DNA of 64,000 nt from Planctomycetota bacterium (GTDB lineage: Bacteria; Planctomycetota; Phycisphaerae; WQYP01): the NCBI GenBank assembly GCA_021790385.1, contig JAJYDW010000011.1:1-64000 (forward strand), given 5' to 3'. Below are positions 1-64,000 of this stretch, piece after piece. Position numbers and translations under genes: made by a program. Position 1 is the first letter of the stretch, and each line of letters opens with the position of its first letter. A model generated the notes under the pieces. It was not told where the DNA came from and did no database searches. It saw only the letters and a list, made by a program, of their open reading frames with translations.

Positions 1-297
1 GATGCTTCGTTATCGAGAGCGGCCCGCAGGCCAACCCATTCCAGTCCCAGCCTTGAGCTCTACTGATCTACTCTCGACTTTCTACTCTCTCGCGAAGCGC
101 CCCCGTGCACATCAATTTTCTTCGTGCTTTTGTCGCTTCGTGTTTTATCCCCGTCCCGACTCCCGCCGCGCTGGCCGCCGCCCACAACCTGTTGAGGCAC
201 GGATGCCGAAATCCCGATGCGTTAGGGAAAAAGCCATCGGGATGCCCCCTGTGATAAAAAACTCCCGTCTCCCGACTCCTGACTCGCGGGCCACGGC

Positions 298-480
298 CCG
301 CGCCCCCGTTATCCCTCCCAATGCCCCGCCTACTACTAACTCAAGTGGAACTCCCAAAAGGGGCCTCGCCAAATAAATTTATATTTTGCGGCCCAGGAGT
401 TTTAACCGCCGGCAAGGCGTAAGCGATGCGCATACCCCGCCCGCGGATTTATAAGGAGCAACCAACAATGCCCAGCCGCC
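298..480 (-). repeat. Structured interspersed repeat, copy A
   Basis: The minus strand of this block aligns by eye, at roughly 85 percent identity, with the plus strand at 50431-50610. The inner part, 349-401, can fold as a long imperfect hairpin: AACTCC pairs with GGAGTT, GGGCC with GGCCC, and an AT-rich loop sits at the tip. Copy B keeps the same 53-nt length and stems. No open frame is conserved between the copies, so a DNA or RNA structural element is more likely than a protein. Confidence 0.65.
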
Positions 481-713
481 ACAAGAATCAGCCGGAAAGT
501 GTGAAGTTATTTTGTCGCAGCCCTGAAGGCTCGCCTGCCTTGTGCAGACCAGCCCGTTCCGCCCGACCGCGGGCATCCCTAATGCCTGTAATCATTGACA
601 AGTAAATACGTGCACCGTTATTGGCCTCGTCGAGGCACCGGCCCACACTCTGCCTGAAAAACGAATTCGACCCCCGCGCCTGCACTGCGCCCAAACACCG
701 TCCCATCGGAGCC

Positions 714-765
714 TTAAAATGTATGAAAATCTTGATAACCTTGATAATGTTGATAATCTTCCCCC
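714..765 (-). repeat. ATCAAGG-type repeat, copy A
   Basis: The minus strand reads as a run of AAGATTATCAA/CATTATCAAGG units ending in TTTTCATACATTTTAA. The same phrase occurs on the plus strand at 50163-50215. It lies about 310-350 bases upstream, in the repeat's own orientation, of the hairpin block in both islands, so module order and direction are conserved. Confidence 0.6.
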
Positions 766-994
766 AACCGTTTGTTCATTCGAGACTTTGTTTCTTCATG
801 TTTTTTAATCTTTCTCCGCGACCTTCGCGTCTTTGCGGTGAAAAACCATCCCCTGATCGTTGATCGCTTTTTCTCTTCGTGCCCTCGTGTTAAAAAAAAG
901 GCTCCCATCTCGCTGCCCGCCTTGGGGGTCGGGCATCTTGCCCGACAGCCGCCCGCTGCCACTTTCGCCCCCTCGCCGAAAATCTGCCATCGGC

Positions 995-1000
995 TATAAT
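995..1000 (+). promoter_or_regulatory. Possible -10 element of the thiC transcript
   Basis: A perfect TATAAT lies 10 bases before the first paired base of the TPP riboswitch, which is where a -10 box should be if the aptamer starts the transcript. I find no good -35 hexamer 16-18 bases upstream, so the assignment rests on the -10 and its position. Confidence 0.4.
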
Positions 1001-1009
1001 AAGTTATAT

Positions 1010-1102
1010 GTTCGCTGGGGGTGTCCCGCTGGCTAAAACCCGGGACTGAGAATACACCCTTGGAACCTGCCTTGAATTGAGTTTCGGGTAGGGAACGCGA
1101 GC
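1010..1102 (+). promoter_or_regulatory. TPP riboswitch (THI element)
   Basis: The conserved THI-box landmarks appear in order: a GGGGGTGTCCC arm, CTGAGA, ACCCTTGGAACCTG and GGGTAGGGAA. They are closed by a P1 helix between GTTCGC (1010-1015) and GCGAGC (1097-1102). It ends 113 bases before the thiC start codon. In this family thiamine pyrophosphate binding shuts off thiamine synthesis genes. No terminator with a T-run is visible between aptamer and gene, so control of translation or another mode seems more likely than intrinsic termination (inference). Confidence 0.93.
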
Positions 1103-1215
1103 TTGGGCCTCCATCGGCCTTTCTCGTTTACCAGCGATTTTAACCTGGTTTATCACGGTGCGTGGCGGATATTTTTCCGGCCCGCATCCGGAATTTTTAC
1201 CCAAGGAGCCTGGCC

Positions 1216-2925
1216 ATGATTCAAAATGCCCCAACCGTCGCCGGTAACGGCAAGTCGCTGGTAACACAATTGGAATTCGCCCGCGCCGGAACTGTTACCC
1301 CACAGATGCGCCGCGTGGCCCAACGGGAAGCCCAAAGCCCCGAATTTATCCGGGCCGAAATCGCCCGCGGACGCCTGGTGATACCCGCCAATATCCGCCA
1401 TCTCGCCGGTGCCGCCGGAGAAAACTCCCCCGCTTCCCCACTCAAAATCGACTTTCCGCTGCCCGCCGATGCCGGCCATCCCGGTGCCCGCGGTGACGCC
1501 GCCAGACTCTGGGTCAATCAGACCGTGGAGCAACGCTGGCAGATCATCAACAATCCCGATGCTTTCCGTGGGAGCCGTGCCCCCAAACGCCTGGACCCCA
1601 CCGGTATTGGCCGGATGATTTCCACCAAAATCAACGCCAATATCGGGGCCTCCCCGGTCAGCTCCAGCACCCAGGAAGAGGTGGAAAAGCTCAACTGGGC
1701 TCAGAAATTCGGAGCCGACACCCTCATGGACCTTTCCACCGGCGGCAACCTGGTAACGTGCCGGCAAGCCATCATTGACCACAGCACCATTCCCATCGGC
1801 ACCGTACCCATTTATTCCATGATCATCGGTCGCAAAATCGAGGACCTTACCTATGACATGATCCTGGCCGAAGTGGAACGCCAGGCCCGTCAAGGCGTGG
1901 ATTATTTCACCATTCATGCCGGCGTGCTCAAGGAGCATCTGCCGCTGCTGAAAAACCGCCTCACCGGCATTGTCAGTCGCGGCGGAAGTCTGTTGGCCAA
2001 ATGGATGATTGTGCATAACAAGCAAAATCCGATGTACGAGCTATTCGATGAAATTTCCGCCATCATGCGCCAGTACGATGTGACCTATTCGCTCGGTGAC
2101 GGCCTGCGACCCGGCTGCTGCGCCGATGCTACCGATGCCGCCCAGCTCGCCGAACTGCGCACCCTCGGAGATCTGGTGCAGCGGGCCCGCGAAGCGGGCG
2201 TGCAGGTGATGGTGGAAGGCCCCGGCCACGTGCCGATGGACCAGATCGCCGTCAACATGCAACTGGAACAGCGGGTGTGTGATGATGCCCCGTTTTACGT
2301 TTTGGGTCCGCTGACCACCGATGTGTTTCCCGGTTATGACCACATCACCAGCGCCATCGGAGCCACCGAAGCGGCCCGCGCCGGCGCGGCCATGCTCTGC
2401 TACGTAACACCCAAGGAACACGTGGGCCTGCCCAAGGCCCAGGATGTCAAGGCCGGCTGTATCGCCTATAAAATCGCCGCCCATGCCGGGGATATCGCCC
2501 GCGGCATCAGCCACGCCCGCCAATGGGATGATGATATGTCCAGGGCCCGGGCCGCGCTGAACTGGCCGAAAATGTTTGAACTGGCCTTTGACGGACAAAC
2601 CGCGCGGGCACTCCACGATGAAGATTTGGAAGTGGATACCGAATTTTGTGCCATGTGCGGCCACGACTGGTGTTCCATGCGTATCAGCAAGGAAATTCAG
2701 GAATTCGCCAGCGGTAAAGACCCGCAATTCCAACCGGCGAAAACATCCATGGCTTCCGGGGGTGTAGATCAGGAAGGGGCGGAGTTGCTCCAGCAACGGG
2801 GAGTACTTTCCCCGGAGCAAATCCATCGCCTGGCCCACAAAGGCCGGAAGGCCGACTGCCATAGCGATAACATCGCCGATGCTCAGCAGGCCAAACTGGT
2901 GCAGTTGCAGCAGTTCCAGAAATAG
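1216..2925 (+). CDS. thiC: Phosphomethylpyrimidine synthase ThiC
   Basis: This is the radical-SAM enzyme that rearranges aminoimidazole ribotide into hydroxymethylpyrimidine phosphate, the pyrimidine half of thiamine. The 569-residue product has the whole ThiC pattern, including [11 protein letters not shown]-like and [11 protein letters not shown] segments. Its C-terminal 4Fe-4S site is Cys478-x2-Cys481-x4-Cys486 ([10 protein letters not shown]). I chose ATG 1216 because AAGGAG stands 7 bases before it. An upstream in-frame GTG at 1162 would add 18 residues without a ribosome site. It is a single gene behind a TPP riboswitch, so repression by TPP is expected. No other thi gene lies in the window. 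Confidence 0.97.
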
Positions 2926-2939
2926 CGGTGCTGGCCGGG

Positions 2940-2990
2940 CCGCGGCCATCTTGCCCGCTGCTCGCTGAATGCTGATCGCTGGCCAAAACC
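2940..2990 (-). repeat. Short repeat remnant behind thiC
   Basis: On the minus strand this gap reads GCGATCAGCATTCAGCG followed by GCGGGCAAGATGGCCGCGG. Both phrases also occur in the island at 50110-50350. It looks like a fragment of the same degenerate intergenic repeat material, lodged between the convergent thiC and cupin genes. Confidence 0.45.
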
Positions 2991-3022
2991 CGCCGCCAAA
3001 AGAACCCGCCAGATGATACAGG

Positions 3023-3496
3023 TTATTTCTTGACAGCCCCTGAATGTCCACCGGCCGTGGTGCGTATTTTGTTGTCTCTCTTCGCTACGCCTGTCGGTGG
3101 TTCAAAAACATCGTGAATGAACGGCATGGGCAACGCCCCGCGTTTTTTTTTGGTCAGCCAATGGGTAGTGGGAACAGCTACCGGACTGAACACCGCCACC
3201 CGAAGCTCGGTCTGGCCGGTGTTGAAAATTGCGTGCCGCACACCCGCCGGAATAACCGCTACCTGTCCCTCTTCCAGTGGCTGGGGGTTGTTTTCAAAGT
3301 AAACCAATCCTTCGCCCTCCAGACAATGCAGGAGCTGTTCCTCATCATGGTAATGCGGTCCTACGTAACCCTTGGGCTGATACGTAACAACAAACAGACA
3401 GGAATTCGCGGCACCATTTTCCGCACTGACAATGCCCTGTACCGAAATTTTCTGACCCGTGAAGGTTCGTGGTGCGGCTTGGGTCACAATTGGCAT
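3023..3496 (-). CDS. Small single-domain cupin protein
   Basis: The 157-residue product has the two cupin metal-binding motifs. The first is GPHYHDEEQLLHCLEGEG, the second ends PAGVRHAIFNTG. One small beta-barrel of this kind usually binds a divalent metal and acts as an isomerase, dioxygenase or sugar-binding protein. The substrate cannot be told from sequence. The start is the ATG at 3494-3496, preceded by AGGAGGATTTT. A longer frame to 3556 would add 20 residues with no ribosome site. There is no signal peptide, so it is probably cytoplasmic. It stands alone, convergent with thiC, with a 350-base gap upstream. Confidence 0.8.
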   Translation of the reverse strand: MPIVTQAAPRTFTGQKISVQGIVSAENGAANSCLFVVTYQPKGYVGPHYHDEEQLLHCLEGEGLVYFENNPQPLEEGQVAVIPAGVRHAIFNTGQTELRVAVFSPVAVPTTHWLTKKKRGALPMPFIHDVFEPPTGVAKRDNKIRTTAGGHSGAVKK

Positions 3497-3847
3497 AAAA
3501 TCCTCCTGCGCAGCGCCTCCGCCGGTGCGGCGGCGCTGTGAAATATACACCTGCACTGCGGTACGTATGGCGGGCAGGCATCGCCATTAATTGTTATCGG
3601 TGCACCCGCGGCCAAACTTGCGGAGAAAGGCCAATGTTTGAGAAGATTTTTCCTTTATCGCCGCGGAAAAACCGCCGTTGCCCCTCATGACCACCGCGAT
3701 TCCACCCACCGCGCTGCATTTGTGCAAAAGGTTGAAATTAATATTCACGGATGAGACGTAATCACCGCCCGGCGTGCCCACCACATCTGCGGCCAAGACG
3801 GCCAAAGATCTGGCGCTGGTTGATACACCTGCAAAAGTACGGCGGAC
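3497..3847. other. Gap without a supported gene
   Basis: The best frame is 72 codons on the minus strand (3587-3805). It has no ribosome-binding site and no family resemblance that I recognise. The gap should hold the promoter of the minus-strand cupin, but I see no clear pair of hexamers. Confidence 0.4.
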
Positions 3848-5329
3848 TCAATCAAAAAACGTTACGTACTTCCCGCCGGTATGGCGGCGATAAAGCAATA
3901 ACGCCAGCTCCAAGGCGTGGTAGTCGCCCCATAAACTGCTTTCGCCGCAGGGAATATTGCGATCTGACGGAATGTAATCCCACCCGTTAGGCCGATGGTA
4001 TACGCTGTGCAATATCAAGCCCTGATGATTTTGAGCGGTACTTAAATACGGCTCGGAAAAAAGCGTTCGGGCAATGCGGTGGGCCATGGCCAGATACCGT
4101 CGGGCTGCCGCAGGCTGCGATTTATTAAGATAATTCGCCAGCCGTAAAAAACCCTGGCCGGCAATGGCGGCGGCACTGGAATCAATCGGTTCCGGCGCAG
4201 TCCAGGGGTCCACCGTGGTCCCGGCGTAAACCACCGGCCGCGGCAGATTCGGCGCGCCGGAATCCCAATACACCATGCCGTCGGCAAAACTGTGGCTTCT
4301 ATACCATTCCGCCGTGGCCTGGGCGGCCGCGAGAAATGCAGTGGTTACCTGCTCGCGCACGGTGGCCACAGGCCGTTCCGGCAACACCAGCGGTGCAATC
4401 AATCGCCACGTACTATTATCCAGCTCCGCCAGAAATTCCAATTCTTCAGCAAACCCCAGCAATATCCACGCCAGTCCCCGCGTCCAGGTGGTAAATGGCG
4501 AATAGCCCTGCTGCGAGTTGGGGCAGCGGTAACGACCATCCACAACATTGAAGATGGATTCATGCGCCACCCGGCCCGGCTCGGTATCGTAGGTATCGCG
4601 GCCCCGGCCATAATACACGTTGAACCTGGCCGTGGTCAGGCCGTGCTGCAGTGCCCGTGCCAGCAGATTAACGGCCACGTCATTTTCACTCTGCAGGCTG
4701 TGGCCCAGTTGCCACGCGAGCACCAAAGACCGCAAAGATCGAATGGTATCGCTGAAGAGCGAATGCGGCCCGTTAAAAGAATAAATATAGCCCGAATCGC
4801 GCCGCAATGACGCACTGGCGGGATCCGATGGAACGGCGGTCCAGCGCATGGCCTGGACCGCACCGCTGGTCTTCAGGGCCAACTCCAGCATATCCAGTTC
4901 CGCGGCATTGTGCGGGACCTTACCTTCCCGCATCAGTCGCCGCCAGTGGCCATACGTGCTGATGTTGTTAAACCCATGATCATGCACCCCCTGGTGCGAA
5001 ACATGGGCGGGCATAAAACGGCGGATGTCGGCCAGCGCTTTGGCCAGCAGAGATTGATCACCGGTGGCGTCAAACGCCAGCAGCGCCATGCCGAACTCAA
5101 AGCCCTGGGTCCATTGCGTCCAGGCACGGGCCTGGTATTTTCCGCGGACGGTAAAAACCGGCGCGCCCTGCCGGTGATCCCAACTGTTTTCCACACTCAG
5201 AATTTTCGCTTTTGCCAGAGTAAATACTTTTTCCAGCGCGAACCGCGAAACGCTCTCGCCGTCAGCCCCCGCGCTTCGTACCCTGGTCTTATCGTGTCGA
5301 ATTGTCGTGTTCCCCCAGGTCAACGCCAT
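3848..5329 (-). CDS. GH88/GH105-type unsaturated glucuronyl hydrolase
   Basis: The 493-residue protein resembles enzymes that release 4,5-unsaturated uronic acids from oligosaccharides made by polysaccharide lyases. Family features are the HDHGFNNISTYG segment around a candidate catalytic Asp, QQGYSPFTTWTRGLAW (family form QGYsdds.WaRGqAW), IDSSAAAIAGQGFLRLA and a closing ESSLWGDYHALELALLLY. Together these suit an alpha6/alpha6 barrel. There is no signal peptide, so it probably acts on imported oligomers in the cytoplasm. The ATG lies only 8 bases behind the pdhB stop, which suggests shared transcription with the pyruvate dehydrogenase E1 genes. The exact uronide substrate (pectin, glycosaminoglycan or ulvan type) is unknown. 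Confidence 0.82.
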   Translation of the reverse strand: MALTWGNTTIRHDKTRVRSAGADGESVSRFALEKVFTLAKAKILSVENSWDHRQGAPVFTVRGKYQARAWTQWTQGFEFGMALLAFDATGDQSLLAKALADIRRFMPAHVSHQGVHDHGFNNISTYGHWRRLMREGKVPHNAAELDMLELALKTSGAVQAMRWTAVPSDPASASLRRDSGYIYSFNGPHSLFSDTIRSLRSLVLAWQLGHSLQSENDVAVNLLARALQHGLTTARFNVYYGRGRDTYDTEPGRVAHESIFNVVDGRYRCPNSQQGYSPFTTWTRGLAWILLGFAEELEFLAELDNSTWRLIAPLVLPERPVATVREQVTTAFLAAAQATAEWYRSHSFADGMVYWDSGAPNLPRPVVYAGTTVDPWTAPEPIDSSAAAIAGQGFLRLANYLNKSQPAAARRYLAMAHRIARTLFSEPYLSTAQNHQGLILHSVYHRPNGWDYIPSDRNIPCGESSLWGDYHALELALLLYRRHTGGKYVTFFD

Positions 5330-5337
5330 TAGCCTTG

Positions 5338-6324
5338 CTAGCCCTGAAAATAAACCGCCTGTTTTACCGCTTCGGCTACGCGCTGGGCTCCCGGCACCAC
5401 ATGGTTCAGCAGTACCTTGCTATAGGGCATCGGCACATCCAGCGATCCCACGCGGATGATGTGATGGTCCAGGTCGTCAAAACACTTTTCCTGCACCTGG
5501 GCGGCGATTTCCGCCCCCATGCCGCACGTTGGATAACCCTCTTCAACGGTAACACAGCAGCCGGTTTTTTTTACCGATTCGGCAATGGTGTCAATATCCA
5601 GCGGCCGCAACGATCGCGGATCAACAATTTCCACCTCAATGCCATGGTCCTTGTGGAGTTGTTCGGCCGCGGCCAGGGCCGTCAGGCAGCCGTGTCCCCA
5701 GGCGACAATGGTACAGTGGGATCCTTCACGTTTGATATCCGCCTTGCCAAAGGGAAGCAGATATTCCTCCGCTGGCACTTCACCGCGGTTGCCATACATG
5801 GCTTCATTTTCCAGAAAAATCACCGGATCGTCATCGCGTATCGCCGTTTTCAAAAGCCCCTTGGCTTCGTACGGCGTGGTGGGGACTACCACTTTTAACC
5901 CCGGCACATGAGCATAGAGCGCATCAACCGTCCAGGAATGAGTTGCCGCAAGCTGCTGGCCTGCACCGGAAATCCCGCGAAAAACAATGGGTACTTTGAA
6001 CTGCCCGCCGGACATGTAGCGCATCTTGGGAGCATTGTTGACCACCTGATCAAAGGCCACCAGGGAAAATGAAAAAGTCATAAATTCCACAATGGGCCGC
6101 ATGCCCACCATGGCCGCCCCCACGCCCAACCCCGCGAAACCAGCCTCCGAAATCGGCGAATCGACCACGCGCATCGGGCCAAAACGGGCCAACATGCCCT
6201 GGGAAACTTTGTACGCACCGTCATACTCCGCCACTTCCTCTCCGATTAAAAACACATCCGGATCGCGGTCCATTTCCTCGCACATGGCCTGGTTGAGAGC
6301 TTCTCTGAACTGAATTTCCGGCAT
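5338..6324 (-). CDS. pdhB: Pyruvate dehydrogenase E1 component, beta subunit
   Basis: This is the beta chain of the thiamine-diphosphate E1 enzyme that decarboxylates pyruvate and feeds acetyl groups to the lipoyl E2. At 328 residues it has the normal length. Recognisable parts are FLIGEEVAEYDGAYKVSQG at the N-terminus, SPISEAGFAGLGVGAAMVG, and the C-terminal transketolase segment VEIVDPRSLRPLDIDTI. ATG 6324 has GGAG nine bases upstream; the longer frame to 6387 lacks a ribosome site. It follows pdhA by 59 bases. E2 and E3 genes are not nearby, and an acetoin or branched-chain substrate cannot be fully excluded. Confidence 0.92.
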   Translation of the reverse strand: MPEIQFREALNQAMCEEMDRDPDVFLIGEEVAEYDGAYKVSQGMLARFGPMRVVDSPISEAGFAGLGVGAAMVGMRPIVEFMTFSFSLVAFDQVVNNAPKMRYMSGGQFKVPIVFRGISGAGQQLAATHSWTVDALYAHVPGLKVVVPTTPYEAKGLLKTAIRDDDPVIFLENEAMYGNRGEVPAEEYLLPFGKADIKREGSHCTIVAWGHGCLTALAAAEQLHKDHGIEVEIVDPRSLRPLDIDTIAESVKKTGCCVTVEEGYPTCGMGAEIAAQVQEKCFDDLDHHIIRVGSLDVPMPYSKVLLNHVVPGAQRVAEAVKQAVYFQG

Positions 6325-6383
6325 GAAACTTAATCTCCTGGACGGATAAAACCTGCCACCGCGTGCCCCCGCCGGCCACCGTA

Positions 6384-7400
6384 TCAAAGCCGGTAAGGCC
6401 CATATGGGTTGGCGTAAACATCATTCCACACATCGTCAGTCTGGGGAAACGGGGCCGCGTCGGCCTGGTGGTGGGCTTCTTCCACATGGGCATGAATTTC
6501 GTTGTTTATGGCCTGGACCTTGGCGTCATCCAGAAGGTTTTTGGTACGCAGCAGCTTTTCCAGACGCCCAATCGGATCATGTTCCTGATAACTGGCCACC
6601 TCTTCCCGCGTGCGGTACTTCTGCGGATCGGACATGCTGTGGCCCCGATACCGGTAGGTTTTTACCTCAATAAACAAGGCGCCTTGGCCCGCCCGGCAAT
6701 ACTGAGCTGCCGCCAGCGTCATCTCGTACATCGCCAGACAATCCATCCCATCCACATGCTTACCCGGAATGCCGTAGGCATCTCCCGTGCGCAATTTCAA
6801 TTCCGACACCGCTGACGCCCGCTGCACATGGGTGCCCATGCCGTAGCCGTTGTTTTCCACCATGAAAATTACCGGCAGTTTGAAAAGGCCGGCCAGGTTG
6901 AGGGCCTCATGAAACGCTCCCTGGTTCATGGCTCCATCACCAAAATAACACAGCACCACACGGTCTTCCTTGCGGTACTTGATTGCCCAGCCCAAGCCCA
7001 CCGCCAGAGGTACATGACCGGCCACAATCGCATGGCCGCCAAAAAAGTTTTTCTCCCGGTCAAAAAAGTGCATGGATCCGCCCTTTCCATGCGAACATCC
7101 GGAGGCCTTGCCATAAAGCTCGGCCAGCAGCGACTGGCAATCCATCCCCCGGGCAATTGCATGGCCATGATCCCGGTAAGCCGTGATGATGTAATCTGTA
7201 GGACGTACCGCGGCAATGCTGCCCACGGCCACGGCTTCCTGGCCGACATACAAATGGCAGAATCCGCCGATTTTCTGTTGCTGGTAAGATTGTGCACAGC
7301 GCAGTTCAAACTGCCGGATCAGAGCCATTTGCCGGTACCAGTCCATCATCTGGGCCGGTGATGGTTCAACCTTCTGGCTCTGCTCAACCAGGGTAATCAC
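6384..7400 (-). CDS. pdhA: Pyruvate dehydrogenase E1 component, alpha subunit
   Basis: The 338-residue alpha chain carries the thiamine diphosphate motif, beginning GDGAMNQGAFHEALN and ending MVENNGYGMGT. The phosphorylation-loop-like stretch YRYRGHSMSDP typical of PDH E1 alpha is also present. The start is a GTG at 7398-7400 with AGGGGAT about 8 bases before it; an internal Met at codon 18 is a weaker alternative. It is the first gene of a minus-strand run pdhA-pdhB-GH88. The cofactor used here is the final product of the pathway served by thiC at the left end of the window, but the two loci are not co-transcribed. Confidence 0.93.
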   Translation of the reverse strand: MITLVEQSQKVEPSPAQMMDWYRQMALIRQFELRCAQSYQQQKIGGFCHLYVGQEAVAVGSIAAVRPTDYIITAYRDHGHAIARGMDCQSLLAELYGKASGCSHGKGGSMHFFDREKNFFGGHAIVAGHVPLAVGLGWAIKYRKEDRVVLCYFGDGAMNQGAFHEALNLAGLFKLPVIFMVENNGYGMGTHVQRASAVSELKLRTGDAYGIPGKHVDGMDCLAMYEMTLAAAQYCRAGQGALFIEVKTYRYRGHSMSDPQKYRTREEVASYQEHDPIGRLEKLLRTKNLLDDAKVQAINNEIHAHVEEAHHQADAAPFPQTDDVWNDVYANPYGPYRL

Positions 7401-7702
7401 AAATTAATCCCCTATTTACAACCTAAAATACCCCTGGCCAACAGCCTGGGGCGCGGCACTTACATTATACGCTGGCGCAGTTGTGCTGGGGCGGCCGGGT
7501 CTTTCGGCTCTGCCCACGGGCAGGCAACGCGAATACAACATTCTATTGTATAGTGGCCGTAACGCCAAGCGTCCTGCAGGGTGGTGTGATGGAGTGATGG
7601 AGGGCCTGTGATGGAGACATTGCCGACCGCGGGACGGACGGAATTCCGCGACTTATCAGGGCGCTGAGGCAAGAGAAGGTGAATGAAAAATGGCCGTGTA
7701 TT
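7401..7702. other. Gap with possible pdhA -10 box
   Basis: On the minus strand, 7464-7469 reads TATAAT about 63 bases before the pdhA GTG, with only a poor -35. The rest has short iterations of TGATGGAG (7586-7618) and no supported gene. It must also hold the 3' end of the PEP-CTERM transcript, but no clear terminator is visible. Confidence 0.35.
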
Positions 7703-8596
7703 TTATCTGGCGGTTTTATGGCCCCGGTGCATCCACCGCCCCGCACGACGCCGAAATAACAGCGGAACCGCAGCCGCAGCCAACAAGCTTATGGTAGATG
7801 ATTCAGGCAACGGATCGGCGGCGCTGGTATTTTGCACACCGCTGATGGCAAAAACGCCGATCCGGCCGCCGGACGGCACAGCAAACGTGATGGTTTTGAT
7901 GAATTTTGCGCTATCCGCTGCGCCATCCGAACTGGTAAGCGTGGTGAGGTTAATGTCCGTTTCATACATGTTGTAGGACGCGCTGCTGACGGTCAGTGAG
8001 GCATAGGATTCCGTGCCCGACTCGCTGCGGACCAACCCAGTAAATACCTTCTGGCTGGTACCACCGCCCCAATCGTAGGGGTCGTAGGTAATAGGGCCAC
8101 TGGTGGAACCATCAGAAAAAGTCAGCGTGAACGTGCTGGTGGCATCACCACCGATGTTGCCGGAGGCAGCGAGGATGGCCAAATTGTTGTAGCCCGCAGG
8201 AGTAGCAAGCGTAAGCGTTTGGCCGGGGACAGCCGAGGAACCCAGTTTGAGTTCGTTGTTGCCGTTATACGGCTGAAATTGGAATTGGGTGTTGGCCTTG
8301 GTGTATGGGTCGGTGATGGCGCTGGTAACGTTATTGTTGACTGAGAGGCCATTGATCACATTCTCGGGACCGTAAGTACCATTTTCCACCCAGGAATAAC
8401 TGCCGTTGCCATCACCATCAAACCCCTGCACAACGTCGCCCGGGTAATTTGACTGGTAAATTACATCCGCATTCCAACCGGTCATCTGAATGTTTATTGC
8501 AGCGTTCGCCCAACAATGGCCCGCACCGGCGGATAAGCCCACCAGCCACGCCTGGGCGAAAAGAACTTTTGCCGTCCGGGATGTAAGAATGCGCAT
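7703..8596 (-). CDS. Exported protein with PEP-CTERM-like sorting tail
   Basis: The 297-residue protein begins with a signal peptide (MRILTSRTAKVLFAQAWLVG, cleavage near WANA). A Ser/Thr/Asn/Gly-rich beta body follows. The tail is LPESSTISLLAAAAVPLLF then RRR. That is the exosortase sorting layout (short motif, hydrophobic stretch, arginines), with PES in place of the usual PEP. Such proteins are handled by an exosortase and end up outside the cell or in the matrix; their individual roles are mostly unknown. ATG 8596 has GGAGG upstream. No exosortase gene lies in the window. An upstream promoter and hairpin are listed separately. Confidence 0.75.
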   Translation of the reverse strand: MRILTSRTAKVLFAQAWLVGLSAGAGHCWANAAINIQMTGWNADVIYQSNYPGDVVQGFDGDGNGSYSWVENGTYGPENVINGLSVNNNVTSAITDPYTKANTQFQFQPYNGNNELKLGSSAVPGQTLTLATPAGYNNLAILAASGNIGGDATSTFTLTFSDGSTSGPITYDPYDWGGGTSQKVFTGLVRSESGTESYASLTVSSASYNMYETDINLTTLTSSDGAADSAKFIKTITFAVPSGGRIGVFAISGVQNTSAADPLPESSTISLLAAAAVPLLFRRRAGRWMHRGHKTAR

Positions 8597-8607
8597 GGAA
8601 AACCTCC

Positions 8608-8630
8608 AAAAAAAGCGCACAACGTGCGCT
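8608..8630 (-). terminator. Terminator-like hairpin in the PEP-CTERM leader
   Basis: On the minus strand AGCGCAC-GTT-GTGCGCT forms a perfect 7-bp stem with a 3-nt loop, followed by six or seven T residues. The shape is that of an intrinsic terminator. It stands just before the GGAGG ribosome site of the PEP-CTERM gene, inside its roughly 190-base leader. It may serve transcription attenuation, or it may be a plain leader stem. Confidence 0.5.
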
Positions 8631-8795
8631 AACCGGCCCACCCGCTCATGCGAGCGCTGCCCATGGCCATAAAAGGCAAAAACTTGCCCCGGCCCCATAA
8701 CACACCAAGATATCGCGGCGCTCCACCGCTGTTTGTTCAATGAGAGTTCATGTTCCTTATGACTCTCCTGGCCCACGAAGGCTAAGTGAAGCGGC

Positions 8796-8823
8796 ATAAT
8801 AGCGAGATAAATCTAAATGTCAA
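8796..8823 (-). promoter_or_regulatory. Sigma70-type promoter of the PEP-CTERM gene
   Basis: The minus strand has a perfect -35 TTGACA (8818-8823), a 16-base spacer and TATTAT (8796-8801). Transcription would begin near 8789 and give a leader of about 190 bases with several small hairpins, including GGCAA-GTTT-TTGCC and the terminator-like stem at 8608-8630. Confidence 0.65.
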
Positions 8824-8989
8824 GTTAAAAAATTGGTTCCGCTAAATTTCATGCAGCCGACGCGGAATTGCCTGTGTCGCGGCTTGCGCCACAGCCACCA
8901 GGTGACTGATAGAATAACCGGCCCGACAGCCGGATGAAGGTAAGGCCGCCGTTAATTCCGAGTAATCAGCAGGCAGCAGCAAGTGCTTA

Positions 8990-9841
8990 TTATTTTTTGC
9001 GCAGGGCTGGTGCGGCTTCGGATTTTTGGCGTTCGATCTGGGCGTAGGCGTTGTGGTTGTGGATGGATTCAAAGTTTTCGCTTTCGATGCTGTACCACGT
9101 GATACTCGGCTCTTTTTCCATGGCCAAGGCCAGATCGCGGATGATGTCTTCCACAAATTTCGGGTTTTCGTAAGCCCGTTCCGTTACATATTTTTCGTCC
9201 GGGCGTTTGAGCACGGCATACACCGGCGAACTTGCGGCACCTTCCATAATGGCCACCAGGTCTTCAATCCACAACAACCCTTTGAATCGAACCCGGGCTG
9301 TAATCTGGCAGCGCTGGTTGTGGGCACCATAGGCGGAAATCTCCTTGCTGCACGGACACAGCGAGGTCGCGGGAACCTGAATGCCTAAAATAAAATCATC
9401 GGCTCCGTTGCTGGTGCCTTCGAAGGAGCATAAATAATCCATCAAACCGCGGGCCCCGGTAACCGGCGCGGCTTTTTCAATGAAATACGGAAAACTCATT
9501 TGAACATGGGCATCGGTCGCCAGCAGACGGGTTTTCATCTCGTGGAGAATCGGAATAATCTGCGCGGGCGTAATGGTGCGGTGATGCCGATTGAGGATTT
9601 CCAGAAACCGGCTCATGTGCGTGCCTTTTTTGTGCTTGGGCAACGACACATACAAATTGATGCTGGCCACGGTGGATTGTTCCCCGCCGTCCCGCTGTTT
9701 GAGTGTAATGGGGTAACGCACCGCCCGCACACCGACTTTATCAATAGCCACATTGCGCTGGTCTGATGCGCCCTGCACATCAGCAAGTGTGGAAGTTTCG
9801 GGGGCGGTTGTGGTGGTGATGCCGGAACCAGCGTCTGTCAT
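8990..9841 (-). CDS. folE2: GTP cyclohydrolase IB (FolE2)
   Basis: The 283-residue enzyme converts GTP to 7,8-dihydroneopterin triphosphate, the entry to folate and, in many bacteria, to queuosine precursors. FolE2 signatures are INLYVSLPKHKKGTHMSRF, PVTGARGLMDYLCSFEG, PATSLCPCSKEISAYGAHNQR (with the metal-ligand cysteine) and ESENFESIHNHNAYA. This isoform does not need zinc and is often induced under zinc shortage, but I see no obvious Zur box here. ATG 9841 follows GGAGGATTTTT. hisI lies 95 bases upstream on the same strand. The queuosine enzyme Tgt is encoded far away, at 55043-56170. Confidence 0.95.
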   Translation of the reverse strand: MTDAGSGITTTTAPETSTLADVQGASDQRNVAIDKVGVRAVRYPITLKQRDGGEQSTVASINLYVSLPKHKKGTHMSRFLEILNRHHRTITPAQIIPILHEMKTRLLATDAHVQMSFPYFIEKAAPVTGARGLMDYLCSFEGTSNGADDFILGIQVPATSLCPCSKEISAYGAHNQRCQITARVRFKGLLWIEDLVAIMEGAASSPVYAVLKRPDEKYVTERAYENPKFVEDIIRDLALAMEKEPSITWYSIESENFESIHNHNAYAQIERQKSEAAPALRKK

Positions 9842-9936
9842 AAAAATCCTCCAGCCGGGCGAGCCGCGCCAAATCGCAGCCACCGGCAAATCGTATGATT
9901 GTTGAGTCGGAAAGGCAAATAACCGGTCAAAACCCG

Positions 9937-10365
9937 TCAGTGTTTGTATACCGCCTTGGGGTCAATCTCCGGCTTGGCGATAAATTCCAAAGCTACGCTG
10001 CTGCCGGTACGCGGACTGCCTGCCACACGCCGATAAAAGCAGGAGCGATAGCCATTATGGCAGGCCACACCCTGCTGGCGAACCTTCAGCACCAAGGCAT
10101 CCTGATCGCAATCCACCAGAATTTCCCGCACTTGCTGCACGTGGCCGCTTTCTTCTCCCTTTACCCAGAACTTATTACGCGAACGGCTCCAGTAGGTGGC
10201 CTTGCCGGTTTCCATGGTTTTGGCCAGGGCCTCGTGGTTCATGAAAGCCACCATCAATACCTGGTTGGTATCGGCATCAACGGTAACCACAGTAAAAAGG
10301 CCTTGGGCGTCGAGCTTCAAATCGAGTTGGTCGCCAAGTTCGCGGGTGTTGTTTGGCGTGGTCAT
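9937..10365 (-). CDS. hisI: Phosphoribosyl-AMP cyclohydrolase (HisI)
   Basis: The 142-residue enzyme opens the adenine ring of phosphoribosyl-AMP in histidine synthesis. Metal-site motifs are in place: [12 protein letters not shown] and [14 protein letters not shown]. The family segment [13 protein letters not shown] precedes them. No HisE (phosphoribosyl-ATP pyrophosphatase) domain is fused. ATG 10365 is preceded by GGAG at 7 bases. The frame runs open to 10599, but that part has no ribosome site and no family match. No other his gene is in the window, so histidine genes are dispersed. Confidence 0.95.
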
Positions 10366-10924
10366 TTTTTTCTCCAGCAAGTTTTTTAGCTGCGGCCCGT
10401 TCTTGTTTTTCGTTGGCCATGCCCGGTCAACTGCGTCGGTTCGCCGGCTGATTCTGACAGCCTGCGCGGGGCCGAGCCAAATTGAGGTGTTCGCCATCCG
10501 TTGGCGAATAATACCGGTCAGACGCATCTCTTGGCAAGCCCGGCTGCGGATGTGCGTACAACCGGGCGGTGGCCGCCGCTCAATTCCGCTACCATCCACC
10601 CCAAACGCAAGTCCGCACTGTCAGGTCCGGTGCATGCCGGCAGCCTCATCCTGAACATTGCGGGTGGGCCGGCCGGCCAAACGCCTCGCCTTGCCGGCTC
10701 CTTCATCGCTGCATGCTGGCATCTCAAAAGCGGCATACGGTCCGCCGGTAAACCCCGCGGTTGCACCGCCGTCTAAATTACTTAAACTGTTAAGGTATTG
10801 GGAGGAGCAATCGGCGAACAGGTTTTTGGAGCATGCTGTGGACCTTGGTTGAAATGCGATGCCTGACCGGCGAATATTAATTGCAAGCTACCTGATCTGG
10901 ACGTGAATATTGTACGGAGATATC
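10366..10924. other. Divergent gap between hisI and the sugar operon
   Basis: I see no supported gene. Frames of 80-90 codons exist on both strands, but they overlap and lack ribosome sites. A weak inverted repeat, CTTAA-ACTG-TTAAG, lies at 10781-10794, about 130 bases before the first oxidoreductase. It might be an operator, but it is short. Confidence 0.4.
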
Positions 10925-12007
10925 TTGGAAAAGACAAATAAAATAAACATCGGCTTTGTGGGGTTAAATTTCGGCCACTGGGTTATTGAACAGCAGATAC
11001 TCACGGGTGCCGGAGCACCGCTGTTTCACCTGGCGGGCATCTGTGATCAAAATGAGGCGCTGCTGAAGTCGCGGGCGGCGCAATATGGCGTACGGGCCTT
11101 TGATTCGCTCGATTCCATTCTGGCGGAGAAGACCATTAACGTCATTGGTCTGTTTACGCCGCCGGGAGGTCGGGCGGATCTGATACGACGTATTATTCGA
11201 GCCGGCAAACATGTCATCACCACGAAACCATTCGAACGCAATTCGGCGGCGGCGTTGGCGGTGCTGCAGGAAGCCCGATCATTAGGGCGAACGGTGCATA
11301 TCAATTCGCCAGGACCGCTGCTGACTGCGGATTGGCAGCAGGTGGAGCACTGGCGACGGCAGCATAACCTTGGCCGACCGGTAGCTGCACACTTCAGTAC
11401 ATGGTCCAGTTACCGGGAACAGCCGGACGGCACCTGGCTGGACGATCCAGAACGTTGTCCCGTGGCCCCTATATTTCGCCTGGGCATTTACAGCATCAAT
11501 GACATGGTAAGATTGCTGGGGCCGGCGGAATCTGTGCAGGTAACCAGCACCCGCCTGATGACGCGACGAGCCACTCCGGATAATGCCCATCTGACACTGC
11601 AATTCAAAAACGGTGCCATCGGGAGTATTTTCGCATCGTTTTGCGTGAATGATGGCGATTTTTACGCAGATGCGATGGTGTTAAATTTTGAAAACGGCAC
11701 GGTGTACCTTAATGGCGGAGCCCCTGTTCAATCGCGGGAAATGGTGCCTCTGCAACTGGTGATGCGGGCCGGTGAAACCTGCCGCGTGGTGGATCAGGCG
11801 GTGGTGCCGCGTGCCAATCGGTCGGGAAGCTATCAATGGGATGTGCTGTACCGGGCCATCAGTGGGAAACAAATTGACGATATCGTAACACCGGAACAGG
11901 TGGCCCAGGCCATCGCCATTGTGGAGGCTATGGCGCAGGCCCAACACTCTCAACGGTGTGAGCGTGTCGGTGAGATTCCAGGCCAATCGACACCGTCTGC
12001 CCGTTGA
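10925..12007 (+). CDS. Gfo/Idh/MocA-family oxidoreductase
   Basis: The 360-residue protein has an N-terminal Rossmann fold (INIGFVGLNFGHW, near residue 8) and the family's catalytic-lysine segment in the form TTKPF, where most members have EKP. A C-terminal alpha/beta domain follows (APIFRLGIYSINDMVRLLG). Members reduce or oxidise sugars, inositols or their derivatives with NAD(P). The TTG at 10925 is preferred because GGAG stands 5 bases upstream; a further in-frame TTG at 10910 is possible. It is first in a three-gene operon with a second Gfo/Idh protein (45-base gap) and a sialate-type esterase. The substrate cannot be read from sequence. Confidence 0.85.
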   Translation: MEKTNKINIGFVGLNFGHWVIEQQILTGAGAPLFHLAGICDQNEALLKSRAAQYGVRAFDSLDSILAEKTINVIGLFTPPGGRADLIRRIIRAGKHVITTKPFERNSAAALAVLQEARSLGRTVHINSPGPLLTADWQQVEHWRRQHNLGRPVAAHFSTWSSYREQPDGTWLDDPERCPVAPIFRLGIYSINDMVRLLGPAESVQVTSTRLMTRRATPDNAHLTLQFKNGAIGSIFASFCVNDGDFYADAMVLNFENGTVYLNGGAPVQSREMVPLQLVMRAGETCRVVDQAVVPRANRSGSYQWDVLYRAISGKQIDDIVTPEQVAQAIAIVEAMAQAQHSQRCERVGEIPGQSTPSAR

Positions 12008-12052
12008 TACTGACGCTGTGTCGCAGTGGCTCTAAATCATGGATAAAAGCCG

Positions 12053-13117
12053 ATGAAACGAATTTGTGTAGGTGTTATTGGTGCCTGGGGTCATCTGGGG
12101 GCGGTGCTGGAACAGATTGAACTTATGCCGGCCGTGGAAATTTCCGGCCTGGCAGGTGTCTTTCCGGAAGATCGCCATGACCAGTTGCAGCAGGCGTATA
12201 CCAAGGCAGCCCAGGCCAAAGTCTACAGCACATATCAGGAAATGCTGCAATCGAACCGGCCGGATGTTGTGGTAATCGGAACCCGGCTGGATCAAATTGG
12301 CGTGGCCGCCTGTGCCGCGGCGCAGGCAGGCTGTCATCTCATTTGCGAAAAGCCGCTGGCAATTGAAGTGTCGACCCTGGCCCGTTTATGGACCACGGTA
12401 CAAGCCCGCGCCGTGGCATGTATTACCATGCTGGCCAACGGTGACAGGCCGGTGATCCGGGCGGCGGCGCAGATGGTGCGCAGCGGAGATCTCGGCACTG
12501 TCGCGGTGGTGAATGTGCGAAAATCTTATCGGTGGGGCGAACGGCCGGAGTGGTTCGGACGGCGCGATCTTTACGGTGGCACCATTCCATGGATCGGCAT
12601 TCATGCCCTGGACATCCTCTGGCAGGTAACGGGGAAGCAAGTTGTGACGGTGGCGGCACGGCAGGGGAATCTGGCACATCCGGAATTACCCGGTTGCGAA
12701 GATTATGCGGCGATGCTGCTGGAACTGGAAGGTGGAGGAGTGTGCACCATCAGTGTGGATTTTCTGCGGCCGGCTGGTGCGCCAACCCACGGCGATGACT
12801 GGATCAGGGTGATCGGTTCGCGCGGACAGCTTGAGGCCTACCTGGATCGCGGCCCCAACGGCACGTGCCATGTCATTTTGGGCGGTACGGCGGGCCAGGA
12901 TGTGAAATTGCCGGAGGCAGGGCACGTTTTTCAGCGATTCCTTCAGACCATTGGCACCGGAAAAGCCGGTGAGTTGCAGGCCGATACGGCCGAGGCGTTT
13001 CGCACCACGTATTTAAGCCTGCAAACCCGGCGGGCGGCGGAACAGGGCGGCATTTGTAACATTGACGACCGGTATAGTCCGGCATGGATGCGGTCCTCCG
13101 GTCAGCGGCCTGGATAA
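12053..13117 (+). CDS. Second Gfo/Idh/MocA-family oxidoreductase
   Basis: The 354-residue protein starts with a dinucleotide-binding strand (VGVIGAWGHLG) and has the catalytic EKP motif (CEKPLAI). The C-terminal domain has GGTIPWIGIHALDILWQVTG, where the family's active-site His lies. It is clearly divergent from its neighbour at 10925 and so is not a recent duplicate. In such paired sets one enzyme often oxidises a sugar and the other acts on the product. That is inference here. Confidence 0.87.
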   Translation: MKRICVGVIGAWGHLGAVLEQIELMPAVEISGLAGVFPEDRHDQLQQAYTKAAQAKVYSTYQEMLQSNRPDVVVIGTRLDQIGVAACAAAQAGCHLICEKPLAIEVSTLARLWTTVQARAVACITMLANGDRPVIRAAAQMVRSGDLGTVAVVNVRKSYRWGERPEWFGRRDLYGGTIPWIGIHALDILWQVTGKQVVTVAARQGNLAHPELPGCEDYAAMLLELEGGGVCTISVDFLRPAGAPTHGDDWIRVIGSRGQLEAYLDRGPNGTCHVILGGTAGQDVKLPEAGHVFQRFLQTIGTGKAGELQADTAEAFRTTYLSLQTRRAAEQGGICNIDDRYSPAWMRSSGQRPG

Positions 13118-13201
13118 CAGGATACAAGGTGTGCCACCAGGTACAGGCACCCTTGACGGCGAATGCGAAAATGTGTGATTGGAAATATGACAGGAGTATG
13201 T

Positions 13202-14572
13202 ATGCAGGTAGAAACTTCCATTTTCAATAATTGTGTGCTGCAGCGCAACGGCAGCAATGTCAGCGAGGCTTTTATCAGCGGTACCACCAATGCCGTCGGT
13301 GCAGTCGTCGTTCAGGTGAGCCGGGGCGGCCGTGTGCTGGCAGGGTTTCGTGGAAAACAAGTTGGGCAGGCAAAAAACGGGCGCTTTGAAGGGTGGGTGA
13401 CGGGCGTGCCTGTCGGAGGGCCTTATCGGATTGAGATGCGAGTCCTGGACGCGGCGGGAAAAATTGCTGATCACGCCGCTGTCACCAATGTGCTGGTGGG
13501 AGATGTGTGGTTGCTGGCAGGGCAGTCCAATATGGAAGGCGTGGCGCGACGAAGCAACGCCCTGCCGACGCATCCGATGGTGCGCGCGTTTTTTATGGAC
13601 GACCACTGGGGTGTAGCCCGGGATCCGCTGCATGCTTTGTGGGCGGCCGTCGATAAGGTGCATGCAATTATCGGCTGTCCAACCTTGAAGAAAGATCGAT
13701 ATGTGGGACCGGGCATGGCCTTTGCACAGGAAATGTGGCGGCTTACCAGGGTTCCGCAGGGCTTGATCGCGGCGGCCCATGGCGGCACCTCCATGGAGCA
13801 GTGGAATCCAGCCCGCAAAGACGAAGGAACCAACAGCCTGTATGGTGCGGCGCTGCGGCGAATACAAAAAAATGGCGGACGCATTGCCGGAGTAGCATGG
13901 TATCAAGGTGAAAGTGACTGCGGGGCCCAGCAGGTGGATCTTTACACTTCGCGGATGCGGGAATTGGTGGCGGCATTGCGGCACGATTGCAACCATGCGT
14001 TACTTCCATTTGTGGCCGTCCAGATTTCCCGGGTGGTGGAAACCGATGTCAACGGGTGGAATATTATTCGTGAGCAACAGCGGCAGTTGCCGCAAAGTAT
14101 CGACCATCTGGCGCTGGTGCCGGCTATTGATCTGACGCTGGATGACGCCATTCATATCGGCGGCAGCGATATTAACCGCCTGGGCCGCAGGATGGCGCAA
14201 GCCATGGGTAATTTGCGTGGCGACAAAAAGGCTCACCGGGCACCGATTCGCCTCAAGTCCATCGAGATCGGGCAGATAGAGGATAACGGTGCGGTGGAAG
14301 TAGTGGCTGCTTTTGCCGATGTGGTGGGAAAACTGGTGGCTTCCGGACGCCCCGTCGGGTTTACGGTGGTCAATGATCAAAGAGCCGTCAACGTGGTGGA
14401 CGTTAAACTGCAGGGCAGTAAGGCCCGGATATTAACGCGGCTGACCTTTCAGGAAGCAGCCGGTGCCGCGATCTATTATGGGTATGGCTGCAACCCGGTG
14501 TGCAACATCACCGATGAAGCGGATCGTTCCATTCCCGCATTCGGACCTCTCCGGTTGTCCGCGACGCAATAA
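13202..14572 (+). CDS. Sialate O-acetylesterase-like SGNH hydrolase
   Basis: The 456-residue protein belongs to the SASA esterase group that removes acetyl groups from sugars. Visible motifs are GQSNMEG with the nucleophile Ser near residue 109, GVAWYQGESD, and DLTLDDAIHIGG with the Asp/His pair. N- and C-terminal beta domains flank the catalytic part. ATG 13202 is chosen because AGGAG lies 5 bases upstream; longer frames from 13163 or 13187 lack that. No signal peptide is visible, which suggests deacetylation of an imported sugar. It closes the operon with the two oxidoreductases, 84 bases behind the second. Acetylated sialic acid or another acetyl-sugar are both possible substrates. Confidence 0.82.
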   Translation: MQVETSIFNNCVLQRNGSNVSEAFISGTTNAVGAVVVQVSRGGRVLAGFRGKQVGQAKNGRFEGWVTGVPVGGPYRIEMRVLDAAGKIADHAAVTNVLVGDVWLLAGQSNMEGVARRSNALPTHPMVRAFFMDDHWGVARDPLHALWAAVDKVHAIIGCPTLKKDRYVGPGMAFAQEMWRLTRVPQGLIAAAHGGTSMEQWNPARKDEGTNSLYGAALRRIQKNGGRIAGVAWYQGESDCGAQQVDLYTSRMRELVAALRHDCNHALLPFVAVQISRVVETDVNGWNIIREQQRQLPQSIDHLALVPAIDLTLDDAIHIGGSDINRLGRRMAQAMGNLRGDKKAHRAPIRLKSIEIGQIEDNGAVEVVAAFADVVGKLVASGRPVGFTVVNDQRAVNVVDVKLQGSKARILTRLTFQEAAGAAIYYGYGCNPVCNITDEADRSIPAFGPLRLSATQ

Positions 14573-14593
14573 GTCCGTGCAATGCCGACGGAC
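14573..14593. terminator. Hairpin between convergent genes
   Basis: GTCCGT (14573-14578) pairs with ACGGAC (14588-14593) in the 30-base gap between the esterase stop and the pyrophosphatase stop. There is no T-run on either side, so a role as a shared terminator is only a guess from position. Confidence 0.3.
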
Positions 14594-14602
14594 GCACCTG
14601 GT

Positions 14603-17248
14603 TTATTTGGTTACATCCGGCGACGGTGCCGTGGGCAATTCTGTGCCCATGGCCGCAAAGCCTTCCAGCACGTTTTTCATCTGCGCCGATTCACGTTTGG
14701 AATTGTATACCGCCCAGCCCAATGCCAGTACACAGCCGGTGGCCACAGCCCAGGGAATCCAGGTATAGTGCGACACCACCACGGGAGACGGCGTGGGCAT
14801 CCGAGCCGAAAGGGCATTGATGAAGCCGGGATCAAAGGGCAAAATTAATGGAATCACCAGCAAAGACACCATATTCATCACCTTGATGAGCGGGTTGATG
14901 GCAGGACCGGCGGTATCCTTGAGTGGATCACCGACGGTATCGCCGGTAACACCGGCCTTGTGTCGCTCGGAACCCTTGCCGGTATTGCGGTCGTGGTCCC
15001 GCGGTTCATCTTCAATCACTTTTTTGGCGTTATCCCATGCTCCGCCGCTGTTGGCCATGAATACCGCCATGAGCTGGCCGGAAAGAATGGCACCGGCCAG
15101 AAATCCGGCCAGGGCCAGCACTCCCAGTAGAAATCCGACCAATACGGGCGAAAGCACCGCCAGCAAACCCGGCCCAATGAGTTCCCGCTGCGCTTCCATG
15201 GTGCAGATATTGACCACCTGGCCGTAATCCGGCTTTTTGTGGCCCTTCCAGATTTCCTTGTCGCGGAATTGCACCCGACATTCCTGCACCACCAGGTGCG
15301 CCGCCCGTCCGACCGCACGTATGGTCATGGATGAAAACAGCAGCGGCACCGCCCCGCCGATCAAGATGCCCACGAACAGCCGCGGATTGGTAACGCTTAG
15401 CAAACTCGTTACCGCGTTATAAACCGCACTGGTCAGGTGGCTCTGGGCGGATCCACCGCCGGTGCCGATGACCGTGATAAATGCGGCAAACAAACTCACC
15501 GCCGCCACCACCGCGCTGCCGATGGCAATGCCTTTGGTTACAGCCTTGGTGGTGTTGCCGGTAGCATCCAAATCCGCAAGCACCTGTCGGGCGTTGGCGT
15601 AGGCCGCCTCACCCATGGCCGCCCGGTCGTAGCCCATTTCGCCGATACCGTTGGCGTTATCCGCCACCGGTCCAAATACATCCATGCTGATGGTATTGCC
15701 CGTCAGGGTGAGCATGCCAATCCCGGACATGGCCACACCATAAGCCACAAACGGTGGCGTAGCACCCCAAAAAATCAGGATACTGGCCATGAGTGCCCCG
15801 GCAATAATAATGATGGCCCATACGCTGCTTTCCAGGCCTACCGCCAGTCCGTGAATAATATTGGTCGCATGACCGGTGGAACAGGCCTTGACCAGGCTGC
15901 GTACCGGGCCGTGTTCAGTACCGGTAAAATACTGGGTGGCGTAACTAAGGGTTATCGCCAGTAGAATTCCGCAGAAGGTTACCTCGGCCGGGCGCATATC
16001 CAGCCCGTGAATTCCAAAATTTGTCCACCAGGTGGCATGAGCCTCAGCAGTGGCCAACAGGTGATCGTGGGCCAGCATCTGCGGACTGAACCGCAGGTAA
16101 AAAAAACCCAAAATCATAAATCCGATGGTGCTAAGCGTTGCCCCCAGCCGGAATCCGAAATTCAGCGAACCTAAAGCCTCCTGCACTCCGCCTTTGTTCT
16201 GGGCACGCACGCTGAAAGTTGAAATAATATCGGAAACCACGCCAATGGCCTGCACCAACAGCGGAAATAGCACGCCCTTGTGTCCAAAGGTGGCCCAACC
16301 CAGAATCATGGCCGCCACCATGGTAACTTCGTAGCTTTCAAAAATATCCGCGGCCATTCCGGCGCAGTCACCTACATTATCGCCAACATTGTCAGCAATG
16401 GTGGCAGCATTGCGCGGATCATCTTCGGGAATATCTTTTTCGATTTTTCCCACCAGATCCGCCCCCACATCGGCAGCCTTGGTGTAAATTCCACCGCCCA
16501 CGCGCATAAACAGCGCCAACAGCGTCCCGCCGAACCCAAATCCCAACAGCGCCTCTGGTGCTCGATCGCCGAAATACATGAAAATAAGCGTTGCGCCCAG
16601 GAGGCCTAACCCCTCGGTCAACATGCCCGTCACGGTGCCGGTGCGATAGCCAAGCTGCAACGCCTTTCCGAAACCCTGCGGGGCCGCCGCCGCCACGCGA
16701 AGATTACCCTGCGTAGCGGTTAACATGCCCACCGTACCTACCGTCAGCGAAAAGATGGCTCCCATTAAAAAGGCAATAGCCCGGCCAATGGGTAAATTAG
16801 CTCCCGCCGTCGTATGCCAGCTCGCCGTCGCCAGCAGCACCAGCGCCAGCAGCCCGATGATGGGCATTAAGGTTCGCCGTTGACGGGCCAGATACGCACG
16901 GGATCCTTCGCGGATGGCGTGGCTGATTTCCTGCATTTTCGCAGTACCGCGATCTGCCCGCCGCACCATACGCATCAGCATCCAAGCATATAAAATGCTG
17001 CATATTGCCACCCCCAGCACTGCAAAGATCATGACCCGTTCATAAACGGCGAAATGGGATGACCACAGGAACCCGAAAGGAATGAAGTGCGCCGTGGCCG
17101 TTTTTGACGCCCCGGCTGCAAATGGAAATATGGCTGGCGCAGCCTGGGCCAGTTGCACCAAAGCCAGAAGCCCGGCCATCGCCGCCAGAAACAGCACGGA
17201 TCGCGTCCAGCCAGAACGTTGGCACCAAGATCTCTTTTGAAATCGCAT
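14603..17248 (-). CDS. hppA: Membrane-bound K+-independent proton pyrophosphatase
   Basis: The 881-residue integral membrane enzyme couples pyrophosphate hydrolysis to proton pumping. Hallmarks are the substrate loop around ADVGADLVGKIEKDIPEDD (residues 259-277), DNVGDNVGDCAG (286-297), and GNTTKA with Lys568. A lysine there marks the K+-independent subclass, where K+-dependent enzymes have alanine. About 16 membrane segments are expected. The N-terminus has a hydrophobic, signal-like segment and a linker before the conserved core, making it longer than many bacterial homologues. ATG 17248 has GGAG 8 bases upstream. Sodium transport was not judged in detail. The gene is monocistronic and convergent with the sugar operon. 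Confidence 0.95.
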   Translation of the reverse strand: MRFQKRSWCQRSGWTRSVLFLAAMAGLLALVQLAQAAPAIFPFAAGASKTATAHFIPFGFLWSSHFAVYERVMIFAVLGVAICSILYAWMLMRMVRRADRGTAKMQEISHAIREGSRAYLARQRRTLMPIIGLLALVLLATASWHTTAGANLPIGRAIAFLMGAIFSLTVGTVGMLTATQGNLRVAAAAPQGFGKALQLGYRTGTVTGMLTEGLGLLGATLIFMYFGDRAPEALLGFGFGGTLLALFMRVGGGIYTKAADVGADLVGKIEKDIPEDDPRNAATIADNVGDNVGDCAGMAADIFESYEVTMVAAMILGWATFGHKGVLFPLLVQAIGVVSDIISTFSVRAQNKGGVQEALGSLNFGFRLGATLSTIGFMILGFFYLRFSPQMLAHDHLLATAEAHATWWTNFGIHGLDMRPAEVTFCGILLAITLSYATQYFTGTEHGPVRSLVKACSTGHATNIIHGLAVGLESSVWAIIIIAGALMASILIFWGATPPFVAYGVAMSGIGMLTLTGNTISMDVFGPVADNANGIGEMGYDRAAMGEAAYANARQVLADLDATGNTTKAVTKGIAIGSAVVAAVSLFAAFITVIGTGGGSAQSHLTSAVYNAVTSLLSVTNPRLFVGILIGGAVPLLFSSMTIRAVGRAAHLVVQECRVQFRDKEIWKGHKKPDYGQVVNICTMEAQRELIGPGLLAVLSPVLVGFLLGVLALAGFLAGAILSGQLMAVFMANSGGAWDNAKKVIEDEPRDHDRNTGKGSERHKAGVTGDTVGDPLKDTAGPAINPLIKVMNMVSLLVIPLILPFDPGFINALSARMPTPSPVVVSHYTWIPWAVATGCVLALGWAVYNSKRESAQMKNVLEGFAAMGTELPTAPSPDVTK

Positions 17249-17509
17249 GAATGATCTCCAGAATCCGCCGATAATTCCACACCTCGGCGACCGCCGCCGA
17301 GATGATGTCCCATTTTCCAATGATATGCACTGGTACAGGCCGCGATGACCTTTACCCATCCGCTATCATCACCATCGTATGTAGCATGCCATCAAAAGCG
17401 TGTTCGCCTTCAAGAAATTCTTCCGTATCCATTTGGGATTCTAACAGAACCCCTGGTGTTTGTCACCGCCCCCCGTTTTGTGGGTATATTGGGTGTGCTG
17501 GAGGTTTGT

Positions 17510-18013
17510 ATGATTAATGACTTGATCACTTTAGTGCCCGCCAGGCCAGAAGATGTGCCCGGCATTGTGGAGTTATGCCTATCGGTGGAACGCCAGCACG
17601 AGGCTTATTGGCCGCTGCGATGGCAACTGCGCGACGATCTTCGCCAGCGCTATCACCGTTGGCTGGAAAGTAATTTAACCGCAGCGCGATGGCTGATACT
17701 TTGTGCTAAAGCCGGCGCCGCCGCAGGGCCGGTGCTCCCTTTGGTCGGAGTGCTGGTGGCCGCCATTCAGGAAGAAATTCCGATTTATGCGTACCACGAG
17801 TACGCGTTTATTCATGATATGGCGGTGATAGCGGAATATCGCCGCCGCGGGGTGGCCAATAAATTGCTGCAGGAGGCCCGTCGCTGGGCCGGCCGACGGG
17901 GCGTGAATCAGATTCGCGCCATGGTGGCGGTGGAGAACCAGCCCGCCACTGAACTATTCAGTCAGGCTGGCTATCGAGCGACTTATCGGGAAATGGTGCT
18001 GGCCATAGAATAG
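17510..18013 (+). CDS. GNAT-family N-acetyltransferase
   Basis: The 167-residue protein has the GNAT core. The acetyl-CoA pyrophosphate loop reads AEYRRRGVANKLLQEA (R-x-x-G-x-A form) near residue 105, after a beta-4 strand EYAFIHDMAVI. The closing part, ENQPATELFSQAGYRATYREMVL, is typical of the family's C-terminal half. ATG 17510 follows GGAGG by 5 bases; the longer frame from 17345 lacks support. It stands alone, divergent from hppA. The acceptor (protein N-terminus, antibiotic or metabolite) cannot be told. Confidence 0.85.
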   Translation: MINDLITLVPARPEDVPGIVELCLSVERQHEAYWPLRWQLRDDLRQRYHRWLESNLTAARWLILCAKAGAAAGPVLPLVGVLVAAIQEEIPIYAYHEYAFIHDMAVIAEYRRRGVANKLLQEARRWAGRRGVNQIRAMVAVENQPATELFSQAGYRATYREMVLAIE

Positions 18014-18109
18014 CAGCAATTGCCCCTCCTCAATCCGGAATTCACGCCAAGCCTGCGCAGGTAATGCAGACCAACCTCCCGGGCTTTGCGGCACCCAGAA
18101 CGCAGGTGA

Positions 18110-19594
18110 CTACTTGGCGTGCGCCATGGTCGCCACGCGCTCGCGGACAGTCGCATACCCACCGGGAGAAAGTTTGGCCAGAGCTTGCTGATACCAGTGT
18201 ATAGCCCGTCGACGGATGACGTTCTTCATCAGACCATGGTATCCGGATGAGAGGGCCCACCACTGATTGCCCAGGGCAATTTGCCTGGCGGGGGCTTGTG
18301 GATCGGCCGCGTCGACATGGGCGGTATTGGCAAGTCCGGGTTGCCGGGAATGTTCCAGATACGGCAGGCCGGTGTGCCAGCGTGCAGCAACAAAACACGT
18401 ATATTCTCCCACCTGCTGATTGGCCGAGGGATTAGTGGGTAATGCGGCGAGGGTTTTGACTGCGGCGGCATACTGGCCATGGAGTATGCGCACTTGAATT
18501 TGCAGGCCTTTGCAAGCATGGCGCATGGATTTCAGGTGTGGATCATCCACGCGTTTCAGGCAGCGCCGGGCGTCGATGATAAACCGGTTGGCCGATCGAA
18601 AGCCTTTGGTGTGAATAAGCTCAGCGAAGCCGTTGCTGATGTGGCAGGCGGCCTGACGGTAAATCTTAATGGCCTTTTCCCGGGCCAGAGGGCCCAGTGC
18701 CAGCAGATGATGGCGGGCAGGCAATTGCCACCACAGGTCACCCAGGCTGATGGCCGCAGCCGCATTGAGCAATTTGCGCTGCGTGAGTCGTTGTATGGCC
18801 AGCAGGGATGGATAAGCGGCGTGTTGAGCGGCGGCATTACCCTTGGCCTGGGCATCAGAGGCCCGGGACATAAGCCAGCAGTATACTGCCGTTCGCGCCA
18901 AAGCTGCCGCATCATCGGGTTTCATGCGCAGATCATGTTCATCGGCGAGATGCTGGTTATAGGCTGCTTGCAACATGATAAGCCTTCGGCTCAGCGGAGG
19001 TATCACCCGCAGATACCAGGCATTGTTGAGGGCCTGGGCACACTGGAAAGAGGTCGCCAGAAGCATGCGCGCCGGCGGATAGGCGTTGTGGTGCATGGCC
19101 TGACGGCCCCAATGGTAGCTCTGCTGCATCAAAAACTTGGCATCCCAATGGTCCTGCAGATTGGGAAAGGTGGCCTTGCACGCCCGGGCCAGTAATTTCC
19201 ATGGGCTGACTTTATAATTCCAGCAGATCGCTATCAGTGGTCCGGGCAGCGATTGTGCCCAGCCCTTGGCAGCGGCAATTTTCCAGCAAAGCGTCAGGCC
19301 TACGTACCGATGGCGGCGATGCTTTTGGCCAAACATGGCGTACGTACGGTCGAGATAACCCATGAACTCGGAACTGGTGTAGGCATTCAACCGCCCATAC
19401 TTTAACTTGAACATCCGGGAAAAGTATTGGCGGTCCGCGGCCTGCGCAGCGTGCGAAGGAACCGCAGAACGATGCTTGGGCAGATGATCCAGCGATATCC
19501 TGATCATCTGGCAGTGGGCAGTTGCCAACCAGGCGAACTGCATGGCCAGAACCGCAATGATGGATTTCCATTTCATGGGCAATTTCGTAAGCAT
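18110..19594 (-). CDS. Exported protein with repeated planctomycete-type domain
   Basis: The function is unknown. The 494-residue protein opens with a signal-peptide-like stretch (KWKSIIAVLAMQFAWLATA) and is mainly alpha-helical, rich in Ala, His, Arg and Trp. Two segments resemble each other and a motif I know from many planctomycete proteins (LGDxWWxLA...RRAxxWYxxAL). The first is ISLGDLWWQLPARHHLLALG in the middle, the second is IALGNQWWALSSGYHGLMKN followed by RRRAIHWYQQAL near the C-terminus. The layout suggests TPR-like helical repeats. ATG 19594 has only a weak GGGG site upstream; an in-frame ATG at 19576 is a fair alternative. It is monocistronic, with no informative neighbours. Confidence 0.7.
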   Translation of the reverse strand: MLTKLPMKWKSIIAVLAMQFAWLATAHCQMIRISLDHLPKHRSAVPSHAAQAADRQYFSRMFKLKYGRLNAYTSSEFMGYLDRTYAMFGQKHRRHRYVGLTLCWKIAAAKGWAQSLPGPLIAICWNYKVSPWKLLARACKATFPNLQDHWDAKFLMQQSYHWGRQAMHHNAYPPARMLLATSFQCAQALNNAWYLRVIPPLSRRLIMLQAAYNQHLADEHDLRMKPDDAAALARTAVYCWLMSRASDAQAKGNAAAQHAAYPSLLAIQRLTQRKLLNAAAAISLGDLWWQLPARHHLLALGPLAREKAIKIYRQAACHISNGFAELIHTKGFRSANRFIIDARRCLKRVDDPHLKSMRHACKGLQIQVRILHGQYAAAVKTLAALPTNPSANQQVGEYTCFVAARWHTGLPYLEHSRQPGLANTAHVDAADPQAPARQIALGNQWWALSSGYHGLMKNVIRRRAIHWYQQALAKLSPGGYATVRERVATMAHAK

Positions 19595-19926
19595 GATTAC
19601 GCACCCCGTACAATTCATGTGGCAACTCAGACATCCAGGTGATTCATCGAGTATAGCCACTGCACCAGGCAAAGCAACATGAGCCATCGCAGACTGGCCG
19701 GGCGGCCGGGCAGGAGATGCTGGGCAATGTTGTCAACAATCTGCGGCATGGCACGCTGGCCCCGGGAATTCCGCAGTTTTTGCGGCGATGATGTGCTAAT
19801 GTTCCGGGTTGGAGCGCTGGCACCATGGCCCCAAAATGCCTTTTGCCCGGCCATACCAAGGGGCGGTCCGGGGACAGGTGTCGATTGGCATGTCACAACT
19901 TCTGGCCGCATCCGGCGGGTGGAAAA

Positions 19927-21714
19927 CTACCGTCCTGCCAGCGCCCGAGGGCGCACCGGGTGGCGTTGAATGGCGCGGTCTATCCCGGGCAGTACGTAAT
20001 CGCGGGCCACCACTTCCCAACTCATTTTCTGGGCAAGTTCGTAGCCATTTTGCAGCAGCTTGGCAAAATGGCGTTCCTCCGTCGGCAGGCGGCTGTAAAG
20101 AGTAGCGGCAATTTGACCAGCGACGTTGTCTTCGATGCCGTCGCGCGCGCTACGATCGATGGAGAGAATCTCCGTTAACGAATTGCGGTTGATCTGGGCG
20201 GCGGAGATGTAATCCACCTGCAGTATGTTGTCCACAGGCTTAGCCCCCGCGGCTCTACGGGCAAAACCGGCGCAGCCGCAGAGTTCGGTAAATGCGCAGA
20301 TTCCCCCGAAAGAGATGGGTTCTACCTGGGCGATGCCGAAGGGTTCATAAATGGATTGACCGAATTCCACATCCGAACCTTTGCGGATGTCCATGAAGTC
20401 CATCTCTTGCGGCATGCGGTTGCCGCAGGTCTGGCGACTAAATCCAAACTGGTTGAGGTAAACGATCTTTCCATTGCGTTGGCGGGCATTGAATTCCTGC
20501 ACGCCGGCGTAATAGGCGGCTTCGCCGCCGGTGAGGTCCGGGTAGCCTTCACGATGGGCCACGGGCCATTTGTAACCGGATTCCATGTTGAGCACATCAT
20601 CAAAACGACGGGCAGAGGTCTCGGTGGAAAGCACAAATAGCACGGCGGTTTTGTGATCGCGGCGCAGCAGCGGTTCCAGATGATCCATCACGCGAAGATC
20701 GCGCCACAACCCCTTCGAGAGCACCAGGCGGGTGACATGGGTAAATACAAAGTCCGGCTCAAAGCCCAGCAGATTCCGGCAATAGCGGCGGAGGCGATCG
20801 CGGGCCGCAAGCTTTTCCGACAGCGAAATGGCAAAGGCGGGCACACCGTTGTAGGCCAGATCAATGGATTGCTTTTCAAATGCGCGATCCATAAAGCGCA
20901 GTTCACGCACCACATCGTCGCCGACCGCAAGAATGTTATCACAGTGCCGGACGGCATCGACCAGTGGGTATTTGTAGAAAGAATCCTGCGGCCCGAAGAC
21001 GTCATTCACATTAAGCTGATGCTGGTGGGCGTAGTCGAGGGCATTGTAGAAAGCGATGTCATGACCGGGATGTTCTTCCACGATGCGGCGCATGGGAGCC
21101 ACTTCGTGGGCGTAGAAGACGGTGCGGAAACGGTCCGGGGCAAGCATGTGGGCGGCCAGGGCGGTGGGCATGCCCATGTATTCATGGGAAAGAATCACCG
21201 CCGGTTCGGGGCCTTCCGGGCAACCCACCGCATGCAGGGCTTCCAGTGCCGGCTCGGCAATGCGGCAGTATTGTTCATAATCCCAGATCCATTCGTACTT
21301 GTTGGATTGAATGGCGTATTCTTCAAACAGGCGATATTTGAAGGCGTTGGAGCGGGCCTGATCATAATGGTTCACATTCAGCAACAGCACTTCAGGGAAG
21401 GCTTTCACGCCAGTGGCGGAATCAAAAAATACCTTGCGCCCATACACGATATTGACATGAAATTTGCGTTCGATTTCGGCAAAGGCATGGCCGAAGGGAT
21501 GACGCACGATGCCGTCCATGGAACTGTACAAAACTTCGCCATTGCTGCCCAGGCGCGTGGCGGCGGAGCCATCGGTGGAAAACAGCGGCCCGACAAGAAT
21601 GTCACGGTCCACCTGGCTGGACCACGTTTGCGAGGTCAAAAGTCCCTGGAGAACCGCGCCGATACCACCGATTTTTTGGACGGCTTCGTGGGTTACATGT
21701 ACAACAGATTTCAT
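19927..21714 (-). CDS. Glycogen-synthase-like GT-B glycosyltransferase
   Basis: The 595-residue protein begins VVHVTHEAVQKIGGIGAVLQG, in which KIGG takes the place of the K-x-G-G nucleotide-sugar motif of bacterial starch and glycogen synthases. Near the C-terminus is the retaining GT-B motif E-x7-E (YEPFGIAQVEP). Overall it looks like a GT5/GT3-related transferase that would extend an alpha-glucan, but the middle is divergent and another donor or acceptor is possible. ATG 21714 has AAGGGA about 8 bases upstream. No branching or debranching enzyme is nearby; galU lies at 35211. It appears cytoplasmic. Confidence 0.75.
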   Translation of the reverse strand: MKSVVHVTHEAVQKIGGIGAVLQGLLTSQTWSSQVDRDILVGPLFSTDGSAATRLGSNGEVLYSSMDGIVRHPFGHAFAEIERKFHVNIVYGRKVFFDSATGVKAFPEVLLLNVNHYDQARSNAFKYRLFEEYAIQSNKYEWIWDYEQYCRIAEPALEALHAVGCPEGPEPAVILSHEYMGMPTALAAHMLAPDRFRTVFYAHEVAPMRRIVEEHPGHDIAFYNALDYAHQHQLNVNDVFGPQDSFYKYPLVDAVRHCDNILAVGDDVVRELRFMDRAFEKQSIDLAYNGVPAFAISLSEKLAARDRLRRYCRNLLGFEPDFVFTHVTRLVLSKGLWRDLRVMDHLEPLLRRDHKTAVLFVLSTETSARRFDDVLNMESGYKWPVAHREGYPDLTGGEAAYYAGVQEFNARQRNGKIVYLNQFGFSRQTCGNRMPQEMDFMDIRKGSDVEFGQSIYEPFGIAQVEPISFGGICAFTELCGCAGFARRAAGAKPVDNILQVDYISAAQINRNSLTEILSIDRSARDGIEDNVAGQIAATLYSRLPTEERHFAKLLQNGYELAQKMSWEVVARDYVLPGIDRAIQRHPVRPRALAGR

Positions 21715-21979
21715 GCCAAAGATCCCTTCGTGGTTACCGGAATGGTCCAATAAGTTCCGTGCCCAACGTCTATCCATCGGTTATATAGCGCGATGGGGTT
21801 GAACATATCAGCGCTGCGGCAGCCCATGGCCAGTATAGTCATCGAAAAGCAGGCCGGCTGCAACAGTATAGACCGGCATACAGAGCACCACTTCCACTTG
21901 ACCGAACCTGCACCAACGGCCATGATGCCATCAGCGGCAACCGGCCTGTTGCGTGGCCGGCGCTGCATGGGTGCCGACG

Positions 21980-22636
21980 ATGAACAACCTGAAAACGGCG
22001 ATCAAGGAAATAGAAGCTGTGGTGGAACCGCGCTGGCCGGTGATGGTGGCCTTGCTGGCGGCAGGGGGCATTTATGTGGCGATGCCGCCGGCCATGGCGC
22101 TGGGCGGACGGTGGACTTTGCTGGTACTGGTAAGCGCGCTGCTGGTACCGGCGATGGTGACACATCGCATCGGCAAGCATCGACTGAATATGATCATCGG
22201 GCTGTGCATCAACGGGGTGGTAAGCTTTTTTGAGCTGACCTCTCTGGTTTTGTTGATCCGGCAATTGCCGGATTCGGCTACCAAGCCGGTTCTGCTGCTG
22301 CAATCCGCAGTTGCGTTATGGCTGACGAATGTGCTGGTGTTTTCGCTGTGGTATTGGCGGCTTGACGGCGGCGGGCCGCGGGCCAGGCACATCCACAATC
22401 CGCGGGGAACCGGCTGGTTTTTGTTCCCGCAAATGCTGCTGCCGGCCCAGGCCGGTGAGCACTGGATGCCTAAATATGTGGATTACCTCTTTCTGGCGTT
22501 TAATACCAGCACGGCTTTTTCGCCTACGGATACCGCGGTTTTAGCGCGGCCGGCCAAATTACTGATGATGGCTCAGTCCTTGATTTCCGTAGCGATAGTC
22601 GCATTGGTGGCGGCCCGGGCGGTGAATATTATCTAG
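21980..22636 (+). CDS. Small multi-pass membrane protein of unknown function
   Basis: The 218-residue protein has about five to six hydrophobic segments. A conserved-looking C-terminal block, YLFLAFNTSTAFSPTDTAVL then LMMAQSLISVAIVALVAARA, recalls a family of uncharacterised two-helix-plus-loop proteins sometimes described as potassium-channel-like. I cannot confirm conduction. The start is uncertain: ATG 21980 has no clear ribosome site, and an in-frame GTG at 21953 is possible. It stands upstream of the two ClC genes on the same strand, a context that fits ion transport, though a 174-base gap separates them. Confidence 0.7.
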   Translation: MNNLKTAIKEIEAVVEPRWPVMVALLAAGGIYVAMPPAMALGGRWTLLVLVSALLVPAMVTHRIGKHRLNMIIGLCINGVVSFFELTSLVLLIRQLPDSATKPVLLLQSAVALWLTNVLVFSLWYWRLDGGGPRARHIHNPRGTGWFLFPQMLLPAQAGEHWMPKYVDYLFLAFNTSTAFSPTDTAVLARPAKLLMMAQSLISVAIVALVAARAVNII

Positions 22637-22810
22637 CCAACGATGAGCCCGATGTGCCCATATTAATCTGCCGCGGCTTGTAGTCATCGGGTTACGTGAT
22701 TAGAATTTGCGGGAGGTTAACGAGGGTATCTTATTCCTCAGTATCGTCAGCGGCGGCTATTTTGTTTTTGCCCTATTGCAGCCCCGCCAGTGCCGAAGAA
22801 GTAACAAGTT

Positions 22811-24690
22811 TTGGCTGACGCACGCGAAAACCGTGGACAAAGTGATCATGGCAATTCACCGCAAGCAGTGCCGTCGGGATCGAACGGTGGCCTTTCAGAC
22901 GTGGCCTCCGCAAACTCTAACATTCCTGCTCCAGAGCAACCTGATTCAGATCTGCTGGACAAAGTGATCCTGCCGAAAGATTCCTACGGCCTACTCGGCC
23001 GTGGTGGGGGGGTTTTGTGCTTGTTGGCGGCCCTGATAGGTGTGCTGGGCGAGGCGGCGGCGTGGTTGCTGTTTAAGCTCATCGGGTTGTTTACAAATCT
23101 GTCTTTTCGCGGGCAATTTTCCTTTGCCTTTAACGCACCTACCACCGCACATGTGGGTTGGTGGGTATTGTTGATTCCAGTTGCCGGCGGGCTAGTGGTG
23201 GGCTTCATGGCCCGCTACGGCTCGGAGATGATCCGCGGGCACGGGATACCGGAAGCTATGGAAAGCGCGCTATACCACGAGAGTAAAATCCCAGCTCGGG
23301 TGGCATTTCTCAAGCCTACGGCCACAGCGATCTGCATTGGCACGGGCTGCCCGTTTGGAGCGGAGGGTGCTATCATTGCCACCGGCGCGGCCTTGGGCTC
23401 TATTGTGGGGCAGATTATCACCGTGACCAAGGACCGACGCCGCGTGTTGCTGGCAGCGGGCGCGGCCGCCGGGATGTCGGCAAAATTCGGCGCGCCACTG
23501 GCGTCCATTTTAATGGCATTGGAACTTCTACTTTTTGAATTCCAGCCGATATCCATTCTGGCAGTGGCCATCGCCTGCGGTGTCGCTGGCGGGCTGCGGA
23601 TTGCGGTGATGGGTACCACACCGATCTTTGCCATGCCGGCGCTACCGGTGCCCACGCTGGAGCCATTGCCATTTACGCCATGATCGGCGTGTTATGCGGC
23701 TTGGTAGCGGTGATGCTCACCCATGGCCTGTACTTCGTGGAGAAACTCTTCAAGAGATACAGCCACGTACATTGGATGTGGTGGCCGGCGATTGGAGGAG
23801 TAGTGGTCGGGGTATGCGGGCTGATTTTTACTCCGTCAATGGGCGTAGGTTACGTGAACATTAAGCATTTGCTCGGCGGCAAAGGAGGCCTTGAATTTGC
23901 GGGACTTCTGCTGCTGACGCGCATCGTGTCATGGACGGTAGCGCTGGGCAGCGGCACGTCCGATAGTACGATGGCACCGCTGTTTAACATCGGCAGCGAG
24001 CTGGGAGCGGTCGTGGCCATTGTTACCTTGCATCTGATTCCGCACGCCGACGTGAATGTGCGAGCGGCGGCCTTGGTGGGAATGGCCGCGCTATTTTGCG
24101 GAGCTACCTGGACCCCACTGACATCCATTGTTTTTGCCTTTGAAACTACGTTGCGGCCGAATGGATTGGCCCCTATCGTCGCCGGCTACACCACCTCTTT
24201 TCTCGTCTCCTGCGCGCTCATGCGTAGTAATCTGTTGACGGAGAAATTTGCCCGCCATAGTGGCCGTGCTCTTTTCCATCCGCAGGCTAATTTCATGGAC
24301 AGTGTACTCGTGAAGGAGGCATTTACGCCGAATCCAGTTTACCTTAACGGGGATGAAACGTGCGCTATGGCCAGAAAAAAGGTGGCCACGGACGCGAAAT
24401 AAATGCCCTATGATGGATTTCCGATTCTTGACGAGCACCAACACCTGCTGGGCGTACTGACCACTCATGATTTGTTGCATCCTGACACAGCGCCGGAGAC
24501 GAAGCTTTCTGAGATGGTCCGGCGACCACCGGTAGTGATTTATTCGGATTGTTCGCTGCGTCAGGCGGACCAGATGATGGTTCGCCATGCAGTCGGACGT
24601 CTGGTGGTGATGGACTGCGATGCGCCTTCCAAAATACTGGGCATCATCACCCGGGACGACCTGCTAACGGCGCATCGGCAACGTAGTTGA
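22811..24690 (+). pseudogene. Decayed ClC-type chloride channel with CBS domains
   Basis: Three consecutive frames together make one ClC protein. 22811-23683 gives the N-terminal half (RGHGIPEAMES, GAEGAIIATGAALGS). 23680-24402 gives the C-terminal channel half and the start of the CBS pair. 24403-24690 gives the rest of the CBS pair. The first break, near 23668-23672, is explained by loss of one T: CCATTTACGCC should read CCATTTTACGCC, restoring LPFYAMIGV. The second is an in-frame TAA at 24400-24402. The selectivity segment is also altered (GTGCPFGAEGA, where relatives have GTGGPFGAEGP). The TTG start at 22811 is uncertain. An intact ClC follows directly. A sequencing error could explain the frameshift but less easily all changes. 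Confidence 0.8.
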
Positions 24691-24782
24691 CCGCCCATAC
24701 CTTCTTTCTTCTGGCATTTTTCTTCAAGACCAGCTAAGTTACCTCGCTGGTTGCACTGTGGCACCGGTGGTGGGATAAATAC

Positions 24783-26690
24783 ATGAAGTGGCCATTCAAA
24801 AGTCGCATTTTAAAATTGTTTTACGCTTGGCGGCTCAGGGCGTTGCAGCAACTGGCCAAATGGGGCGTGCGCGAGCAGACCCTGCTGGTGATGCTGGCCT
24901 TCTTGATCGGCCTGACCACCGGAGCGGCCACGTGGCTGTTTAAGGAATGCGTGGAATTTTTTCATCGCTATCTGTTTGTGCCGCTGGCGGCGAAATCCGG
25001 AGCAACAAGCCACTGGCAAAGCTATATGTTTTTACCATTGGCTCCGATGGCCGGCGGCCTGCTGCTGGTGCTGTGGCGTAAGCTCTGGCACCGAGATTCG
25101 CCAGTGCATGGCTTGGCCGGGGTGTTGCTTTCCTTAACGCGGGATTCCGGCCAACTCAATTCGTCGCTGGGCGCGGAAACCATCGTCGCCAGCAGCCTGA
25201 CCATCGGCTCCGGCGGATCCGCCGGTCCGGAAGCCCCCATTGCCATCATCGGATCATCCATCGGATCGCTGGTCGGCAACAGCGTGGGTATTTCGCGGCG
25301 CAACCTGCCGGTGTTGATTGGGTGTGGTGCGGCCGGCGGCATCAGTGCGGTATTCGGTGCGCCGATTGCGGGAGTACTTTTTGCGGTGGAAGTTATGTTG
25401 CGCGATTTTTCCATCCGCACGCTCACGCCGGTGGTCATCAGTTCCGTGATTTCCACCACCATGTACAACGCCATTGTGGGTTCTACCCAGACCAGCGGTC
25501 TGTTCCAGATGCCGCTGAACACCAGCAACCTGGTATTTAACTTTCCGGAACTGCCGTGGTATTTGTTTTTGGGGGTGGTGTGCGGGATGTTGGCGGTGGT
25601 CTTTACACAGGCCATGACCTGGGTCGAAGATATCGCCCAGCGGCGCAACGCGCACATCAGAACATTTTTTTACCCCGTGCTGGGGGCGGGACTCTGCGGC
25701 GTGTGTGGCATTGTGGTACTGCTGCTGTTTCGTGATAATCCTTTTATGGCCCACCGGTTTGCCCAGGGCTACGTGCCGATTTTTTCCGACGGGTATCCGA
25801 CCATTCGCCGGGCCATTGATCCGAACTGGTATAACGGCCTACATCATTTCGACGGGCACAGCGTGCGCATCGGGCTGGAATTTCTGCTGTTGATATGCCT
25901 GCTGAAGATTGTGGCCACCTCGTTCACGCTTGGCTCCGGCGGTTCGGGCGGCATTATCGCCCCGGCCTTGTTTATCGGGGCGGCCGGCGGAGGGGCGCTG
26001 GGCATTGTGCTGCATACATACAATCCGCAGATTGAACCGGCTACGTATGCCCTGGTAGGCATGGGATCGGTTCTGGCGGCCGCTATTCAGGCCCCGCTCA
26101 CGGCCATTATCCTGCTTTTTGAACTGACCCGGAATTATGCCGTCATGTTGCCGATCATGCTTTCGGCGGTTACCGCCACGGTGATTCAGCAAGTATTCAT
26201 TGGAGAAAGCCTCTACACACTGCCGCTGAAAAAACTGGGGGTAAAACTGGGAGCGGCGGTGGGCCTTAGTGCGTTGCAACGGATCAGTCTGGATCAAATA
26301 CCATTGATCACTGCGCCGGTGGCCCGTCCGGACGAGCCGTTATCCGCTATTTTGCAGCGCAGCGCAGAAGCGCCGGTCAGCAATTTTGTGGTGGTGGATC
26401 ACCGGAACAATTATCTGGGGATGCTGACGCTCGATGATCTAAAGCCCATTATGCTGGAACCGGAAGCCGCTCCGCTGCTGCTGGTAGGTGAAGTGCTGCG
26501 CACGGATGTGCCGCCGCTGAAAATTACCGACACTATTGCGTCGGCGGTAGAGGCGTTTTCCCGCCATGATATATCCCATTTGGCGGTGATTGAGGCGCGC
26601 AAACCCGGCAACGAGCTACCAGCCATTCTGGGGTTGCTCTCGCGATCAGACCTGATGCGGCGCTACTACCAGGAAATAAGCACAATATAG
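24783..26690 (+). CDS. ClC-family chloride channel/transporter with CBS pair
   Basis: The 635-residue protein has a full ClC core of about residues 30-480. It carries GSGGSAGPEAPIAIIG with Glu150 in the place of the gating glutamate, and GSGGSGGIIAPALFIGAAGG lining the second half of the pore. Two C-terminal CBS domains (about 500-630), which often sense adenine nucleotides, end in GLLSRSDLMRRYYQ. The usual REGP is SAGPEAP here, a variant found in other members. It lies 92 bases behind the broken ClC gene and may be the surviving partner. Whether it is a channel or a chloride/proton exchanger cannot be decided from sequence. Confidence 0.92.
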   Translation: MKWPFKSRILKLFYAWRLRALQQLAKWGVREQTLLVMLAFLIGLTTGAATWLFKECVEFFHRYLFVPLAAKSGATSHWQSYMFLPLAPMAGGLLLVLWRKLWHRDSPVHGLAGVLLSLTRDSGQLNSSLGAETIVASSLTIGSGGSAGPEAPIAIIGSSIGSLVGNSVGISRRNLPVLIGCGAAGGISAVFGAPIAGVLFAVEVMLRDFSIRTLTPVVISSVISTTMYNAIVGSTQTSGLFQMPLNTSNLVFNFPELPWYLFLGVVCGMLAVVFTQAMTWVEDIAQRRNAHIRTFFYPVLGAGLCGVCGIVVLLLFRDNPFMAHRFAQGYVPIFSDGYPTIRRAIDPNWYNGLHHFDGHSVRIGLEFLLLICLLKIVATSFTLGSGGSGGIIAPALFIGAAGGGALGIVLHTYNPQIEPATYALVGMGSVLAAAIQAPLTAIILLFELTRNYAVMLPIMLSAVTATVIQQVFIGESLYTLPLKKLGVKLGAAVGLSALQRISLDQIPLITAPVARPDEPLSAILQRSAEAPVSNFVVVDHRNNYLGMLTLDDLKPIMLEPEAAPLLLVGEVLRTDVPPLKITDTIASAVEAFSRHDISHLAVIEARKPGNELPAILGLLSRSDLMRRYYQEISTI

Positions 26691-27023
26691 ACCGGCAGGC
26701 AATTGTTTTAGTGCATCGCCCTAAGTTTGCCGCAGCATGCTAGTTATAGGACGTTTCGCCGCAGCGCATCCAACTAGCATCGTCGCAGCGGAAACTTTGA
26801 TTTCCGCAGACCCGATAAAAGAAATTCATGTTTCCGCGTCCGAGAACCGATTCAATCAGTGCGGGCCAACGGCCGCACCGGAGCACGAGCCAAAGCTTGC
26901 AGGCACCGAAATTAACAGGGTGCAACGCTCCGGCCAATAGTGGGTTTTGTGTTGTCGCTGGGCACTTGCAGACCGGCCTGAAAAACCGGGTGGGTGTCGC
27001 CGTGAAATCAAAAGGAAGTGGTT
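26691..27023. other. Leader region before csrA
   Basis: I see no supported gene. Short frames on both strands lack ribosome sites. The region should hold the csrA promoter. The csrA ribosome site itself reads AAAAGGAAG, whose GGA is the base triplet that CsrA proteins bind, so feedback control is possible but not shown. Confidence 0.35.
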
Positions 27024-27389
27024 ATGTTGGCATTGAGTCGTACTGAAGGTCAGAGCATTATCATTGACGGCATCATCGAAGTGAAGGTGGTCAAGTGGTC
27101 GCGCAATTCCGTTCGCCTGGCGATTCAGGCTCCGCGGGAAGTTTCCGTCGATCGTGATGAAATCTGGAAACGTATGCATCCTGGCGAGAAGTCCCCTATG
27201 GAAAAGGCCGACCTGCACTATGCCAACGGGTCGAGTGGGGCTGCAACGGACCGCGCAGGTACGGCTTCTTCCCGGCCCGCAGTCCGGATGGAAGTGCCGC
27301 CGGTGCATGACGTACATAACCTTATCCGTCCTCCATCGGTGTCTACCGGCGGGAACGGTCATAACGGCACAGCAAAAGCGGCAATTTAA
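27024..27389 (+). CDS. csrA: Carbon storage regulator CsrA with C-terminal tail
   Basis: The first 50-60 residues are a CsrA core: MLALSRTEGQSIIIDG at the N-terminus and VRLAIQAPREVSVDRDEIW, with the RNA-contacting RLAIxAPxxVxVxRxE signature. CsrA dimers bind GGA-containing hairpins around ribosome sites and change translation or mRNA stability. The product is 121 residues where the usual length is about 60-70. The extra part is polar and low in complexity (Ser, Gly, Ala, Pro) and probably disordered. ATG 27024 follows AAGGAAG by 6 bases; a GTG at 27018 would overlap the ribosome site. Targets are unknown and no flagellar genes are near. Confidence 0.93.
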   Translation: MLALSRTEGQSIIIDGIIEVKVVKWSRNSVRLAIQAPREVSVDRDEIWKRMHPGEKSPMEKADLHYANGSSGAATDRAGTASSRPAVRMEVPPVHDVHNLIRPPSVSTGGNGHNGTAKAAI

Positions 27390-27557
27390 GCAGCCTGCGG
27401 ATATATTTGACCGCTACGGAGCTATAATATGGACGGCGCTGGTGGCGGTAGACACGCCGGAAGGCCCGTTTTTTAACGCGGGCGGCCATCGTGCCGGGTG
27501 AATGGTGAAACCTGGTAGCATGGCCGTTGGCCCATGATGTAATAAAAAGAGTAGCCG

Positions 27558-28796
27558 ATGGGCACGAGAACATGGTTGTTCATTGCGATTTGCAGCGTTT
27601 TGACGGCTGTGCCCTTGGGATGGGGCAAAGTTTCCCGCGCCCAATCTTTGTCGACCGCGATGTCGCCAGGCTCTGTCAACGCACCTTCTTCGGATGACCG
27701 CGATGAAGGCTACACCGGCCGCACCGCGACCAGGGTGTTTCCGCCGCCTCAGGCACCGCAGCTAACCCGTCGACAAACCATTGCCCTGGCCTGGCAGATT
27801 GCCCTGGCGGCACACGATTTTTCGCCGGGAATTCTCGACGGAGCCTTCGGCCCCAATTCGCTCATGGCCCTGCGGGAATATGCTGCGGCGAAGTTTCCGG
27901 GCGTTAATCCGCTCAACCCGCATGATCCGCGGGTGTTTGACGCTCTGGGTATCGATGTGAAGCATGTTACGGCCACGTATACCATTTCCTCGGCAGATGC
28001 GCAGGCGGTGGGGCATGAACATTATCACTGGCGGGCGATGGCCGCAGCCGATCGTATGCCGTATGGCTCGCTGGAAGGATGTATCTGCGAAAAGTTTCAT
28101 TGCACCCGGCGGCTTTTGCAGCAACTGAATCCGGGAATTCGGTTAAGTGAGCTGCAGACAGGGCAAACGATTAATGTGCCAAACATCCGGCCATTTCCAG
28201 ATCCGCAGGTGGATTTTGGCCTGCCCGGGGGACTTTCGGCGGTGATCGCCGCGGACAAGGCGGATTTGCCCCATCCGCATGTGGCTTATCTGGTCATTAA
28301 CATCCGGCAGAAGGTGATTCGGGCGTACAACGCCCGCAAGCAGGAAGTGGCCTTGTTTCATTGTTCGATTCCGGCCATTCACGCGGACCTGCCCACGCGC
28401 GATGCGTATATCAAGGATATCGCCTTGAATCCAAACTATACGTTTTTTCCATCGGTATTTAAAAGCGTGCATAACATTCATCACCCGCTGCTTATTCCGC
28501 CTGGCCCGCGCAACCCTGTGGGCGTGGTCTGGATGGGACTGAGCATTCCCAATGTGGGGATGCACGGCAATCCGCAGCCGCAGTACATTGGTTTGACCGG
28601 TTCGCACGGATGTTTTCGCATGACCAACTGGGATGCGGTCAATTTGCTTACCCTGGTACACATCGGACTGCCGGTGTTTTTTGTGAACTCCCCCGTACCC
28701 GTTCAAGGTGGGCCTCCCGGCCCGGCGGTCGCCAGTCAGCCAGACAGAGCGTCCGCTGATTCTTCAAACTCCGCTCCGATCCAGGCCGGTTATTGA
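27558..28796 (+). CDS. LysM/L,D-transpeptidase (YkuD) exported protein
   Basis: The 412-residue protein starts with a signal peptide. A peptidoglycan-binding-like region follows (SPGILDGAFGPNSLMALREY), then a LysM-type segment (LNPGIRLSELQTGQTINVPN). The catalytic domain ends in HGN...GLTGSHGCFRMTNWD with Cys352 as nucleophile. YkuD enzymes make 3-3 cross-links in peptidoglycan or anchor proteins to it. This supports a peptidoglycan wall in the organism, now accepted for planctomycetes. ATG 27558 has a weak AGAG upstream. A Pro/Ser-rich tail follows the domain. It lies between csrA and recA, same strand, with gaps that suggest separate transcription. Confidence 0.9.
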   Translation: MGTRTWLFIAICSVLTAVPLGWGKVSRAQSLSTAMSPGSVNAPSSDDRDEGYTGRTATRVFPPPQAPQLTRRQTIALAWQIALAAHDFSPGILDGAFGPNSLMALREYAAAKFPGVNPLNPHDPRVFDALGIDVKHVTATYTISSADAQAVGHEHYHWRAMAAADRMPYGSLEGCICEKFHCTRRLLQQLNPGIRLSELQTGQTINVPNIRPFPDPQVDFGLPGGLSAVIAADKADLPHPHVAYLVINIRQKVIRAYNARKQEVALFHCSIPAIHADLPTRDAYIKDIALNPNYTFFPSVFKSVHNIHHPLLIPPGPRNPVGVVWMGLSIPNVGMHGNPQPQYIGLTGSHGCFRMTNWDAVNLLTLVHIGLPVFFVNSPVPVQGGPPGPAVASQPDRASADSSNSAPIQAGY

Positions 28797-28803
28797 TCGA
28801 TAG

Positions 28804-28834
28804 TTGACGTTAGCCGTTAGTTAGGTATTATAAT
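28804..28834 (+). promoter_or_regulatory. Probable recA promoter
   Basis: TTGACG (28804-28809) is followed by TATTAT (28826-28831, spacer 16) overlapping TATAAT (28829-28834, spacer 19). The 60-base leader leads to the recA start. I do not recognise a LexA box of the common proteobacterial or Gram-positive types here. Confidence 0.55.
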
Positions 28835-28895
28835 CAGCGCGTCGCCCCAGTTGTCGTGGCGGCAAAACCGTGGCTCTTTGTATAGTGAGATGATT

Positions 28896-30062
28896 ATGAC
28901 CAAAGAAACCGCCAGCCCGTCGGCCCGAGATCAAGCCCTGGAACGAGCCTTGTCGCAGATTGAAAAGGCCTATGGCAAGGGCGCCATTATGACGCTGGAT
29001 GGCACCTCCAATCCACTGGCGATTGCCGGCATTTCCACCGGTTCGCTGGGTTTGGATATTGCTTTGGGGGGCAAGGGTATACCGCGCGGCCGCATCGTGG
29101 AAGTGTTCGGGCCGGAATCATCCGGTAAAACCACGCTGTGTCTGCACGTCATTGGGCAGGCGCAGAAAGTCGGCGGCGTGGCCGCATTTGTCGATGCCGA
29201 GCACGCCTTGGACCCCACCTGGGCCAAGCGCCTGGGTGTGAGCCTGCAAAATCTGCTGGTCAGTCAGCCGGACACCGGCGAACAGGCTCTGGAAATTGTG
29301 GAAATGCTGGTGCGCAGCAATGCCGTGGATGTGGTGGTGGTGGACTCTGTTGCGGCCCTTATTCCCAAGGCCGAAATCGAAGGCGACATGGGCGATGCTT
29401 CCATGGGTATGCAGGCCCGGTTGATGAGTCAGGCCATGCGCAAACTCACCGGGGCGGTATCCAAAAGCAAAACCCTGGTGATTTTCATCAACCAGATTCG
29501 CGATAAAATCGGGGTCATGTTCGGCAATCCGGAAACGACTACCGGCGGTCGAGCCTTGAAATTTTACAGCTCCGTGCGCATTGATATTCGCCGTATCAAC
29601 ACCATTAAGGAAGGGGAAGTCGCCATCGGCAATCATGTGCGGGCCAAAGTGGTGAAAAATAAAATTGCCCCGCCTTTCCGCGAGGCTGAATTTGATATTC
29701 TTTTTGACAGCGGCATCAGCTATGAAGGCGAACTGCTGGATATGGCCGTTACCGACAACGTGGTGGACAAAAGCGGCGCGTGGTTCAGCTTTGGGGCGCT
29801 CCGTCTGGGACAGGGGCGTGAACAAAGCCGGCTGTTTCTCAAGGGAAATCCGGAAGTGGCCCGTGAGATACGGGAGAAAGTGCTGGCCCGCCGCATGGTG
29901 GTGGTAGATGACAAAAATACGCCCAATACTGCCAATCCATCCGAAAAAACCGGTGAAAAGGCTGCTGTCAAAGTGGAGGGACGGGAACCCGGACGTCCCA
30001 CCGCACGGGAACCGGTCATGGCTGAAAAGATGGAAAAATCACCGGCGAAAGCCGGCCGGTAG
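28896..30062 (+). CDS. recA: Recombinase RecA
   Basis: RecA forms filaments on single-stranded DNA, drives strand exchange and triggers LexA self-cleavage. The 388-residue product has Walker [10 protein letters not shown] (residues 72-80), [16 protein letters not shown], the L1/L2 region ([38 protein letters not shown]) and [13 protein letters not shown] polar C-terminal tail rich in Lys, Glu and Pro (about 45 residues) is longer and more basic than the acidic tail of E. coli RecA. I chose ATG 28896 over 28890 because of spacing to GTGAGA. The gene converges within 10 bases on the next one. Confidence 0.98.
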
Positions 30063-30072
30063 CGGCGGTGCG

Positions 30073-31566
30073 CTAGCGACCAGGCGCAAAATACCGCCGT
30101 ATTAAATAACGATACTGCTCCGGTACATTTCTTATCCTGTGCACGGCCGTTGAATTTTCCAGGGCTGCGGCAAAATTACCCGAGCCGCGAGCCTTCAATA
30201 CGTGCAGAACTGTTACGTTGCTGCTGGTTATGGAAGAAAACCCGGTTTTCGCCGGGCTGGATGTCGCTGGGGCATGGGGGGTAATGTCGGATGAATTTCC
30301 ACCAGCCGTGCCGCCGGTTGCACCATGCCCCGATGAATTGGCGTGGCCCGGCTTACCCGAACGCACCGGCCTGGGGTGGCCCGGTACCATCGGCCCAAGT
30401 CTTGTTTGCAGCATGTGTTGGGTTTGCTTGAGTGCCGTGGAAAATGCGGCTGCGCTGTTACCACTGGTTGCAACGGCCAGTTTGTGCAGTTGAGAGAGCA
30501 GCTTGGGGTCATACAGGACTTTTTTTTCCGCCCGGCGGATGGTGTAAGCCAGATGGCGCTTTTCCCGCTCCGTAAGACGGGAAAAATCTTGGGAGGCCTG
30601 ACTGCCAGCGCTCATGCCGGCCACACCCGCAGCCATTTTGCGATAGGTGGAATTGCGCAGCAATTCATGCTGGACTGCGGCAGCACCGCTGGGGCTTCCA
30701 TGATGACCCGTGGTGGATCCGGATCTGCTGCCGGCGCTGCCTGGTGATTGGGACTGAGAATTAGCCGGGCGCAAATTGGCTGATAATTGCGGCTTATTTG
30801 GGGAGGAATTACTGGCCTGTGAATTGGCACTGGAAGTGGCCGGTTGGATCGGCTGCGGGCCTGGGCCGGATGCCTGCGCGGCCGCCAGCACATTCCACGG
30901 CCTGGCCGTGGGCGGACCCAGCAGCAAAACCAGAGCAATGGCCAGCGCCGCCACGCCCGTAGCCGCCGCCACCATCCTATACCGCCGGACATTAAAAGGT
31001 TCGGGGCACTTAATATTTCCGATCATGCCAAGAGCGCTCTTTTGAACCAAATGGCGGAAAAGATATTCCACGGGATCGATCGCACTGGTCTTAAAGCTAT
31101 CCACCGCGGTCAACAACACGCCGTTAGCGCCGTTGCCTGCATCCACCAGCCAGGCGGCCTGGCTGAAAGATTTAATAGGGGTGCCCAACACCACCAGTCC
31201 CGCACACACACCCGCCACGGTGCCAACCAACGCCCATGGCGGCAGCACCAGCCACGCCAGCAGGCCAAGTGTTACGGCAATAATGGTTATCAGGTTGGGG
31301 TGTTTGAGCAGGGGCAGACGTTTCATGCCCAAAGCCAGTCCCGCCAGGGATACCATCAGCAGCATCAGTGCAACCATGGGCCGGCCTGACCAAAAGCTAC
31401 GGGCCAGCAGCATCACCAGGAGCACCGTTGCCGCCAGGCACAGGGCAGGTAACAGGCGATCGGTCAGTTCTCCCCAAAACATATTCCGGCGACAGTGCTG
31501 GATAAACGCCGACAATTCCGGCGGAGTGTCAGAGCTTGCGGCATGGCGGCGTTGCGTATTCATCAT
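30073..31566 (-). CDS. Multi-pass membrane protein with low-complexity linker
   Basis: The role is unknown. The 497-residue protein has about four to five N-terminal membrane helices (to roughly residue 220). A Ser/Gln/Pro/Asn-rich linker (about 230-300) and a helical domain (REKRHLAYTIRRAEKKVLYD) follow, then another Ser/Gly/Thr-rich stretch. The ending VPEQYRYLIRRYF recalls the closing motif of membrane proteins found beside BatA/DUF58/MoxR-type genes in planctomycetes, and the layout resembles DUF4175-like proteins. That is a weak comparison. The start codons 31566 or 31563 follow the TAA of the lipoprotein gene by five bases, so the two are translationally coupled. Confidence 0.65.
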   Translation of the reverse strand: MMNTQRRHAASSDTPPELSAFIQHCRRNMFWGELTDRLLPALCLAATVLLVMLLARSFWSGRPMVALMLLMVSLAGLALGMKRLPLLKHPNLITIIAVTLGLLAWLVLPPWALVGTVAGVCAGLVVLGTPIKSFSQAAWLVDAGNGANGVLLTAVDSFKTSAIDPVEYLFRHLVQKSALGMIGNIKCPEPFNVRRYRMVAAATGVAALAIALVLLLGPPTARPWNVLAAAQASGPGPQPIQPATSSANSQASNSSPNKPQLSANLRPANSQSQSPGSAGSRSGSTTGHHGSPSGAAAVQHELLRNSTYRKMAAGVAGMSAGSQASQDFSRLTEREKRHLAYTIRRAEKKVLYDPKLLSQLHKLAVATSGNSAAAFSTALKQTQHMLQTRLGPMVPGHPRPVRSGKPGHANSSGHGATGGTAGGNSSDITPHAPATSSPAKTGFSSITSSNVTVLHVLKARGSGNFAAALENSTAVHRIRNVPEQYRYLIRRYFAPGR

Positions 31567-31571
31567 TTTGA

Positions 31572-32255
31572 TTATCCGTGCCAGTGAATCCATACCCATT
31601 GGCCGTCGGCCTTATTCTTCGCCTGCACCCAAACGCCTTTGGCCAGGTAGCGCAGGCGCACCACGTAGTAACTTAATCCCACCTGGGCCATGGAGCGCCC
31701 GGTTTCGGCGGCCACAATTTGGTAAAGTTCCCGCCGCAGGGCATTATCCTGGCTTACAAACTGGGCCTGCCGGGTGGCAAGATGGGCCCGAGCCACCAGG
31801 TATCCTGTATGGGCCTCGCCCACCAGGTGACTCTCAAGCAAGGCCCGCACCCTGGGATAGTCCGCACGCAGTTGCCGCAGAATCGCTGATTTACCGGGAG
31901 ACGGATTGGCATCGGCAAAGATCACCGGCGTAAGACCGCGGGCCTGTAACAAAGACGAACTCGGTCTGCCCGTCGGTTTTGTGACAGGTTGGGTGGTCGG
32001 AGGAATGTCTACCACAGGAATACCGGCATTAACGGACCCACCGGCTGATTTGCCTGGTGCGGCATGTCCGGTGATGTATTGCATATCATCGCGGGCATTT
32101 TTGACCACCAAGGTCAATGTACCGCTGAGGTTAACATCCACCACCATCGGTTTGGGTTGATGAATGACCACATCGCTGTGGGTACGAATACAGCCGGCCA
32201 CGGCCAGCGTCAGCACACAAGCCGCTCCGGCGGAAGAAATTGATAATCGCAGCAT
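31572..32255 (-). CDS. Lipoprotein resembling a YnbE-YdbL fusion
   Basis: The 227-residue protein has a lipoprotein signal (LTLAVAGC, lipid-bearing Cys22). Then comes a short stretch like YnbE (VVIHQPKPMVVDVNLSGTL; E. coli YnbE reads ...PITINMNVKI). After a Pro/Thr linker, the C-terminal 100 residues look like YdbL/DUF1318: LVGEAHTGYLVAR, LRRELYQIVAAETGRSMAQV and AKGVWVQAKN..GQWV. In E. coli ynbE and ydbL are separate genes behind ydbH, whose product bridges the membranes for phospholipid transport. If the comparison holds, both parts are fused here. No YdbH-like gene is next to it. ATG 32255 follows GGGAG. The downstream membrane protein is coupled. Confidence 0.65.
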   Translation of the reverse strand: MLRLSISSAGAACVLTLAVAGCIRTHSDVVIHQPKPMVVDVNLSGTLTLVVKNARDDMQYITGHAAPGKSAGGSVNAGIPVVDIPPTTQPVTKPTGRPSSSLLQARGLTPVIFADANPSPGKSAILRQLRADYPRVRALLESHLVGEAHTGYLVARAHLATRQAQFVSQDNALRRELYQIVAAETGRSMAQVGLSYYVVRLRYLAKGVWVQAKNKADGQWVWIHWHG

Positions 32256-32462
32256 AAAAAGACTCCCGGTTCAAAAACATCCAACCCCTGCCAGTGTACC
32301 TAAAAGCTACGGTTACTGGCAACGTAGCGCATGGGTTGAAACATTTGCCAGAAACCCCAATGCTTTTTCCGTAAGCCGGTCAGCACGCGAATCAGGTTGG
32401 CGATAAGGATACTAACCCGGAAGGCTTTTCAGCCATGGGCCGCCATGTTACCGTGTTAGATA

Positions 32463-32490
32463 CCAGGCGCGGCGGGTTGCGCGCGCCTGG
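32463..32490 (+). other. Strong hairpin in the hom leader
   Basis: CCAGGCGCG (32463-32471) pairs perfectly with CGCGCCTGG (32482-32490) around a 10-base loop, about 70 bases before the homoserine dehydrogenase start. No T-run follows, so it is not an intrinsic terminator, and no short Thr/Ile-rich leader peptide is evident. Confidence 0.4.
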
Positions 32491-32562
32491 AACAAATGGT
32501 CGCTAGCCTGGCCTTGGCGATGGGCAATCGCGGCCGGGGAACCTGATGGTATGGAGTTTCAG

Positions 32563-33852
32563 ATGAAAACCGGGTTGGCCCTGCTGGGTTGCGGTACTGT
32601 AGGCAGCGCTGTGGCGGATATGCTGCTGACGGAAAAAAAACTTTTACAGGATCGATCCGCCCAGGCCCTGGAACTTAAACATATTCTGGTGCGAAACCGC
32701 GGGCGTAAACGCAAGGTTAAAGCGCCTGCACGGCTCTGGACCACCAATCCTTCCGACATCTGGGCGGACCCCACAGTGGATGTGGTGGTGGAATTAATTG
32801 GCGGGTTGGAACCGGCGCGCACGCTGGCCCTGGCAGCGCTGCGGGCCGGTAAACACCTGGTAACGGCCAACAAACATCTGCTGGCGGTGCATGGGGCGGA
32901 AATCTTCGCTGCGGCGATCAAGGCCCGCCGTGCGGTCTGTTTTGAAGCCTCCTGCGGTGGAGCCATTCCCATCATCATGGCTCTGACGCGCGGTCTTGTG
33001 GCCAATGACATTCAGCGGGTCATCGGTATTGTCAATGGCACCTGCAATTTTATTCTCACCGAAATGTCCACTTCCCACCGCACCTACGCCGATGCCCTGG
33101 CCGGGGCCCAGGCCGCCGGTTATGCCGAAGCGGACCCCACGCTGGATGTCAACGGCACAGACAGCGCCCACAAACTTGCCATTCTGGCGGCGCTGGCATT
33201 CGGAGCCAAAATACCGTTTCCAAAAATTGAGGTCAGCGGAATTCACGGCATGCAGGATCAGGACCTTAAATACGGCCGGGAACTGGGTTACGTATGCAAA
33301 CTGCTGGCAATTGCCGAAAAAATGGATCATGGCATTTCGCTGCGTGTTCACCCCACGTTTCTGGATCACAAACAACTTCTGGCCAATGTCAATGGAGCCT
33401 TCAATGCCATCAGTGTTTCCGGCCATGCCGCCGGCCAAACCATTTATTACGGCCGGGGAGCCGGGCCGCGCCCCACCGCCAGTGCGGTGCTTGCGGATAT
33501 TGTGGAGGCATCCATGGGAACTGCGGCGGTGGTTTTTGCCGGTCTGCCGCTGCTGACTCGCCGCAAGCCCATGCCCATTGTTCCCACCCGCGATATTTTG
33601 TCCCGTAATTACCTGCGCATGACCGCCCTGGATGTGCCGGGCGTGATGCATCATATCACCGGCATTCTGGGCCGGCAGGGAATCAGCATTGCCGCAGTGG
33701 TGCAGCATGAATCCAGAGCCGGGCAGTACGTGCCGCTGGTGGTTATCACGCACGAAGCCCGCGATGGCGCGGTTACCCGTGCCGTGAAACAAATTGATCA
33801 GTTGCGCTGTATCCGCGGACACACGGTGCGCATCCGCATCATGGAACCGTAA
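32563..33852 (+). CDS. hom: Homoserine dehydrogenase with ACT domain
   Basis: The enzyme reduces aspartate semialdehyde to homoserine, the branch point to threonine and methionine. The 429-residue product has the NAD(P) loop LLGCGTVGSAV, the catalytic region ending DVNGTDSAHKLAILAALAFG with the conserved Lys, and a C-terminal ACT domain (LRMTALDVPGVMHHITGILG) for feedback by an amino acid. It is a single-function enzyme without an aspartokinase part. ATG 32563 has GGAG 6 bases upstream; ATG 32551 is the alternative. It is followed after 39 bases by the phosphoglycerate-mutase-like gene, which probably performs the next step. Confidence 0.96.
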   Translation: MKTGLALLGCGTVGSAVADMLLTEKKLLQDRSAQALELKHILVRNRGRKRKVKAPARLWTTNPSDIWADPTVDVVVELIGGLEPARTLALAALRAGKHLVTANKHLLAVHGAEIFAAAIKARRAVCFEASCGGAIPIIMALTRGLVANDIQRVIGIVNGTCNFILTEMSTSHRTYADALAGAQAAGYAEADPTLDVNGTDSAHKLAILAALAFGAKIPFPKIEVSGIHGMQDQDLKYGRELGYVCKLLAIAEKMDHGISLRVHPTFLDHKQLLANVNGAFNAISVSGHAAGQTIYYGRGAGPRPTASAVLADIVEASMGTAAVVFAGLPLLTRRKPMPIVPTRDILSRNYLRMTALDVPGVMHHITGILGRQGISIAAVVQHESRAGQYVPLVVITHEARDGAVTRAVKQIDQLRCIRGHTVRIRIMEP

Positions 33853-33891
33853 GACCCCAATCCACTATAATAACGTCTCGAGGATGCCGAT

Positions 33892-35106
33892 ATGACCATG
33901 AAATATGCCATTGTAATACCGGATGGTGCCGCCGACAGCCCGATTGCCGAACTGGGGGACCAGACTCCGCTGCAGGTGGCGTCTAAACCCCATATGGATG
34001 AAGTAGCTCGCATGGGGCGTATCGGCACCGTGCGTACCACGCCTCCGGGCTATGCGGCGGGTAGTGATGTATGCACGTTGTGCCTGCTGGGCTATAACCC
34101 GGCGCAGTATCATCCGGGGCGTGCTCCGCTGGAGGCTGCGGCCATGGGACTGGCCCTTGGCCCGCAGGACTGGGTTTTTCGCTGCAACTTTGTTACCCTC
34201 ATCGACCAGGTGATGATTGACCATTCCGCAGGCCACATTGGCGATAAGGAAGCCCGGGTGCTGCTTGAAGCGGTGCGGCAGGAAGTCATGGCCCTGGTGC
34301 CGTCGATGCCAGTTGAATATTTTCCAGGCGTCAGCTACCGCAACCTCATGGTGCATCATGGCGGAGATTTTTCGCATCTGCACACCACGCCGCCGCACGA
34401 TATTCCAGATCAGGGCGTGCGCGAATATCTGCCACGCGGTACCGGTGCGGCGGAAATGCTTAAGATCATGGAAGCTGGAAAGCGCGCACTGGCCCAGCAT
34501 GAGGTTAATCTGGTGCGACGGCAGCTCGGCGAAAATCCCGCCACCGATATCTGGCTCTGGGGCCAGGGACGGGCCGGAAACATTCCCGCGTTTGCGTCTC
34601 GCTTTGGCAAAAAAGGGGCGATGATTACCGCGGTAGACTTGCTGCGCGGCATTGCCAATCTCATCGGCTGGCACAACATCGCGGTACCCGGCATCACCAG
34701 CTATCACGATACGGACTACGCTGCCCAGGGCCAATATGCCTGCGCGGCCCTGGATGAGTACGATGTGGTGTGCTGCCACGTGGAAGCCCCGGACGAAGCC
34801 AGCCATCAGGGGGACTTTACCACCAAAATCGCCGCTATTGAATCTATCGATAAATACGTGGTCGGACCGTTGCTGGAAAAATTATCCCGGATGCCGCAAT
34901 GGCGGCTGCTGATCATGCCCGACCATGCCACGCAGTGCGCCACCCGCAAACACCATGATGCGCCGGTGCCGTTTGCCATGGCCGGCACCCAGCGAAAATC
35001 CGCCATCGCCCGGCCCTATACCGAAACCGCCGCCATGCAAAGCGATCTGCATATTGACCGTGGCTATGACCTGATGGATTATTTTCTGGCCGGCATGGAT
35101 CATTGA
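33892..35106 (+). CDS. ApgM-like protein, proposed homoserine kinase
   Basis: The 404-residue protein belongs to the alkaline phosphatase superfamily as an archaeal-type cofactor-independent phosphoglycerate mutase relative. It has IPDGAADSPIAELGDQTPLQ, the phospho-acceptor Ser in AAGSDVCTLCLLGYNP, DVVCCHVEAPDEASHQGD and MPDHATQCATRKHHDAPVPF with metal-binding residues. A subgroup of this family next to hom genes in genomes without classical ThrB has been proposed to phosphorylate homoserine. Its place 39 bases behind hom fits that proposal well. Phosphoglycerate mutase activity remains the alternative. No threonine synthase gene is in the window. Confidence 0.85.
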   Translation: MTMKYAIVIPDGAADSPIAELGDQTPLQVASKPHMDEVARMGRIGTVRTTPPGYAAGSDVCTLCLLGYNPAQYHPGRAPLEAAAMGLALGPQDWVFRCNFVTLIDQVMIDHSAGHIGDKEARVLLEAVRQEVMALVPSMPVEYFPGVSYRNLMVHHGGDFSHLHTTPPHDIPDQGVREYLPRGTGAAEMLKIMEAGKRALAQHEVNLVRRQLGENPATDIWLWGQGRAGNIPAFASRFGKKGAMITAVDLLRGIANLIGWHNIAVPGITSYHDTDYAAQGQYACAALDEYDVVCCHVEAPDEASHQGDFTTKIAAIESIDKYVVGPLLEKLSRMPQWRLLIMPDHATQCATRKHHDAPVPFAMAGTQRKSAIARPYTETAAMQSDLHIDRGYDLMDYFLAGMDH

Positions 35107-35210
35107 TCCGGCCGCCGGATCCGCTACCGGACGCGGCCATCGTTTGGGGGCTTGCCGCCTTGGGTATGTATCATCCATAAACCTTTTTTGAATTCGTACC
35201 AGGAGGCATC

Positions 35211-36179
35211 TTGAAAACTGTAAAAAAAGCTGTGATCACCGCTGCCGGCCGCGGCACCCGTCAATATCCTGCCACCTCGGTCATGCAAAAAGAAATGCTG
35301 CCGCTGGTGGATCGTGACGGCCTGACCAAACCCGTCATCCAGATTATCGCCGAAGAAGCCCTGGATGCCGGTGTAGACCAGATATGCATTGTTGTTTCTC
35401 CAGGGGACGAACCGCAGTTCCGTCAGTATTTTCGGGCGATGGAAAAAGACCTGCTGCCCGCCTTTGCCGGAAAAGAATGGGCTATCCAGGAATCGGCCAA
35501 ACTCGGCCGCATGCAGGCCGCCATGCACTTTGTAGTACAGGAAAGCCCGCAGGGGTATGGACACGCGGTTTACCAGGCCGCAAAATTTGTCGGCGACGAT
35601 CCTTTTCTTTTACTGCTGGGCGATCATATTTACATCTCCGGCCAGCCGCAGCGGTGCGCCCAGCAGTTAATTCAAGCCTATCAGCACACCACCAGCCAGA
35701 CGATTTCCGCGGTAAAAGCTACCCCCGCCGGGCTGCTGCATTTATTTGGGGCCATGAAAGGCTCACCACTTAACGATGGCTCGCGCCTGTACCTGGTGGA
35801 ATTGATAAAGGAAAAGCCGTCTGTGGAGTTTGCCCGGCAGAATCTGATAACGCCCGGTCTGCCGCCGAATCAATACCTGTGCCACTTTGGCATGCATGTT
35901 TTTCCGCCTGCCCTTATGGACATTCTTGCCCGTAATATCCGCGATAACCTGCGTGACAATAATGAAATTCAACTCACCAGCGCCCAGGAAATGCTGCGCC
36001 AGGAAGGCTCCGATTATGTCTGCCTGGAAGTTCTCGGGGAACGCTACGACACGGGCATTCCGTTTGGCCTGATGGAAACACAGATTGCTCTGGCCCTGGC
36101 CGGCGTGCATCGTCAGGAAATCGTGGAAAGTCTGGCCCGGCTGCTCACGCAGCAGTTGGCCAGCGTTAAAAAACAGTGA
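35211..36179 (+). CDS. galU: UTP-glucose-1-phosphate uridylyltransferase (GalU-type)
   Basis: The 322-residue nucleotidyltransferase makes UDP-glucose from UTP and glucose-1-phosphate. The nucleotide-binding start is VKKAVITAAGRGTRQYPATS, followed by KEMLPLVD, then LLLLGDHIY with the metal-binding Asp, and a C-terminal GERYDTGIPFGLME. The G-x-GTR signature is AAGRGTR where most GalU proteins have AAGLGTR. TTG 35211 is a well supported start, since AGGAGG lies 4 bases before it. It trails the homoserine genes by 104 bases and may be separately transcribed. Use of another nucleotide or sugar is possible. Confidence 0.88.
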   Translation: MKTVKKAVITAAGRGTRQYPATSVMQKEMLPLVDRDGLTKPVIQIIAEEALDAGVDQICIVVSPGDEPQFRQYFRAMEKDLLPAFAGKEWAIQESAKLGRMQAAMHFVVQESPQGYGHAVYQAAKFVGDDPFLLLLGDHIYISGQPQRCAQQLIQAYQHTTSQTISAVKATPAGLLHLFGAMKGSPLNDGSRLYLVELIKEKPSVEFARQNLITPGLPPNQYLCHFGMHVFPPALMDILARNIRDNLRDNNEIQLTSAQEMLRQEGSDYVCLEVLGERYDTGIPFGLMETQIALALAGVHRQEIVESLARLLTQQLASVKKQ

Positions 36180-36185
36180 GGCTGC

Positions 36186-36218
36186 GCCTGGCCTGATGAA
36201 AATCTTGACATTTTGGGT
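36186..36218 (+). repeat. 3'-proximal repeat, copy 1
   Basis: Seven bases after the galU stop codon stands a 33-base phrase beginning GCCTGGCCTGATGAAAAT and ending TTGACATTTTGGGT. It recurs with two differences at 44671-44703, eight bases behind another stop codon. Its first 18 bases are identical to the minus strand of 44937-44954. Confidence 0.6.
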
Positions 36219-36640
36219 ATTGTTTGGCCGGGCGCAATATGATGCCGCCGTGTCAAAAAACCCAAGCCATTCGCGCCGCGCCCATGCGTACCGCAAACCG
36301 CGGGCCGAACAGGATTGCTCCTGACCCCTTTTCCCCGTCCGGTGCCCGCGATTCCGACTTTGCGTCGTGTAATTCCAGTTCGGCGATTCGCTGCTAATAA
36401 GATTGTCCGGTGCGTACTATCCATGTCGCTTTCCCAGGCCGTTTTCTGAGGCTTTTATCGGCCGAAATAGACCCACGGATTCAGAAATTGTTTTTCATAG
36501 TTTGTTCTTGCATGGCCGGACGGAGGAGGTTAGAATAATCTTTATTATGGCTCATTGTAGGCTCGACCGGGCCGAAGCGCCGTAAACGGTTACGGTTTTC
36601 TGTACTGTCCAGTAACCATCTGTTGCAAGGAAATACTCGG
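36219..36640. other. Gap before the CBM9-like gene
   Basis: I see no supported gene. It contains scattered repeat-like phrases and, at 36580-36595, a palindromic operator-like site. A ribosome-site-like AGGAGG at 36524-36529 is followed by no convincing frame. Confidence 0.4.
36580..36595. promoter_or_regulatory. LacI-family-type operator candidate
   Basis: CCGTAAACGGTTACGG has perfect 6-base arms (CCGTAA/TTACGG) and a central AANCGNTT core, the pattern bound by many LacI/GalR regulators. It lies 45 bases before the CBM9-like gene, where it could overlap the promoter. No LacI gene is adjacent; the nearest sugar-type regulator is at 43494. Confidence 0.5.
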
Positions 36641-37621
36641 ATGGCCAGAATCTCAATTCACGCCTCGGTAGCAATGGCCGCATGCGGGATACTCCTGATG
36701 GCGATGGTCGGCGGCCGTGCTGGAATTGCGGCAGACAACTCCGTCCGCAGCCGCGTGTTGTACGCCCCGCACACGGGCAAACCATCGGGCCGGCACGGCC
36801 TGCCATCTTCCAGAGCATGGCGGCACGTACCATGTACGCGCGTTCTCACCGGGGCAATCAATGGAGCCGCTACAAAATTTGTAACAGTTGCGCGCTACCA
36901 TACGCGGGTGTGGGTACTTTGGAGGGCGCATACGCTTTATATCCGCTTTGTGTGCCGCGGGGCGGCGCACGGCATCAGTTTCCATGCCAATAACCAGCCG
37001 CTGTATCAGCAGGATGTGGTGGAAGTTTTTCTCGACGTGGCCGGCAGCATGAAACACTATGCGGAAATTGAGGTTAGTCCGCACGGCTTTCACGCGGTTT
37101 ATCGCCATTGCTGGACCACTGCGCCCACGTTTCCGGCCGCCGCCATCAACTGGCGACAAGTAGACAAATATCATCGCGAATCTCTCTGGCACATTCCCGG
37201 ATTGCAAACCGTCTCCACAACGCTGGAAACAGATGGGAAAAAGACGGGCTGGGTGGCCACTCTGGCCATTCCAATCAGGCCCATTTTCAAATTAAGCGGC
37301 AGTCCGGCCACTTTGCACCAACGACAATGCTTGCGAGCCAATTTTCTCCGCTACGTTTATCTGCCCGCCAAACATGGCAAACGTACTCTCCACCAGTTGA
37401 ACTGGGTACCGACCATGCTTGGACAGCCGCATGTATCGCCGATGGCCATGGGAACAATAATTCTCGTGGGGTACTCCACCCGCATGCCACATGCGCACTG
37501 TGTCACTTCCGAATTGCGCCGACATGTCCTGAAAGTAAAAAACCAGAGAGCACACCATCAAAGTCGCCGCTCGGCTGAGAGCATTTACACGTATATGCCC
37601 TTAAAGGGCATTGGCATTTAG
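36641..37621 (+). CDS. Exported CBM9-like carbohydrate-binding protein
   Basis: The 326-residue protein has a signal peptide (ASVAMAACGILLMAMVGG) and then a CBM9-type beta-sandwich. Clues are RVWVLWRAHTLYIRFVCR, PLYQQDVVEVFLDVAGSMKH and YAEIEVSPHGFHAVYRH, which match the family's order of VxLxWDxxxLYxxF, DDxVExFxDP and YxEIxxNP. Such modules bind xylan, cellulose ends or other glycans. No catalytic domain is visible, so it may serve as a surface binding protein. ATG 36641 has AAGGAA about 9 bases upstream. The gene ends in a 17-base palindrome (ATGCCCTT-A-AAGGGCAT) lying partly in its last codons. A LacI-like site lies upstream. Confidence 0.72.
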   Translation: MARISIHASVAMAACGILLMAMVGGRAGIAADNSVRSRVLYAPHTGKPSGRHGLPSSRAWRHVPCTRVLTGAINGAATKFVTVARYHTRVWVLWRAHTLYIRFVCRGAAHGISFHANNQPLYQQDVVEVFLDVAGSMKHYAEIEVSPHGFHAVYRHCWTTAPTFPAAAINWRQVDKYHRESLWHIPGLQTVSTTLETDGKKTGWVATLAIPIRPIFKLSGSPATLHQRQCLRANFLRYVYLPAKHGKRTLHQLNWVPTMLGQPHVSPMAMGTIILVGYSTRMPHAHCVTSELRRHVLKVKNQRAHHQSRRSAESIYTYMPLKGIGI

Positions 37622-37737
37622 CCCATGGTTGGCCGCGCCAGCAGCTTACCCTGGAAGCCAGCCAATGACCTCACCAACCCTGAAGGGGTTTGCGGCATTG
37701 ACCATGTATCTGGACCTGAGAGCGACTTTGCGGCGGA

Positions 37738-37847
37738 AGCCTGGAGTTCGCGAGCAGATGCCACTACCGTCGAACCGCGACGCTTCCGCCTCGGGCTACG
37801 CGGCTCGAGGGTTTAGTTCTTCTCCATGGCAGCAGCCTGGAGTTCGC
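37738..37847 (+). repeat. Direct repeat pair in a noncoding gap
   Basis: The 14-mer AGCCTGGAGTTCGC occurs at 37738-37751 and again at 37834-37847, each followed by a GC-rich stretch ending in GATG. The gap 37622-37913, between the convergent CBM9-like and DUF4838-type genes, has no supported gene. Confidence 0.45.
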
Positions 37848-37913
37848 ACGCGGATGTCGTTATCCTACCTCAGGAGCCGCCGACATTAAGCGTTACACCC
37901 GTTGCCAGCCGCC

Positions 37914-40900
37914 TCATTTTGATGGAGGCCCATCGGTCTTGCTCTTCGCCCCCGTTTGCGGCACGCGAATTTCGACAAAGCGGTCCACGTAGATGTATTT
38001 AACCTTCGAATTGGGTATGCCATGGATGTAAGCCACAGCCCCCTCCGAGGGAATGGGATTATAGCGGAACGGTCCACCCGGAATCTTAATCCACCGATAC
38101 CCACCTTTCTTAAGTTGGCCAACAGTCACATCTAGGAATCGGTCCATGGGGGGCGCGGAGCCTACGGCCATGGCAACGTCACCGCTCCGAGCCTTCCCAG
38201 CATCCGCGCGCACCGCCACGTAAAGGTTCCAAAGTCCCTTCTCGGGCAAATTATCCAAATGGTATTGGATCACCCAGGCCTGCTGGCCGCCGCCGATACG
38301 CACCGCGGTACCATCGGACGCCGCCGGATCACGCACGATCACCGTGTCGGGGTAGTATCGAATGATGCCGAGATCTTGTATGGTCCGCCAGTCCCGCCTG
38401 GGCAGGCCGCGGACGATCGATGGGGTCCGCGGTGCCGTGCGCTTGAGCAGGATCAGGCGGTGCAGTTCCTGGATCGAACCACCCTGCCGATATTCAGATA
38501 CATGTTCACGCTTCAATGTATGCATAAATCTGGCCAGACGGTGCGCGAAATCTATTTTAAATGGAATTCCCCGTCGCGCCGCTGCGTCGGCATATTCCCG
38601 GCAGCGCAATAGAATTACATAATCGAGGCCGATTCTCGCCGCCCGGACATGCCGAAGGTAGATGGGGTCGTGGGTAACGGCGGCCCGCGCCTGGTGGAAC
38701 AGGGCGTCGGCACTGGTAACAAACCCTAGCGTGAACATAGTGCTATCCACACTGGTCTTTTCCCATAACGGCGCGCCGCTTCGAATGGATGCCTGATGCA
38801 TCAGCTCCAAATACTTCTTAATAAACGGCCCGGCCGGGCCGTAATAATCGTTGCAGTATTCGCCGATCGCCGCCCGGTAGTTTGTGGCCGGATTCCAGAG
38901 CATCCGGGCCATTATCCAGACGTGCAGTGCGGCAAAATCTGCGGCTGGGGTATTCCAACTGCCTTCGGCAAAATACCCATGCACATGGCGCAAGGTGGCC
39001 AGCCAATGGATGCTCTGACAAATCGGATAAATGTTGGGTGTTGGTTGGATGAAGCCGTTAAAGTTTGTCACGTGGTCCCACACGAGGATATTCTTGCATA
39101 TCGCGTTCCACCCGACGAGCGCTTTGCCCAGACCTTGGTTGCGACCCTTGTTGAGAGCGGTGCTATAGTCGACCTGTATGGTCATCGGAAAAATCAGAAG
39201 TCCCTTAGGAACCTGCATTCCCGTGGGTGGATTGAAACCCCAGTGGTAGGCGTTGATCGCAATTTTAGCCCCAGGCAGTGCCTTACGCACCCGCTTAAGC
39301 ACGCTGATGGCCATGGCTAATTGCGGGGCCGACGGCACGCCCCCATGTGCCTTGGCAAACGCCGCACTGGCCGGGTCCATATCCCAGCCCCAGTCGTTAT
39401 CCATCAAGCCAAAATAATATCGCCTGTAATTGGGCACATCCCGCAGCCGTTGGATGATCGCGTCAGCCAGTGCTTGTCGCAGCCCGGAATTCATCATCGC
39501 CACCTGGCCGCCGGCGTACCACTGCGGATGCGCGGCCTGATATTGTTGCGGCGGCAATAGTCCATAGAAAGAAGCCTCTAAATCCGGCCGCTCCCAGTGG
39601 TTGTTCCAGAAGTCGATTTGCGGAGGCGAAAGAATGCCATACGCCCCGTGCGAATTACCGTTGAGCAGATTGTGCGCCTCGAAAGGCTTGTTCTGACCCT
39701 CGTAGCTAAGGATCTGCCGGTAGGCGAAACGCGGCACCTGCGTGGTCCGGACCGGCGCGATGGCCAGGTTCTTGGAAGCCGGCACATAGGTGTAATTGGG
39801 GCTGAGCCACTTCACGCCCAGCTTGTGATCCAGAAACCAGTTCACTCCATACATGGTCCCACCAGGCGTCGCGCCGGCAATTACTATATCCGGTCCGACG
39901 GTGCGAATGGTAAATCCGTCGTCACCAAGTTTAGCGTAGGAAATATGCGGGCACAGCCCCCGCGTCAGATCGTTGTGCCGCCCAACAATCACCAGTGGTC
40001 CGGCCAGCGGATGGCCGTCAAACGATAATGTTCGTGCCGGTCCACCGCTGATTTTGGACAGGTAGTCGTCGAGATTTCGGGCCGCGTTTAACGTCAATAG
40101 ATCTGCGCGTGTTCCGACATGGACGTGGTATTTAACCAGTCCGTTCTCGATCAGCATCAGTCGATGCGGTACCGGCTGCGAGGCCGCCGCCAACACCCTG
40201 GCCTTAATTGCTTCGGCCGCGGCCGCGGCGGGTAGGGCGAATGGCAAGAGCTTCGCCGCAAGTTTAGCCCGAATCAGCCCGGCCGCGGTGGTGGGCGGTT
40301 CGTTTGTCGGCACCGCTTTGACACCGGTAAAATATGCCGTTCCAGCGGAATGGCCTTTCTTACGAAGATAAATGAGCATTTGATTGGCCCCGGCTGGTGG
40401 TGCCACTACCGCCGAAAACGTTTTCCAAGGATGGGTGCCGCCGGTAACAAACAGGGCTTTTTCCGAGCCATTGGCATCGTTGATTATCCGCGGCCCGTAC
40501 CAACGAATTTCCACGCCCGGGCCGCGGTAGCTGATCTGCACGTACACGGATTTGACCGGGGCTCCGTTGCCGCGGATTTCCATCGATATCCTGTAACGTT
40601 TCCCGCCTTGAACCACAATGTTGTTTTGGCACACCCAGCCCGATTTCAGCCGTAGACCGGATTTGCCGCCGACGGAATCTTTCTTACTGACCTCGCCCGC
40701 CCCCTTGGCGGTTCCCGGCCCCCACCAACCCACGGTGCCATTTTTAAAGTCTCCATTCACAACCTTCGTGGGGGGTGTTTCGCCCTTGGTGGGGGGGGCG
40801 TTCGTCGGCACCGCTTTGACACCGGTAAAATACGCCGTTCCAGTGGAATGGCCTTTCTTACGAAGATAAATGAGCATTTGATTGGCCCCGGCTGGTGGTG

Positions 40901-41486
40901 CCACTACCGCCGAAAACGTTTTCCAAGGATGGGTGCCGCCGGTAACAAACAGGGCTTTTTCCGAGCCATTGGCATCGTTGATTATCCGCGGCCCGTACCA
41001 ACGAATTTCCACGCCCGGGCCGCGGTAGCTGATCTGCACGTACACGGATTTGACCGGGGCTCCGTTGCCGCGGATTTCCATCGATATCCTGTAACGTTTC
41101 CCGCCTTGAACCACAATGTTGTTTTGGCACACCCAGCCCGATTTCAGCCGTAGACCGGATTTGCCGCCGACGGAATCTTTCTTACTGACCTCGCCCGCCC
41201 CCTTGGCGGTTCCCGGCCCCCACCAACCCACGGTGCCATTTTTAAAGTCTCCATTCACAATGTTCAGTTTGGCCGGACCTGGCGCACCGACTGTGCCGGC
41301 ACGCGCCGACGGCGGTACCGCGGTACTGGCACATACCATGCCCATGCCCAGGACAATAAGCACCAACCTCCAAAATCCCCTTCGGTAGTGATGAAATAAG
41401 AACAAATCCAGTCTCCTGCGAAAAGGCACACACTGTAAAAAATAATTGGGCCGGCATCGGTTAATTCCCGTATGCCGTTTAACCAC
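37914..41486 (-). CDS. Exported DUF4838/alpha-glucuronidase-like protein with tandem CBMs
   Basis: The 1190-residue protein has a hydrophobic export signal (about residues 38-64, preceded by a basic stretch). Two near-identical carbohydrate-binding-like jelly-roll modules follow (about 76-228 and 242-394), then an N-terminal alpha-glucuronidase-like domain ([51 protein letters not shown]) and a DUF4838-type TIM-barrel region ([30 protein letters not shown]). A C-terminal beta module closes it. Relatives are thought to act on glucuronate-bearing polysaccharides; activity is unproven. The GTG start overlaps the pseudopilin stop by eight bases, so translation is coupled. The DNA of the two modules is 99 percent identical. 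Confidence 0.82.
40305..40763 (-). repeat. 459-bp tandem repeat, module 2 copy
   Basis: This block matches 40803-41261 base for base at an offset of 498 except for two positions that I can find. Copy 1 has C and T where this copy has T and C (plus-strand text), giving one amino-acid change (Ser-Thr-Gly versus Ser-Ala-Gly). It codes for the second binding module. Confidence 0.95.
40803..41261 (-). repeat. 459-bp tandem repeat, module 1 copy
   Basis: This is the upstream copy in coding order. The 39 bases between the copies (40764-40802) code for a Pro/Thr linker ([11 protein letters not shown]) and include a run of G residues. Identity this high between neighbouring modules points to a recent duplication or active gene conversion. 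Confidence 0.95.
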
Positions 41487-42351
41487 CCGGTGGGCTTAAA
41501 TTGAGGTAATCGCTCTGCGGGATAAAGGGAAAAAAGTCCCGCTGCGGCAAGGTGCCTGCTGTGATGACCGTTCCGTTGGGTGCGGCAGTGCCACGTATTC
41601 CCCATTGGACGTGTCCGTCCAGAAAAACGGCGTTGGCCCCGCCGGAATGGCGAGTGCCAATCTGTTCCCAGTAGGGCGCGCAAGTGATTACATAATATTC
41701 CGCCGGAACGTCAGGCGGATTTTGTGTATCACCATACATGATTGTTCCGCTGGGAGTCCGAAAGTCCGGCATTCTTCTGTAATAACGTTGCCCACCCCCG
41801 GCGTTCCATCCCAAAGCCCGGAAATTGTAGCCGTAGCTCTGGCTCCACGGATTGGCCAGTAGCTGCCACTTCGCCGGAACAGGTGCCCCCCCCCAGTAGG
41901 TGGTCATAGGTACTTGGTACGACAAATTGCTCGGACAGATAACCACGGAAACACTCGATGCGGGAATGTAACCGGGAACGAGCATTTCCAATGGCAAACT
42001 CGCCACTAGCCCCTGGCTCATGTTGCCGGAGTTGTCGTTGAGGGGGAACGTGGCATTGAAGTCATCAGTGTAAATAATCGTCGCCAAACCGATCTGGCGC
42101 AAGTTGGCAGCACAAGCAATCTGTCTCGAGAGGCTCCTAGCCTTGGCCAAGGCCGGCAGCAGCAGTGCGATCAGCACACTGATGATCACAATCACCACGA
42201 GAAGTTCAACCAGGGTAAAACCGTGCAGGGGCCGGCGGAAGCGGTTAAACTTCCGCAGTGTTTGTGACTTTTTACAACCCCTTACACGGAGATACGTATC
42301 ATGCCTGGAACCGTCCCGACCTTCGCATCGTTCTTGGGCGTTCATCTTCAT
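41479..42351 (-). CDS. Type II secretion-like pseudopilin with H-X9-DG motif
   Basis: The 290-residue protein has a basic leader of about 44 residues. The prepilin cleavage site and helix follow ([20 protein letters not shown]), with Glu5 of the mature form in place. Near the C-terminus is [14 protein letters not shown], the H-X9-DG motif of a planctomycete-expanded group of pseudopilin-like proteins. These are processed by prepilin peptidase and are thought to sit at the cell surface or in a secretion machine; individual roles are unknown. ATG 42351 (or 42345) has GGTGG upstream. It lies 37 bases behind a PEP-CTERM gene and overlaps the DUF4838-type gene, so the three form one operon. Confidence 0.88.
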
Positions 42352-42388
42352 AAGTCCACCGTTGTCCCAAGCTGCAACCCCGTTGCGA

Positions 42389-43333
42389 TCAACTAGCGGA
42401 TCGGTGCCGTTTCGCCAGCAGCAAACCGGCACCAGTCAGTAACATTAGCGCCAACGTGGCGGGTTCCGGAATTGAAGACCCGGTGGTAACATCCGCCAGG
42501 GCTGTGCCCACGCGTAACTCATCCAGGGTAAGGCCGATACTGTTGTTGGCATAATTCCCCGAATTTACATTAACTGCAAATATACCATTTAGATTGTATG
42601 TTCCGCTGGTTGCGGTTGCAGTTGCGGTCGCGGTGGAGTTGGATGTAAGCTGCGATTCAATCGCACCGGCCGTTACCCACGCGTCGTATCCGGATTGCGT
42701 CATTATCCAGAGATTGGCATTCCCCGGATTCCCTCCGGAAAGTGCTGTTCCTAAATTCGTAAATTTCCACAAGGCCAGGTAGGTCGTCCTGGCAGTTGGA
42801 TTAAAGATAGTGCCCGCCGTGCTCGTACCGTAGCCGACGCCCACGGCATTGCTATAGCTGCTGAAGCTGTTAAGGGTCGTGGAGAGACCGCCCTCGCTGG
42901 AGCTAACGGACGTATAACCGTTATTATTCGACCCAATACCGCCGTTGATGTTAAACAGGTAACTGCCGTACACGGTTCCCACGGGATTGGCGCTGATGCT
43001 AGCTTGGAGTGTTTGATTTATCGGCGACCCGTTGGTGCCTCCGGCGGTCGCTGTTACCAGCCCGGACCCGCCCATTCCCGCATGAAAGTTCGGGCCAAAG
43101 CTCAAGCCGGCGTTGGCATAGGTTGCCGAGCCCGAAGCGCCGGGATGGACGTCGGATTGGGAGGTGCTGTAATTACCCGTGAATCCGGTGTCGTTTACCG
43201 GGACACCATTCAGGCTGGCACCGTTGGCAAGGCCAAGATTAAAGTAATCGTTGACCACCACTGTGGCGTGGGCGGAGGAAGCCGCCAATGCACATGCGGC
43301 CACAAGGAATAAGGACTGGAAGCTCGTCTTCAT
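42389..43333 (-). CDS. PEP-CTERM exported protein
   Basis: The 314-residue protein has a clear signal peptide ([20 protein letters not shown], cut near AHA). A Ser/Thr/Asn/Gly-rich beta body follows, and then a textbook PEP-CTERM tail: [19 protein letters not shown] followed by AKRHR. An exosortase, not in the window, should cut behind the motif after export. A run of alternating Thr and Ala (TATATATAT) lies in the second half. It shares weak similarity in style, not in sequence, with the PEP-CTERM protein at 7703. ATG 43333 follows GGGAG. It is first gene of the operon facing the AraC-type regulator, which probably controls it. Confidence 0.93.
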
Positions 43334-43368
43334 GATAATCTCCCTTTCAATAAAGAGATACCCCTGAA

Positions 43369-43384
43369 CTTAACCCCCTTAACC
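43369..43384. promoter_or_regulatory. TTAA-N5-TTAA direct-repeat site 1
   Basis: CTTAACCCCCTTAACC contains two TTAA steps nine bases apart in direct orientation. A related 16-mer (12 of 16 bases) is at 43422-43437, 53 bases away or about five helical turns. Both lie in the intergenic region between the PEP-CTERM operon and the regulator. AraC-family proteins usually bind such direct repeats. Confidence 0.45.
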
Positions 43385-43421
43385 GAACGGCTAAGAACAG
43401 GGATCAGTTCACGAGGTGTAG

Positions 43422-43437
43422 CTTAAACCTTTTAACT
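43422..43437. promoter_or_regulatory. TTAA-N5-TTAA direct-repeat site 2
   Basis: CTTAAACCTTTTAACT is the partner of the site at 43369-43384, with the same internal nine-base period. It lies 57 bases before the regulator's ATG at 43494. Confidence 0.45.
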
Positions 43438-43493
43438 TCATAAAGCAACGGGATAATTTGACAACCATTCGCTTTTTTGTGACACTATCTCCC

Positions 43494-44663
43494 ATGGCAC
43501 GACCGCCCTTCCATTCTCTGGCCACCCGGCCTGTTCGGCGAATACTCCTGTCGATGGGTTGGTACAATATTGGTATCCATCGCGGAATCGCCCGCTACGC
43601 TAAAGAGGTCGGCTGGGCGCTCGACGCCATGACCTCACACCAGGCCGATGTTGGCCCCGTCTGGCAGCCTGACGGCGTGATCTGCATCCTTGGCGTTAAT
43701 CGCCGGATGGACAAGCTGGTGGAGAATCTTCGATTGCCAACAGTGAACATCGGATATCATACGACCCTGCCCATCCCGCGGGTTGCCGCTGATAATCGTC
43801 TCGTCGCGGGCATGGCTGCGGAGCATTTTGCCGAGCGCGGTTTTCGGCATATCGCATTTTATTACAAGGGCTTGTTCGGTCCTGGCGAATCGGAACGTAG
43901 CAAGCAGCTAAGACAGGCCGCCGCCGAACATGGCTGCCAGTTTCACCTTATTGACGCCAGCAAAACACGCGGCGGAAAAACCAAGCCCGTGGCCATGTTC
44001 AACGTCCTCCGGGGGGCACTTGCCCGGCTGCCCAAGCCTTTGGCCATCTTGGGTTGGGTTGACGAGACGGCCATTGAAATTGTGACCGCATGCCGAATGG
44101 AAAAACTTGGCGTACCCGAACAGGTCGCCGTTCTCGGCGTCGGAAACGATGAACTACGGTGCGAATTTGCCCCGGTTCCGTTATCGAGCGTTGATGAAAA
44201 TTTGGAGGCGATCGGTCATACCGCGGCTTCGCTGCTGGACCGCAAAATGGCCGGCCGGCATGTTTCACTCAAGCCTGTCTTAATTCCACCCATTGGCGTT
44301 GTAACTCGGCAAAGTTCTGATATCCTCGCCATCGATCATGTCGCGGTAGCGACCATCTTGAAAAATATATGGAACCATTTTCGCGAGCCGATCAGCGCCC
44401 GGGATATCGCCAGCAGCGTTCCTCTGTCATATCGGCGACTACACGAGGTCTTCGTCAAGTACATCGGACACAGTATTTTTGACGAAATTCTCCGCCGCCG
44501 ACTTGAATACGCGTCAAAGCTGCTGGCCGAAACTGACCAAAAAATAGAGGTAGTTGGGCGCGAGGCCGGCTTTTCCGACGGCAACCATTTTGGCAAAGCC
44601 TTCTTACGCAAACACAGGCAGACCCCGAGCGAATTTCGTGAACTGGTACGTGGACGCAAGTAA
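43494..44663 (+). CDS. XylR-type AraC-family regulator
   Basis: The 389-residue protein joins a LacI-like sugar-sensing domain (about residues 15-275; ILLSMGWYNIGIHRGIARYA, AILGWVDETA, VAVLGVGNDELRCEFAPVPL) to an AraC-type DNA-binding domain with two helix-turn-helix motifs. Parts of the latter are ISARDIASSVPLSYRRLHEV and IEVVGREAGFSDGNHFGKAF. That is the layout of E. coli XylR, which activates xylose genes. It is divergent from the PEP-CTERM/pseudopilin/DUF4838 operon and is the likely activator. ATG 43494 is preferred, but neither it nor TTG 43458 has a good ribosome site. TTGACA at 43458 might instead be a -35 box, which would leave a very short leader. The inducer is unknown. Confidence 0.88.
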   Translation: MARPPFHSLATRPVRRILLSMGWYNIGIHRGIARYAKEVGWALDAMTSHQADVGPVWQPDGVICILGVNRRMDKLVENLRLPTVNIGYHTTLPIPRVAADNRLVAGMAAEHFAERGFRHIAFYYKGLFGPGESERSKQLRQAAAEHGCQFHLIDASKTRGGKTKPVAMFNVLRGALARLPKPLAILGWVDETAIEIVTACRMEKLGVPEQVAVLGVGNDELRCEFAPVPLSSVDENLEAIGHTAASLLDRKMAGRHVSLKPVLIPPIGVVTRQSSDILAIDHVAVATILKNIWNHFREPISARDIASSVPLSYRRLHEVFVKYIGHSIFDEILRRRLEYASKLLAETDQKIEVVGREAGFSDGNHFGKAFLRKHRQTPSEFRELVRGRK

Positions 44664-44670
44664 GGGCATC

Positions 44671-44703
44671 GCCTGGGCCGATGAAAATCTTGACATTTTG
44701 GGT
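44671..44703 (+). repeat. 3'-proximal repeat, copy 2
   Basis: This 33-base match to 36186-36218 (31 of 33 bases) begins eight bases after the stop codon of the AraC-type regulator. The rest of the gap to 44987 has no supported gene. Confidence 0.6.
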
Positions 44704-44936
44704 GGTAATTGGCGTAATGCCTCTGCGGGAAATTGTTGCGCGGGACCAAGGCTTGTGCGTACGCAGGGTTCGCGCGTAGGTGGACGCGCCATTTGCAAAC
44801 GCCGCGGCTGGAGGGACCCAGCCGGCTACATTGGGTTTGCTTGGTGTCCTCGTGCCATCAGGTGGTTTTGTCCGTTTTCCCCAACGCCAACGCGCATTTG
44901 CATGCGCAACAACAACGAAACGAATGTCATGAGGGC

Positions 44937-44954
44937 ATTTTCATCAGGCCAGGC
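44937..44954 (-). repeat. 3'-proximal repeat, partial copy 3
   Basis: The minus strand repeats the first 18 bases of copy 1 exactly (GCCTGGCCTGATGAAAAT). It lies 34 bases behind the stop codon of the minus-strand acyltransferase gene, so all three copies sit just behind genes and in the direction of transcription. Confidence 0.5.
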
Positions 44955-44987
44955 TGCGCCCCTGAAGGCCGCCACCGATGGCCGGTG

Positions 44988-47675
44988 CTATTTTGCATCG
45001 TGCAGCAGTTTCGCCAGAGCCTGGTAGTCGGTTTTGCCGGTACCTAAAACCGGTATCTGCTCCAGCGTGCGCACGATACGTATATTATGCAATCCGGAAA
45101 GACCGGCCTGGCGAATCACCTGGTTGACCAAGGTCCGTTCCAGCGGGCGAATGACAAACAGAACCAGTTCGGGATGGTCCTGGTCCGGCGTGGGCAATAC
45201 CGCCAGGCATGGCCCCTGGTCGTCCGGGCGGCCATAGGCACGAACCAGCACCTCTTCAACAGCGGGCAGAGAAACCATTTCTCCGCCGATTTTCACAAAG
45301 CGTTTCAGCCGGCCCATAAACGTCAGGTTCCCCCGGGCATCCGCCTGCACCAGATCCCCGGTGCGATACCACGTATGGCCATCCCATGTTGCAAATGGCC
45401 GCGGGCCGTCGTAGTGCAGATACCCCCCAAATATGCTGGGGCCGCGGACCAGCAACATGCCGGTTTCACCTGGACCAAGCGGTTGACCGGTGTCCGGATG
45501 AACGATCGCCACAACCACGGATGGCAGCGGCTTTCCGATGGTACCCGGACGCAGATCATCTTCGCGCATCACCGCCACAAATGGCGAGCATTCGGTAATG
45601 CCGTAGCCTTCCAGAACCACTGCCCGCGGACAACGGACCTTGACGGCCTGGTACACGTCCGGCGGACATTTTTCGGCCCCGGTAACACACAGCCGCACGC
45701 TGGTTAAATCGGCGCCGCTGGAGCGTACTATATTGGCCGTAAACGTGGGTGTCCCCAATAAAATTGTCACCTGGTATGCCGGGATGATTTTGGCCAGCAC
45801 TGCTCCTTCATTCGGATTGGGATAATGCACCACCTTCACCCCGGCAAGCAGCGGCAAAAGCATGGTGGCAGTGATACCAAACGAATGAAACGGCGGCAAC
45901 ATGCCCAAAAAGCGGTCGCCCTCCAGGATCGTGATGCTTGCCAGTGCATCGCGGATGTTGGTCAATAAATTGGCATGGGTTAACGGCACGGCCTTGGGAA
46001 AAGCTTCCGATCCGCTGGTAAAGAGCACCACCGCGTTGGGCGCGGACGCAGCTTTGCGCAAGGCCCGCCAGGAAAACCTGGCGCGAATGGCTGCGGAAAG
46101 CTTCTCCCACTTGCTGATGCCGGCGGCTAAGTGTTCCAGGGGCACCAGCCGGCCTTTTAACGCGGTCATATCAATGCCCTGCGAGGCAAGGCGGTGCACC
46201 AGTGCGTCTGCCGTCAATACCTTCTGCACTTCCAGCAGGTCCAGGCTGTGCTGCACGTTGCGCTGGCCGGCGGTCCAGTTCACCATCACCGGCGTTTTAC
46301 CGGCAAAAAGAACCGCCAGAAAAACGGTGTCCGCGGCCACCGATGCGGGCAGCAAAATGCCCATGTATTGCCCCGGCATGGCGGCAATTTTCTGTTGCAG
46401 GGCCAGAATGGAGGTGATCAAATCGCGGTAGGTGCGGGAGCCATGCTGCATATCAGCCACAATAACCCGTCCGGGATTCCGGGCGGCCTGCGCCAAAAAC
46501 ACCTCCTGCACCGTGTTGCCCTCGGGGATCTGTGCCCGCACCCGGACCGGCTCGGCCAGCCACGCGGCCGAGGCTGGCGGTACACGGGCATCCGCCGCGG
46601 TGCCGGAGAGTTTGCCACACGCTGCCAACAGCACATCGCCCACCGTGTGTACCGATTCCACACTGGGCACCTGCACGGCAAATTCCTTTTCCAGCCAGAA
46701 GATAATGTCGGTAATGGCCAGGCTATCCAGGCCCAGATCACGGGCCAACTGCTGGTGATCCTGTAGATCGGTTACGCCGGTGGCCTGCCACAGATACTCC
46801 AGCACAATTTGCCGGGTGGCTGGCGGCACTGCGCCGGTACTGCCGGTGGCGGCGGCGGCAGCGTGCGGCGGCATTTCGCGGGAACCACCTTTATTTTCCC
46901 AGCGGCTATACGGTACGTACAGTGCTGGTGGAGTGGACTGATTATAAAACGTATCCAGATACGCATTCAGGGTGGCTTTGTCGGCATGGCGCGGTATATC
47001 CGTCGGTTCGGCCAGGACGATGTCAACGTTCCGTTTGGGTGCAAAACACACGCCGCTGGCCAGTAGCGAAGGTATATGTTTCACCAGGCCCCGACCCAGT
47101 TGTGGAGGCGTACCGGCTGCCCAGCCAAAGCTGCTGCCCCACAAGCCGGTGGTACGCACCAGCACTACCCGTATATCCGGCAACCTGGCCAGAATGCGAT
47201 GCACCGCGCTGACCCCGCCCAGAGTTTCCACCTGCTGGCGCATGATGCGTCCGGCCGGATAAAGCAGTACGTTTTCTCCGCGCTGCAGGGCCTCAATGCA
47301 CAGTTCAATGGCGTGCTGCGCTTTGCCGGCATTGGCGGTATCCGTACTGGACATATCCGGAATCGGCAAAACGCCCAGCCGATTGGCCAAAGGGCGAATC
47401 AGCGGCTTGTTGACCTGGTTTTCCAGGGCCAGCGGCCGCACGCCGAATTTTCCGTGCAGGTAGGCCAGAACAATCACTGGATCAATAAGGGCGGGATGAT
47501 TGGGCAAAAACAAAATGCCCTGCATACCTCGTTTATTTACCTCTGCCACGCCATGCATACGTACGCGGTAACGCAGGGAGAGCACTCGACGGGTCAGCAG
47601 GCACAGCACCTGGGCCGACCGACGTGGCCGACCGGGTATGCGTCTGCTGACAGCAGATGTTACCTGAGAACACAT
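44988..47675 (-). CDS. Acyltransferase-ACP-acyl ligase fusion (Aas-like)
   Basis: The 895-residue protein has three parts. An N-terminal PlsC-type acyltransferase carries N59-H60-x4-D65 (NHPALID). An acyl carrier domain (about 285-360) has Ser318 in DLGLDSLAITD as the phosphopantetheine site. A C-terminal AMP-dependent acyl ligase (about 395-890) has VLFTSGSEAFPKAVPLTH, YGITECSP and YRTGDLVQ. E. coli Aas re-acylates lysophospholipids with an acyltransferase and a ligase but has no carrier domain; here the carrier sits between them. The gene starts two bases behind the LplT-like transporter stop, so the pair matches lplT-aas. The start at 47675 has no strong ribosome site, as expected for coupling. 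Confidence 0.88.
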   Translation of the reverse strand: MCSQVTSAVSRRIPGRPRRSAQVLCLLTRRVLSLRYRVRMHGVAEVNKRGMQGILFLPNHPALIDPVIVLAYLHGKFGVRPLALENQVNKPLIRPLANRLGVLPIPDMSSTDTANAGKAQHAIELCIEALQRGENVLLYPAGRIMRQQVETLGGVSAVHRILARLPDIRVVLVRTTGLWGSSFGWAAGTPPQLGRGLVKHIPSLLASGVCFAPKRNVDIVLAEPTDIPRHADKATLNAYLDTFYNQSTPPALYVPYSRWENKGGSREMPPHAAAAATGSTGAVPPATRQIVLEYLWQATGVTDLQDHQQLARDLGLDSLAITDIIFWLEKEFAVQVPSVESVHTVGDVLLAACGKLSGTAADARVPPASAAWLAEPVRVRAQIPEGNTVQEVFLAQAARNPGRVIVADMQHGSRTYRDLITSILALQQKIAAMPGQYMGILLPASVAADTVFLAVLFAGKTPVMVNWTAGQRNVQHSLDLLEVQKVLTADALVHRLASQGIDMTALKGRLVPLEHLAAGISKWEKLSAAIRARFSWRALRKAASAPNAVVLFTSGSEAFPKAVPLTHANLLTNIRDALASITILEGDRFLGMLPPFHSFGITATMLLPLLAGVKVVHYPNPNEGAVLAKIIPAYQVTILLGTPTFTANIVRSSGADLTSVRLCVTGAEKCPPDVYQAVKVRCPRAVVLEGYGITECSPFVAVMREDDLRPGTIGKPLPSVVVAIVHPDTGQPLGPGETGMLLVRGPSIFGGYLHYDGPRPFATWDGHTWYRTGDLVQADARGNLTFMGRLKRFVKIGGEMVSLPAVEEVLVRAYGRPDDQGPCLAVLPTPDQDHPELVLFVIRPLERTLVNQVIRQAGLSGLHNIRIVRTLEQIPVLGTGKTDYQALAKLLHDAK

Positions 47676-47677
47676 GC

Positions 47678-48997
47678 CTATATTACCTCTGACGTTATCT
47701 CTCCGGGCTTGCGCCTGGCAAAAACCGGTACCACCGCCAAAGCCGCGGGAAATGTTACCAGGCCCATGAGCACAAAAATGGTGGAGGACTGCAAGTATTT
47801 CTGCAGCGGAATGTAGATAATGCCTGCCGCCAGCAGGCCCACGGATGAAGCAAAACTGGCTGCGGCAATCACGCGTCCGCGTTTACGAGGTTCCGGCCGG
47901 GTCTGAAAAAAGCTTCCCAGCGGCACCATCATCAGGCCCCCGGCCACACCGGCACAGGCCAGCATGGACAACAGAAAAATAATCCGCCCATGTCCCGGGA
48001 AAAGCGGGGCCAGACCGGACAGGCACAAAAACAGGCCCAGCGCTCCGGTGGCCCCGGGTGTTACCCACAGGCCGTTGTCTTTGGCGATTATATTGCCCGC
48101 CGCCAAGGCTCCCACCACCACGCCCAGCATTTCCGCCAGGGCCAGATAGCTGGTGGTGGCATCATTAAGCCCGAACTGCACCTCCCCCATTTTATTGATG
48201 AAAAGTATCTGCAAACCGGCGATAAACCAGAAATACGTATACGTGATGACGGCAGCCGAGAGCAGCCGATCGCTCCGCAGACCCCACAGATCCAGCAGCG
48301 AGCTTAAAGGACCGGCCCAGGGGAACGGTTCTTTCGGATTGCCCGCAGGCCGATACGGAACTCCAAAACTTACCAGCAGCCCGATCACTGAAACCACCAG
48401 CAGCGAGCACGCCGCAACCAATCGCCCCAGTGGCAGGCCGTGAAAAGTGCCCTTGAGATTCAGCGTCAGGCCCGCGGCCACTACGCCCAGCAGAATGCCC
48501 GCGGTGGTTGCGGAAGTAAGCCGGGCATTGGCATGCACCACGTAACTTTCCGGGTAAACATCGGGAATGCAGCCGCTTAAGGCCGGGCCGAAAATAGTGG
48601 CCTGCAGAGCCATCAGAAAAATCACCGTTACAATCAGCGGCCAGTTGAGCGTCATAATGCCCACCCCACCCAGCCCCAGAAACGCCAGTTCCATGACTTT
48701 GGAGATAATAATGACGTTGCGCCGCGGAAATCGATCCGCCAGCCAGCCTGCGGTGGCATAAAACAGCAGAAACGGCAGGGTAAACAAAATAGTGATCACT
48801 CCGGGCAGGCCCGTGTGATGGTGGCTAAGCGCCAAAAGGCTTACTGCCTGTTTGTTGAAATTGTCATTGAAGTTGCCCAGCGTATAGGCCACGGCCATGG
48901 CGATAAAAAGCTTGCGTCCGCGGCGAATCTGCTCGGCGATGCCGGCTGTCGGCTGCTCCGGTGGAACCGCGGTACCGGTTGGGTCGAGTTCGGCCAT
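47678..48997 (-). CDS. lplT: LplT-like lysophospholipid transporter (MFS)
   Basis: The 439-residue major facilitator protein has about 12 membrane segments. The loop 2-3 motif is GWLADRFPRRNVIIISK, and FIAMAVAYTLGNFNDNFNKQA in the first helix resembles LplT. LplT flips lysophosphatidylethanolamine and related lipids across the inner membrane for repair. ATG 48997 follows AAAAGGGACC. Its stop lies two bases before the Aas-like gene. Aas-type partners are the best evidence for substrate; other MFS functions cannot be ruled out by sequence alone. Confidence 0.85.
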   Translation of the reverse strand: MAELDPTGTAVPPEQPTAGIAEQIRRGRKLFIAMAVAYTLGNFNDNFNKQAVSLLALSHHHTGLPGVITILFTLPFLLFYATAGWLADRFPRRNVIIISKVMELAFLGLGGVGIMTLNWPLIVTVIFLMALQATIFGPALSGCIPDVYPESYVVHANARLTSATTAGILLGVVAAGLTLNLKGTFHGLPLGRLVAACSLLVVSVIGLLVSFGVPYRPAGNPKEPFPWAGPLSSLLDLWGLRSDRLLSAAVITYTYFWFIAGLQILFINKMGEVQFGLNDATTSYLALAEMLGVVVGALAAGNIIAKDNGLWVTPGATGALGLFLCLSGLAPLFPGHGRIIFLLSMLACAGVAGGLMMVPLGSFFQTRPEPRKRGRVIAAASFASSVGLLAAGIIYIPLQKYLQSSTIFVLMGLVTFPAALAVVPVFARRKPGEITSEVI

Positions 48998-49052
48998 GGG
49001 GTTGGTCCCTTTTACATACTCCGGCGGTTATCCGCCGCTGGTCGGCAACGCC

Positions 49053-49922
49053 TTACCTGAAGGATGCTCCAACCTGATTGAGCAGGCTCGTGGCCGTGGA
49101 ACAAGCGAGGTGGAAAGATTCCGTTGTCGGCATTTTGGAATACGCCACGTTAGCCGTTCCCGAAGGCCCGGTCTGCGCCACCGCTCCGGAATGAGACAAA
49201 TGCGGTTCCACCGCCAGCGGCCCTGCCCACCGGTGCTGGAGTGCATCGGAAAGAATTTCCCGCACGTAGCCGTCCCCCAGCCCCACCGGTTGATGCTGGC
49301 CGGCACGTGAATCCTTCAGGTGAAAGGCATCGGTGAGCTGGCGCAGGCGCAGCCAGTTATCCCACACGTTTTCACCCGATTGGTTGTAATTGTCGAAATC
49401 AAAAATCAGGCGAAATGCCCCCTCCGGCCGGCGCAGCTCGCGGGCGATGGTCTGTACATCCTGGCATAGGTCGCCAAAAATGTGCCGCTCATTTTCGTGG
49501 TAAAGCACCAGCTTCAGCCTGGTGGCCAGAGCGGAGAGTTCGCGCAGTCGCCGCAGAGTTTCCGCCTGCCAGGCGTCGTGGGATTGCTGGGCTTTGTTGT
49601 AATAACTGAAAATTCGCACCGCATGACAGCCCAGTACCGGAGCCAGTTGGCCCAGATGTTCCAGCTTTTGAACGTCAATGGCAAAATCATCGGCAATGTC
49701 AATTTTCCCAATCGGGCTGCCGAACATCTGCACCTGAATTCCTGCCGCATCCAGCTTCCGGCGAACTTCCCGGGCGTGCGGCACAGGCAATACGGTGCAG
49801 TTGAAGTTGTCGATGGAACGCAGATCCATCCGCGAAATGCGGGCTTTTTGCAAGGCGGCAATTTGCTCATCGCAGGAAGCCCCGGCCTCATCAGAAAATG
49901 CGGAAAGTGTCCAGTCTGGCAT
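49053..49922 (-). CDS. TIM-barrel sugar isomerase/epimerase-like protein
   Basis: The 289-residue protein belongs to the xylose-isomerase-like TIM-barrel (AP endonuclease 2) group. Metal-binding positions are suggested by VLYHENERHIFGD, LIFDFDNYNQSGEN, FHLKDSR and VEPHLSHSG. Members isomerise or epimerise sugars, inositols or hydroxypyruvate; the substrate is open. ATG 49922 is preceded by AGGAGAATTAAACC. It lies 55 bases before the transporter start on the same strand but reads as an independent gene. No export signal is seen. Confidence 0.82.
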   Translation of the reverse strand: MPDWTLSAFSDEAGASCDEQIAALQKARISRMDLRSIDNFNCTVLPVPHAREVRRKLDAAGIQVQMFGSPIGKIDIADDFAIDVQKLEHLGQLAPVLGCHAVRIFSYYNKAQQSHDAWQAETLRRLRELSALATRLKLVLYHENERHIFGDLCQDVQTIARELRRPEGAFRLIFDFDNYNQSGENVWDNWLRLRQLTDAFHLKDSRAGQHQPVGLGDGYVREILSDALQHRWAGPLAVEPHLSHSGAVAQTGPSGTANVAYSKMPTTESFHLACSTATSLLNQVGASFR

Positions 49923-50162
49923 GGTTTAATTCTCCTGTATAACCCGACCCATGAGCAGGATTATCCGCGAAGGTGTGTGGTTACACCAGTGCCGGCTGGG
50001 TGCAGCAGATATTGTTTCACCGCCGAGCACGCAGGGGGCGCGGGCTGCGGCCCGTAGGACGGGAGTTGGGAGTTTGGCGATTCAACACTAAATAATTCCT
50101 ACAAACAAGACACGAGGCGATCAGCGATCAGCATTCAGCGGTCAGCTTTCAGTGATTGGCGG

Positions 50163-50215
50163 AGGCAAGATTGTCAAGATTATCAAGGTTATCAAGATTT
50201 TCATACATTTTTAAC
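50163..50215 (+). repeat. ATCAAGG-type repeat, copy B
   Basis: This is the plus-strand counterpart of 714-765: consecutive AAGATTATCAAGG-like units that end in TTTTCATACATTTTTAA. It lies about 290 bases upstream of the hairpin block, in the same order as in copy A. Confidence 0.6.
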
Positions 50216-50430
50216 CGAAGTCAGGAGGCAGGAGATAGGAGACGATATTGCACCACAATGGACACAAAGGTACACGAAGGAATAAATCGATCAGCGTTCA
50301 GCAGCCAGTATTCAGCGGGCCGGCGGATTTTGCGGGCAAGATGCCCGCGGTCCCGGGAACGGCCATAGGGAGAACCATTGCGGACAAGGTGGCTGCACCT
50401 CCACTGCTTGACTGTTGTCCCGCTGTTGAC

Positions 50431-50610
50431 GGCTGGGCATTGTTGGTTGCTCCTTACAAATCTGCTGGCGGGGTATACTTGTCGCTTACGCCTCGCTGGC
50501 GGCCAAAACTCCTGGGCCGCAAAATATAAATTTAATTTGCGAGGCCCCTTTCGGGAGTTCCACTGGGAAGTAGTAGGCGGGGTATGGGGAGGGATAACGG
50601 GTGCGCGGGC
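50431..50610 (+). repeat. Structured interspersed repeat, copy B
   Basis: This block matches the minus strand of 298-480, starting GGCTGGGCATTGTTGGTTGC in both. The hairpin at 50507-50559 has AACTCC/GGAGTT, GGGCC/GGCCC and GCAAA/TTTGC stems. Copy A differs in the inner stem but still pairs partly. The block ends about 10 bases before the secDF stop codon on the opposite strand. Confidence 0.65.
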
Positions 50611-50622
50611 TGGGGCAAGCGG

Positions 50623-53600
50623 TCAAGCCGACGGCGGCAACTGGGCAGTAGCCAAGGCTGAAGCATTGGCCGATTTCGATTCCGGCATACCTGGATAGGC
50701 CGCAGGTTTTGACGGCCGATCTTTCACATGCAGCAGCATGGGGGAAGCGATGGCCAAAGTGCTGTAGGCCCCGGTGAACACACCAATGAGCATGGCATAG
50801 GCGAATCCATGTACGCCCTGGCCGCCAAAAACATACAAAATTGCCACGACCACAAACACCGTAAAGGTGGTCCAGATGGTTCTGCCAAAGCATTGATTGA
50901 TGGAATCGTTGACCAGTTTTTGCGTAAGCGGAGATTTAAGTCGGCCGCGGTTTTCGCGCACCCGGTCAAAGATGACAATGGTATCGTTGACGCTGTAGCC
51001 GATGACGGTGAGATATGCGGCGATCATGGTCATATTGATCTTAAAATCACTGACCAGAAAAGCCCGTCCAATAACCGTGTCGTGGATGTAAACGGCCAAT
51101 ACAGTGGCGGCCACGGCCACGATGGCATCATGCACCAGGGAAAACACCACGCCAAAGCCGTAACGGATACCGCCGAAGCGAATCCATACGTATGCCACAA
51201 TTAAGATCAGCGAAATCGCCACAGCCATCAGGGCGTTGAGGCGGGCTTCCGTGGCGACCTGCGGTGCAAAACTGGTGATGCCCGCCAAACCACCGGAGGT
51301 GGTCAGGGCGGTGCGAATGATGTTCCATTCCGCACCGGCCACGTGCTGTTTCCAGGAAGCCAGGTCTGAAGCGTTGTAGGCGTTATAGGCAAAATGAGGA
51401 TCCGCGGCCACCACCACCGCTTCGGTTACCGGCGCATGGCCATGACCCAAAGTGGCTCCAGACGCATAGCGGATCGGAATCACTTTGAACGGGCGATATT
51501 CCAGCGCGGCAAAATCCGGTTCCTGACTCATATCCCGGATGCGGCGGGTAAGAGACGATGCCGCTTCCGGCGGCCTGATGTTCCGCAGAATCACCGCCAC
51601 GCCGCCACGGTAATCGCTGATATCCACATTGGGCATGGATGCCACCAGTTCCTGTAAATCGCCATGGGTAATGGGAATGACGGTGCGGTTGTCCAGAAGA
51701 TCCTGAATGTGTGCCGGAGTAACATTGACGTTGGCAAAACTCAGCCGCCGCTTCACGGCAATGACATTGGAAAATGCGGCTTCAAGATTGCTGGCCAGCA
51801 ACTGCACCGGAGCCGGCCCGGTGGCCGCCTTACCCTTGGCCATTTTGGTGGGGTTGACAATACTGGTAATAATCTGAAATTCGTTATGATGCGTACCCAC
51901 GCTGTAAACGGTGGCATGGCGCAGGGCCTTGAGGCCGGGGACCTGGCTGGAAAGTTGCAGGATTTTGGCGCGCACCTGGGCGACTTTCATGGTTTTGCCG
52001 TGTTCCAGACGCATGGTGATCTGGGTACCGCCGTTGAATTCAGTATCATATTTTTTATTGCCCCGCAGGAAAAAGGCGGTGAGGCCGGAAATCATGATTA
52101 TGGCGGAAACGGACCAGAAAATGCGACGCTTGCCGATCCAGTCAAAATTGGTCAGGGTGAAAACCCGCATAAAGGGCCAACGACCGCGCAGCCACGTGAA
52201 GGTGAACATGTCCCGGAAATATTCTTTCACGGACAGATCATCGATTTTTTTCATCACGCCGAAGCGGATGGCCGCGATCATCAGGGTACGGGTGACAAAA
52301 AGGGCGGTAAACATGTGCACCGCCAGCCCGATCAGCAGCGTTACGCCAAAGCCCTTGACATCTTCCGAACCCAGCCATACCAGCACAATGCTGGTCAGCG
52401 AAGTGGTGGTGTTGGCATCAAAAATGGTCCAGAAAACTTTGTCATAGCCCTGCTTGACGGCCAGCCAGAGGCTGGCCCCCTTGTGGAGTTCTTCCCGGAT
52501 GCGCTCGTTGATTAGAATGTTGGCATCCACCGCCATGCCCAGGGTCAGCACCACACCGGCAATGCCCGGCAGGGTGAAAGTGGCGTGAATCATGGACATC
52601 ACGCCCAGCAGCAGAATCAGGTTGAGGATAAGGGCCACATCCGCAAAGGCCCCTGTGATGGTGTAATAAATAAACATGAATACAAGCACGACAATTACCG
52701 CGATAACGGCACTGTGCAGCCCGGCCCGCAGGTTATCAGCTCCGAGTGTGGCTCCGATGGTTTGCACGGAGATGGGATGATTCTGCAGCGTGGCCGGCAG
52801 TGAACCAGCATTGAGAATCTGGGCCAGCATTTTGCCCTGCTTTTGAATGCGGCGGGCAGCCTGCGCGGTATTGGCCGATCCCAGGGTGATTTCACCGGAT
52901 CCGCCGATGGCGCTTCGGATATTCGGGGCTTCAATGGCCTTGCCATCCATCAAAATAGCCATATCCCGGTGGATATTGTTGCTGGTGAGTTGGCGCATGT
53001 AAACCGCCCCGATGGGGTCCAGGTTAAAGGTCACCATAAAACCGCCGCTCTGCGGATCTGTAGTCAGGTTGGCGTAATCAATTTTCCATGGACGGCGGGT
53101 GGGGTTATGGGTTAACGCACGGGCCTGAGTATGATAAAGGAGAATATAATGCTGGCCTTCCCATTGACCGGTAACATAATGGGAATCGTGCAGCAGGCTC
53201 TTACCATTGGTGTTATCAATGGGGTACCAGCGGGTACCCGGCGGCGTAAAGCCGCTGTGCGGACCCTTGAGCGATAACTGTGCCAAGGCCTTGGAGACCG
53301 CGGGGTTTTGGGGGCTGACGGTAATCCGAAAATCAAGCACGCCGGCTCCGCGCAACAGGCGTTCGAGTTCCGCGGGATTTTCCAGACCGCCGCTGTGTTT
53401 GCGTCGGGCGGCATACGCCAGGACCAGCTTTTTAAGCAAAGCGGCGCGGCCGGGATGGTCGACAATCGCCTTTTGCAGGGCTTTTTCGGCACTGGCATTG
53501 TTGGTCTGGTAGGTGGCGGAGAGCAAATGGGCCAGATGCTGCAGGTCGATGTTGGAATGCAGCACCGCCGCCAGATATTGCTGGTACATTTCGGATGCCT

Positions 53601-54162
53601 TCAGGCGTTGGGCGATCAGCGCCGGTGGAATGGACAGCGGATTGTTGGCGTACTTCGCCTGGGCCTTGTTGGCGGCCATGAGATCATCATACGCAACAGC
53701 TAATTGGTGCAGCAGGAGCAATCGCTGGTGATTTTTACCAGCCAGGGCAAGCATTTCCAAGGCCCTTTTTTGTGGTGAAGCACGCAAAGCCGCCGCCACC
53801 TGGGAAGGTTCAATGTTATCGCGCATCAAAGCGTCCACCAGCTTCTGGTAGCGGGCCTGGGCAAGTCGCGACTTATCACTGGCCAGGGGCATTTGAATTT
53901 CAATACGGTCGCCGCTGAGGACTCGCCACACCAGATTACGCACGTTTTTAGGGTCTACGCGCCGGCGCAGTGTGGTGATTACCTGGCGGGCAAGCTGGTT
54001 GGGATCGCCATGATAACCTGGGGGGATATTAAGCTGGTAAATCAGTACCGTGCCGCCGGAAAGGTCGATCCCACCCTTGAGGCCATAGGAAAAAATACCA
54101 AACAGGGCGAGCGCAACGGCCGCAATAATAATGGTAAATCTGGTAAGAAGATTGCTTTTCAT
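50623..54162 (-). CDS. secDF: Fused SecD-SecF protein export subunit
   Basis: The 1179-residue protein joins SecD (first helix KSNLLTRFTIIIAAVALALF, a long periplasmic domain with SGGTVLIYQLNIPPG, and a C-terminal helix bundle with LTLGMAVDANILINERIREE) to SecF (starting near KRRIFWSVSAIIMISGLTAF; VIGYSVNDTIVIFDRVRENR). SecDF uses the proton gradient to pull exported proteins through SecYEG. The fused form and its large first periplasmic region (with Ala/Gln-rich helical insertions) fit planctomycetes. ATG 54162 lies directly before the first helix and has GGAACGA upstream; a frame to 54270 would add 36 polar residues. yajC lies upstream in the usual order. Confidence 0.96.
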   Translation of the reverse strand: MKSNLLTRFTIIIAAVALALFGIFSYGLKGGIDLSGGTVLIYQLNIPPGYHGDPNQLARQVITTLRRRVDPKNVRNLVWRVLSGDRIEIQMPLASDKSRLAQARYQKLVDALMRDNIEPSQVAAALRASPQKRALEMLALAGKNHQRLLLLHQLAVAYDDLMAANKAQAKYANNPLSIPPALIAQRLKASEMYQQYLAAVLHSNIDLQHLAHLLSATYQTNNASAEKALQKAIVDHPGRAALLKKLVLAYAARRKHSGGLENPAELERLLRGAGVLDFRITVSPQNPAVSKALAQLSLKGPHSGFTPPGTRWYPIDNTNGKSLLHDSHYVTGQWEGQHYILLYHTQARALTHNPTRRPWKIDYANLTTDPQSGGFMVTFNLDPIGAVYMRQLTSNNIHRDMAILMDGKAIEAPNIRSAIGGSGEITLGSANTAQAARRIQKQGKMLAQILNAGSLPATLQNHPISVQTIGATLGADNLRAGLHSAVIAVIVVLVFMFIYYTITGAFADVALILNLILLLGVMSMIHATFTLPGIAGVVLTLGMAVDANILINERIREELHKGASLWLAVKQGYDKVFWTIFDANTTTSLTSIVLVWLGSEDVKGFGVTLLIGLAVHMFTALFVTRTLMIAAIRFGVMKKIDDLSVKEYFRDMFTFTWLRGRWPFMRVFTLTNFDWIGKRRIFWSVSAIIMISGLTAFFLRGNKKYDTEFNGGTQITMRLEHGKTMKVAQVRAKILQLSSQVPGLKALRHATVYSVGTHHNEFQIITSIVNPTKMAKGKAATGPAPVQLLASNLEAAFSNVIAVKRRLSFANVNVTPAHIQDLLDNRTVIPITHGDLQELVASMPNVDISDYRGGVAVILRNIRPPEAASSLTRRIRDMSQEPDFAALEYRPFKVIPIRYASGATLGHGHAPVTEAVVVAADPHFAYNAYNASDLASWKQHVAGAEWNIIRTALTTSGGLAGITSFAPQVATEARLNALMAVAISLILIVAYVWIRFGGIRYGFGVVFSLVHDAIVAVAATVLAVYIHDTVIGRAFLVSDFKINMTMIAAYLTVIGYSVNDTIVIFDRVRENRGRLKSPLTQKLVNDSINQCFGRTIWTTFTVFVVVAILYVFGGQGVHGFAYAMLIGVFTGAYSTLAIASPMLLHVKDRPSKPAAYPGMPESKSANASALATAQLPPSA

Positions 54163-54318
54163 ATTCGTTCCATGATGGCCATCGGTTCCGCCGGCCGCCG
54201 TCGATTCCAGTTGTGAATCTTTTGTTTTTGCGGTCCCCGCCGCCCAAGGGGTTGCCTTGTGGAGATTCATACCGCACCGGGTGTTCCGGAGGCACCGGAA
54301 AATCCGCCGGGACTGTTG

Positions 54319-54921
54319 TTAAGCCTTCTTATCTTCCGGGGAATCATCCTCTGCCAGCACGCGGGAGATGGCGCTTTTCAGATAATGGGCTTTCACATTG
54401 GCGGATTCGTCCACCTTCAGCACCACCACATCATCGCGAACGTCCACCACAGAGCCGACCAGGCCGCCAATGGTGACCACGCGGCTGCCCTTTTTCATGG
54501 TGGCCAGCATCTGCTTGCGTTTTTTTTCTTCCTTGCGTGGGCCGCGAATCAGCATGATGACCAGTATCGCCGCCGCACCAAGCATCAAAAATGTAAACCA
54601 ACTGTTATTGGCGGGGGCCGGGGCTGGTTGCGTGGTCGGTGCCTTAATCGTTTTGGTTCCGGAGTTGGCGGTCATGATGGCCTTGACCCCGCTGCTGACG
54701 GCCGCGGTTTTACCGGAAGGTGTGGCGGGCGTCGCCGGAGCAACGACCGCCGTATTGGTACCGCCGGCGTTCTTCGCCACCGGTGGGGAGCCTGCCGGTT
54801 TAACCACCGCGGTTACCTGGGCTTGCGCTGAGGCATTAAACGGGGGCGTTGCCGCCGGAATGATCACACCGGCAACCACCGCCGCCATAAACATTTGTTT
54901 CACTGAAGTTACACGCAACAT
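54319..54921 (-). CDS. yajC: Preprotein translocase accessory subunit YajC
   Basis: The 200-residue protein ends in a YajC domain: one membrane helix (WFTFLMLGAAAILVIMLIRG), a basic stretch (RKEEKKRKQMLATMKKG), then SRVVTIGGLVGSVVDVRDD. It differs from the usual 85-110 residue form by an N-terminal extension with a signal-like hydrophobic segment and a long Ala/Thr/Pro-rich linker. YajC forms part of the SecDF-YajC complex. ATG 54921 follows GGTGGA. The gene is between tgt and secDF on the same strand, the standard arrangement. Confidence 0.9.
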   Translation of the reverse strand: MLRVTSVKQMFMAAVVAGVIIPAATPPFNASAQAQVTAVVKPAGSPPVAKNAGGTNTAVVAPATPATPSGKTAAVSSGVKAIMTANSGTKTIKAPTTQPAPAPANNSWFTFLMLGAAAILVIMLIRGPRKEEKKRKQMLATMKKGSRVVTIGGLVGSVVDVRDDVVVLKVDESANVKAHYLKSAISRVLAEDDSPEDKKA

Positions 54922-55042
54922 GATTCCACCTATAGCAAATTCCGCAACATTCTTGAGCCAATCGCCGGGCTGCGGCAGGCAGCCCATCGGCGTTTGGCCC
55001 GCCGCCCATCGACATTCTGTTGACCTGCGGCCGGTGCGCCCG

Positions 55043-56170
55043 TTATGGCCCAGCGTCCGGAGCATCAGAATCCCATGCCTTCAGGCTGGACAAAGTATTG
55101 TCCCGGATGGCACGGCGAATGTCCAGCATCCACCGCTGGAAAAAATGGACGTTATGGAGCGATACCAAAGTCGGCCCCAGCATTTCGCCCACGGAAAACA
55201 GATGCCGAAGGTAGCCGCGGGAAAAATTTTGGCAGCAATAGGCATCACATTCCGCTTCAATCGGCCTGGTATCACGGATGTACTGGGCGTTTCTAAGCCG
55301 CAGCGGCCCGGTACGGGTAAAGGCCAGAGCATTGCGGCCATTGCGGGTGGGCAGGACGCAGTCAAACATATCCACGCCCTGTTTGACGGCTTCTAACATA
55401 TCACGCGGGTAACCAACACCCATCAAATATCGCGGCCGATCATAGGGTAAAAAGGGCACGGTATGCCCAATGGCCTGCACCATGCGGGCATGGCCTTCGC
55501 CCACCGCCAGGCCGCCGATGGCATAACCGTCAAAATTCAGGGCCGCCAATTCCTGGGCACAGTGTTGGCGTGCCTGCGGGTCCGTACCGCCCTGCACAAT
55601 GCCAAAGAGAGCCTGCCGCTGCGACACATCCAGATCATCATGAACCTGTTTGCTGACTTTGGCCCACGCCAGCGTGCGGGCCATGGCATCGGCCAAACGC
55701 TCGGACGGGCAATTGGCCGGCGGACAATCGTCAAAAGCCATGGCAATATCCGCTCCCAGCAGATGCTGAACGCGCATGGATTCCACCGGCCCTAAATGCA
55801 CCATGGTTCCATCAATATGCGAACGAAAATTTACCCCTGTATCATCAAAACTGCGCAGCTCTGAGAGCGAAAAAACCTGAAATCCGCCGGAATCCGTCAG
55901 CATGGGACGATGCCATCCGGTGAATTTCTGCAAGCCCCCCAGGGCTGCAACTGTTTCCGCTCCCGGTCGCAGCATCAGGTGATAAGTGTTGCCCAGCAGA
56001 ATTTCACATCCCGCAGCATCCAGCATTTGCGGGGTAAGCCCTTTGACGCTGCCGCGCGTTCCCACCGCCATGAAAGCAGGAGTTTCAAAGCTGCCATGGG
56101 GCGTGGAAACCCGGCCGGTGCGCGCCTGACAACCGGAATCCTGATGAAAAATTTCAAATTTGAGCGACAT
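55043..56170 (-). CDS. tgt: tRNA-guanine transglycosylase (queuosine)
   Basis: The enzyme exchanges guanine-34 of certain tRNAs for preQ1. The 375-residue protein has the active-site regions LTDSGGFQVFSL and DMFDCVLPTRNGRNALAFT, with the two catalytic aspartates, and the family's GGLAVGEGHARM. The zinc site is unusual: Cys308, Ala310, Cys312, Cys313 and His339, read from ECDAYCCQNF. The E. coli ligands are Cys302, Cys304, Cys307 and His333, so the second cysteine is missing and an extra one has appeared at the neighbouring position. Tgt heads tgt-yajC-secDF. The gene has no strong ribosome site. FolE2 (8990) could supply the early precursor. Confidence 0.96.
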   Translation of the reverse strand: MSLKFEIFHQDSGCQARTGRVSTPHGSFETPAFMAVGTRGSVKGLTPQMLDAAGCEILLGNTYHLMLRPGAETVAALGGLQKFTGWHRPMLTDSGGFQVFSLSELRSFDDTGVNFRSHIDGTMVHLGPVESMRVQHLLGADIAMAFDDCPPANCPSERLADAMARTLAWAKVSKQVHDDLDVSQRQALFGIVQGGTDPQARQHCAQELAALNFDGYAIGGLAVGEGHARMVQAIGHTVPFLPYDRPRYLMGVGYPRDMLEAVKQGVDMFDCVLPTRNGRNALAFTRTGPLRLRNAQYIRDTRPIEAECDAYCCQNFSRGYLRHLFSVGEMLGPTLVSLHNVHFFQRWMLDIRRAIRDNTLSSLKAWDSDAPDAGP

Positions 56171-56372
56171 AGAAAAGCTGTTATAAAAGCGAAACGGGCA
56201 ATGGTCCAGTGCCGATTGCCATCGGCGGCATCAAGCTCCGGTCCTGAAGGGTCCTGATGAGCCTTGAGCCGGGCAAGACCGAAGCCTGATCTTGGGCAGC
56301 GCAACCGATAATCCTAACCATTTGTTAATATTCAGCCTTGCCAGACGCCAAGGCTTCTGCGATAACGCACCG

Positions 56373-57803
56373 ATGAAACAAGGAATATCTGGTGCGGTTG
56401 GCGATGATAACGTACGGCGGCGGCTCAAGGCCGCGGGCCTGGTGGTGGTGTTGCTGGCGAGCCTGGTGCTGGCGGTGCAGTCCTATACCAAAGTGACCCG
56501 CCAGATGAACCAGAACGTGCATATCGATGCCTTCGATTCTTACATGAAAACGGTGCCGGCGTTTATCTATGCGCACAAGGCTTATACCAGCGACCGATTT
56601 CCACTGCCGCCGCTGGCGCTGTTATTTGTGGCTCCTTATACCCTGCTGTCGCGTCCGATGGCCCAGGCGGCCTGGGTTCTCACCAAGCCTTTTATGTTCG
56701 TGTCCATCTTTCTGCTCATGATTGCCATGGTGCGGCGGGCGGGGGTCCGGCTGGAAACCCTGGCGGTGCTGCTGGTGGCTGCGGGCTGGTTTTTTCCAGT
56801 GATCGGCGATGTGCAGGAAGGACAGATGAATCTGCTGATGCTGCTGCCCCTGGTAACCGGGCTGTGGCTGGCGCAAAGCGAAGCTCCACGGCACCAATGG
56901 GCTGCCGGGCTGATGGTGGCACTGGCGATATGCATTAAAGTAACGCCATTGGCATTTCTGGCTTATTTTATTTTTCGTCGGCGTTGGCGCATTGTGCTGG
57001 GCATACTGGCCGGCATTGGTCTGTGGTTATTTCTACTGCCGGCGCTGTTTTTTTCCTGGCACCAGAATATCGTCTGGCTGCGTCAGTGGACCTCCATCAT
57101 GATACTGCCTTATGTGACGGGGGGTGTAATCAAATTTGCTAACGGGGAATCGATCCCGGAATTGATGAAACGACTTTTGGAACATGTGCCGGCCTGGCAG
57201 GATATGTTGCATGGACATAAGGTTAATCATTATGTCAATATATTCAATTGGCCGCCGAAGGTGGTAACCTGGATCTGGCGGGGATTGCTGGCGGTGATTG
57301 CGGTGGCGGGGATGATCTGGGCGCGTCAACCCCTGAAAACCCTGCAATGCCGCCGGTATCTGATGGAAATCGGATGTATCGGCATGTTTATGCTCTGGGC
57401 GTCGGAACGCACCTGGGTACCGCACTATGTAACGCTTATCCTGGCACTAATGGCCACCGCCATGATTGCCAGTGACGCGATCGCACCGGAAAAAATGCGG
57501 CGCTGGGCGTGGATGGCACTCATTGGAGTTGCAGCCCTTATGCCATGGACTTCGGATTTGGCCAAAATGTTTGGTCGCGACGGCCGGCATTATTTCGATT
57601 CCATGGACGTGGTGTTATGGGCTTCTTTGCTGCTGGCGGCGGTGCTGATAAGGAGTCGCTACCCGGCTTTGACGCTCGACCCGCAGATGCCGCAGGCATC
57701 GCCAACGGAGGTGCCGTCCGACCGCCGCTGTCACGTGATGCGGTTTGCCGGAAGGGTGGTTCCAGCGCGGTGGCGGCGTACCGAGCCTGTGACCGAGGAT
57801 TGA
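56373..57803 (+). CDS. GT87-like polyprenol-dependent membrane glycosyltransferase
   Basis: The 476-residue membrane protein has about ten hydrophobic segments and looks like the GT87/DUF2029 family of mannosyltransferase-type enzymes that use lipid-linked sugars. Clues are DAFDSYMKTVPAFIYAHKAYTS in the first outer loop, with an acidic residue that serves as catalytic Asp in such enzymes, QEGQMNLLMLLPLVTGLWLA, and KVTPLAFLAYFIFRRRW. Donor and acceptor are unknown. ATG 56373 has no good ribosome site; the frame is open to 56292. It ends by overlapping the ispH 3' end by 73 bases on the opposite strand. Confidence 0.78.
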   Translation: MKQGISGAVGDDNVRRRLKAAGLVVVLLASLVLAVQSYTKVTRQMNQNVHIDAFDSYMKTVPAFIYAHKAYTSDRFPLPPLALLFVAPYTLLSRPMAQAAWVLTKPFMFVSIFLLMIAMVRRAGVRLETLAVLLVAAGWFFPVIGDVQEGQMNLLMLLPLVTGLWLAQSEAPRHQWAAGLMVALAICIKVTPLAFLAYFIFRRRWRIVLGILAGIGLWLFLLPALFFSWHQNIVWLRQWTSIMILPYVTGGVIKFANGESIPELMKRLLEHVPAWQDMLHGHKVNHYVNIFNWPPKVVTWIWRGLLAVIAVAGMIWARQPLKTLQCRRYLMEIGCIGMFMLWASERTWVPHYVTLILALMATAMIASDAIAPEKMRRWAWMALIGVAALMPWTSDLAKMFGRDGRHYFDSMDVVLWASLLLAAVLIRSRYPALTLDPQMPQASPTEVPSDRRCHVMRFAGRVVPARWRRTEPVTED

Positions 57804-58699
57804 TTTCTTTTTCGCCAGCGGTGCGCAGGTGATGGCACCAGGGGCTGGGCCACGGGACTCCTGGCGATGGTGGAAAGAGCGTGGTACACGGCATCAATAG
57901 TTTCAGGCAGGGTGCTGGTGCCGGCGGTAAGACCCACGACTTGTACACCTTCAAACCATTGTTGCTGAAGTTCCGCGGCACATTGTACGTGCCAGGCGGG
58001 AATGCCGCGCTGGTGGCAGCGGTCCACCAGGCGACGGGTGTTATTGGAATTCTGGCCGCCGACCACGACCATGGCCTGCACTTGATTGAGCAACTCTTCC
58101 AGCGCGGTCTGGCGGTCTTTGGTGGGCTGGCATACCGTGTCGATGAATTGAATGTGGGCCTGGGGGTTAAGCTTGGCCACTTTGGCTCGAACCGCGGCAG
58201 CCACGGTGGATGGAGTGGTGGTTTGGCAGAGAATACCCAGTTTGGTAAAGGGATAGGTTTGAACGGTAGCGGGACTTTCCACAATGGTAAACGAGTTAAG
58301 ATCTTCCACAATGCCGTTGACTTCCACATGGCCGGGTGTGCCGATGACGATCACATGGCAGCCCTTCTCCTGCAGACGATGAGCGGCGGCGTGGGCCTTT
58401 TTGACCAGCGGACAGGTGGTATCAACAAGTTCTTTGCCCGCGGCCAGCAGGGCGCTGCGCATTTTTTCACTGATACCATGGGCTGTTACCAATACGTGAG
58501 TGGAATCCGGCAGTCTATCGCGCGAACGCTCGTCCACCATGCCAAAGCCGCGTGCGGCCAGCCGCCGGTTGACCACTGGGTTATGCACCAGTTGTCCAAA
58601 TATCGTTACCTGCACCGGATTGGAGATGGTTTGAGTTTTGGCCAGGGCATCACGTACGCCAAAACACATGCCCATGTCCTGCGCTTTGAGAATTTGCAT
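57731..58699 (-). CDS. ispH: 4-hydroxy-3-methylbut-2-enyl diphosphate reductase (IspH/LytB)
   Basis: This is the last enzyme of the methylerythritol phosphate route to isoprenoids, with a 4Fe-4S cluster. The 322-residue product has the three cluster cysteines Cys12 (MGMCFGVRDA), Cys96 (DTTCPLV) and Cys190 (DTVCQPT), the substrate residues His39, His74 and His124, and the catalytic Glu126 (GHVEVNG). ATG 58699 has AAGGAGTG upstream. The last 30 or so residues (from PSPAHRW) are outside the conserved fold and overlap the 3' end of the GT87-like gene on the other strand. No other isoprenoid gene is near. Confidence 0.96.
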   Translation of the reverse strand: MQILKAQDMGMCFGVRDALAKTQTISNPVQVTIFGQLVHNPVVNRRLAARGFGMVDERSRDRLPDSTHVLVTAHGISEKMRSALLAAGKELVDTTCPLVKKAHAAAHRLQEKGCHVIVIGTPGHVEVNGIVEDLNSFTIVESPATVQTYPFTKLGILCQTTTPSTVAAAVRAKVAKLNPQAHIQFIDTVCQPTKDRQTALEELLNQVQAMVVVGGQNSNNTRRLVDRCHQRGIPAWHVQCAAELQQQWFEGVQVVGLTAGTSTLPETIDAVYHALSTIARSPVAQPLVPSPAHRWRKRNQSSVTGSVRRHRAGTTLPANRIT

Positions 58700-58770
58700 G
58701 AATCACTCCTTGTGCAGCGGTTGCCAAATAACAGACATACTTTGCAACGCAAAGTAACAGGTCAAAAAAA

Positions 58771-59154
58771 TTATGCCGTTCGCGGGCGCAGCGTCGCCCC
58801 GGATTCCGGCTGCCGGGTAAGCTGGGACGCATCCGCCACCACGCGCTCCAGGCGGGTTACGTATTCGAGAAATCGGCGGCGGCCATGCTCGGTAAGCCGG
58901 GCCAGAGTCTGCGGCCGCTTATTCCGTGTGCCTTTCCACATCTGCACCAGGTCCGCTTCCTGCAAAATGGCCAGGTGGCGGCTTAAGTTGCCATCCGTAA
59001 GCGAGCAAAGCTCTTTTAATTCGTTAAACAGCAGGCCTTCGGAATATCCTGCCAGCGAGGCAATAATGCTCAGCCGGGCCTTTTCGTGAATGATGCGGTC
59101 AAGGCCGTCGTAGGCGTATCGGCCGGCGGTCTTTTCCAGGTCAGACGGGTTCAT
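58771..59154 (-). CDS. Winged-helix transcription regulator
   Basis: The 127-residue protein has a winged helix with LSIIASLAGYSEGLLFNELK, a recognition region LTDGNLSRHLAILQEADLVQ and a basic wing (KGTRNKRPQTLARLTEHGRR). It resembles the ArsR/MarR-like group often paired with membrane proteins. No metal-binding cysteine pattern is evident. It is the second gene of a pair: its ATG lies 14 bases inside the 3' end of the membrane protein gene. A perfect palindrome ahead of the pair (59817-59833) is a good candidate binding site, which would mean autorepression. Confidence 0.87.
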   Translation of the reverse strand: MNPSDLEKTAGRYAYDGLDRIIHEKARLSIIASLAGYSEGLLFNELKELCSLTDGNLSRHLAILQEADLVQMWKGTRNKRPQTLARLTEHGRRRFLEYVTRLERVVADASQLTRQPESGATLRPRTA

Positions 59155-59761
59155 GTTTTCGCTCCAGGGTGTAATAAAGTATGGCCGCGGTGACGAGTTG
59201 GCCGATGCCGAAAACCACCCCCATGATCCAGGGGTTGAACATCAGCGCACCATGAAAAGTTACCATGCAGAATATTCCCGCCAGTAAATAAAAGCTACCG
59301 CTATAAATGGTGGCTCGAGGTAAGATCCGGCTGGAAGCGAGAATGCCCAGCGAAAACAAGATCATCCACAATGGGGGTAATATCCAGACGGCGACGGCAA
59401 CAAAACGAAACATCAGGTAAGTTAAAGCGCCGCCGGCCAGAAGACTGGGCAGAAAACTTTCCACCGCCAGCAGCGTCAGGCGCGTTTGCACATCGGAATT
59501 GAGCCTGCGGCAGCGCAAAATCATTTCCAGTGCGATGATCATCAAACTTACCGTGGCGGCGGCAATCCACAGCAGCAGGTAAAGCCCGACATGCCGGGCC
59601 GGATGATCCAGCAACTGCGATTGAATGATGGCCGTACACACGGCGATGGCAGCGGAAAACAGGGCCGTGGCGCTGCGATAACCGCGAAACACCTGGCTGG
59701 CCGCCATTTGCGCGTGTATTTGCGAAATCTGCGATATGGCGTGGCGCAATTCCACCGGCAC
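59141..59761 (-). CDS. Multi-pass membrane protein paired with regulator
   Basis: The 206-residue protein has about six hydrophobic segments, starting after a polar N-terminus (ISQIHAQMAASQVFRGYRSA). I do not recognise its function. It overlaps the winged-helix regulator by 14 bases and shares a promoter region with it, a layout typical of regulator/integral-membrane pairs. The start is a GTG at 59759-59761 with AAGG immediately before it, so the true start may be a few codons downstream. Confidence 0.72.
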   Translation of the reverse strand: MPVELRHAISQISQIHAQMAASQVFRGYRSATALFSAAIAVCTAIIQSQLLDHPARHVGLYLLLWIAAATVSLMIIALEMILRCRRLNSDVQTRLTLLAVESFLPSLLAGGALTYLMFRFVAVAVWILPPLWMILFSLGILASSRILPRATIYSGSFYLLAGIFCMVTFHGALMFNPWIMGVVFGIGQLVTAAILYYTLERKHEPV

Positions 59762-59816
59762 ACCTTGATAAAAGCCAACTCTTCATACGACCGCTATCGG
59801 CTGGCGGTTCTTAATT

Positions 59817-59833
59817 ACTTTATACTATAAAGT
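59817..59833. promoter_or_regulatory. Perfect 17-base palindrome, candidate operator
   Basis: ACTTTATA-C-TATAAAGT has two perfect 8-base arms. On the minus strand the sequence contains TATAGT, a possible -10 box, about 55 bases before the membrane protein GTG. A protein bound here would block that promoter. The winged-helix protein encoded in the same pair is the obvious candidate. Confidence 0.6.
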
Positions 59834-59959
59834 TAAAAATGCAAGCGGCCACAAAACTTCTTCACAAGCTTTTGGGGTTGGCCCACGGCAACAGGCCGGT
59901 GATGAGATAGCCGGCCACGCCATGTTGGGGACTGCGCAAATTGCCTGGCTCCAGCGAGA

Positions 59960-63350
<3,391 letters not shown>

Positions 63351-63362
63351 AGGGCGCGGCTT

Positions 63363-64000
63363 TTATTCCAACCGCGGCCCAAACAGTCGCCGGGCGTTGG
63401 CGGTGGTGGATTGGGCCAGCGCTTCCGCGCATACACCGCGCTGGGCCGCCACCCGCGCAGCCACATGCACCACAAACGCCGGCTCATTGATTTTGATTTT
63501 GCGTACCGGTTCAGGGCTTAAATAGGGACTATCCGTTTCCACCAGCAACCGATTCTCCGGAACCAGCATGGCCACCGCCCGCACGTCCGGGGCGTTTTTA
63601 TACGTAACGATACCGGTGATGCCCACATAAGCACCCCGTTTAAGCCAACGGTCGGCTTCCTCGGCGGTGCCGGTAAAACAGTGCACCACGTGGGGAACAT
63701 CTGCATAATCAGCCATGATGCTAAGGGCATCGGCATGGGCATCGCGTACGTGTAAAATGGCCGGCAGCTTCAATTGCCGGGCCAGTTCCAACTGCTGGAT
63801 GAATACCGGGCGCTGCAAAGCAGCATTGGCGGATGGTCCATGATAATCCAAACCACATTCGCCCACCGCCAGCAGCCGCGGCTGCCCGGCAAAAAGCGCC
63901 CGCATGGCCGCGATGAAATCCGACGGTATTTCCCCGGCCAGGTGCGGATGCACGGCAATGGCCCCGAAAACCTGGGGATAAAGGCCGATGGCATCAACCA
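63363..64000 (-). CDS. tatD: TatD-family metal-dependent hydrolase (5' end missing)
   Basis: This frame runs off the right edge of the window, so its start lies outside. The visible 211 residues show the TatD fold: AIAVHPHLAGE, AVGECGLDYHGPSANAALQR with the metal-binding Glu, LPAILHVRDAHADAL, VVHCFTGTAEEADRWLKRG, and LLVETDSPYLSPEPVR with the final Asp. Family members are DNases or proofreading hydrolases. Its stop is 12 bases from the convergent katG stop. Confidence 0.92.
   Translation of the reverse strand, partial: VDAIGLYPQVFGAIAVHPHLAGEIPSDFIAAMRALFAGQPRLLAVGECGLDYHGPSANAALQRPVFIQQLELARQLKLPAILHVRDAHADALSIMADYADVPHVVHCFTGTAEEADRWLKRGAYVGITGIVTYKNAPDVRAVAMLVPENRLLVETDSPYLSPEPVRKIKINEPAFVVHVAARVAAQRGVCAEALAQSTTANARRLFGPRLE

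Follow-up and report, generated by a model that had tools for sequence, protein, structure and literature searches.

An Aas-like protein with a built-in acyl carrier domain encoded next to an LplT-like transporter in a planctomycete

Results

The window analysed here, a stretch of 64,000 nucleotides from a Planctomycetota bacterium, encodes a protein that joins a PlsC-type acyltransferase, an acyl carrier domain and an Aas-type acyl ligase in one chain, beside an LplT-like transporter. The protein is probably, though by no means certainly, a carrier-integrated Aas for lysophospholipid repair, in which the ligase would load the neighbouring carrier and the carrier would hand the acyl chain to the acyltransferase. 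The relevant features are:

44988..47675, minus strand, PlsC-ACP-AMP ligase gene (895 aa; Pfam and AlphaFold2)
47678..48997, minus strand, LplT-like MFS transporter gene (439 aa; PF07690, 81 bits)
46866..47612, minus strand, acyltransferase domain, residues 22-270 (PF01553 and PlsC structural match)
47481..47498, minus strand, acyltransferase motif I (HX4D), HPALID, His60 and Asp65 (family alignment)
47247..47261, minus strand, acyltransferase motif III, YPAGR, without the Glu that carrier-less Aas has here (PEG/AEG; family alignment)
46827..46865, minus strand, Ala/Gly-rich linker joining the acyltransferase to the carrier domain, residues 271-283, HAAAAATGSTGAV
46602..46826, minus strand, acyl carrier domain, residues 284-358 (PF00550, profile, structure)
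46722..46724, minus strand, codon of Ser318, predicted 4'-phosphopantetheine attachment site (DSL motif)
44997..46538, minus strand, AMP-forming acyl ligase domain of Aas type, residues 380-893 (PF00501, tree)

Gene arrangement

Pfam recognised three families in the 895-aa protein, PF01553 (residues 38-147), PF00550 (292-339) and PF00501 (395-753), in the order that a preliminary description had put forward, and the AlphaFold2 model of the chain has a mean pLDDT of 85.4 and a pTM of 0.76. The LplT-like gene lies upstream, and two bases (47676-47677) separate its stop from the ATG of the 895-aa protein; the neighbour proposed in that description was thus found in place, with matches to PRK11195 and PRK08633. 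In the same-genus relatives L005-L007, LplT and the PlsC-ACP-ligase form a single fused chain. A sequencing error is an unlikely source of the split, as a second genome of the genus (L018/L039) has the same additional segment as the window and is likewise split by a stop codon.

The carrier domain

The carrier that had been proposed within residues 285-360 was recovered by PF00550 above its cut-off (27.0 bits against 20.8, E 5e-6). A profile of the segment matched the Aquifex ACP 2ehs (E 2e-11) and 111 distinct PDB sequences at E <= 0.001, with ACPs ranked top. The structure prediction that had also been suggested gave a PlsC fold for the acyltransferase and an ACP fold for the carrier, both matched by structural alignment; the carrier superposed on the bacterial ACP 2x2b with a Z-score of 11.4 and an rmsd of 1.6 Å over 72 residues. 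Its helices span residues 285-299, 318-332 and 345-352 in the model, and Ser318 is the first residue of the second. To judge from sequence and model together, the segment is a true type II-like ACP domain with a helix-bundle fold. A chance match to PF00550 was ruled out by fold, profile and family conservation, because the carrier is conserved throughout the family and so many PDB sequences match its profile.

Ser318, named earlier for the carrier domain, indeed lies within a DSL motif, and serine occupies this position in 84 of 87 filled rows, the other three holding Ala. This count is based on 90 rows after removal of exact duplicates and weak matches, gapped rows being excluded column by column. 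It should be noted that the rows of alignments A1 (41 rows), A2 (36) and A3 (39) were hand-picked, and that L079, which lacks the serine, is in none of them; the invariant serine of A3 is a selection effect, since A3 omits the Ser-less rows L074 and L075, and 84/87 is the unbiased figure. The organism's own genome contains a PPTase gene.

Between the window protein and same-genus relatives, identity is 80-89% in the domains but 23-31% in the linker. Within the genus, the carrier is as constrained as the two enzymes, while the linker drifts. The AlphaFold2 pLDDT falls below 50 at linker residues 274-277.

The ligase domain belongs with Aas

The ligase domain gave 220.6 bits to PF00501 and is 30% identical to the E. 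coli Aas ligase (E 1e-66), with Lys881 as the predicted catalytic lysine. The best four NCBIfam models are all Aas or acyl-ACP ligase models, although the full-length cut-offs of the Aas equivalogs were missed (443.5 of 1221 bits for PRK08633, 267 of 886 for PRK08043). In a tree of 30 of the 83 family ligases, 15 of the 27 carrier-less ones and four of the five FadD-like ones, the family groups with Aas and outside the FadD-like ligases (SH-aLRT 100). A FadD-type identity was ruled out by this placement and by the model scores. Ligases with a carrier fall into a single clade, and carrier-less Aas lies next to it; a single gain of the carrier versus its loss has to be read against a support of 17 for the branch with the carrier-less rows on one side, and against the long row of E. 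coli Aas.

Spread of the architecture

Public genomes contain the PlsC-carrier-ligase architecture at 61 loci, which are assigned to several named phyla. Its members make up a clade of their own with a wide distribution, common to many distantly related bacteria. The preliminary description had spoken of an insertion within planctomycetes; the form is not peculiar to them, and in the planctomycete survey it had called for, 20 of the 294 genomes sampled contained it, which makes it a minority form there. No plasmid-borne relatives were detected at E <= 1e-5.

A literature search, which covered few subscription papers, returned no description of the three-domain architecture and no experiment on it. 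The nearest in print are ElbD (PMC9131029) and a mention in PMC8460268 that FAAL-like domains occur in fusion with lysophospholipid acyltransferases, and in PMC3924187 LplT appears in the reference list alone.

The acyltransferase, its transporter partner and the acceptor

The acyltransferase domain matched PF01553 with 26.5 bits (cut-off 23), and the AlphaFold model of residues 22-375 superposed on Thermotoga PlsC (5kym) with a Z-score of 15.8 and an rmsd of 3.1 over 190 residues. Similarity to the E. coli Aas acyltransferase is weak (31.6 bits). Motif I is well kept across the family (81 of 82 filled rows have the His; the second position holds Asp in 77 and Glu in 4 of 81). Motif III differs, as its Glu occurs in none of the 83 filled family rows (A 52, S 26, G 5) and in all 27 carrier-less Aas rows. 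Given that this Glu is missing from every filled family row, the acyl acceptor may differ.

The transporter of the window scored 85 bits with the LplT model PRK11195 (cut-off 297). With PRK08633, the model of LplT-PlsC-AAS fusions, it matched the MFS part at 190 bits, again below the full-length cut-off. It is 23% identical to E. coli LplT (BLASTP, E 9e-10), and its FNDN (Asp45) stands, compared by eye, at the position of FGDN (Asp30) in E. coli LplT. We regard it as an LplT-related MFS protein coupled to the Aas-type gene and as a predicted flippase.

Across the family, LplT is fused or immediately upstream at 38 of 75 judgeable loci and does not adjoin the other 37, of which six have an ATG22-type MFS upstream and 31 neither transporter. 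For these counts, eight duplicate loci were dropped and 15 of 90 loci with less than 1300 bases upstream were left unjudged; the class with neither transporter includes several loci holding only about 1.5 kb upstream, and also L117, which carries a 420-aa N-terminal stretch without a Pfam match. Moreover, a search at E <= 1e-15 through 18 genomes whose locus has no LplT beside it left 16 with no LplT match anywhere. It would therefore be unsafe to extend repair of flipped lysophospholipid to every member of the family.

These observations raise the possibility, which we consider rather doubtful, that the three-part assembly line serves another glycerolipid or hydroxyl acceptor, with LplT as one of several partners. 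Such a role would agree with the loss of the motif III Glu and with the many loci and genomes without LplT, as well as with the three further PlsC-type acyltransferases in the organism's own genome. Genome G176, in addition, holds a carrier-less LplT-Aas fusion besides the carrier-bearing protein, a hint of a separate task for the latter there. On the other hand, LplT is fused or adjacent at 38 loci, those of the window and of the same-genus relatives included, and both the ligase and the acyltransferase of the window match acyl-ACP--phospholipid O-acyltransferase models.

Charging of the carrier

It is also conceivable, but clearly unlikely, that the carrier is charged in trans (from FAS II or AcpP), or has a docking or regulatory part, and that the ligase makes soluble acyl-ACP as E. 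coli Aas does. The three Ala rows, which are acidobacterial, retain all active-site residues checked, so the carrier is not essential in that lineage; furthermore, three didomain proteins combine acyltransferase and carrier without a ligase. These didomain proteins aside, however, the carrier always shares one chain with a ligase, and its serine is retained almost throughout. Charging in trans also fits poorly with E. coli Aas, which is reported to channel acyl-ACP without release (PMC6167442).

An ElbD-like ether-lipid enzyme minus its reductase is very improbable: although the single chain of ElbD contains ACS and ACP together with an AGPAT-like acyltransferase and ElbD-like homologues without FAR1 are reported from other phyla (PMC9131029), and a metagenome screen reports ElbD matches in Planctomycetota (PMC11868695), the window protein, compared with ElbD by description alone, has no reductase domain, has an LplT partner, and its ligase groups with Aas.

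Discussion

Lysophospholipid repair by a carrier-integrated Aas is the best available account, given the retained serine, the Aas-type ligase and the LplT fusion in sister species; in-cis loading and transfer, as proposed in the preliminary description, would then proceed in four steps. The PPTase of the same genome would attach phosphopantetheine to Ser318. The ligase would activate a fatty acid with ATP and load the carrier in cis, and the flexible linker would let the carrier swing to the acyltransferase, which would transfer the acyl group to a lysophospholipid that LplT had flipped inward. The covalent tether would thus replace the soluble ACP bound by E. coli Aas and keep the acyl chain off the general acyl-ACP pool.

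The genome also encodes Lnt, a source of lyso-PE. PldA was not found in it, which we count against the repair reading.

The in-cis carrier would hard-wire a channelling already described in E. coli Aas, whose acyl-ACP is used solely by its own acyltransferase (PMC6167442) and remains tightly bound to the enzyme (PMC11271967). Moreover, LplT and Aas are reported to form a complex, and fused ORFs exist that are described as uncharacterised (PMC11416262).

A broader reading, which we offer tentatively and think improbable on present evidence, would treat the family as a multi-phylum clade with a hard-wired ACP, whose acyltransferase, without the motif III Glu, takes chains from its own carrier only and serves different or wider acceptors. 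The flippase would be exchangeable as part of this reading: LplT within the chain, LplT as a neighbour or, where no LplT is detectable in the genome, an unrelated ATG22-type MFS occupying the same position. If so, ATG22-type transporters would be candidate bacterial lysolipid flippases.

The built-in carrier makes Aas channelling directly testable, with one serine to mutate, and the Ser-to-Ala rows, the carrier-less relatives and the acyltransferase-carrier proteins without ligase form a natural test set. The family may represent a compact ATP-driven module that places free fatty acids on lysolipids, and points to an alternative MFS partner as a possible flippase.

Comparison with known systems

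E. coli Aas resembles the window protein in the order of acyltransferase and Aas-type ligase, in the identity of the ligases noted above and in its LplT partner. It differs in keeping the motif III Glu and in having no carrier domain, an absence claimed earlier and seen here in the control sequence, which had no PF00550 match. The LplT-PlsC-AAS fusions (PRK08633, PRK06814; L118-L142) have the same parts in the same order, the carrier excepted: PF00550 is absent from L025 and L026, the two tested, and from the unfused L028, and their ligases lie outside the carrier-bearing clade.

ElbD of Myxococcus xanthus is a partial precedent, as acyl ligase, ACP and acyltransferase are likewise present in one protein (PMC9131029). 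According to the sections of that review on the enzyme, ACP and ACS activity were shown in vitro and acyltransferase activity was not detected. ElbD differs in its N-terminal FAR1-like reductase, absent from the window protein, and in its ether-lipid role, and the same sections leave LplT unmentioned in the ElbD operon (PMC9131029). Finally, Chlamydia LpaT (CT775) and AasC (CT776) recycle lysophospholipid with the same pair of activities, but are encoded by separate genes and work with soluble ACP, the acyl-ACP probably being released to all users (PMC6167442).

The Aas-like protein carries a genuine acyl carrier domain

The preliminary description had placed an acyltransferase, an acyl carrier domain (Ser318) and an acyl ligase in a single chain, two bases after an LplT-like flippase gene. 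Open reading frames and Pfam matches bore out these coordinates, the domain order, Ser318 (the predicted phosphopantetheine attachment site) and the spacing, and the carrier segment itself matched PF00550.

Features of the locus and of the 895-aa protein
48997-47678, minus strand: ORF, LplT-like MFS protein, 439 aa, two bases before the 895-aa ORF
47675-44988, minus strand: ORF, Aas-like protein, 895 aa
Residues 38-147 of the 895-aa protein: Acyltransferase domain, above the Pfam curated cut-off
Residues 292-339 of the 895-aa protein: PP-binding domain, above the Pfam curated cut-off
Residues 395-753 of the 895-aa protein: AMP-binding domain, above the Pfam curated cut-off

The 439-aa protein best matched two NCBIfam models, PRK08633 and PRK06814, in their LplT part, and next the LplT model itself; all scores lay below the full-length cut-offs of these models. 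Aas of E. coli K-12, described beforehand as having no carrier of its own, indeed showed acyltransferase and AMP-binding domains and no PP-binding match in the Pfam search.

Predicted helices, structural alignment, profile matches and same-genus identity together indicate that the acyl carrier domain is genuine. The AlphaFold2 model of the 895-aa protein reached a pLDDT of 85.4 and a pTM of 0.76, with carrier helices predicted at 285-299, 318-332 and 345-352, the second starting at Ser318. In a model of residues 22-375 (pLDDT 85.4, pTM 0.81), the carrier part aligned with Bacillus ACP 2x2b (Z 11.4, rmsd 1.6 Å, 72 residues) and the acyltransferase part with Thermotoga PlsC 5kym (Z 15.8, rmsd 3.1, 190 residues). 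Moreover, fatty-acid ACPs were the top matches of a profile of 39 carrier segments (2ehs, E 2e-11). The carrier appears to be a constrained domain riding a free tether, since it is 80-89% identical to those of three same-genus relatives, whereas the preceding Ala/Gly-rich linker is only 23-31% identical; the two enzyme domains are 82-88% identical.

Conserved residues

Of the 87 rows filled at position 318 in a 90-row alignment, 84 have Ser and three have Ala. The Ala rows (L074, L075 and L079, loci titled Holophagaceae or Acidobacteria) keep the acyltransferase residues His60 and Asp65 and every checked ligase residue, and are natural losses of the attachment site. Acyltransferase motif III reads PAG, PSG or PGG in all 83 filled family rows; Glu stands at the corresponding place in 27/27 carrier-less Aas rows, E. 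coli included. The family acyltransferase is in this way consistently distinct from that of Aas. The window protein also has a low Pfam Acyltransferase score, 26.5 bits, where E. coli Aas and two fused Aas reach 86-92 bits.

LplT and genome context

The upstream neighbour was judged at 75 loci, 15 others being left out as unjudgeable. LplT is fused in 15 of the 75 and lies immediately upstream in 23; an ATG22-type MFS takes its place in 6 (PF11700 checked in two of the six), and 31 have neither. The ATG22-type loci come from planctomycete and desulfobacterial MAGs.

ATG22-type MFS genes upstream of a carrier-bearing Aas-like gene
L045:2620-3954
L048:4511-6013
Also at L038, L047, L050 and L093

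Among genomes whose loci have no adjacent LplT, 16 of the 18 searched gave no LplT match at E <= 1e-15; these 16 take in all four searched genomes with an ATG22-type neighbour. The genus of the window holds both states: L005-L007 are fused, and the window and L018 are split, sharing a short, stop-containing extra segment between the two genes (comparison over window 47600-47700).

The genome of the window contains one PPTase gene, three PF00550 matches altogether, the best of them likely AcpP, and three additional PlsC-type acyltransferases. Lnt gave a good match and PldA none; in E. coli, Lnt is reported as the source of 2-acyl-GPE for Aas (PMC6167442).

Downstream of the Aas-like gene and convergent with it, 43458-44663 (plus strand) encodes a periplasmic-binding-like sensor with an AraC-type HTH, likely a sugar-responsive regulator. 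At 40289-41260, within ORF 37914-41486 (minus strand), a 498-bp unit occurs as two tandem copies (98% match), a duplicated domain of ~166 aa that is either a recent duplication or an assembly artefact.

Distribution and phylogeny

When 84,980 species genomes were scanned by peptide pattern, relatives turned up at 61 distinct loci, most spanning nearly the full query. Subject to possible binning errors, the groups named in MAG titles include Planctomycetota, Desulfobacterota groups, Kiritimatiellae, Lentisphaerae/Victivallales, Acidobacteria (Holophagaceae, Vicinamibacterales), Auribacter and Muiribacteriota. Some match at E <= 1e-10 was present in 52 of 61 near genomes; matches above 700 bits, from a table read by eye, occurred in 17/28 genomes of the window's family versus 4/33 from the rest of the class. 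The acyltransferase-carrier profile matched 20 of 294 genomes in a phylum-wide sample. E. coli Aas matched 88 of 199 same-phylum genomes at E <= 1e-60, a count that takes in carrier-bearing members. Carrier-less LplT-PlsC-AAS chains are common in the phylum, and one genome (G176) encodes a fused Aas that lacks the carrier and, separately, a carrier-bearing protein.

The 30 ligase domains from carrier-bearing rows lie together on one side of a branch with an SH-aLRT of 99 in a 49-domain tree, where all Aas-type ligases also separate from FadD-like ligases (SH-aLRT 100). Gain and loss of the carrier are indistinguishable here, because the carrier-less ligases are unsupported as a single group (17). 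Three planctomycete loci (L111:4152-5258, L112:4263-5390, L113:4926-6041) encode ligase-free acyltransferase-carrier proteins of ~370 aa each; PF00550 exceeds its cut-off in L112 alone, and the retrieved stretches hold no close ligase of the carrier-bearing family.

Proposed mechanism and comparison with known systems

Sequence and models establish the three parts, the fold of the carrier, the conservation of its serine and the partnership with LplT. One-chain loading, tethered transfer and lysophospholipid acylation form the most likely working model, whose steps we infer. The PPTase would prime Ser318; the ligase would then charge the Ser318-bound carrier, using ATP and a fatty acid, and the tethered carrier would move to the acyltransferase, where the acyl chain would be passed to a lysophospholipid. 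The mechanism is weak in two places: one is the acceptor, in view of motif III and the genomes without LplT, and the other is the Ala rows. In E. coli, only the acyltransferase of Aas itself is reported to use the acyl-ACP that Aas makes (PMC6167442), and this acyl-ACP is reported to remain tightly bound (PMC11271967). In the carrier-bearing protein, this coupling is made covalent. LplT is described as docking on the transferase domain of Aas, in a source that notes fused LplT-Aas ORFs and calls them uncharacterised (PMC11416262).

No published account of an acyltransferase-carrier-Aas-type ligase architecture was found in the literature searched. A single sentence in a FAAL study mentions lysophospholipid acyltransferases of bacteria fused to FAAL-like domains (PMC8460268). 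ElbD also joins a ligase, a carrier and an acyltransferase; ACP and ACS activity has been shown for it, but no acyltransferase activity, and ElbD differs in having a reductase and an ether-lipid role (PMC9131029). The 895-aa protein has an Aas-type ligase and is predicted to work like Aas, yet it falls below the equivalog cut-off and lacks the motif III Glu, two of the Aas criteria tested. We therefore file it as a variant of the Aas kind, its three-domain architecture itself being new to the literature searched.
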